DNA of 37,216 nucleotides, from assembly GCA_016870995.1 (NCBI GenBank), contig VFZU01000053.1:1-37216 (forward strand), written 5' to 3'. The notes below the pieces were generated by a model, which was given only the letters and a program-made list of their open reading frames with translations, was not told the origin of the DNA and did no database searches. The stretch's first letter is position 1. Every line of letters starts with the position of its first letter. Positions 1-37,216 of this stretch are shown here, in pieces. A program made the translations under genes and the position numbers. The DNA is from Acidobacteriota bacterium (lineage in GTDB: Bacteria > Acidobacteriota > Terriglobia > Bryobacterales > Bryobacteraceae).

Positions 1-3
1 GCC

Positions 4-43
4 GTCAAGGCGACCCTACGGGCAAGCTGCGCTTGGCCTTGAC
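4..43. repeat. GC-rich inverted repeat at the window edge
   Basis: The 8-bp arms gtcaaggc (4-11) and gccttgac (36-43) are perfect reverse complements around a 24-base spacer. The surrounding 64 bases are strongly GC-rich and carry no supported gene. The element lies just beyond the broken end of the ADOP permease fragment. It could be an intergenic repeat, the tip of a mobile element or a stem-loop. Only one copy is visible, so its repeat status is a guess. Confidence 0.3.
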
Positions 44-88
44 CGCTGCGCGCCTTGGGCAAAGCAACCTTATATCGAGGCGAAGGGC

Positions 89-469
89 TTAACTGAAGGT
101 CGAGATACTATGAATCCGCTGGACGAAGTTTGGACGTCTTGACAAGGCGGCGACGTTGGCCCCAATGCCGATCATCAGCGTCAGGAGAACTACCGTGGTA
201 AACCCGAGATCTTTGCGCAAAAGCCGTGCACCGTACGCGAGGTCTTGAGGGATCGATTCAAGAGTAGGAAAAGACCACTCGGCTCGGGTTCGCTCCCGCA
301 CGGCAGTTAAATTGCCAAAGGCGAGCCTGGCTTCGCGTGCGGCTTCTTCTGGTGGCAGACCTTGTTGTTCGAGATGGAACTGTTTGTGGGCAAAGTGAGC
401 TTCAAGTCTCTCGCTAATGTCCTGATCCAGTTGTGGGCGGCCAAAGAGGGAGAGTAGTTTTCTCCACAT
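89..469 (-). pseudogene. ADOP/MacB-type ABC permease, N-terminal fragment
   Basis: The 126-residue product starts MWRKLLSLFGRP and carries the N-terminal soluble region typical of acidobacterial ADOP (MacB/FtsX-like) permeases: a DISERLEAH segment, an EEAAREARLAFGN segment, and then the start of the first membrane helix ending GIGANVA. Family members are usually about 800 residues, with large periplasmic and FtsX domains. Here the similarity stops abruptly after GANVA, near position 150, and an unrelated tail leads to a TAA. No continuation is visible in the 88 bases to the window edge. The ATG at 467-469 was chosen because it lies 2 bases past the PadR stop and begins the family-like sequence. 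I read it as a truncated remnant that cannot form a transporter. A frameshift continuing outside the window is the alternative. Confidence 0.75.
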
Positions 470-471
470 GG

Positions 472-810
472 CTAGGCTCCGGTCAAACGCAGGACTCGCT
501 TCATACCGATCGCAACGCGGTTCCAATTGGCCCGATCTTTTTCCAACTGCTTTTTGCCGGCTGCGGTGAGGCGATAGAACTTTGCTTTGCGATTCGCTTC
601 AGAAAGCCCCCACTCAGCTTCTAGCAAACCCTTTACCTGGAGGCGATGCAGTGCAGGATAGAGCGCGCCTTCTTCCACTCGAAACAGTTTGCCCGAGATC
701 GACCAGATCGAATCCATGATGGTGTATCCGTGCGCCGGCCCCGATTGCAAGGTAGACAGAATCAGGAGATCAAGAGTGCCAGGCAGGAGTTCGCTGCGGT
801 TTTCTTCCAT
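472..810 (-). CDS. PadR family transcriptional regulator
   Basis: This 112-residue protein has the compact PadR winged-helix layout: LLPGTLDLLILSTL, then GPAHGYTI, then EEGALYPALHRL in the recognition/wing region, and a basic C-terminus with YRLTAAGKKQL. PadR proteins of this short class (PadR-s2) repress neighbouring membrane-transporter genes. In Acidobacteria they are very often cotranscribed with ADOP permeases, as here, where 2 bases separate this stop from the permease start. The start is the ATG at 808-810. A longer upstream reading frame exists, but its translation does not look like PadR. The gene is divergent from the CE15 esterase with 60 bases between them. Its permease partner is truncated, so the regulator may be orphaned. 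Confidence 0.9.
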   Translation of the reverse strand: MEENRSELLPGTLDLLILSTLQSGPAHGYTIMDSIWSISGKLFRVEEGALYPALHRLQVKGLLEAEWGLSEANRKAKFYRLTAAGKKQLEKDRANWNRVAIGMKRVLRLTGA

Positions 811-870
811 AAGTATCTCATGGGAAGAATAGGTCCGCTGGAACTTTCTGTCAAGCGATAAGATGGGGCG

Positions 871-2199
871 GTGAAATGGTTTCTGTTGTTTTCGATCAGT
901 CTTTTGGCGCAGCCAACCCGGGTGCCTGATAGGGCAGCGATGGAGGCAATTCGCGTGGCAACAGCAGAAGACCATCAGGACCTGGGGAAGCAGTTGGGAA
1001 TCGTTGCTTTGCGGCCCGGGCCGAGTGGCCGGGCGGGCGCACCGAATGAAGCCAACTACGATAAGGCTGAGGCGAATCCTTTTCCCAATTTGCCGCCACT
1101 CCTGCGGATGGAGAATGGCAAGACTGTGAAGTCAGCCAAGGATTGGTGGCAAAAGCGACGCCCTGAGATTGCAGAGTTGTTCGAGAAGGAAGTGGTCGGC
1201 AGGGTGCCCCCAAATGCACCCAGAGTGACGTGGACGGTGAGGGAGAGCGAGACGATTCAAGTGGGGGGAGTGGATGTTCTTTCTCGCAAGTTGGTGGGGA
1301 AGGCTGACAACTCGGGGTACCCGAGCATTGATGTGGAAATTCGCATGACGCTGGTGACTCCCGTAGCAGCCGCCAAGCCCGTGCCAGTGATGGTGATGTT
1401 CACATTTGGTGGGGGTAGTCCAAGCGAGGGCATGCGTCAGTTGGTTGCAGCCGGTTGGGGGTATGCCAGCTTGACGCCATCGAGCATTCAGGAAGATAAC
1501 GGCGCAGGCTTGACCAGGGGCGTGATCGGATTGACGAACCGCGGTGCCAGACGTGAGCCTGAAGACTGGGGTGCATTGCGAGCTTGGGCCTGGGGGGCAT
1601 CGAGAGCGCTTGACTATCTGGAGACGGACAAGAAGGTGGACGCAAAGCGTGTGGGTATCGAAGGCGTCTCAAGGTATGGGAAGGCGGCGTTGGTCACAAT
1701 GGCGTTCGATACACGATTTGCGGTTGTGCTGGTAGGGTCAAGCGGTGAGGGTGGCGCAAAACTTCATCGGCGCAATTTTGGCGAAGCAGTCGAAAATCTT
1801 ACCAGTTCTGGCGAGTATCACTGGATGGCCGGAAATTTTTTGAAGTTTGGGGCAGAGCAGGCGTCGTTTGGTTCGAAGAACGCTGGTGACATTCCGGTGG
1901 ATGCTCATCAGTTGATCGCTCTGTGCGCCCCGAGGCCAACATTTATCAGCTACGGCATTCCGGAAAAAGGCGATGCGAAATGGCTGGATCAGCGCGGTAG
2001 TTTCATGGCGGCTGTTGCGGCCCAACCTGCGTTCCAACTACTCGGCGCAAAGGGGATGGGCATGACTGAAATGCCGGAGGTAAACGTGAGTTTGCTCGAT
2101 GGGCAGCTTGCTTGGAGACAGCATGACGGGGGCCATACCGATGGTCCGAACTGGAAGTACTTCATCCCTTGGACGGACAGGATGACGAAACTTCGATGA
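871..2199 (+). CDS. CE15-type glucuronoyl esterase, secreted
   Basis: The 442-residue protein opens with a short signal peptide (MKWFLLFSISLLAQ) on a GTG start. The alpha/beta-hydrolase core has the carbohydrate esterase family 15 hallmarks. The nucleophile motif GVSRYGK is at residues 265-271 (Ser267; the family consensus is G-C-S-R-x-G-K, so Cys is replaced by Val). The acid is Glu293 in GSSGEGGA and the catalytic His is His422 in DGGHTDGPNW. CE15 enzymes cleave the ester between 4-O-methyl-glucuronic acid on xylan and lignin alcohols, so a role in plant-polymer breakdown in the periplasm or outside the cell is likely. The substrate is inferred from the family. The stop overlaps the next start as ATGA, so the two genes are translationally coupled. 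Confidence 0.88.
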   Translation: MKWFLLFSISLLAQPTRVPDRAAMEAIRVATAEDHQDLGKQLGIVALRPGPSGRAGAPNEANYDKAEANPFPNLPPLLRMENGKTVKSAKDWWQKRRPEIAELFEKEVVGRVPPNAPRVTWTVRESETIQVGGVDVLSRKLVGKADNSGYPSIDVEIRMTLVTPVAAAKPVPVMVMFTFGGGSPSEGMRQLVAAGWGYASLTPSSIQEDNGAGLTRGVIGLTNRGARREPEDWGALRAWAWGASRALDYLETDKKVDAKRVGIEGVSRYGKAALVTMAFDTRFAVVLVGSSGEGGAKLHRRNFGEAVENLTSSGEYHWMAGNFLKFGAEQASFGSKNAGDIPVDAHQLIALCAPRPTFISYGIPEKGDAKWLDQRGSFMAAVAAQPAFQLLGAKGMGMTEMPEVNVSLLDGQLAWRQHDGGHTDGPNWKYFIPWTDRMTKLR

Positions 2200-2705
2200 C
2201 GACAGCGTGTGTGTTGCTGCTTTCACTCGGAGCGGCGATTTGGGATTGGCGCGTCCGGCGTATCCCGAATTGGCTTTGTTTGAGCGGGCTGTTGGCAGGC
2301 TTTGTTTTGAATGACTGGCGCTTTGCGCTGGGAGGCGTTGGGCTGGCGCTGGCGATTCATCTTCCTCTTTTTGCTTTGCGAGCAACCGGCGGTGGAGACG
2401 TGAAGTTGATGGCGGCCTTGGGCGCGTTGCTTGGTGTCGATGTTTGGCTAAGAGTTTTTTTGATCAGCGCGATTCTGGGTGGGGTGATTGCGCTGGGAAT
2501 GGTTTTTTGGCGCGGCGCTTTAAGGGAAACATTCAAGAGGCTTTGGATGATTCTTCGAAGCCTCGGTCGTGGAGTTGCACCTTACCGGGAGAGGCCCGAA
2601 CTGGATGTCACCACCGGGCTGGGCAACACGTTGCCGCGTGGAGTGGTGGTGGCGATCGCCGTGGTTGTCTGGTTGGGATACAGCAAGTTTCGGACATCGT
2701 TTTAG
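2196..2705 (+). CDS. Prepilin peptidase-like A24 membrane protease
   Basis: This 169-residue, strongly hydrophobic protein has the two aspartates of the A24 (type IV prepilin leader peptidase/CpaA) family: Asp17 in the WDWRVRRIPNW segment and Asp68 in GGGDVKLM, the GxGD motif. It lacks the N-terminal methylase domain of PilD, which fits the short TadV/CpaA type that trims Flp-like pilins. The ATG at 2196 overlaps the esterase stop as ATGA, and an in-frame start 27 bases upstream is less likely. No pilin or Tad assembly genes are in the window, so its pilin partner is unknown. The coupling to a secreted esterase is unusual. Confidence 0.85.
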   Translation: MTTACVLLLSLGAAIWDWRVRRIPNWLCLSGLLAGFVLNDWRFALGGVGLALAIHLPLFALRATGGGDVKLMAALGALLGVDVWLRVFLISAILGGVIALGMVFWRGALRETFKRLWMILRSLGRGVAPYRERPELDVTTGLGNTLPRGVVVAIAVVVWLGYSKFRTSF

Positions 2706-2732
2706 ACATTGGTGTTGCATTCTAAAGAAGAC

Positions 2733-4070
2733 ATGCAGCACCGCAACGCACTGCAGACGGCGCACCGGATCGCGCTCGATTACATCGAGGGCCTCGATCA
2801 ATCTCCCGTTCTCGCCACCGCCAGTCTCAGCGAATTGAAAGGGCGATTTTCAATGCCTTTGCCGGAATCAGGTATGGATGCCGCCACTGTGATTGAAGAG
2901 CTGGCAGGCCAAGCGCAAGGTGGAGTCTTGGGTTCGTCGGGCGGGCGATTTTTTGGATGGGTAATTGGGGGCAATGTGCCGTCTTCGCTCGCGGCGGATT
3001 GGTTGACTTCAACGTGGGATCAGGCTGCGGTGATGTACGCCACAGGGCCAGCGGCGGCGGTTGTGGAGGAAGTGTGCGGGGATTGGTTGAAGCAGTTGTT
3101 GGGCTTGCCTCAGAAAGCAAGCTTTGCCTTAGTGACGGGTTGCCAGATGGCGCATGTGACTTGCTTTCTGGCGGCGCGACATCGTGTGCTGGCAAATTTG
3201 GGGTGGGATGTAGAGCGGCAGGGATTGAGCGGAGCTCCTGGAATTCAGGTGCTAGCGACGAACCTGCATCACGGCTCGATTGAGCGGGCAGTGAAGATGG
3301 TCGGCCTTGGGCTCGACAACTTGCATACGCTGCCGGCTGAAAGTCTTGTGGATGCCGTATCGGGACCGACAATCGTCGTGCTGCAGGCGGGAGACATCAA
3401 TAGTGGATTATTCGATGATTTGGAACGCTGGATCCCGCAACTGCAGGCGCGAGGGGCGTGGGTGCATATCGACGGCGCCTTCGGTTTGTGGGCTCAGGCG
3501 ACAAACCGATACAAGCATTTAGCCAAGGGGGTTGAGCTGGCCGACTCATGGGCCACCGATGGGCACAAATGGCTGAATGTGCCTTATGACTGTGGCTATG
3601 CGTTTGTGCGAGACAGCGAGGCGCATCGGGCAAGCCTGTCGCACCGGGCGAGTTATCTCTCACACGCCGATGACGCGCGGGATCAAATCGATTGGAACCC
3701 GGATTGGAGCCGGCGTGCGCGTGGGTTTTCAACTTATGCGGCGATTCGGGAGTTGGGGCGCGAGGGCATTGCCCAGATGTTAGAGCGTTGCTGCGACATG
3801 GCCCAGCTCATTGTTTCTGAGGCATCAAAGCTTGAAGGAGTTGAGGTACTTGCCGCACCGGTGTTGAACCAGGGCATGCTGGCCTTTGGCGAAGATTCCC
3901 GGACCGAAGCCGTAATTGCGCATGTTGTGGCGAGTGGTGAGGCGTTCGTTACCGGCACCACGCATGAAGGACGCCGCGCCATGCGGCTCAGCGTCTGCAA
4001 CTGGCAAACAACCCGGCGCGATGCAGAACGATGTGTCGCGGCCATTGCCGCGGCTCTCACTAGCGTGTGA
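2733..4070 (+). CDS. PLP-dependent group II amino acid decarboxylase family
   Basis: The 445-residue protein is a fold-type I pyridoxal-phosphate enzyme of the aromatic-amino-acid/glutamate decarboxylase group. Visible signatures are the HIDGAFG segment (residues 245-251, with Asp247 for the PLP ring nitrogen) and TDGHKWLNVPYD, with Lys279 as the Schiff-base lysine. The family decarboxylates L-amino acids such as Tyr, Trp, Glu or Asp, or acts as an aldehyde-forming variant. The substrate cannot be read from the sequence. I chose ATG 2733, preceded by aaagaagac. TTG 2709 and GTG 2712 also open the same frame. The gene follows the prepilin peptidase closely and overlaps the convergent phosphatase by 11 bases. 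Confidence 0.87.
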   Translation: MQHRNALQTAHRIALDYIEGLDQSPVLATASLSELKGRFSMPLPESGMDAATVIEELAGQAQGGVLGSSGGRFFGWVIGGNVPSSLAADWLTSTWDQAAVMYATGPAAAVVEEVCGDWLKQLLGLPQKASFALVTGCQMAHVTCFLAARHRVLANLGWDVERQGLSGAPGIQVLATNLHHGSIERAVKMVGLGLDNLHTLPAESLVDAVSGPTIVVLQAGDINSGLFDDLERWIPQLQARGAWVHIDGAFGLWAQATNRYKHLAKGVELADSWATDGHKWLNVPYDCGYAFVRDSEAHRASLSHRASYLSHADDARDQIDWNPDWSRRARGFSTYAAIRELGREGIAQMLERCCDMAQLIVSEASKLEGVEVLAAPVLNQGMLAFGEDSRTEAVIAHVVASGEAFVTGTTHEGRRAMRLSVCNWQTTRRDAERCVAAIAAALTSV

Positions 4071-5454
4071 TCGTGAAGTGGTCGAGCTCTTTGCCTTCAG
4101 CCGAAATCTGCTTGAAGGTGAGCGTCTTGGCAGTTGTGTCGATGACAGAAAAAGAGTGGATATTCGAAACGAAGTTGGTAGTGAATTCCTGCCAGCTTGA
4201 TTTGTCGTTGGTCTGTTCCTGGTTGTAGAGCCTTGCGCCACCGGCACCAGTGACGATGTAAATCGGTGCCTTGGGCTTGGTGTTCTTAACGCCATCGAAG
4301 GTCTTATCGAGAGTCCACTTGCCTGGGACTTGCTGATTCTTGCCGAGGACGAAGCCAGGTTCCGCCTGGAAGGTAAGCGGGTATGTGCGCTGGTAGTTGT
4401 GGACGTGTCCGGACAGGATCAGGTCGGCCTTGCCTGCCTCAAGCACATCGGCCAGCATTCGCAGGCGCTGTTCTTTGCCATGCGCCTTGGAGGAATTGAA
4501 GGGCGGGTGATGATAGGCGACGATGCGCCACTTGGCTTTGGCGGCAGCCTTCAGATCGTCGGCCACCCACTTGCGCAATTCCGCGTCCGTCCAATCGACG
4601 TAAGAGTTGGAGTCGATGACAGTCCAGTGGACGTTGCCGTAGTCGAAAGAGAAGTTCGCCATGCCGGGGAATGTCAATTTGGTGGCCTCCAGGAACTTGG
4701 CCTTCACCACGTCGTCGCCCTTGAACTTGGGTACGAATTTGTGGTCCAGCGAGAGGGTCGGCCCGTTCAGGGGTTGCGACCAATAGTGAAAATAAGCGAG
4801 CGGGTCGGGGTTGACGGCCAGATCAATATCTCCCTGGGCATCGTGATTACCAACAACACCGGTGAAAGGAGTAGAACGCAACAAGGGAGCCCCGGTCTTG
4901 AGGCTGGCTTGATCCGCGTTGTAAATGGGCCAGAAATTTGATTGATACTCGGACACGCGACCGCGGTTGTAGACGATATCGCCGGTGATGAAGATGTAGT
5001 CGGGCTTGATCAGAGAAGCCTGGTAGGCAACAGCGCGCTGATCGTCGGTGTTCACTGAACAGTCACCCCAGACAACGAAGCGAGTATTCGCGTTTGTGGC
5101 TTTGCGGGCGATCGAAGATGCCTCGATGAGCTGCTGATCACCAACAGAGACTCGGTAAGTAAATGCGGCACCGGGTTTGAGTTTTTCAAGCGATGCCGAA
5201 TAGACGCGGTGTGGCTCTGTACCCTTGAAATCGACACGGCGGACCATTTTAGGGGTTGCTTTGAGCCAGCCACCGGAGGACTTGTATTCGACCACGAAGT
5301 CGACGTCTTTGTCATGGCCGAGCCACATGAGATCGAGCGCACCCTGGGCTGCTATCGTGGGGCGATCACCGAGTTGCAGATAGGGCTTCTCAAAGAAGAA
5401 TTCGTCTTTGGCGAGCAGGGCCAGGGAGAGCGTGAGCAGGCTGAAGAATTTCAT
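4060..5454 (-). CDS. Purple acid phosphatase-like metallophosphoesterase, secreted
   Basis: The 464-residue protein has a signal peptide (MKFFSLLTLSLALLA), a fibronectin-III-like N-terminal domain (about residues 25-115) and a calcineurin-like phosphoesterase domain. The purple acid phosphatase blocks appear in order: GD at 130-131, GDIVY at 158-162, GNHD at 202-205, HH at 315-316 and GHVHNYQRT at 349-357. These residues normally hold a dinuclear Fe/metal centre that hydrolyses phosphate monoesters. Role: extracytoplasmic phosphate release, by family inference. A strong Shine-Dalgarno (aggaggt) precedes the ATG. The gene is divergent from the sulfatase with 42 bases between the starts, which may share a promoter region. 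Confidence 0.9.
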   Translation of the reverse strand: MKFFSLLTLSLALLAKDEFFFEKPYLQLGDRPTIAAQGALDLMWLGHDKDVDFVVEYKSSGGWLKATPKMVRRVDFKGTEPHRVYSASLEKLKPGAAFTYRVSVGDQQLIEASSIARKATNANTRFVVWGDCSVNTDDQRAVAYQASLIKPDYIFITGDIVYNRGRVSEYQSNFWPIYNADQASLKTGAPLLRSTPFTGVVGNHDAQGDIDLAVNPDPLAYFHYWSQPLNGPTLSLDHKFVPKFKGDDVVKAKFLEATKLTFPGMANFSFDYGNVHWTVIDSNSYVDWTDAELRKWVADDLKAAAKAKWRIVAYHHPPFNSSKAHGKEQRLRMLADVLEAGKADLILSGHVHNYQRTYPLTFQAEPGFVLGKNQQVPGKWTLDKTFDGVKNTKPKAPIYIVTGAGGARLYNQEQTNDKSSWQEFTTNFVSNIHSFSVIDTTAKTLTFKQISAEGKELDHFTITR

Positions 5455-5458
5455 GGAG

Positions 5459-5465
5459 ACCTCCT
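5459..5465 (-). promoter_or_regulatory. Strong Shine-Dalgarno of the phosphatase gene
   Basis: Read on the minus strand this is aggaggt, ending 4 bases before the ATG. It fixes the start of the purple-acid-phosphatase-like gene at 5454. Confidence 0.8.
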
Positions 5466-5496
5466 ACTATTGTGAAGGAAATAGAATAAAGGCGAG

Positions 5497-6894
5497 ATGA
5501 ACAGACGAAATTTTCTGGGTGGCATGGCAGCGCAGCTCGCCGTGAAAGACGTCCCTGTGGAGCAGCCGAATGTGATCTGGCTGTTAGCGGATCAACATCG
5601 GGCGCAGGCGATCGCCTCCAACGGAGACCCGAATGTTCGGACTCCCAATCTCGACCGTATGTCGGTGGGCGGGGTGAATTTTGAACGGGCAGTTAGCGGG
5701 TTCCCGCTGTGTTGCCCATTTCGCGGCAGCTTGTTAACGGGCAAGTACCCACATGAGTGCGTGCCGGGACATGAATATCCATTGCCGAAAGGCCAGCCGA
5801 CGATCGCGGCGCCGCTTAAAGCGGCTGGTTATGAAACGGCCTGGTTTGGCAAGTGGCACCTGGGTGGGTTTCATGAGAGAGACGGCCGGGCAGCGAAGTT
5901 CATTGTTCCAGAGGATTTGCGCGGTGGCTTTGATCAATGGGTGGCATACGAGAACAACAACAGCCAGTGGGATTGCTGGGTGCATGGCGGTAGCGGCAAG
6001 AATGCGTTTCTCGAGCGTTTGCCTGGTTACGAAACTGATGCGCTCACCGACCTTGTCATTCGCTACGTCAAGGAGAAGGCTGCTTTGCAAAAAGCAGGCA
6101 AGGGGAAACCGTTCTTTGCGTGTCTGAGTGTGCAGCCGCCGCATGACCCCTATGGCGCGCCGGAAGAATACATGTCGCGCTACAACCCGGGCAAGATCGA
6201 ATTGCGGCCGAATGTTCCGCGGGTGGCGAAAATGGAGGCAACTGCCCGGCGAGACCTTGCCGGCTATTACGCCATGATCGAGAATTGGGATGCCAATATC
6301 GGCCGCCTCAGGAAGGTTCTTGAGGAGGGCGGCATTGCGTTTCGCACGCATCTGATGGCCTTCAGCGATCACGGCGACATGCATGGCAGCCACGGAATGT
6401 TTCGCAAGATGACTGTCCATGAGGAAAGCATTCGAACGCCGATGATCGTGAGCGGCGAACAACAGGTCTACGATGGGCGCAGCGTGGGAAGGGTGAACGC
6501 GCCAATGAACCATGTCGACATTGCTCCGACCACGTTAGGCTTGTGCGGCATTCGAAAACCAGATTGGATGCGGGGTTATGACTACTCCGGCTTGAGACTG
6601 AGCAAGAGATCTCGCGACGGGCAGCCCGATAGCGCCTATTTGCAATCTGTGATTCCGACCGGACATTCCCACAGCATCAACAAGGCCTGGCGGGGATTGG
6701 TAACGCGGGACGGCTGGAAGTACGCCTGCTTTGAAAATACGAGCTGGGCCATGTTCAATCTCAACGACGACCCCTACGAGCAAATGAACCTGGCGCACAA
6801 CAACGTGTATCGCGCTGAGCGCAAAAAGCTGATCGATCGGCTGAAGCAATGGGGTGCCGATGTGGGCGACCCATTCGCAATCCCGGCGGATTAG
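5497..6894 (+). CDS. Type I sulfatase, formylglycine-dependent
   Basis: The 465-residue protein belongs to the alkaline-phosphatase-superfamily sulfatases. It shows PNVIWLLADQHR with the metal-binding Asp32, the activation motif C-x-P-x-R as CCPFRGSLLTGKYP (Cys72 would be converted to formylglycine by a separate enzyme), FGKWHLGG, and the late metal site SDHGDMHGSHG. It would hydrolyse a sulfate ester, most likely on a polysaccharide or aryl substrate. The N-terminus MNRRNFLGGMAAQ resembles a Tat signal, but the following hydrophobic stretch is very short, so export is uncertain. The gene sits head-to-head with the phosphatase. Confidence 0.9.
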   Translation: MNRRNFLGGMAAQLAVKDVPVEQPNVIWLLADQHRAQAIASNGDPNVRTPNLDRMSVGGVNFERAVSGFPLCCPFRGSLLTGKYPHECVPGHEYPLPKGQPTIAAPLKAAGYETAWFGKWHLGGFHERDGRAAKFIVPEDLRGGFDQWVAYENNNSQWDCWVHGGSGKNAFLERLPGYETDALTDLVIRYVKEKAALQKAGKGKPFFACLSVQPPHDPYGAPEEYMSRYNPGKIELRPNVPRVAKMEATARRDLAGYYAMIENWDANIGRLRKVLEEGGIAFRTHLMAFSDHGDMHGSHGMFRKMTVHEESIRTPMIVSGEQQVYDGRSVGRVNAPMNHVDIAPTTLGLCGIRKPDWMRGYDYSGLRLSKRSRDGQPDSAYLQSVIPTGHSHSINKAWRGLVTRDGWKYACFENTSWAMFNLNDDPYEQMNLAHNNVYRAERKKLIDRLKQWGADVGDPFAIPAD

Positions 6895-6932
6895 GGCGCT
6901 GGTTTGCTAAATTGGTTCTAAAGAGTTAATTC

Positions 6933-7220
6933 ATGAATATCCGGCCGTTGCACGACCACGTGCTTGTAAAGCGCCTCAGCGCACAGACGAATATGATCGG
7001 CAGTCTTTACGTGCCTGACAGTGCGCAAGAGAAGCCGCAGGAGGCCGAAGTGGTCGCCGTTGGTGCTGGCAAACAGCTGAAGGATGGCCGCCGCGTTGCT
7101 ATGGAAGTGAAGGCGGGTGATAAGATCCTGTTCGGAAAATATTCGGGATCCGAAACCAAAGTGGGCGGAGAAGAGTATTTGATCTTAAGGGAAAGTGAAA
7201 TTCTGGCGGTTCTCGGCTAG
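6933..7220 (+). CDS. groS: Co-chaperonin GroES
   Basis: This 95-residue protein has the standard GroES length and motifs: the N-terminal IRPLHDHVLVKRL, a mobile loop around residues 17-30, an EVVAVGAG strand and the C-terminal GEEYLILRESEILAVLG. It forms the heptameric lid of the GroEL chamber. No groL follows; the next gene is an OmpH-type chaperone. The genome must therefore encode groL elsewhere, and this may be one of several groS copies. No CIRCE inverted repeat was seen upstream. Confidence 0.93.
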   Translation: MNIRPLHDHVLVKRLSAQTNMIGSLYVPDSAQEKPQEAEVVAVGAGKQLKDGRRVAMEVKAGDKILFGKYSGSETKVGGEEYLILRESEILAVLG

Positions 7221-7257
7221 CGAGCACAGCGCGGATATTTAGGAGAAGTCAGTAACC

Positions 7258-7767
7258 ATGAAGACGATGATGATGCGGGTGGCCTTGGGCACCCTGATGA
7301 GTGTGGCGCTGTTTGGCCAGGCAAAGATTGCGATCTTGAATACCCAGAAGGCGCTGCTTGACACCGCCGAAATCAAGAAGGCGCAGGCGGACCTTGAGGC
7401 AAAATTCAAGCCCCGCACCGACGAATTGAAGAAGCTGGATGGGGAACTTGTAGACATCCAAAACCGTCTGAATGCTGGAGCGGGTAAGTTGACTCCTCAA
7501 GTGGAAGGCGATCTGCAGGCCCAGGGCCAGCGCAAGCAACGCGAGATGCAGCGCAAGCAGGAAGACCTGCAGGCCGAAGTGGAGCGCGACCGTCAGGAAA
7601 TTCTCCTGAAGGCGAGCCAACGCATGCAGGATGTGGTGAAGAAGCTTGCTGACGAAAAGAGTTATGACGTGGTGATTGATACGTCGAACGCAGTCCATTT
7701 CAAGGCAACTCTCGAAATCACGGCCGATGCCACTGCTGCTTACGACAAAGCTCACCCCGCAAAGTAG
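7258..7767 (+). CDS. OmpH/Skp family periplasmic chaperone
   Basis: This 169-residue protein has an N-terminal signal (MKTMMMRVALGTLMSVALFGQ) followed by KIAILNTQKALLDTAEIKKA, the conserved opening of OmpH/Skp proteins. A long charged helical middle (about residues 55-125, rich in Q, K, E and R) would form the coiled-coil tentacles, and VVIDTSNAVHF resembles the C-terminal core strand. Skp-type proteins trimerise and hold unfolded outer-membrane proteins in the periplasm. An aggaga Shine-Dalgarno lies about 10 bases before the ATG. Its usual neighbours bamA and lpxD are absent. Confidence 0.88.
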   Translation: MKTMMMRVALGTLMSVALFGQAKIAILNTQKALLDTAEIKKAQADLEAKFKPRTDELKKLDGELVDIQNRLNAGAGKLTPQVEGDLQAQGQRKQREMQRKQEDLQAEVERDRQEILLKASQRMQDVVKKLADEKSYDVVIDTSNAVHFKATLEITADATAAYDKAHPAK

Positions 7768-7770
7768 GGC

Positions 7771-8274
7771 ATGTCCTCTTATTTAGACCAATACGGAGCA
7801 GGCGAAGAACGGCGGAACAAGATCATTGTTCGCGCCGTTCTCGGCTTTTTGGGGATGGTAGTGGTGGCTTTGGGAGCCTACTACTCTCTGCGCAACGACA
7901 AGGAGCAGGGTAAGCTCAGAGGGTTTCGTGCGCTGCTTGAGAAGAAGGATTATCAGGCTGCCTATCGGCATTGGGGATGCACGCCAGAAAAGCCCTGCAA
8001 GTATTATCCTTTTGAAAAATTTTTGCGGGACTGGGGCGAGAACAGCGGCCATACCGATTTTGCCTCAATGCAGGTGGTGCGAAAGGTGACCTGCAAAGAT
8101 GGCTACGGCAATGGTTGGAAGTTTGGGAACGACACGATACATATGTGGGTGGTGCGGGAAGACCTTACCCTTAGCTACGATCCATGGCCAAACTGGCGGC
8201 AGACCTGGCTGGCCGCGATTTTTAACAACTGCAGCGGGCTAAACCGTACATTGCCTGACACACGGCCGCTCTGA
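7771..8274 (+). CDS. Small membrane-anchored protein of unknown function
   Basis: I do not recognise this 167-residue protein. After a charged N-terminus it has one clear membrane helix (about residues 21-42, ending VVVALGAYYSL). A soluble domain follows with four cysteines, including a WGCTPEKPCKYY segment, and several Trp/Tyr-rich patches. The helix position suggests a cytoplasmic N-terminus and an extracytoplasmic C-terminal domain. The cysteine pairs would suit disulfides there. It starts 3 bases after the OmpH stop, so cotranscription with the chaperone is very likely. Confidence 0.75.
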   Translation: MSSYLDQYGAGEERRNKIIVRAVLGFLGMVVVALGAYYSLRNDKEQGKLRGFRALLEKKDYQAAYRHWGCTPEKPCKYYPFEKFLRDWGENSGHTDFASMQVVRKVTCKDGYGNGWKFGNDTIHMWVVREDLTLSYDPWPNWRQTWLAAIFNNCSGLNRTLPDTRPL

Positions 8275-8294
8275 TTCGGTTACGCTTGTAGCCT

Positions 8295-8615
8295 ATGCCC
8301 AAATATCTGGTTTAAGGTTGTTACACGACGGAAGGCCTGAATGGCCTGCTTAAAGACAAAGCCAGTGGCCGCAAGCCCGCAGTGCAGGCTGCTATTCAGA
8401 GCATGAAGGCCAAAATGGAATGTCTGTATTTTGGTGCCAACGGCTCAGATATCGTGATGCTCGTTGACGCTCCTGACAACATTTCGGTTGCCAGCCTGAC
8501 GGTGACCGTGATGTCGACCGGTGCTGTGGACTTGATGGTGACTTCACTACTGACTGTCGAAGAAATGGATGCCGCGCTTACGATGTCGCCAAAGTATCGC
8601 GCCCCAGGCAATTAA
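8295..8615 (+). pseudogene. GYD-domain protein interrupted by in-frame TAA at codon 7
   Basis: Reading from the ATG at 8295 gives MPKYLV, then TAA (8313-8315), then GCYTTEGLNGLLKDKASG and on to a normal stop at 8615, with no frame change over 107 codons. The complete translation fits the short GYD family: the MPKYL opening, the Y-T-x-E-G-L motif, a KMECLYFG strand, DIVMLVDAPDN and a late LLTVEEMDAAL. In family members the stop position is commonly glutamine, so a single CAA-to-TAA change would explain it. There is no ATG, GTG or TTG between the stop and GTG 8382, which would skip the conserved N-terminal strand. GYD proteins are small ferredoxin-like-fold proteins of uncertain function. Decay, sequencing error or readthrough are all possible. 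Confidence 0.75.
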
Positions 8616-8624
8616 TCAGATTTT

Positions 8625-9641
8625 CTAGAACTTCGGAAAGACCACAGGTAGAGCCGGCTCCGCTGTCCAGACACAACGAGCGTTGTGTCCGCAGAGCGGA
8701 ACGGTGACGAAACTGTGGTCTTTTGCTTTGAGCCTGGTGATGTGGGCAAAGTAGGCCTTGGCCCGATCGTAACGAGTGGGGCCTTGGGCCATGGAGATGC
8801 AGCTGGAATCGAAGCCTGCAATGGGAAGAGTGTCGAGTTCGCCCATCAGGTAGGTGACTGGGCGAGAAAGAAGTTGTTTGCGGATTTGATCGGCCGTCAG
8901 GCTCGCCGCGTAGCCCTTCAGATTGTCGAGGCCGTGCATCCAGTCGTTGTAGGTGGTGCAGTATCGGCGGTCGCTGTAGGCGCGAAATTCTTCTTCGCAT
9001 TTGCCTTTGGTATCGCAATGAAAGTCGCGCGGCAGGCGGAGGTTGTCGAGATAGACATAACTCGAAGGGTTGGAAACAACGTAGCGCACGGGTACCCGAA
9101 TGGACTCGTGAACCTCGTTCACCGCCGCATACCGGTGTGTGATCTGCCCGCCGGCGGAATGGCCGCTCACGACGATCCCCTTGAGGTTGGGAAAAATTTT
9201 CGGGTCGGCTAGTTTTTTCAGCAGTTCGTCGAGGACGTCGTAAGAGTGGACGCCTTTGTGGTTCAGGGCCTCATAGCCGTTCTTCCAGTTGCCGCAATCC
9301 CAGGCGATTTCGTTGGCTGCGAGTGGATCTTTGCAGGCGGTACCCTGGTTGCCGGCAAAGCGCGGTGAGATGACGAGAGTGTTTTGAAGAGCGCCCGCGA
9401 TAAAGGCCGACGCCATGCCGCTGACGAAGTAGTCGTTGGCATTGCGGCCTGCGCCGTGGATGATGATCATGGCGCGCTCGATTTTCGCGTTCGCGATATC
9501 GAGCGGATAGCTCCGATAGTAGAGAGCAAACTTCGAGCCGTCGCCCATGGGCAGTTGCGATGTGCAGTCCGGAGTGGCCGTTGCGCAGTACTGTGCAAGC
9601 AAGGGCATGGCGAGGAGAGAAAAAACCATCAACTTTTTCAT
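8625..9641 (-). CDS. Secreted alpha/beta hydrolase
   Basis: The 338-residue protein has a signal peptide (MKKLMVFSLLAMPLLAQ) and an alpha/beta-hydrolase domain. The oxyanion-type IIHGAGRNAND is at about residues 60-70 and the nucleophile elbow GHSAGG at 160-165 (Ser162). A late GELD (Asp270) and GHN (His319) could complete the triad. Several cysteines (residues 19, 26, 103, 116 and later) suggest disulfides in an exported enzyme. It resembles poly-hydroxyalkanoate depolymerase/feruloyl-esterase-like hydrolases in outline. The substrate cannot be named. It is divergent from the MDR oxidoreductase, with 20 bases between the starts. Confidence 0.8.
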   Translation of the reverse strand: MKKLMVFSLLAMPLLAQYCATATPDCTSQLPMGDGSKFALYYRSYPLDIANAKIERAMIIIHGAGRNANDYFVSGMASAFIAGALQNTLVISPRFAGNQGTACKDPLAANEIAWDCGNWKNGYEALNHKGVHSYDVLDELLKKLADPKIFPNLKGIVVSGHSAGGQITHRYAAVNEVHESIRVPVRYVVSNPSSYVYLDNLRLPRDFHCDTKGKCEEEFRAYSDRRYCTTYNDWMHGLDNLKGYAASLTADQIRKQLLSRPVTYLMGELDTLPIAGFDSSCISMAQGPTRYDRAKAYFAHITRLKAKDHSFVTVPLCGHNARCVWTAEPALPVVFPKF

Positions 9642-9661
9642 AGGACCCGAATCTATTCAGT

Positions 9662-10663
9662 ATGCGACAAGCTGCGATCGAAGGTGGATTCGGAATTGAC
9701 AAGTTGGTTTGGCGGGAGGTGGCGACCCCAGAGCCCGGGTGTGGACAAGTGCTCGTCCAAATGCAGGCCGCGTCGTTGAATTATCGCGACTACCTGGTAA
9801 CCCTCGGAAAATACAACCCGAAGATGCCCTTGCCGCGAGTGCCTCTCAGCGATGGGGCGGGCGTAGTGTCAGCTCTCGGCGAGGGTGTAACTGCCTTTTC
9901 CATTGGGGATCGGGTGGCGGGAATTTTTATGCAGACCTGGCTGGGTGGGCCTTATCGCGATGATTATGGCAAATCCGCGCTTGGTGGGGCAGTGGATGGA
10001 GTGTTAAGCGAGTACGCGGTATTCGATGCTGATGGGCTGGTTCGTATTCCCACACATCTCAGTTTCGAGGAGGGGGCGACGCTTCCATGCGCTGCGGTTA
10101 CTGCCTGGAACGCTTTGTTTGAAAGCGGCAATGTGAAGCCGGGCGATACGGTTCTGGTGCAGGGCACGGGTGGCGTCAGCATTTTCGCTTTGCAGTTTGC
10201 CAAGATGGCCGGGGCTCGCGTGATTGCGACTTCAAGTTATCCCGAGAAGATGGAAAAGCTTCGCGCCATGGGTGCCGACTGGGTACTTAACTACAAGGAG
10301 AATCCGGATTGGGGCAAATCGATCGCCAAAGCGGGTAGAGTGGATCATGTCGTAGAAGTAGGTGGAGTGGGCTCGCTTGAACAATCTCTGATTGCGGTTC
10401 GCGGCGGAGGTTCGGTGAGCATGATCGGAGTGCTGACCGGAATTCTGGGCAGCTTGAGCATTGGCCCGATCCTACATAAGCACCTACGTGTGCAGGGAAT
10501 CTACGTGGGTTCGCGAGCGATGTTTGAGAATATGAACCGCGCGATTCAACAGGTGCAGATGCGGCCTGTCATCGACATATTTTTTGAGGCCAGTGAAATA
10601 CAAACGGCGCTCCGTTATATGGAGAGCGCCGCTCATTTTGGCAAGATTGCCGTCCGGATTTAG
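9662..10663 (+). CDS. Zinc-independent MDR oxidoreductase, quinone-reductase-like
   Basis: The 333-residue protein is a medium-chain dehydrogenase/reductase. The N-terminal GroES-like domain contains AASLNYRDYLVTLGKY, where zinc-dependent alcohol dehydrogenases would have a Cys ligand and quinone-reductase-type members have Asn-Tyr-Arg-Asp. The nucleotide domain carries VLVQGTGGVSIFALQFAK, the glycine-rich NAD(P)H loop. It would reduce quinone, enone or aldehyde substrates with NAD(P)H. No catalytic or structural zinc cysteine cluster is visible. It ends 9 bases from the convergent gyrB stop. Confidence 0.87.
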   Translation: MRQAAIEGGFGIDKLVWREVATPEPGCGQVLVQMQAASLNYRDYLVTLGKYNPKMPLPRVPLSDGAGVVSALGEGVTAFSIGDRVAGIFMQTWLGGPYRDDYGKSALGGAVDGVLSEYAVFDADGLVRIPTHLSFEEGATLPCAAVTAWNALFESGNVKPGDTVLVQGTGGVSIFALQFAKMAGARVIATSSYPEKMEKLRAMGADWVLNYKENPDWGKSIAKAGRVDHVVEVGGVGSLEQSLIAVRGGGSVSMIGVLTGILGSLSIGPILHKHLRVQGIYVGSRAMFENMNRAIQQVQMRPVIDIFFEASEIQTALRYMESAAHFGKIAVRI

Positions 10664-10672
10664 TTTGCCAGG

Positions 10673-14229
<3,557 letters not shown>

Positions 14230-14490
14230 TTTTTCGTTGTCCTTAGCTGGGTACTCAAGATGCTCTTAGCTACTTCCAGAAGACAAGATATCTATATATG
14301 TTTCTAGAACCGTCATAGTTGGTGCTGTCGAAATGTGGATATCTCTCTAAATTATACAAAACAAAAATGCTTCTCGCCATCATTGAGTTCGAAAACCCTG
14401 TGTGTGGTTTCTTCACTTTTTGCCTCCACCTTCCGTTTTCCTGTTCCATTCATAGAGCGAACAGGAAGCGAAGCTGTGGAAAACTCAATA
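14230..14490. other. dnaA-dnaN intergenic AT-rich region with DnaA-box-like sites
   Basis: This interval holds no gene. Two sites differ by one base from the DnaA-box consensus tgtggataa: tgtggatat at 14334-14342 and tgtggaaaa at 14476-14484. AT-rich stretches lie at about 14286-14310 and 14341-14370. Many bacteria place part of oriC between dnaA and dnaN. It also must carry the dnaN promoter if dnaN is not transcribed only from dnaA. Confidence 0.5.
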
Positions 14491-15870
14491 TCACGAATGG
14501 AATGAGTCGATTAGGCTGTGTAGAAGCTTGTTTAAATCCTGGTCCTTGTGCCGCAATTCGTCGATTTTGTGGACCGAGTGTAGCACGGTGGTGTGATGTT
14601 TGTTGCCGAGGGTTCGGCCGATTTCGAGCAAGGAAGCCGTCGTAAGTTCCTTGGCGAGGTACATTGCAATCTGCCGCGGGTAGGCGATGCGTCGCTCGTT
14701 GGACTTCTGTTTCAGCTGGCCTGGCATCAATTCGAAGCGGTCGGCGACTGCCTTGAGAATCGATTCGATCGAGATCCTCTTTTCGTTCGTCTGCGTCAGG
14801 TGCTTCAACAACTGCTTGGACATTTCAAGCGTGATTGGGGTCCCCGTGACTGAGGAGTAAGCCATCAGCTTCACGAGCGCACCTTCCAGCTCGCGAATGT
14901 TCGATTTGGTGCGAGTGGCCAGAAAGATCCTGACGTCCTCTGGCAGGTTGATGCCCTCGTTTTCGGCCTTCTGATCGAGAATCGCCATTTTGGTTTCGAG
15001 GTCAGGAGGCTGAACATCGACGATCAGGCCCCATTCAAAACGGCTGCGCAGGCGCTCGACGAGACCGGAAACTTCTTTTGGCGGTGAGTCAGAGGAAATG
15101 ACGATCTGCTTCTGATTGTCGAAAAGTTCGTTGAAGGTGTGGAAGAACTCTTCCTGCGTGCGTTCCTTGCCACCGATGATCTGAATGTCATCGATGAGCA
15201 ACACATCCGCCGACCGGTAGAACTGATGGAAGTAGCTCATCTTCTCCATGCGGATGCATTGGATCATCTGGTTCATGAACTTTTCGCTCGTCGTATAGAC
15301 GATCGTCATGCCAGGGTGTTCGGTGAGAAGGTTGCGCCCAATGGCGTGCATCAGGTGGGTTTTGCCCATACCAACGCCGCCGTAGATGAAGAGTGGATTG
15401 TAGCTGCGTGAGGGCCGAGTGGCGACCGCGTGTGCCGCCGCGTGAGCGAATTGATTGCAGCTGCCCACCACAAACTTGTCAAAAGTAAATTTCGGATTCA
15501 GATGCGCTACAGGCTGTGAGAACAGTGCCTCGATGGTCTGAGACGCATCGGTGTAAGAGTGACCTGCGTTAATCTGCCGGCCGTAGCTGTTCGATCCGGT
15601 CGACATCGCCATCCGATCGGAAGCTGCCTCGAGGTGATAGATCACGCTACTGTAAGGCAAGCTGAGATGAGCGATTGCATCGCTGACTTGTTTGGAGTAC
15701 TCCCGCTCCATCCATTCCCCGGTCGCTTCGTTCGGCACCGAAACAAAAATCGTGTCCTCGTCGGTCTTGTTCAGCGTCGTCCGCACTACCCAGTTTTCGA
15801 AGCTCTCCGCACTCAGAGAGGCCGCCAGCGTTTGTTTTACTAATTCCCAAACATTCATTTGTTCTGTCAC
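14491..15870 (-). CDS. dnaA: Chromosomal replication initiator DnaA
   Basis: The 459-residue protein has all DnaA domains. Domain I contains WELVKQTLAASLSAESFENW. A short variable linker follows, then the AAA+ domain III starting LNPKFTFDKFVVGSCNQFAH, with Walker A GGVGMGKT at 164-171 and Walker B LLIDDIQ near 225. Domain IV ends with GNKHHTTVLHSVHKI, the DNA-binding signature. It binds DnaA boxes and opens the origin. GTG 15870 (preceded by ggcggaaca) is used here. ATG 15858, which yields MNVWELV, is an equal alternative. Sites just upstream resemble DnaA boxes, which suggests autoregulation. Confidence 0.97.
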   Translation of the reverse strand: MTEQMNVWELVKQTLAASLSAESFENWVVRTTLNKTDEDTIFVSVPNEATGEWMEREYSKQVSDAIAHLSLPYSSVIYHLEAASDRMAMSTGSNSYGRQINAGHSYTDASQTIEALFSQPVAHLNPKFTFDKFVVGSCNQFAHAAAHAVATRPSRSYNPLFIYGGVGMGKTHLMHAIGRNLLTEHPGMTIVYTTSEKFMNQMIQCIRMEKMSYFHQFYRSADVLLIDDIQIIGGKERTQEEFFHTFNELFDNQKQIVISSDSPPKEVSGLVERLRSRFEWGLIVDVQPPDLETKMAILDQKAENEGINLPEDVRIFLATRTKSNIRELEGALVKLMAYSSVTGTPITLEMSKQLLKHLTQTNEKRISIESILKAVADRFELMPGQLKQKSNERRIAYPRQIAMYLAKELTTASLLEIGRTLGNKHHTTVLHSVHKIDELRHKDQDLNKLLHSLIDSFHS

Positions 15871-15922
15871 TGTTCCGCCGCGTTACTACTTACAAGCCCT
15901 TCAAACACAAAAATCCCACAGG

Positions 15923-15942
15923 TTTTCCACAGTTGTGGAAAG
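15923..15942. promoter_or_regulatory. Inverted pair of DnaA-box-like sites
   Basis: ttttccaca (15923-15931) and tgtggaaag (15934-15942) face each other across 2 bases. The first differs from ttatccaca at one position and the second from tgtggataa at two. They form a near-perfect palindrome about 55-70 bases upstream of the dnaA start, a position suited to autorepression or to initiation. Confidence 0.55.
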
Positions 15943-16000
15943 GTGGGGGGACCTTGGGATTGAAATGGAGATCTGTCAGGCTTTGAGGATGCTCCCGAGC

Positions 16001-16020
16001 CAACGACTGTTTCGTCGTTG
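16001..16020. other. Stem-loop upstream of dnaA
   Basis: caacgac (16001-16007) and gtcgttg (16014-16020) form a perfect 7-bp stem with a 6-base loop. No T-run follows on either strand, so it is not an obvious terminator. It lies between the DnaA-box-like pair and the AT-rich segment. Confidence 0.45.
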
Positions 16021-16187
16021 TAGGCCTGCGATTACAAAGTCTAGCACATTCATTCTTGGCGGCAAAAGAAAATATGAAATTTTATAAAGTTATTAGTTTC
16101 AACATTTTGCAGGTGTTTTTCCAGCACTTTCTATAGGAGACCATTTTGTCCTGTAACGAAATTTTCACTCGTTTCGGAGGGGTGGAT

Positions 16188-16217
16188 TTGACAAGCTAAA
16201 GATGCTTCAGCGATACT
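16188..16217 (+). promoter_or_regulatory. Sigma70-like promoter of tRNA-Gly
   Basis: A perfect -35 ttgaca (16188-16193) is followed after 18 bases by gatact (16212-16217), which matches four of six bases of tataat. Transcription would begin near 16224, about 30 bases before the tRNA. Confidence 0.6.
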
Positions 16218-16255
16218 ATGTTTGGCCGCTGCTTCAGTAGCCGCCCTGCTCCTGC

Positions 16256-17220
<965 letters not shown>

Positions 17221-17260
17221 GCGTCCTTAGGATGCCTCTAAGTCGTTGCTGGATGCCCGA

Positions 17261-18424
17261 TTACCAATCCGTAACGGAGCCGTCGCTGCGAAACGCCGGC
17301 ATCAGAACTTCTTCTTTCGCGAAATATTTGCGCGCTTCAGTTTCGTTGACATCAATGCCAAGGCCGGGCTTGGTTGGTGCTGCCACGGTGCCGCGTGTCA
17401 CATCATATCCACCCGTGACTACATCAAGTCGCCAGGGCACATCGTTCCAGACGATTTCTTGGATCAGGTAGTTTGGTGTTGCGAAGCCGACATGCAGGCT
17501 GGCTGCCGTGGAGATGGGCCCCTGCGGGTTGTGGCAGGCCACGGTCATCGAATAGGTTTCAGCCATCGATGCGATGCGCCGGGCCTCGGAGATTCCGCCG
17601 CAATGAGAGACATCGGGCTGAATGATGGCGCAGGCGCGCTTCTCAAGCAATTCGCGGAACTCCCAACGGCCAACCAGTCTTTCTCCAGTGGCAATCGGAA
17701 AGCGCAGCGCGCGGGCTACTTCAACAAGCCCGTCCACATGTTCTGGCCAGCAGGGTTCTTCGTACCAGAAGAGGTTGTAATCTTCAAGCAAGCGGCCAAA
17801 CTGAATCGCTGCTGCAGCGCTGCAACGGGCATGAAGGTCGAGCATAATGTCGAAATCATCTCCGACGGCCTCGCGCATGGCCCTGACGCAATCGGCAGCA
17901 CGGCGCAGAGTGGCAGCGCTTTCAATTGGTTCCGAGATTGGGATCGGCATGCTCTTGGCAGCCGTGAAGCCCCGCGCTTTGCTCTCTCCAATCAGGCTAG
18001 CGAAGTCATCTGGGGAACCCGTCTTGTACATTCCCTCCAGGCTGCCGCCGCCGAGATGATCATAGAGCCGCAGCGTGTCGCGCACCGGGCCGCCCAGTAA
18101 TTCGCAGACAGGCTTGCCCAGTTCTTTGCCTTTGATATCCCAGAGGGCCTGATCGATACCGCTCATGGCGGACATCGTCACAATGCCGCCGCGCCAGAAA
18201 TACTGGCGGTGCATGATTTGCCAGATGTGCTCGATGCGGCGAGGGTCCTGGCCAAGGATGAGTGGCTTTAAATCCTCAATGGAGCCGACGACGCCTTTCG
18301 TCTTCCACTCGAGCGTTGCTTCGCCCCAGCCGTATAGGCCTGGCGTATCGGTCTCCACCTTTACGAAGATCCAGTTCCGCATGCGCGCGTTGACGACGAT
18401 GGTGGAGATGTTGGTGATTTTCAT
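17261..18424 (-). CDS. Enolase-superfamily sugar-acid dehydratase
   Basis: The 387-residue protein belongs to the mandelate racemase/muconate lactonizing group. Metal ligands are visible as Asp196 in DLHAR, Glu222 in YEEP and Glu248 in GERL. His198 in DLHAR and His298 in CHNPQGPIS match the acid/base residues of galactonate-dehydratase-type members. It would dehydrate an aldonic acid to a 2-keto-3-deoxy acid. Galactonate, gluconate or mannonate cannot be told apart by eye. The start is the ATG overlapping the alr stop as ATGA. A longer frame begins at 18460 but lies inside alr. Translational coupling to alr is expected. Confidence 0.85.
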   Translation of the reverse strand: MKITNISTIVVNARMRNWIFVKVETDTPGLYGWGEATLEWKTKGVVGSIEDLKPLILGQDPRRIEHIWQIMHRQYFWRGGIVTMSAMSGIDQALWDIKGKELGKPVCELLGGPVRDTLRLYDHLGGGSLEGMYKTGSPDDFASLIGESKARGFTAAKSMPIPISEPIESAATLRRAADCVRAMREAVGDDFDIMLDLHARCSAAAAIQFGRLLEDYNLFWYEEPCWPEHVDGLVEVARALRFPIATGERLVGRWEFRELLEKRACAIIQPDVSHCGGISEARRIASMAETYSMTVACHNPQGPISTAASLHVGFATPNYLIQEIVWNDVPWRLDVVTGGYDVTRGTVAAPTKPGLGIDVNETEARKYFAKEEVLMPAFRSDGSVTDW

Positions 18425-19509
18425 ACGTAGATCCTGGGGGCACGGGTTGAGATACCGCAAAGGATGGAATAGGCGATCGTGCCGGCCTCGCGGGCCATTT
18501 GTCGGGCGTCGATCGCAGTGCCCTGCTCTTCGCCGAGCAAAGTGACCGAGTCGCCAGCTTTGAGCTGAGGTGCAGCTGTGAGGTCAATGGTGGTGACGTC
18601 CATTGAGACTGCGCCCAGGATGGGCGCCATTTTGCCACCGGCAATGACGCTGCCTCTGTTGCCGAGCCTATGCGGTAAGCCATCGGCGTATCCGACACCG
18701 AGAATGCCGATGCGCATTGCCGACACAGCCACGTATTGCGCCCCATAGCCAATCGGAGTGCCAGCCGCCACTTCTTTCGTGAGCAGAATCGAAGCCTTCC
18801 AGCTCAACGCCGGCGCTACATCCAACAGTTCGCCGGCAGGTTTCCCTTTGGCCCGCGATACGAAGCCGTAGATTGCATAGCCAGGACGGGCGAGATTGCG
18901 CCACGTTTCCTGATTGCCAAAGTGAAGTGGATTGGTGCTGGCCTCGTGAAGGTATGCCGGCCTCAGGCCTGCGGTTTCAAAGGCCAGTCGCACCTGCTCA
19001 AATCGTTCATGCTGCTCGTGAAGTTGATTGCTTTGGAAGTTTGCTGAGGACGCGAAATGAGTCATCAACCCTTCGAGCCTTGTATTGCGAACTGCAGCGA
19101 GAATGCTGTCGATCGTTGCATTCGTGCCGAGCCGTCCCATGCCACTATCAATCTTGAGGTGATAAGGCGTCGCGGGGTCGAGCAGTGGGATCTCACGGAG
19201 GTCATGGATCACCGGCGTCAGTCGAAACTCCCGCCAGGCGCCTGGATCGGTATCGACGCGCTCGGCCATTACAAGAATGCGTGCCCGAATGCCAGATTCG
19301 CGTAAGGCCTTGCCTTCTTCAAGATTGCTCACGGCAAACCACTGCGCGCCCTCACGCTCGAGAGTTTGGCTGACAGCGGTTGCGCCGTGTCGGTAAGCGT
19401 CAGCTTTCACCACCGGCATCAATTGCACTGATGGCCCGACGGTGCGCTGGATCATTCGATAGTTCAGCGCAATGCGGTCCAGCGAAACCTCTAACCACGT
19501 CCTGGGCAT
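18421..19509 (-). CDS. alr: Alanine racemase
   Basis: The 362-residue PLP enzyme makes D-alanine for peptidoglycan. It opens with PRTWLEVSLDRIALNYR. The PLP lysine is Lys35 in PVVKADAYRHG (the family consensus is KANAYGHG), the catalytic tyrosine is Tyr255 in IGYGAQY, and LARPGYAIYG carries the phosphate-region arginine. Length is standard. The chosen ATG at 19507-19509 matches the family N-terminus and overlaps the glycosyltransferase gene by 19 bases. An upstream extension to 19554 looks like a shadow frame. It ends in ATGA overlap with the dehydratase. Confidence 0.93.
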   Translation of the reverse strand: MPRTWLEVSLDRIALNYRMIQRTVGPSVQLMPVVKADAYRHGATAVSQTLEREGAQWFAVSNLEEGKALRESGIRARILVMAERVDTDPGAWREFRLTPVIHDLREIPLLDPATPYHLKIDSGMGRLGTNATIDSILAAVRNTRLEGLMTHFASSANFQSNQLHEQHERFEQVRLAFETAGLRPAYLHEASTNPLHFGNQETWRNLARPGYAIYGFVSRAKGKPAGELLDVAPALSWKASILLTKEVAAGTPIGYGAQYVAVSAMRIGILGVGYADGLPHRLGNRGSVIAGGKMAPILGAVSMDVTTIDLTAAPQLKAGDSVTLLGEEQGTAIDARQMAREAGTIAYSILCGISTRAPRIYV

Positions 19510-20570
19510 AGACTCCGAAACAGCGCCTCGTATTGGTTGGTTACCACATCCCAACTGTAGCGCTCGCGCACGCGTTCGAGAGCGGCCTTGCGAAGCTGGT
19601 CGCGCTCGGATTCTCTCATGGCAAGCACTTGTTGAATGGCCTGCGGCAAGCTATGAGCTTCAAACCCAATCCCAATCCCTCCTGCGACTTCGGTGTTCTC
19701 GGGAGTCTTGAGATAGAGAATCAAGGCACCACGGCCCATGGCTTCGATCAATGCAGGGTGCGTGCCGCCCACTTCAGTGGCGTGGATGTAGGCAAGGCAA
19801 TGCGATTGGAGAACCCGGTAGCCATCGCCATAGATTGCCCCTGGAATATGGATTCTCGGGTCTTTGGTATCGCGCACTCTGGCGATGTACTCCTTGGCAT
19901 AGGGAGCGTCGCCGATCAGCGCCAGTTGGTGATCGGTCTGGATCTGCTCGAAGCTTTCGCGCACGAGCAGAGGATTGTTCTCCGGCTCGAAGCGCGTTAC
20001 GTAAAGGAAGTAGTCTTTCGGTTTGAGGCCGAGAAGAGGCTTCCATTCGACAGGTCCGAGGTCCGCTCCATAGGGGATGAATGTGGAGTCGGCCTGATAG
20101 GTGTCTTTGTAGTAGCGTTCGATCTCAAGTGCGTCGGTGACGATGCGTGTCGGGCAGAAGGTGGAGAGCCATTCTGAAAGGTGGTACCACTTCTTGGCGA
20201 GGGCGTTCCACTTCTTGCGCTTGCGCTCAAGGCCATCTACGTTGAGTGCCACCGGCATGCCAAAGACGCGCGGCATCCACGTGTAGATTGCGTTAGCGCC
20301 ATTGCAATAGAGAGCAACATCGACGTGGTGGGTCAGCAAGTGAAGCGTCGAGAAGCCCGTATGCGCAAGTGTGTCGAAGTACTTGTGCCGTATGGTGGGC
20401 AGGTATTGCCGTTGCACGCCGCGATAGTTACTTCGGGGTTCAACCTCGCGGCAATAGACCACAACCTGATGTCCCCGCTCAATTAGACGTGTGGCCAGTT
20501 CTTCGGCGAAGGTTTCGAAGCCTCCGTATCGGGCCGGGATTCCCCGCGTGCCAAGGATCGCGATTCGCAA
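19491..20570 (-). CDS. GT4-type glycosyltransferase with DUF1972-like N-terminus
   Basis: The protein is about 359 residues from a TTG start and begins LRIAILGTRGIPARYGGFET. This is the hallmark of DUF1972/GT4 rhamnosyl- or related transferases. The C-terminal half has the GT-B donor site, with GDAPYAKEYI and IHATEVGGTHPALIEAMGRG (E-x7-E type). It would transfer a sugar from a nucleotide donor to a lipid- or polysaccharide-linked acceptor. The TTG at 20568-20570 gives the family start. The longer frame to 20675 has no family-like sequence. It heads the operon with alr, the dehydratase and oxyR. Confidence 0.85.
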   Translation of the reverse strand: MRIAILGTRGIPARYGGFETFAEELATRLIERGHQVVVYCREVEPRSNYRGVQRQYLPTIRHKYFDTLAHTGFSTLHLLTHHVDVALYCNGANAIYTWMPRVFGMPVALNVDGLERKRKKWNALAKKWYHLSEWLSTFCPTRIVTDALEIERYYKDTYQADSTFIPYGADLGPVEWKPLLGLKPKDYFLYVTRFEPENNPLLVRESFEQIQTDHQLALIGDAPYAKEYIARVRDTKDPRIHIPGAIYGDGYRVLQSHCLAYIHATEVGGTHPALIEAMGRGALILYLKTPENTEVAGGIGIGFEAHSLPQAIQQVLAMRESERDQLRKAALERVRERYSWDVVTNQYEALFRSLCPGRG

Positions 20571-20606
20571 TAACCAGTTTATGCTGAGACTATGGCCTAA
20601 TCCTGG

Positions 20607-20852
20607 ATGGCTGATACCGATCAGGAAACATTGGAAGTCTACGCTGAAATGATGAGGGGCATGAGTGTGTCCCAACGAATGACCCGCGTTTTCGAACTAA
20701 ACCAGATGCAGCGGGCTATGATGGTGCCTGGCGTTCGAGCGCAATATCCTGAAGCGGACGACAACGAGGTGTTTCTTCGCGTTGCTTCGAGAATTCTGGA
20801 TCGTGAGCAGATGATCGCCGTTTACGGCTGGGATCCAGCGCTGCATTCATGA
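20607..20852 (+). CDS. Small conserved protein paired with nucleotidyltransferase
   Basis: This 81-residue protein has a helical, charged sequence: an ETLEVYAEMMRGMSVSQRM segment, RVFELNQMQRAMM, and a C-terminal SRILDREQMIAVYGWDP. Small proteins of this pattern (a helical M-R-x-M-S segment followed by an R-R/Q-x-P-E region) typically precede AbiEii/DUF6036-like nucleotidyltransferases. I have no name for it. Its stop overlaps the next start as ATGA, so the two products are coupled. It is divergent from the glycosyltransferase, with 36 bases between the starts. It could be an antitoxin-like partner, but no activity is shown. Confidence 0.7.
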   Translation: MADTDQETLEVYAEMMRGMSVSQRMTRVFELNQMQRAMMVPGVRAQYPEADDNEVFLRVASRILDREQMIAVYGWDPALHS

Positions 20853-21352
20853 CCGACGCTATTGCAGCTTTTCAGCTCGTTTTTGCAGCCCTGGACCGGA
20901 TGGAAATTCCCTACTATGTTTGCGGCTCGATGGCCTCTGCGAACTACGGATTTCCGAGACAGACGAATGACATCGATCTCGTTGTTGATTTTCAAGATGC
21001 GGATTTCAAGGAATTCTGCGGGCTTCTTCAGACGGATTTTTATCTTGATGCGGACAAGGCTGTAGATTCCTTTGAGAGGGGCCGCACCTTCAATGCGATT
21101 CACCGCGCATCGATCTTGAAATTCGATTTCTTTCCTTGCGGCGGGACACCCTTTGCGAGAAAGCAACTGGTGCGAAGAGTGCAGCGGCAATCCTTAATGC
21201 CAGGCTTGGAATCGCTGGAATTTGTTGTTTGCACGGCGGAGGATTCGGTTCTGTCCAAGCTGGAATGGTTTCGCGAAGGTGGGCAGAGATCAAGCCAGCA
21301 ATGGACCGATATTCTGGCGATCTTGCAAGTGCAGGATAAGGTGCTGAATTAA
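20849..21352 (+). CDS. Nucleotidyltransferase-fold protein, C-terminus cut by TAA
   Basis: The 167-residue protein has the polymerase-beta-type nucleotidyltransferase signature: CGSMAS (Gly26-Ser27) and then DIDLVV (Asp41, Asp43), with a possible third Asp93 in LKFDFF. Later it has TAEDSVLSKLEWFREGG and QQWTDILAILQVQ, which match AbiEii/DUF6036-like stand-alone transferases. The stop at 21350-21352 is immediately followed in the same frame by EYLREWAARLELTELLEKA, the characteristic C-terminal helix of the family, up to TGA 21470-21472. So the native protein was probably about 20-40 residues longer. Most of the fold and all three acidic residues remain, so residual function is possible. Confidence 0.8.
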   Translation: MTDAIAAFQLVFAALDRMEIPYYVCGSMASANYGFPRQTNDIDLVVDFQDADFKEFCGLLQTDFYLDADKAVDSFERGRTFNAIHRASILKFDFFPCGGTPFARKQLVRRVQRQSLMPGLESLEFVVCTAEDSVLSKLEWFREGGQRSSQQWTDILAILQVQDKVLN

Positions 21353-21410
21353 GAGTATTTGAGAGAGTGGGCCGCTAGGCTGGAGCTCACAGAACTGCTC
21401 GAGAAAGCGT

Positions 21411-22454
21411 TTAGCTCCGTACGGCCTTCGCCCTTGCCGGGACGCGCACCGTCTTCGGAGCCGGTTGGCTGACGGGCTGGAATTGGAACCAGTTCGCCAG
21501 ATACTCGTCACTGACTTTGCGGTTGGCCATGATCACCTTGCGCTTGGCTATTAGGGTGCGCCACTTCTTGGCGATGATCCAGAATGCCTTGAGTGAAGAA
21601 TGTTCTTGCAACAGGCAGGCACCCACTACAACCAAGTCTCGGAATGTAATTGGAAAGAAGTTCCGCAGGTACAAGTTGGGGGTCATGTTCTTCACGCGCA
21701 TCATGAAGCGGTTCTTCACCGAGTGCATGTTGATGGCGGAAGGGAGTGCTCTGCGATTACCTGGCAGAACGGTGCGGACGTGATAACCGCGGGCGTGAGG
21801 CGTGTAAAGTGTTTTCCACCCGTAAAGCTGGGCTCGCCAGGCCACATCGGCATCTTCACGGTAGACGAAGAAATCACAATCGAAGAATTCGCCGTCGATC
21901 GAAATGTCATCAATCATCTCGCGCCGGTAGAGTGCGGCGGCAGCGGTTGCGCCGAAGACGTATTCAAAATTCAGGTAGTGCCCGTTGTCGACATCGCGGC
22001 TGCCACGGTCAAGGTGGCGCAACATCGGGTTGAAGTAGATGCCAGTGGAATCGACGAGTGGTTTCTCAGGCAGGTCGAAGGTAGCCATCATCGCCAGCAG
22101 CTTTCCGCAGACAGTTCCGATCTGAGGTTCCCGGTTGCCAGCATCAACAAGACTCTGGATGAAGTTGGGCATCAGCAGCACGTCGGGGTTTAGTGTGAGG
22201 ATCCATTCCCCGCTCGACATGTGAATCGCCTGGTTTTGTGCGGCGGCGAAGCCAATGTTTTCGTCGTTGGTAACAATGCGTACGCGGTCGGCAAATTGGT
22301 CGAGGATGTCGAGGGTGCCATCAGTCGAGACGTTATCGACGACGATCACTTCCTTGAGTGGATATCGCTGAGCCAGCACCGATTCCAAGCATCGTTTGAT
22401 AAAGCGTCCGCTATTGTACGTAACGATTGTGACTGATACTAAGCCGTTATGCAT
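21411..22454 (-). CDS. GT2 glycosyltransferase, rhamnosyltransferase-like
   Basis: The 347-residue GT-A enzyme has VSVTIVTYNSGRFIKRCLES at the start, VVDNVSTDGT (residues 38-47), TLNPD at 87-91 as the DxD-equivalent metal site, and YREDADVAWRAQLYGW as the acceptor-side acidic motif. Such enzymes transfer sugars, often rhamnose, onto growing cell-surface glycans at the cytoplasmic membrane face. The C-terminus extends with a basic tail. It lies 1 base after the preceding GT2 stop, as the last gene of the run. Confidence 0.88.
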   Translation of the reverse strand: MHNGLVSVTIVTYNSGRFIKRCLESVLAQRYPLKEVIVVDNVSTDGTLDILDQFADRVRIVTNDENIGFAAAQNQAIHMSSGEWILTLNPDVLLMPNFIQSLVDAGNREPQIGTVCGKLLAMMATFDLPEKPLVDSTGIYFNPMLRHLDRGSRDVDNGHYLNFEYVFGATAAAALYRREMIDDISIDGEFFDCDFFVYREDADVAWRAQLYGWKTLYTPHARGYHVRTVLPGNRRALPSAINMHSVKNRFMMRVKNMTPNLYLRNFFPITFRDLVVVGACLLQEHSSLKAFWIIAKKWRTLIAKRKVIMANRKVSDEYLANWFQFQPVSQPAPKTVRVPARAKAVRS

Positions 22455-22455
22455 T

Positions 22456-23412
22456 TTAGAGATGTTTAGCGCCTTCTATTTGCCGGCCAAAGCGACGGTG
22501 ATCCACCCGACCATGGACAAGGCTATACCATGCCAAGCGAAAAACGCTGGCATAAACACCCAAGGTTTGAAATCCTTGGTGCCTTGAAGAGTTCCCCGTT
22601 AAGGCTCTTAGAACGGACGCGGAGGCAACAGCCAAACCAACCAGACGCCGGGACAACCAACCAAAATGCTTGGTGGCGTACCTTAGAAGGCTATTATACC
22701 ACGCCAACTCTCTGAAAGGCCACAAGATTTTGTCAATACTTGCCGCGCCTTCGTGCCTGGCAACGGCATCCGGGGTGAAGGTGATTGGGAAGCCCGCCTG
22801 ATGGAGCCGAAGGCAGAAATCCACATCCTCAAACCAGACGGGCCAGAATCGCTCATCCATGCCTCCCAACGCCAAAAAGGTCTCCCGGTTGACCATAAAG
22901 AAGGCACCTGGAGGCTGATCTACCGGCTGTTCTTTTCCTGGATCGAAATCGAAACAGCGGTAGCGGCGATTGATCGGGTTCGACGGGAAGATACGGTTGA
23001 GGCCTAGAACTTCGAGCGCCAAGACGGCTGGAGTGGGAAATCTGCGCACCGCAAAGCCGAGTTGCGGCTGTCCGTCTTTTCCCAGCAGCATTCCACCCGC
23101 CGCGCCAGTGCCAGCGGATCGAGCCATCGCTTCGAGGCCATGCTGTACGCTACAGTCTGGATTCAGGATCAGTGCATGAGGAAAACGGGCTGCCTCAACA
23201 CCCCGGTTTACCCCACCGGAAAACCCAAGGTTCTCCGGGAAGTGCAGCAGGCGAACACCTTCGAGCCTGGCCACAATTTCTCTGGTCTGGTCTTTCGAGC
23301 CATTGTCGACTACTATGATTTCCTCAGCGCCGGCCAAGCGAACTGCCTCGATGCAGGCAGCGATGTCAGAAGCAGAATTCCAGGTGATGATCACCGCCGA
23401 GATGCCGCTCAT
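22456..23412 (-). CDS. GT2 glycosyltransferase
   Basis: The 318-residue GT-A enzyme has AVIITWNSASDI, VVDNGSKDQT near residue 35, ENLGFSGGVNRG, LILNPDC (Asn84-Pro-Asp86) and WFEDVDFCLRLHQAGF. The sugar donor and acceptor cannot be read. The ATG at 23410-23412 overlaps the upstream stop by one base (TGATG), which is tight translational coupling. A TTG one codon earlier is the alternative start. Confidence 0.87.
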   Translation of the reverse strand: MSGISAVIITWNSASDIAACIEAVRLAGAEEIIVVDNGSKDQTREIVARLEGVRLLHFPENLGFSGGVNRGVEAARFPHALILNPDCSVQHGLEAMARSAGTGAAGGMLLGKDGQPQLGFAVRRFPTPAVLALEVLGLNRIFPSNPINRRYRCFDFDPGKEQPVDQPPGAFFMVNRETFLALGGMDERFWPVWFEDVDFCLRLHQAGFPITFTPDAVARHEGAASIDKILWPFRELAWYNSLLRYATKHFGWLSRRLVGLAVASASVLRALTGNSSRHQGFQTLGVYASVFRLAWYSLVHGRVDHRRFGRQIEGAKHL

Positions 23413-24353
23413 CAACTCAGCGCTCCGTACCAGCGCCAGAAGCGGTCCATTCCTGTTGCGGCCCCAATCTCGAAAATCTCGCGCTCGAGCTCAGCGAGCA
23501 TCGGGGAAGGTTTGGATGCCGGCCGTTGCTTTAAGGCTTCGCGCTTTCCTGCGAACCAGGCAGCAAGACAGCCGTGGCGGGCAGCGGCCAAACCCCAGAG
23601 GCCTTGGCCCACAAACACCTTCCACCAACGAGGCTTGCCGTGGCGAAGGATCACGGTGAGTTGGTTGCGGGAACTCAGGCGCACCTGCCGGGGATGCCAG
23701 GCCCCGAGCGTCGCACTGCCTCGATGCCAGGCGATGGCTGCTGGTTCGTAATGGCCGCGAAATCCCAACGCCAAACCTCTCATGCCGATGTCGACATCTT
23801 CCATATAGCTCTCGAAGGACTCATCGAGGCCGCCGGTCGAGCGCCAGTATTCGTGCGAAACCACGATGGCTGTCCAGGGTGCCAGAGCAATTTGTCGGGG
23901 CTGATTCCAGTAAGCGCTGTCTGGTTGGCCATGACCGGCGCGCAGGGGGATGCCGCTTTCGCTCAACAGGTCCCAGGTGGCGTCGATCCGCGAGGGCTCA
24001 TCCCAGGCGAGGACTTTACCAACAACAAATGGGGAATCATGCCCGGACATGCGCTCGAGCCAGTCGGGCGCGAGCCGGATGTCGTTGTTGAGTACTGCGA
24101 TGCGGCCCTTGCCAATGCGTTCTATGCCGCGATTGACCGCGAAGGCGAATCCGCGATTTTCGTTGAGGTCGAGAAATTCTGCCCCCGCTTTCAGGGCTGC
24201 TTCTCTGGTTCCGTCGTTCGATCCACCGTCCACCACCAGCACGGAAGCGGGCGAGTAAGTCTGGCTGGCAAGGCTCTCGAGCAACGTCTCAACGTGCGCG
24301 CGGCCCCGCCAGGTGGGAATTACAACGTGAATCGCTTCTTGACCAGAAACCAT
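23412..24353 (-). CDS. GT2 glycosyltransferase
   Basis: The 313-residue GT-A enzyme begins VVIPTWRGRAHVETLLESL, with VVDGGSNDGTREAA, ENRGFAFAVNRG, VLNNDIRL (Asn89-Asn-Asp91) and YMEDVDIGMRGLALGF. It shares the layout of its two downstream GT2 neighbours, suggesting an old duplication series with different sugar specificities. Its 5' end overlaps the DPM1-like gene by 34 bases. Confidence 0.87.
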   Translation of the reverse strand: MVSGQEAIHVVIPTWRGRAHVETLLESLASQTYSPASVLVVDGGSNDGTREAALKAGAEFLDLNENRGFAFAVNRGIERIGKGRIAVLNNDIRLAPDWLERMSGHDSPFVVGKVLAWDEPSRIDATWDLLSESGIPLRAGHGQPDSAYWNQPRQIALAPWTAIVVSHEYWRSTGGLDESFESYMEDVDIGMRGLALGFRGHYEPAAIAWHRGSATLGAWHPRQVRLSSRNQLTVILRHGKPRWWKVFVGQGLWGLAAARHGCLAAWFAGKREALKQRPASKPSPMLAELEREIFEIGAATGMDRFWRWYGALS

Positions 24354-24994
24354 AAGTTATAGAAGCCATCGCGCCAGGGATTCAGCTTGATTTCGCCCAG
24401 GCGGGACGTGTAATGAATGGAGATCTCGGCGAACCGGACCCGTTTGTTTTTCAGCGCTTCGATTTTTATTTCTTCGCTGAACGCCATTCCGTCACTTTCG
24501 AGCGTCATGTCAGAGAGGATGCTTCTGCGAAATACCCACATGCCGCTCTGCGAGTCGCTGACCCAGCGGAAGTACAGCACACTCATGGCGATCGATAGAA
24601 TGAAGTTTCCTACCTTGTGCTTAAAACTCATCGCCTTAGGATCGCGGACCGGAAACCGCGAAGCATTGAGGAAGTCGACTTCGAGATGACGAAACGCTTC
24701 GAGCAGATACGAGATGGCGTCCGGCGGGTAGCTGTGGTCCCCGTCGAGCGTTACGATCACGTCTCCGGTGGCGAATGCAAAGCCCTTCTTGTAGGCGCGC
24801 CCGTAGCCTCGGGCATCCTCGCGAATGACGCGAGCTCCAAATTCGGCGGCCACCTCGCTAGTGCGGTCCGTCGACCCGTTATCGACAACAATCACCTCGT
24901 CAACGAAAGGCGGCATCCGGCGCAGAACCTGCTCGATTCCTTGCTCTTCGTTCAGGCAGGGCATGATGACGGTGATGCTTTGGTTGTTATACAT
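24320..24994 (-). CDS. GT2 enzyme, dolichyl/polyprenyl-phosphate-mannose-synthase-like
   Basis: The 224-residue protein has ITVIMPCLNEEQGIEQVLRR, VVDNGSTDRTSEVA, GYGRAYKKGFAFATGD and a clear DGD (residues 84-86) in VTLDGDHSYPP. This is the DPM1-like subgroup, which loads a sugar onto a polyprenyl-phosphate carrier. SDSQSGMWVFRR matches the group's F-R region. No C-terminal membrane helices are present, unlike GtrB-type relatives. It may begin glycan assembly by making a lipid-linked sugar. It is divergent from the secreted protein at 25019, with 24 bases between the starts. Confidence 0.87.
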   Translation of the reverse strand: MYNNQSITVIMPCLNEEQGIEQVLRRMPPFVDEVIVVDNGSTDRTSEVAAEFGARVIREDARGYGRAYKKGFAFATGDVIVTLDGDHSYPPDAISYLLEAFRHLEVDFLNASRFPVRDPKAMSFKHKVGNFILSIAMSVLYFRWVSDSQSGMWVFRRSILSDMTLESDGMAFSEEIKIEALKNKRVRFAEISIHYTSRLGEIKLNPWRDGFYNLWFLVKKRFTL

Positions 24995-25018
24995 CAGAAA
25001 AGGAAATTCCAGAATGCC

Positions 25019-25525
25019 ATGCGCACTCTTGCACTACTAGTCTCTACCACTCTTTCTGCTCTTTCAGGATTTGCGCAGGCCAATGCCGAATTGTCGCAGG
25101 TACAAACGGTTTACCTGATGCCGATGGGCAGCGGGTTCGATCAGTACCTCGCCAACCGCCTGCGAGCCGTGAGCCAGATTCGAATCGTCACCGATGCGGC
25201 CAAGGCCGACGCGATCTTCACTGACAAGCTTGGCACCACCTTCGAGTCGCGGATCGAGGAAATGGAATCGGCTGAAAAAGAAAAAGGTGCTCCTCCAGTG
25301 AATGCCGCCGAGAAGGACTCTGTCAACACCGGAATGAAGTTGGCACCGCGCGCTGTGTCTTCGATCGGCCGGGGCAAGGGGACTTATTTTCTGGTGGATC
25401 GTCGCTCGCGCATTGTGCTTTGGTCCACGTACAGCAAACCGAAAGATGTTCAGCCGAACACGCTCGATCGCAATGCCAAAAAGATTGCCGAAGAGCTGGG
25501 CGGGGCCTTTAGCGGAAAGAAGTAG
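25019..25525 (+). CDS. Secreted protein of unknown function
   Basis: The 168-residue protein has a signal peptide (MRTLALLVSTTLSALSGFAQA). The mature part contains TVYLMPMGSGFDQYLANRL, a TDAAKADAIFTDKLG segment, a Glu/Lys-rich middle and GRGKGTYFLVDRRSRIVLWST. The pattern seems typical of acidobacterial exported proteins, but I cannot assign a family. It is the only plus-strand gene inside the polysaccharide cluster. Its 3' end overlaps the convergent GT2-GT4 fusion by 17 bases. A longer upstream frame is rejected because it lies inside the DPM1-like gene. Confidence 0.75.
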   Translation: MRTLALLVSTTLSALSGFAQANAELSQVQTVYLMPMGSGFDQYLANRLRAVSQIRIVTDAAKADAIFTDKLGTTFESRIEEMESAEKEKGAPPVNAAEKDSVNTGMKLAPRAVSSIGRGKGTYFLVDRRSRIVLWSTYSKPKDVQPNTLDRNAKKIAEELGGAFSGKK

Positions 25526-27857
25526 TAGCGGCTCCTTTCCGCTTCAAGCGGTCTGAATACTCCTGAGCCAGGCGGGCTATTACCTGCTTGGAATCCCATT
25601 CTCCTGAAACGTACTCATAGGCGCGGCGGGCCATCTGGTTTGCCGCGCTTCTGTCTTTTAGCAACTGTTCAATCGAGTCGGCGAACGCGCCAGGGTCGCC
25701 GGCCAGCTTGCAATACTGCCCATCCACGATTGCTAAGCCCTCGGCACCGATCGGAGTTGAGACCACGGGGATGCCATGCGCGAAGGCCTCGAGCAGCTTC
25801 ACGCGAACTCCGCTGCCGCTTTGGATCGGGCAAAGGAACACGGCTGCAGATTGTAGGTCGGCGGCAATACTCTCCCGGAACCCGGCCAGTTCCAGAATGC
25901 CGTCTGAATGCGGAAATGCGTAGGCCGGAGGAGGATCCTGTCCGATCGCCAAGGCTTTGAAATTAAGGTTGCGCTCCTTCAGGATCGGAACCACCTCCTC
26001 AAAGAACCACTGCAGGGCCTCAACGTTCGGTACATGTCGGAAGCCTCCCAGGAACAGTAACGTGTTACCCTCACGCACCGACAGATTTGCTTCAAAGGAA
26101 TCTACCGGGATGGCAGCCCGCAGGCCCGCTTTCGTTTTGGGTTCAAGCGACGGTTTCAAGCTCAAAAGGTATTCCCGATTGGCGTCGGTGCAGACTTCGA
26201 TGAGGTCAAAGCGGGGCAGCATCTCAAGCTCCCAGTGCATGGCCTTCAGGTACTCGATCGTTGCTGGGATACGAAACAACAGGCTTGGGTTCGTGAGCAG
26301 TTGACGTTGGATCGACTGGAAGTAAATATCGTGCTCAAAGATCGAGGTGAGGATGCGGTGAAACTGGCAACCGTATTGACCGAGGTTGGTGTATTCGATC
26401 TGCAGTACGTCGATTTTTCTGGTCTTCATCGTGCGGTGCAGTAACCACTCCAGGTCGCCACTGGCGAACTCTGTGACAGCTCCTGGTAGCAGGCTGAAGG
26501 CGGCACTGGGTTGCCCGGTCATGCGGACGATGAATTGCTTACTCGCCAGGTATGGATCAAGTTCGTCGTGGGCCGACCGTTCCCATTCTTCATCGAGCAA
26601 TGCGACGAGATGCACGTCGCAATGCTTGCTCAGTTCTTTGACCGCAAGCTGCATGAAGACAGCTCCACCGTGTGATGCGGGGACAAGCCCGTAAGGGGAA
26701 ACAAACAGAACGCGTGGCCTTTCGGCGCGGATGTCTATCGCCTCGAAGCGGTCTCGATAATAGCCGCCAAGGGGTCGTCGAAATGCTTCCATGTCGCTAA
26801 CTGCCGACCGGGATCTGGCACGCCAGCGAGCGGCACAGGCTTCCGGTAGCTGAAAAAATGACCTCAGCATGCCGGGATAATTTGCCCGGCCTGGGGCGTC
26901 GCCTGCAATCAAAGCAATTAGCGCGGAGATGTTCGAGGCAACAAAATGCTGCAGCAACATCAGGGGGGAATGGATGTTCTTCCAGGCGAACAATACGAAG
27001 TTCTTGCGAACCATCGAGTTGATGTAGTGTTGCGAGAACTTCTTGCCGATCGTGCCGCGGTGCTCGTGCCAGACGTGGCTTTGGGGTTGATAGAGCACGC
27101 GCCAGCCGCGCTTCCACGCCTGGTAGCCCATGTCGGTGTCTTCTAGGTAGAAGGGCCGCAGCACTTCATCAAAGCCGCCGAGCTCAAGAAACTTGCGACG
27201 GTCAAAGGCGCACGATCCACCGCCGCCATAAAAGCAAGGGTAAGTGTCGGTGACTTCGTCATCGATCCGGTGCCGTAACTCGAGTGTTCCACGGCGCCAA
27301 GATGCTTGTGTCAAGCCCGTCTCCTCGCGCACCTTTTTCGGATCGGAGAAAAAGATCTGGCAGGAGACGGCGAAGATATCCGGGGCGTCGAAGCCTTTGA
27401 GCAGCGGCTTAAGAAAGTCTGAGGCCACCCGCATATCGCTGTTGAGCAACACGACGATATCGTTCTTCGCTTCTTCGAATCCTCGATTCGAACCCCCGCC
27501 AAAGCCTAGGTTTTCTTTGAGTGGGACAAGCTTCACCTGAGGAAAGCGTTGACGTATAAATTCTGCGCTGCCGTCGGTGCTGCCGTTATCGACTACCACC
27601 ACTTCGTTCGAAGGATTTCCTTCAAGGGCGGCGATCACACTTGGCAGGTATTTCTCGAGGAGGTCTTTGCCGTTCCAGTTCGGGATCACCACGCTGGCCG
27701 ACTTCGCATTCGGCAACGTGTCGGTGGGGAGCTGCCTGCTGCCCGCGACCCACCAAAGCAAATCCGTGAGCCAGAGCGCCAAAAGTTCGATGATGACCAG
27801 AGCAGGGCTTAGGATCAGGATCGGCCCCTGGCGGAGCAACCGTTTCAGCAGAATCAT
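25509..27857 (-). CDS. GT2-GT4 fusion glycosyltransferase
   Basis: The 782-residue bifunctional protein has an N-terminal hydrophobic segment (about residues 12-39, likely a membrane anchor). A GT-A GT2 domain follows, with SVVIPNWNGKD, VVDNGSTDGS near 88-97, LLNSDMR (Asn139-Ser-Asp141) and YLEDTDMGYQAW. From about residue 381 there is a GT-B GT4 domain, with VLFVSPYGLVPASHGGAV, FLGGFRHVPNVEALQWF and SGVRVKLLEAFAHGIPVVST. It could add two sugars in succession to one acceptor. Its ATG overlaps the methyltransferase-coiled-coil stop by 4 bases. Confidence 0.9.
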   Translation of the reverse strand: MILLKRLLRQGPILILSPALVIIELLALWLTDLLWWVAGSRQLPTDTLPNAKSASVVIPNWNGKDLLEKYLPSVIAALEGNPSNEVVVVDNGSTDGSAEFIRQRFPQVKLVPLKENLGFGGGSNRGFEEAKNDIVVLLNSDMRVASDFLKPLLKGFDAPDIFAVSCQIFFSDPKKVREETGLTQASWRRGTLELRHRIDDEVTDTYPCFYGGGGSCAFDRRKFLELGGFDEVLRPFYLEDTDMGYQAWKRGWRVLYQPQSHVWHEHRGTIGKKFSQHYINSMVRKNFVLFAWKNIHSPLMLLQHFVASNISALIALIAGDAPGRANYPGMLRSFFQLPEACAARWRARSRSAVSDMEAFRRPLGGYYRDRFEAIDIRAERPRVLFVSPYGLVPASHGGAVFMQLAVKELSKHCDVHLVALLDEEWERSAHDELDPYLASKQFIVRMTGQPSAAFSLLPGAVTEFASGDLEWLLHRTMKTRKIDVLQIEYTNLGQYGCQFHRILTSIFEHDIYFQSIQRQLLTNPSLLFRIPATIEYLKAMHWELEMLPRFDLIEVCTDANREYLLSLKPSLEPKTKAGLRAAIPVDSFEANLSVREGNTLLFLGGFRHVPNVEALQWFFEEVVPILKERNLNFKALAIGQDPPPAYAFPHSDGILELAGFRESIAADLQSAAVFLCPIQSGSGVRVKLLEAFAHGIPVVSTPIGAEGLAIVDGQYCKLAGDPGAFADSIEQLLKDRSAANQMARRAYEYVSGEWDSKQVIARLAQEYSDRLKRKGAATTSFR

Positions 27858-29140
27858 GAAAGCTTCGGCCCAAGCCCGAATGCCTTCCCCATTCGGATCC
27901 AGCGAGAGGCTTCAACGGCGTTGAGTTTTGTTTCGGCTTCCTCACGCGCGCCTTGTTCTTTCTGCGCCCACTGGGTTCGTTCGATCACAAGCTTTTCAGC
28001 CTCGTCGAGCTTCTTCTGGTACTCGGCCAGTTGGGTACCTGCGCGGGTGATTTCGCTATCGAGCTTACTGATATGCCCGGCGAGCTTGGTCATCTCGGCG
28101 TTGAGATTGGCTTCGTTTGATCGGGCCCATTCGGCTTGCTTCGTGCTCTCCAGGTCAAGCTCAGCGAGGCGGGCTTCGTAAGCTTTCACTACTTCTTCGC
28201 CGCGGGTGTGCTCTTTGGCCAGTTCGGCCTCGATGCGTTGTACTGCCTTCTGTGCCGCCTCGACTCGTGCGTTCTGTTCGAGTGCCCATTTGTTTTTGGC
28301 TTCGATTTCTAGCTTTACCGCACGGAACTGTTCGACGAGTTGCGCATGTTTGGTTTTGCTTGATTCGAGCCATTCGTTCTTGGTGGCCAGCTCGCCCTCG
28401 AGGCGCTGTATGTGATGCTCACGCTCGCGCAACACGTTCGCTGCGGTGGGCACGAAGACAAAGGAAGGGGCTCCGGTTAAGGGCTTGGCCGAGCAGACTG
28501 CGATAAAGAAGTGCGCTTCTTCCGGGTTTGGTTTTCCAGCCTCGAGTTTGAGTTCGGTGCCGACTCCTCCATCAAGAGGCAAAAACACCAGCCCGCTCGA
28601 ATGGTTTTGCACAAAGAAGGTCTGGTGATCGAAGAACTCTCCGAGCACCTGCTTGAATTCTTCGTAAGCGAATTCGTGGGCGTGAAAAGGATTGGGTCCG
28701 TTGACCTTTCGGCTTTCTGCGTAGAACTCGATGTTGGGTGTTGAGATGATCAGCTGCCCGCTCGGGGCAATCACTCGGCGGGCTTCGGCCAACAGCGAAC
28801 GGTAGTCGCTGAGGTGCTCGATGACCTCAAAGCAGATGCCCAACTGAAACGATGCATCTTCGAAGGGAAGCTTGTCGAGGCTTGCCACCCGAAATTGCAG
28901 GTTCGGCGCCTGGTATTGCTGTTGAGCATCGGCAATGGCAGTTTCGCTGATGTCGACGCCAACTACGCTTTCGGCTCGGGTGGCCAGCTTGGCCGAACCG
29001 TAGCCGCTACCGCAGCCGAGATCGATGACTTTCTTGAAGCGGCACAGGCGCGAGGCAAACAGATAGCGAGAGATGTGCTCGTTCCAAAGGTCGATGTCGA
29101 CCTTGCCCGGGATCACGCGTTCGCCGGTAAACTCAGACAC
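27854..29140 (-). CDS. SAM methyltransferase fused to a long coiled coil
   Basis: The 428-residue protein has two parts. Residues 1-220 are a class I SAM methyltransferase: motif I VIDLGCGSGYGSAKLA (38-53), VVGVDIS, LPFEDASFQLGICFEVIEHL and RRVIAPSGQLIISTPN. Residues 234-411 are a charged, heptad-like helix without glycine-rich breaks, ending in a short SRWIRMGKAFGL tail that could touch the membrane. The tryptophans in the coil recur at 257, 285, 338 and 391. By architecture it recalls WbdD, whose methyltransferase caps O-antigen chains and whose coiled coil acts as a ruler. The kinase domain of WbdD is absent. It overlaps the Wzt-like ATPase gene by 8 bases. Confidence 0.87.
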   Translation of the reverse strand: MSEFTGERVIPGKVDIDLWNEHISRYLFASRLCRFKKVIDLGCGSGYGSAKLATRAESVVGVDISETAIADAQQQYQAPNLQFRVASLDKLPFEDASFQLGICFEVIEHLSDYRSLLAEARRVIAPSGQLIISTPNIEFYAESRKVNGPNPFHAHEFAYEEFKQVLGEFFDHQTFFVQNHSSGLVFLPLDGGVGTELKLEAGKPNPEEAHFFIAVCSAKPLTGAPSFVFVPTAANVLREREHHIQRLEGELATKNEWLESSKTKHAQLVEQFRAVKLEIEAKNKWALEQNARVEAAQKAVQRIEAELAKEHTRGEEVVKAYEARLAELDLESTKQAEWARSNEANLNAEMTKLAGHISKLDSEITRAGTQLAEYQKKLDEAEKLVIERTQWAQKEQGAREEAETKLNAVEASRWIRMGKAFGLGPKLS

Positions 29141-30422
29141 GATTCACCTCGATGCGGCAGGGCAGATGCAGGTATCCATAAACTTGTCCTTCACCGTGGC
29201 TCATCTGTAGCACCAGCGCATTGTCGATCCAGTCGCACATCTTATAGTTCAGCAAACTTCCGTCGGCGATGGCTGGAGAAAACGAAAAATGCGAAGGATA
29301 GAGTTCCGGCAGGTCCAGTTGGAAATCTACCGTGACGGTGTCGCCGGCTGCCATTTGTGGCAATTCGTAGCCTTCGCGGATCGTGTTTGAGCCCGCGAAA
29401 TCGATGCCCATGTGATTGCGCATCATAAAGCCGATGTTAGGCAGGGCAATTCGCTCCTTGGCCTTGGCGCTGATGCGAACAATGCACTTTGCGTTGGGCT
29501 CAAGCATGAGCGCTGGTTCGAGATTTTCGTTCAATACAGTGATGCCGAGAATCTCAGCCCGGCCGTCGCCATGGCGATGATCGACGTTGGGGATGGTTGT
29601 AACCAATGAGGGTGCCTGCCCGATGGTCTTTGCTTCCGTTCGATGTTCGGCCTGATGCTCGACGAAGCTCGAATCCTTGGCGGTCATTTCAGCCAGGTAC
29701 TTGGAGACGACGACGTCGGTCGGGCCGAGCTCACGGATGCGGCCTTTGTCGAGCCAGAGCACCCGATCCCCAATCGCTTTCACGTCACCCATCGAGTGGC
29801 TGACAAACAGAATCGTCACACCGCGCTGTCGCAGCTCATGGACTTTTCGCAGGCAGCGTTGGCGGAAGTAGACGTCGCCAACCGCCAGCGCCTCGTCGAC
29901 GAGTAGGATTTCCGGGTCGACGTGGATCGCAACCGAGAAAGCCAGCCGGACGGCCATGCCGCTCGAATAGGTCTTTACCGGTTGATCGAGAAACTCGCCA
30001 ATCTCGGCAAACTCTTCAATGCTCTGGAATCTCTTCGCTGTTTCTTCGTGTGAAAGGCCAAGAATGGCCGCGTTGAGGTAGACGTTATCGCGACCGCTGA
30101 AATCGGGGTTGAAGCCGGAACCGAGTTCAAGCAGTGCAGCGACGCGGCCCTTGACCCTGGCCTCGCCCGAGGTGGGTTGCAAGATGCCCGCGATGATCTG
30201 GAGCATCGTGCTCTTGCCAGAGCCGTTTTCTCCGATGATGCAGAACGTCTCGCCGGGCTTCACCTCGAAGCTAATGGAATCGAGGGCTTTGAACTCGCGA
30301 TGCTTCCGCAGGCGGTTCAATGTGAGCAGCTCTTTGAGACGGTCTGAAGGCGCATCGTAGATGGCGTAAGACTTCGAGACTTTTTGGAACGATATCACTG
30401 GATTGATTCCCGGGTTTGACAA
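29133..30422 (-). CDS. Wzt-type ABC transporter ATPase with C-terminal glycan domain
   Basis: The 429-residue protein has an ABC domain with Walker A GENGSGKST (64-72), signature YSSGM (152-156), Walker B EILLVDEA (171-178) and an H-loop SHS (208-210). KSYAIYDAPSDRLKELL near the start is typical of polysaccharide-export ATPases (Wzt/TagH). Residues 280-429 form a beta-rich C-terminal domain as in Wzt, which in O9a/O12-type systems recognises the modified chain end. The partner permease Wzm is not in the window. The start may be TTG 30422 (preceded by gaagg) or GTG 30398. TTG 30422 overlaps the -35 element of the divergent tRNA-Met promoter. Confidence 0.9.
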   Translation of the reverse strand: MSNPGINPVISFQKVSKSYAIYDAPSDRLKELLTLNRLRKHREFKALDSISFEVKPGETFCIIGENGSGKSTMLQIIAGILQPTSGEARVKGRVAALLELGSGFNPDFSGRDNVYLNAAILGLSHEETAKRFQSIEEFAEIGEFLDQPVKTYSSGMAVRLAFSVAIHVDPEILLVDEALAVGDVYFRQRCLRKVHELRQRGVTILFVSHSMGDVKAIGDRVLWLDKGRIRELGPTDVVVSKYLAEMTAKDSSFVEHQAEHRTEAKTIGQAPSLVTTIPNVDHRHGDGRAEILGITVLNENLEPALMLEPNAKCIVRISAKAKERIALPNIGFMMRNHMGIDFAGSNTIREGYELPQMAAGDTVTVDFQLDLPELYPSHFSFSPAIADGSLLNYKMCDWIDNALVLQMSHGEGQVYGYLHLPCRIEVNRV

Positions 30423-30445
30423 GGGTACCTTCGGACCTCTAGCCT
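30416..30445 (+). promoter_or_regulatory. Promoter-like site for tRNA-Met
   Basis: A perfect ttgaca (30416-30421) is followed after 18 bases by tagcct (30440-30445), a weak -10. The start would fall just before the tRNA at 30456. The site overlaps the possible TTG start of the divergent ABC ATPase. Confidence 0.45.
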
Positions 30446-30455
30446 AAAAGAAGTT

Positions 30456-30530
30456 GCCGGCGTAGCTCAGAGGTAGAGCGAGGGTCTCATAATCCCTAGG
30501 TCGGAGGTTCGAGTCCTCCCGCCGGCACCA
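30456..30530 (+). tRNA. tRNA-Met(CAT), elongator or Ile2 type
   Basis: The acceptor gccggcg (30456-30462) pairs with cgccggc (30520-30526). The anticodon loop ctcataa gives CAT at 30488-30490, and ggttcgag is in the T-arm. The discriminator is A and CCA is encoded. A perfect first acceptor pair argues against initiator tRNA. A lysidine-modified tRNA-Ile2 cannot be excluded by eye. Positions 31 and 39 are a T-T mismatch. It is convergent with parB. Confidence 0.93.
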
Positions 30531-30542
30531 TCCCTTCCTTCT

Positions 30543-31451
30543 TTAATTCTCCCCCATCAGCATCTGGTAGATCCTGTGTAACTCATCCTGCGAGTAGTAT
30601 TCGATCTCGATACGGCCGCGCTTTTCATTTTTGCGATGAATGGCCACGCGTGTTCCAAGTACTCGTTGGAGCTCTTCTTCAGCTGCCTTTACGTTTGGAT
30701 CAATCTGTACTTTTACTTGCTCTTTAAGTTCCCTGGGCTCGGTCATGCTCTGGACCAGTTTTTCGGTGGCGCGAACGGAGAGGCCCTGGCTGACGATCTT
30801 TTCTGCGACGTTGCGTTGGAGCTCTTCGGTCGGTAGGCCGAGGATGGTGCGTGCGTGGCCCATGCTGAGGCGTCCGTCGCCGAGCATGGCCTGGAGGTCT
30901 TCGGGCAAACGCAGAAGCCGAAGAAAGTTAGTAATCGAAGTACGGTCCTTGCCGGTGCGGCGGCCGATTTCTTCGTGGGTGAGATTCAGCTCCCGACTGA
31001 GGCGGTCATAGGCGACTGCGGTTTCGATGGCGTTGAGGTCATCGCGCTGGATGTTCTCAATCAAAGCCAGGGTGAGCACGTTGTCATCGGCCACGTCCTG
31101 GATGACGACCGGCACGACCGCAAGGCCGGCCAGCTTTGCGGCTCGCCATCTTCGTTCGCCCGCTACAATCTCATAGCCATCGCCCAGCTTGCGGACCAGC
31201 AGCGGCTGAATGATGCCATTCACCTTGATGCTCTCTGCCAGCTCCTGCAGTTTGTCTGCGCTGAAGTTGGTACGAGGCTGGCGGGGGTTGGCCTGGATAT
31301 CGAGAATCGAAAGCTGTACCAGTCCGCTGGTGGGTTCGCTCGAAGCTGGAGCTGCAGCGGCTGGGGCAGCTGGGCCGCTGGACGGTCGGTTGGGGAGAAG
31401 GGCGGAGAGACCCTTACCTAATACTCGTCGTGGATCTTGCGGCTTGTTCAT
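30543..31451 (-). CDS. parB: Chromosome partitioning protein ParB
   Basis: The 302-residue protein has the basic N-terminal RRVLGKGLSALLP, which in ParB proteins stimulates the ParA ATPase. Pro/Ala-rich linker residues 24-40 follow. The CTP-binding core has GERRWRA (98-104) and ENIQRDDL (132-139), and a helix-turn-helix THEEIGRRTGKDRTSITNFL (158-177) recognises parS. A C-terminal dimer domain ends IYQMLMGEN. It spreads as a CTP-dependent clamp from parS and works with ParA to separate origins. The ATG at 31451 gives the family start and overlaps parA by 38 bases. Four parS sites lie just upstream of parA. Confidence 0.95.
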   Translation of the reverse strand: MNKPQDPRRVLGKGLSALLPNRPSSGPAAPAAAAPASSEPTSGLVQLSILDIQANPRQPRTNFSADKLQELAESIKVNGIIQPLLVRKLGDGYEIVAGERRWRAAKLAGLAVVPVVIQDVADDNVLTLALIENIQRDDLNAIETAVAYDRLSRELNLTHEEIGRRTGKDRTSITNFLRLLRLPEDLQAMLGDGRLSMGHARTILGLPTEELQRNVAEKIVSQGLSVRATEKLVQSMTEPRELKEQVKVQIDPNVKAAEEELQRVLGTRVAIHRKNEKRGRIEIEYYSQDELHRIYQMLMGEN

Positions 31452-32205
31452 TGGCCATGATCTCCTTTGCCAGTTTGATATAGCATTCGGCGCCCTTGGA
31501 GCGGACGTCGTATGAAATGACGGGTTTGCCGAAGCTTGGGGCTTCCGCGAGGCGGATGCTGCGGGGGATGACCGTCTCGAAGACCTGTTTGCCAAAGAAC
31601 TCACGGAGGTCGTTGGCAACCTGGCGAGTGAGATTGGTGCGGTCGTCGAACATGGTCAGCAGAACGCCTTCGATGGGGAGTTCATGCTGGAATGCTTCGC
31701 GGATTCTCTGGATGGTATCGATCAACTGCGAAACGCCCTCAAGTGCGAAGAACTCGCACTGGATCGGGACAATGATTGAGTCGGCGGCGACCAGGCCATT
31801 GAGGTTGAGAAGGTCGAGAGCAGGGGGGCAATCGATGAGGATGTAAGCGTATTGGTCGCGGATGGAATAGAGGGCATCGCGGAGCCGGAACTCACGTTCT
31901 GGAACATCGACAAGGTCAATATTGGCAGCCACTAAATTTTTATCGGCGGGCATCAAAAACAGCCCTTCGAAGTCAGTTGGAACGATAGCTTCCTGCGCGG
32001 TGCACGCCTGAGTCAGCACGTGGTAGCAGGTTCTAGTTTGGGCGTCTTTTGAAACTCCTACACCACTGGTCGAGTTACCTTGGGGGTCACAGTCTACTAA
32101 TAGTATCTTGAGCTCGCTAAGGGCCATAGATGCGGCCAAATTGATAGCAGTTGTTGTTTTCCCGACGCCACCCTTTTGATTGGTGATCGCGATGATTTTT
32201 CCCAC
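31414..32205 (-). CDS. parA: Chromosome partitioning ATPase ParA
   Basis: The 263-residue protein is a deviant-Walker-A ATPase: GKIIAITNQKGGVGKTTTAI (motif KGGVGKTT at 11-18), a LLVDCDPQGNST switch region and a YILIDCPPALDLL Walker-B-like segment. It forms an ATP-dependent gradient on the nucleoid along which ParB-parS complexes move. Length and start agree with Soj-type proteins. A parS site lies 32 bases upstream of its ATG, where ParB could also affect transcription. It overlaps parB downstream. Confidence 0.96.
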   Translation of the reverse strand: MGKIIAITNQKGGVGKTTTAINLAASMALSELKILLVDCDPQGNSTSGVGVSKDAQTRTCYHVLTQACTAQEAIVPTDFEGLFLMPADKNLVAANIDLVDVPEREFRLRDALYSIRDQYAYILIDCPPALDLLNLNGLVAADSIIVPIQCEFFALEGVSQLIDTIQRIREAFQHELPIEGVLLTMFDDRTNLTRQVANDLREFFGKQVFETVIPRSIRLAEAPSFGKPVISYDVRSKGAECYIKLAKEIMANEQAARSTTSIR

Positions 32206-32236
32206 GGCGCTATCTTAGCACTACAGTCAAGCGTGA

Positions 32237-32252
32237 TGTTTCACGTGGAACA
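32237..32252 (+). promoter_or_regulatory. parS site 1
   Basis: tgtttcacgtggaaca. Its reverse complement tgttccacgtgaaaca fits the general parS consensus tgttncacgtgaaaca exactly. It sits 32 bases upstream of the parA start. Confidence 0.93.
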
Positions 32253-32367
32253 CCTAGTGTGCCTTGCTGAAGGTGGCTGCGGACTCGTGTCAGTGAAGGA
32301 GTTGCTCAAGGTGTCTTTCAGTCGAGCGCTGGTTCTCGGAATCAGCAAACGAGAAGTTCCAGTCGAA

Positions 32368-32383
32368 TGTTTCACGTGGAACA
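32368..32383 (+). promoter_or_regulatory. parS site 2
   Basis: tgtttcacgtggaaca, identical to sites 1 and 3 and in the same orientation. It lies 131 bases from site 1. Confidence 0.93.
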
Positions 32384-32596
32384 ACGACTCTCTGCACTGA
32401 ATCTGGCGGTACGCGGTCGTGATTTGCTGTTTTCAGTGCTCGTTACGTGAGAGATTGGCTGGATTCTTCGTTGGATGGAGGTCGAAGGAGAGAAAAACGG
32501 CATCTCGCCCTCCTCTTTGGGTGTAATTCCACTCGATTGGGCTCAATTGGCTTCAGAATCTGCCATTGTAGGGGATGGGTCGGGGTGAAGTCTCGA

Positions 32597-32612
32597 TGTT
32601 TCACGTGGAACA
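32597..32612 (+). promoter_or_regulatory. parS site 3
   Basis: tgtttcacgtggaaca, identical to sites 1 and 2 and in the same orientation. It lies 229 bases from site 2. Confidence 0.93.
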
Positions 32613-32701
32613 TCATGCTAAAGCAGCAAGATTGAACTAACTCCAGTGAGAAATAGTCACTTCGACCGTGGAATGAGTTGGGTTTGTCGATCCAGATCAA
32701 G

Positions 32702-32717
32702 TGTTCCACGTGGAACA
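32702..32717. promoter_or_regulatory. parS site 4, perfect palindrome
   Basis: tgttccacgtggaaca is a perfect 16-base palindrome built from the tgttccac half-site. It ends 6 bases before the mnmG stop codon. It differs by one base from the other three sites. Confidence 0.9.
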
Positions 32718-32723
32718 GCGTAA

Positions 32724-34598
32724 CTACTGCTCTGTCTTCGGCATGCTTAGGTAAACATCAAGGATTGCTATGGCAGCGGGAGTCACTCCGGGGATACGGC
32801 TTGCGTGGCCCAAAGTTTCGGGGCGAACCCGGCGAAGTTTGTCCTGTACTTCGTTTGAGAGGCCAGGGACGTTGGAGAAATCAAAGTCACCTGGGATTTT
32901 GCGGGCTTCTCCCTCTTTCAGTCGTTCTACCTGACGATGCTGCTGGGCAAGATAGCCTTCGTACTTAAGTTCGGTCTCGACCGTGGTGGCGAGGGCGGGG
33001 GGAATTGCGGCACCGATTTGAGATTCCAGATAGGGGGCAATCTGCGAAATCTTGGCCTCCGGGCGGCAAAGCCACACCGAAAGCGTAGGCCGATCGTCGA
33101 ATCCGAGCTCCAATCCAGTGATTTTGCCCGGAGAGACGCGCTGTTCCTGCAGGATTGCGATGAGTCGTTGCTTGAGAGCCAATTTCTCGTCAAAGCGGCG
33201 AGAGCGCTCACCGTTAGCCAAGCCGATGCGTTGGGCAATGGGAGTTAGCCGTTCGTCGGCATTGTCGATTCGAAGGTGAAGGCGGAACTCCGCACGGGAG
33301 GTAAACATGCGGTAAGGTTCGTCAGCTCCCTTGCTCACCAGATCATCGACCAAGATGCCGCCATAGGCTTCATTGCGGGCCAGGACAAGCGGCGACCCCC
33401 CCGAGATCTTGAGGCCGGCATTGATGCCAGCCAGGAGACCCTGAATCCCCGCCTCTTCGTAGCCACTGGTCCCGTTGATCTGTCCTGCAAGAAATAAGCC
33501 AGGGTAGCACTTCACTTCCAGCCGATGATCCAATTCTCGCGGGTCAATCGCGTCGTACTCGATCGCGTAACCGGGCCGGATCATCTCGGCGTCTTCAAGA
33601 CCTTCGATGGAGGCAACCATGGCGGCCTGAACATCGATGGGCATGCTCGTGGACATACCGTTGACGTAAACCTCGTTCGTATCGAGACCTTCCGGCTCCA
33701 AAAAGATCTGGTGGCGAATCCGGTCTGGGAATTTGACGATCTTGTCTTCGATGCTTGGGCAATACCGCGGCCCGATGCCTTCAATCTGACCGCTGTACAA
33801 AGGGCTGCGCGGGATCGCCTCAGAGAGCACCGCTTGGGTACGTTCGTTCGTGTAGGCGAGAAAGCACTGAATCTGCTTGCGTTCAATGCTATCAGTCAGA
33901 AAGCTGAACGGTGTCGGCACGGCATCGCCATCCTGGGGCTCGAAGCGGTTCCAATCGATAGTGCGACCATCGAGCCGGGGAGGGGTGCCGGTTTTGAGCC
34001 GGGTCCATTGCAAACCGAGATTGCGGAGTTGCTCGGCGAGCAGGTTGCTGGGTGCCTCCCCGTTGCGACCACAAGAATAAGTGGTCTCTCCAACGTGGGC
34101 GATCCCTTTCAGAAATGTACCGGTGGTGACAACCACGGCCCCGGAACGCAGTTCCCTTCCGTCTGCAAGACGAACACCGTTAACCTTGTTTTCATCTTCG
34201 ATGATGAAGCTCGCCACCTCAGCTTGAAGGATCCGCAGGTTGGGCTCCTGCTCTAGCACTTCTTTCATCCTGATTCTATATAGCTTCTTGTCGCATTGCG
34301 CCCGAGGGCTCCACACCGCAGGGCCGCGGCTGGTATTAAGCAGCCGAAACTGAATCCCAACAGCATCGGTGACTTCGCCCATCACCCCGCCCAACGCATC
34401 GATCTCACGCACCAGATGGCCTTTGGCGATCCCGCCGATGGCGGGGTTGCAGGACATCTGAGCGATCAGATCAATGTTCATCGTGATCATCGCGGTCTTC
34501 AAACCCAGACGCGCGCAGGCGCGCGCAGCCTCACAACCCGCATGGCCTGCCCCGACCACAACGACGTCATATCTGCTTTGCTTCATCGGAAACTGCAT
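32724..34598 (-). CDS. mnmG: tRNA uridine-5-carboxymethylaminomethyl modification enzyme MnmG
   Basis: The 624-residue flavoprotein, with MnmE, makes the cmnm5 modification of wobble uridines in certain tRNAs. The FAD site [16 protein letters not shown] is N-terminal, followed by [24 protein letters not shown]. In the middle is [15 protein letters not shown], with the conserved cysteine, and then [20 protein letters not shown]. The C-terminal helical domain contains [22 protein letters not shown] 34598 and ATG 34586 are both possible starts, and neither has a strong Shine-Dalgarno. The location next to parAB near the origin is the conserved gidA-par arrangement. mnmE is not in the window. Confidence 0.96.
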
Positions 34599-34630
34599 TT
34601 TTGGGGGTCTTCAGCCTTATTCTAACTTCT

Positions 34631-34635
34631 GGAGG
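34631..34635 (+). promoter_or_regulatory. Shine-Dalgarno deciding the TTG start of purD
   Basis: ggagg lies 8 bases before the TTG at 34644. No ATG gives the family N-terminus MNILIVGSGGREHA, so this site supports a TTG start. Confidence 0.8.
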
Positions 34636-34643
34636 CTTTTTCT

Positions 34644-35909
34644 TTGAACATCTTGATTGTTGGCTCCGGCGGCCGAGAACATGCAATCGCGTGGCGTTGC
34701 GCGCAGGAAGGCCACAAGGTCTTTTGCGCACCCGGCAATCCCGGTATTGCCACGGTAGCGGAATGTATTCCACTCGCCAGCCAGACGCCTGAAAACTTTC
34801 TCGATGTCGCAAATCTCGTCGGTGCCGAGCTAACCATCGTCGGCCCTGAAGCTCCACTTGTCGCAGGCGTCGTCGACCTGTTTGAAGCACACGGCAAGCG
34901 CGTGTTTGGGCCAACTGCCAAGGCTGCGCAGCTTGAGGGCTCCAAGGCGTTCAGCAAAGAATTCATGGCGCGGCACGGCATCCCAACTGCGCGCTTTCAA
35001 GTCTTCGACGATTTGGACGAAGCCAAAAAAGGCTTGGCCCGATTTGATTATCCGCTTGTGCTCAAGGCTGATGGTCTCGCCGCCGGCAAGGGTGTTGTGA
35101 TTGCCAAGACAAGAGGGGAAGCGCTCGAAGCCCTGGAGGGATTGTTCTCTGGCGCGCTGGTTGGCGCCGCAGGCTCGCGTGTATTGATCGAAGATTTCTG
35201 GCGAGGTGAAGAAGTAAGCTTCATCGCCATCTGTGACCACGACACTGCTCTTACGCTGCCTCCCACGCAGGATCACAAAGCGATCTTCGATAACGACCAG
35301 GGCCCAAACACTGGTGGCATGGGCGCGTATTGCGATGATCGCATCCTCACCGAAGCCGAGAAGAAGCACGTGCTCGAAGAGATCATCCTGCGCACTCTAA
35401 CAGGCATGGCAGAAGAAGGTGCTCCCTTCCGCGGCTTTCTTTATGCTGGTCTCATGATAACGGCCGATGGTCCGAAGGTGCTCGAGTACAACGTTCGCCT
35501 GGGCGACCCGGAAACGCAGGCGCTGCTCTACCGCATCACGGGCGGATTTGCCGAGACAATTCTCGCCGCCACCGAGCATCGACTGAGCCAGGCCAAGCTT
35601 GAGATTCCACCTGGAGCCACAGCTTGTGTAGTGGCCGCCGCGAAAGGCTATCCGGGACAAGTGAAGATTGGTGATCGTATCGAGGGCTTGAATGCGGTTG
35701 AGAATGCGACGGTCTTTCATGCGGGAACTAAAGAGAGCGGTGGCTATACGGTAACTGCTGGAGGCCGAGTACTTGGAATCACAGCCCGCGGAGCAGATCT
35801 GCGCGAAGCCCTCAAGCTTGCCTACTCCGCTGTTGGAAAAATTCAATTTGATGGCATGCAGGTGCGGAAGGATATTGGCCAAAAGGGCCTGAAACGCTAC
35901 ACTGATTAA
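34644..35909 (+). CDS. purD: Phosphoribosylamine-glycine ligase
   Basis: The 421-residue ATP-grasp enzyme joins glycine to phosphoribosylamine in step 2 of purine synthesis. The N-domain begins NILIVGSGGREHAIAWR, followed by GNPGIA, TIVGPEAPLVAGVVD and GPTAKAAQLEGSK. The ATP-grasp core has LKADGLAAGKGVVIAKT and, later, GPNTGGMGAYCDDRIL and EYNVRLGDPETQALL. Length and order are those of a complete PurD. It uses a TTG start with a good ggagg. It is divergent from mnmG (45 bases between starts), and tRNA-Arg follows its stop after 5 bases, perhaps in one transcript. Confidence 0.96.
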   Translation: MNILIVGSGGREHAIAWRCAQEGHKVFCAPGNPGIATVAECIPLASQTPENFLDVANLVGAELTIVGPEAPLVAGVVDLFEAHGKRVFGPTAKAAQLEGSKAFSKEFMARHGIPTARFQVFDDLDEAKKGLARFDYPLVLKADGLAAGKGVVIAKTRGEALEALEGLFSGALVGAAGSRVLIEDFWRGEEVSFIAICDHDTALTLPPTQDHKAIFDNDQGPNTGGMGAYCDDRILTEAEKKHVLEEIILRTLTGMAEEGAPFRGFLYAGLMITADGPKVLEYNVRLGDPETQALLYRITGGFAETILAATEHRLSQAKLEIPPGATACVVAAAKGYPGQVKIGDRIEGLNAVENATVFHAGTKESGGYTVTAGGRVLGITARGADLREALKLAYSAVGKIQFDGMQVRKDIGQKGLKRYTD

Positions 35910-35914
35910 CAAGT

Positions 35915-35991
35915 GGGGACGTAGCTCAGCTGGATAGAGCGTCCGCCTCCTAAGCGGAAGGTCGGCAGTTCGAATCTGCCCGTTCCTACCA
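35915..35991 (+). tRNA. tRNA-Arg(CCT)
   Basis: The acceptor ggggacg (35915-35921) pairs with cgttcct (35981-35987), using two G-U pairs. The anticodon loop ctcctaa gives CCT at 35949-35951, and gttcgaat is in the T-arm. The discriminator is A and CCA is encoded at 35989-35991. It reads AGG codons. Confidence 0.94.
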
Positions 35992-36007
35992 CTCCTTCAC
36001 CAAACCT

Positions 36008-36486
36008 CTACGCCAAGAATGCGATCTCATCGTAGATGACGTAGAGAAACCCCCGCTCGCTCGGACATCGATAAGCCCCTCTGGCACCAAGCACCTACGC
36101 GGCAATTGCTGTCAGCTCCCACCCGAGGTACTCGTCGTCGGTGATCTTGTCCTGGCATAGCAAAGGGAACTGTCGTGTTTCGCCAAGCTGGCGGACTTGC
36201 TCCATGCCCTTCCTGCATTCCTCAGGAATCGATGAATTCCCCCAAGCCCACAGCCACGTCGAGGATGCGAAAGAAGTACTTCCCACCACAATTATGGACG
36301 CGACAATCCTTGGAAGGCCATTCTAAAAAAAGTGAGAATTGCAGACTCGAGATCGTATTCCCAGCGTTCCCAGGAGCCAATGCGAAATTCGCACTCGCAT
36401 CTCTGGTTGAGCGCCATCAGCTCATGAACAGCCTGATGGCGAAACTCTTCATACTCACTTTGCACTTTTGCGATAAACCAACTCAA
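36008..36486 (-). pseudogene. Multiply disrupted gene of unknown family
   Basis: Three reading frames in succession give protein-like sequence. The first, from TTG 36486, has KVQSEYEEFRHQAVHELMAL and FRIGSWERWEYDLESAILTF. After a run of seven A/T bases (36325-36331), dropping one base continues LEWPSKDCRVHNCGGKYFF and RILDVAVGLGEFIDS. A second shift gives EECRKGMEQVRQLGETRQF and LCQDKITDDEYLGWELTAIA, then an in-frame TAG (36095-36097), and then GAYRCPSERGFLYVIYDEI to a final TAG at 36008. Together this would be a soluble protein of about 160 residues. I do not recognise the family. The reconstruction is inference from protein-like texture, without an alignment. Its start overlaps the secreted protein gene by 32 bases. 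Confidence 0.5.
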
Positions 36487-36877
36487 ACCCAGGCTTGCCG
36501 CTGTAGGTCAATCCGCTCGAAGTGGATTGAAGCCCTGGTGTGGCGCTTGAGCCAGGGACTTTCGGACCTGCCTTGGCGAGCTCAGCGGAGGGATCCAAGT
36601 TCTTGGTCTGCGTCTCCTTCTTCACCGACTTCACGCCCATCGGTCGAGTTTCCAACTTCTCAACGTCAGTCTTGGCAATTGCCAATTGCTCGTTTTTGAC
36701 TACAACAATCATTCGCTCGGCATCGGCTTCAGAGAATTTTGCGAGCACCGGTTCCTTAGCGCCAGCCTTATAAATCCGGATCTCGGCGCCACTGGAAAGC
36801 GCGATCACCTTAGACCAGGGATCCTCGGCGGCAAACCCCAATGTAATCAAAAACAAAGACAGGAGGGCGAGTTTCAT
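36455..36877 (-). CDS. Small secreted protein of unknown function
   Basis: The 140-residue protein starts MKLALLSLFLITLGFAAEDPW, a signal peptide with likely cleavage after FAA. The mature part has a beta-type first half (WSKVIALSSGAEIRIYK, then RMIVVVKNEQLAIAKTDVEKLE), followed by a Lys/Pro/Ser/Gly-rich linker and a short conserved-looking end YSGKPGFELVYRKS. The first half looks like a small SH3-like or beta-barrel domain, but that is only texture. The start at 36877 gives the signal peptide. Starts up to 36904 are in frame but less suitable. Confidence 0.65.
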   Translation of the reverse strand: MKLALLSLFLITLGFAAEDPWSKVIALSSGAEIRIYKAGAKEPVLAKFSEADAERMIVVVKNEQLAIAKTDVEKLETRPMGVKSVKKETQTKNLDPSAELAKAGPKVPGSSATPGLQSTSSGLTYSGKPGFELVYRKSAK

Positions 36878-37039
36878 ACCAGACATAATGACCTTGATTC
36901 GCACCTTAGGTAAGCGGTTTCATCAAAGTCAACTTAGGTACCAACCCTTCAGGCCCGACCAAAGCTTGTGAGTGGAGGGTAGGTATCTTTCCTCGTTGTA
37001 TCTAAAAGCTCCCTAGCTCTACCATCGCCAACAAGCGTT

Positions 37040-37117
37040 ATGGTACGAAAATACTGGCTAAACACACCGCTCTATTTCTTCGCGTTGGCACTGCCCCTCG
37101 CCGCGCAAACTGGTTAA
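37040..37117 (+). other. Signal-peptide-like mini-ORF of 25 codons
   Basis: The frame ATG to TAA encodes a basic start MVRKYW, a hydrophobic core LYFFALALPLAA, and stops at QTG. It has the n-region, h-region and cleavage-site look of a secretion signal with nothing behind it. It may be the remnant of a lost secreted gene or a chance frame. Confidence 0.35.
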
Positions 37118-37142
37118 GTATTAAGAGTTCTGCAAAAAGGAA

Positions 37143-37216
37143 ATGGGTCATGCTAAACCTTTCACAAATCCGTTAGCGGCGGAGAAAGAGGAAAGGCAGA
37201 TGACCCGAAAGCAGAA
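37143..37216 (+). CDS. Possible partial gene running off the window
   Basis: An ATG preceded by aaaagga opens a frame (MGHAKPFTNPLAAEKEERQM...) that remains open for 24 codons to the edge. A second ATG lies at 37200. The spacing from aagga to the ATG is short. No family can be named from so little sequence. Confidence 0.3.
   Translation, partial: MGHAKPFTNPLAAEKEERQMTRKQ

Follow-up and report, generated by a model that had tools for sequence, protein, structure and literature searches.

Four predicted parS sites between mnmG and parA in a Bryobacteraceae genome, and variation in site number among relatives

What is the function of a set of near-identical 16-base repeats that fills the gap between mnmG and parA in an Acidobacteriota bacterium of the family Bryobacteraceae, and how far is their arrangement shared by relatives? 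We addressed this question in a 37,216-nucleotide stretch of DNA (contig VFZU01000053.1 of assembly GCA_016870995.1; hereafter the window), for which an earlier reading had proposed four parS sites at positions 32206-32723. This segment proved to be the exact 518-bp gap from the mnmG stop codon to the parA GTG, both genes being on the minus strand, and all four 16-mers were present in it, exact and at the positions given (Table 1). They were the only matches in the window at up to two mismatches, and 100 dinucleotide shuffles of the window gave a mean of 0.01 sites and a maximum of 1, compared with the four observed. Judged from sequence, the four 16-mers are a compact parS cluster beside parA-parB, three of them being identical mixed sites and the fourth a perfect palindrome. 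The longest open reading frame seen in the interval (88 aa, 32443-32709, minus strand) had no Pfam match; no Rfam family was found there or elsewhere in the window, and the interval showed no tandem repeats and no trace of duplication beyond the parS sites themselves.

Table 1. Coordinates of the parS sites and of neighbouring features in the window
Feature	Position	Strand	Description
dnaA	14491..15870	-	ORF; family match 14506-15849
AT-rich stretch	16031..16150	.	upstream of dnaA; candidate oriC unwinding region
parB	30543..31451	-	302 aa; ParB_N + HTH_ParB + ParB_C; GERR box at residue 98; start overlaps parA end
parA	31414..32205	-	GTG start; 263 aa; Walker-type ATPase, KGGVGKTTT; Walker motif near residue 10
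Putative extended -10 of parA	32212..32220	-	TGCTAAGAT; ends six bases before GTG; mRNA probably leaderless
parS 1	32237..32252	+	TGTTTCACGTGGAACA; site closest to parA, GTG 31 bases off; at -35 position of putative parA promoter
parS 2	32368..32383	+	TGTTTCACGTGGAACA
parS 3	32597..32612	+	TGTTTCACGTGGAACA
parS 4	32702..32717	.	perfect palindrome TGTTCCACGTGGAACA; mnmG stop codon six bases off
mnmG (gidA)	32724..34598	-	upstream neighbour of interval

The genes around the cluster have the features of a chromosomal ParABS system. ParB carries the ParB_N and HTH_ParB domains, a GERR box, which is a CTP-binding motif, and R and G at the positions that read the site, as expected of the cognate ParB. 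These two residues, R170 and G198, were matched from sequence to Caulobacter residues 173 and 201, at which R and G were described as absolutely conserved in ParB by Jalal et al. 2020 (PMC7383237). The short ParA is encoded beside parB and is without an N-terminal DNA-binding domain, the condition described for chromosomal ParA (PMC7022226), and the four sites are exact 16-mers of the common type found in chromosomal systems. The cluster is also origin-proximal, with dnaA about 16 kb away. An AT-rich segment upstream of dnaA (15850-16255), containing one DnaA-box-like 9-mer at 15923 and adjoined by a tRNA at 16256, is a candidate oriC; the lowest-GC 60-base windows of the whole window start at 16031-16091. 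GC skew was not decisive for the position of the origin, and oriC is named as a candidate. A search of the mnmG-parA interval found no DnaA box, and a location of oriC within it was rejected. Assignment of the protein to Noc, with NBS sites acting in nucleoid occlusion, was likewise rejected: the four specificity positions of ParB are R, F, R, and G as against Q, K, K, and R in Noc, and the protein scored 227.5 bits with the Noc family TIGR04285, below the cut-off of 315.

The four 16-mers almost certainly form the parS centromere of a chromosomal ParABS system of the ordinary type, with a number of sites that differs between lineages. From known ParABS biology, ParB, whose gene lies directly downstream of parA, would load on parS as a CTP-bound clamp and spread onto flanking DNA, and the ParA ATPase would move the ParB-parS complex, providing early segregation of the origin region at dnaA. 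The system is of a known kind and an ordinary member of it, and the feature in the window is itself ordinary.

A genome-wide search for the 16-mers, proposed with the original prediction, placed the exact sites beside parAB only. The genome is a draft of 5.72 Mb in 215 contigs (98.99% complete), so additional parS sites could lie in its gaps. Exact parS occurred at four places and the reversed control pattern at none; allowing one mismatch added no further site and allowing two added two, on other contigs, while at up to three mismatches the 61 matches, against 54 for the reversed control, amounted to background. The genome contained a single ParB match at E 1e-8.

Comparison of the same interval across relatives, likewise proposed at the outset, agreed with this picture. 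The exact 14-base core of the site occurred in seven of eight genus genomes, and all 29 cores lay in the mnmG-parA interval; in the eighth genome (79% complete) the only ParA match was weak (E 1.8e-5). Intervals of 96, 108, 518, 523, 554, 918, and 1533 bp held 2, 2, 4, 2, 4, 4, and 11 exact cores, respectively, and additional sites with one core mismatch were found in the 523- and 554-bp intervals (one each) and in the 1533-bp interval (two). The last of these belongs to genus-mate G006 (L042:2733-4270), with 11 exact and two one-mismatch parS in 1.5 kb; its nine mixed sites all share the orientation seen in the window, which shared descent could explain. When parS and promoter were removed, conservation of the spacers between the window and three relatives gave z-scores of 1.1, 1.1, and 0.1 against shuffles (four pairs, 60 shuffles each), and the closest spacer pair, at z 2.5, was not clearly random. 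The spacers are thus little or not conserved, which leaves parS and a promoter-like element as the conspicuously retained parts.

These data also bear on whether the palindromes might be something other than parS, either operators for a different regulator or hairpin structures in a non-coding RNA. The predicted RNA fold of the interval was more stable than those of shuffles (z -2.85, with none of 100 shuffles as low), and in some relatives the core occurs away from parAB, two of them being without a good ParB match. The paired repeats in the fold, however, are in our reading accounted for by the 16-base palindromes, the spacers show little or no conservation, the window has no Rfam match, and the sites of this genome lie nowhere but beside parAB. 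We therefore attributed the z-score to the palindromes and rejected a non-coding RNA in the interval, and we regard these alternatives to parS as extremely improbable.

The wider family was surveyed with an even sample of 150 genomes taken from a larger group, and exact cores were counted in these genome-wide at any position. No core was found in 16 genomes, one in 23, two in 78, three in 18, four in six, and 5-55 in nine. Two is therefore the commonest number of sites in the sampled family (78/150), and the window genome has four and its genus-mate eleven. Several family members were rich in cores. G097, with an 11.5-Mb genome, had 55 exact cores; among the 50 places listed, 27 contigs were represented, and the sites were often grouped in twos to sixes at 20-60 bases from one another (e.g. 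L129:3186-3377 and L130:3599-3755). G092, G134, and G137 had 25, 15, and 11 exact cores. G008 and G107, two members of a single genus with completeness of 98% and 96%, had four and eight cores, each on a contig of its own; no good ParB match was obtained in either (E 2.5e-9 at best, none at 1e-8), and the ParA match of G008 was also weak. In these two the locus may be missing, or the motif may serve a different purpose. Because the core is spread, in some relatives, over many contigs outside the parAB locus and these two are without a good ParB match, the motif alone is no proof of a centromere in every genome.

For the locus itself, we assembled 68 ParA-relative loci (the window, six genus-mates, and 61 named contigs), omitting L049-L052 as duplicate contigs, judged by length, of genus genomes already in the set. 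The mnmG-parA interval could be measured in 64, the mnmG 3' end not being found in L054, L071, L093, and L094, and at least one exact core was present in 63 of the 64 measured intervals. Beyond the family, an exact core close to parAB was present at 42 of 50 loci from elsewhere in the order and class. The original prediction had described a compact centromere standing in place of the usual rsmG. The compact cluster and the absence of rsmG at this position both stood, the genome's own rsmG being on contig C54, outside the interval. Replacement did not: rsmG was detected in 33 of the 64 intervals and was absent from 31 (by a profile built from the genome's own RsmG, which a very diverged rsmG may escape), and since its absence is this common, parS did not replace it. 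The 33 rsmG-bearing loci held 67 cores, 46 after the rsmG stop and 21 starting within the rsmG open reading frame, mostly in its last bases; the rsmG frame contained the start of at least one parS core in 19 of these 33 loci (e.g. L053, L070, and L084).

The position of parS 1 raised the question of whether ParB also controls parA. The claim of a site close to the parA start was accurate, the GTG being 31 bases from the 16-mer and 32 from its 14-mer core. Between the site and the GTG lies a putative extended -10, TGCTAA(T/C/G)AT, whose end is six bases upstream of the GTG. Each of the seven genus members that have a parA locus retained it, and no obvious ribosome-binding sequence separated it from the GTG in these seven. 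From the conserved -10 at this distance and the absence of an obvious ribosome-binding sequence, we infer that the parA message is likely leaderless. More widely, 34 of 68 loci had TGnTAnnnT with its end 3-10 bases ahead of the start, as compared with 4, 5, 7, 5, and 4 loci for the next five eight-base windows. The parS 1 core ends 20 bases ahead of the extended -10 and hence occupies the -35 position. The cluster might accordingly serve both as centromere and as parAB operator, with ParB on parS 1 blocking the leaderless parA promoter, and we hold such autoregulation to be a tentative possibility, with the balance somewhat against it. In its favor are this spacing, the presence of a site 32-35 bases from the start in six of seven genus members (exact in four, with a core mismatch in two), and the reported repression by Pseudomonas aeruginosa ParB of promoters beside parS3 and parS4 (PMC5521831). 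The slot of parS 1 is, however, core-mismatched in two genus members and empty in the 11-site genome, and its position within the genus may reflect shared descent. A sigma-70 consensus scan found no standard promoter here, although such a scan would miss an extended -10 that lacks a -35. Sites lay within 60 bases of the start in 34 of 57 loci, against 37.6 expected if sites were placed at random across the gap (of the 64 loci, 57 were used; six were dropped because all sites lay within the rsmG frame or the gap was shorter than 16 bases, and one because it had no exact site). Among relatives there was thus no excess over random placement, and preferential placement of parS near parA is not supported by this comparison.

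In two further relatives the sites form arrays whose repeat units measure some 110 to 390 bases (L064:4200-5700 and L071:1-1440). The L064 array comprises seven exact parS and one with a mismatch, and that of L071 eight exact parS with one-mismatch site(s) in addition. The repeat unit of L064 takes in the 3' end of mnmG, and L071 has a related array; the duplicated mnmG end shortened the interval as measured in L064 (546 bp, three sites). The gap ahead of parA may thus be where this family grows and shrinks its centromere, partly by tandem duplication that includes the mnmG 3' end, producing arrays of two to at least eleven sites. Since a site is often located on a leaderless parA promoter, centromere size might in turn be coupled to the amount of Par protein. 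We consider this combined reading improbable.

Two properties of the individual sites were also examined. The three mixed sites in the window share one orientation, but a meaning for this did not survive comparison: pooling all sites gave an apparent trend (31 versus 18), whereas counting by locus gave 14 one way, 12 the other, and three with both, and the trend was rejected. The second property is the base at the variable position, through which the palindrome and the three mixed sites could load differing amounts of ParB. Natural parS sites have been reported to differ in affinity in Caulobacter (PMC5815017) and P. aeruginosa (PMC4368675), and within the family the variable base tracks ParB residues 181 and 197, Q at 181 going with T, and K or R more with C. 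On a quick tree of 63 loci, 59 of which had both traits, the fewest changes were two for residue 181, three for residue 197, and two for the base, so that the link rests on just two or three independent pairs, too few for a sign test. It also failed outside the family (133 loci, of which 119 were used, ten having no exact core near parAB and four no HTH coverage), where 11 loci with K or R at 181 and M at 197 had mostly T-type sites. We therefore rejected a code by which ParB residues would specify the variable base: the pattern, though clear in the family, is supported by few changes and contradicted outside it. Since each of the two bases occurs commonly at this position in relatives, the difference may be neutral, and graded affinity of the four sites seems to us rather unlikely.

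The locus provides a sequence-based description of the centromere for a Bryobacter-like genus and its family, namely a small parS cluster directly at parA, and genus members whose interval naturally carries 2, 4, or 11 exact sites allow a ready comparison of the effect of parS number. A limited literature search found no work combining parS, ParB, Acidobacteria, and centromere, and none of relevance on parS in Bryobacter. Among known systems, P. aeruginosa resembles the window genome in having four origin-proximal sites, parS1-4 (PMC4368675), and its ParB is reported to be able to repress promoters beside intergenic sites (PMC5521831); it differs in its six more diverged, dispersed sites (PMC4368675), whereas the draft genome studied here had none at one mismatch and two at two. 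In Myxococcus xanthus a parS cluster of the same 16-base motif type likewise lies near parAB and the origin, but its 22 sites are reported to be spread over 3 kb, some 4 kb upstream of parA (PMC3899335), whereas the four described here fit into 518 bp immediately upstream of that gene. Caulobacter crescentus similarly has a cluster of at least five sites, roughly 8 kb from its origin; its five strongest sites, as described, span 5 kb (PMC5815017), whereas here the four sites are contained in one intergenic gap of about 0.5 kb.
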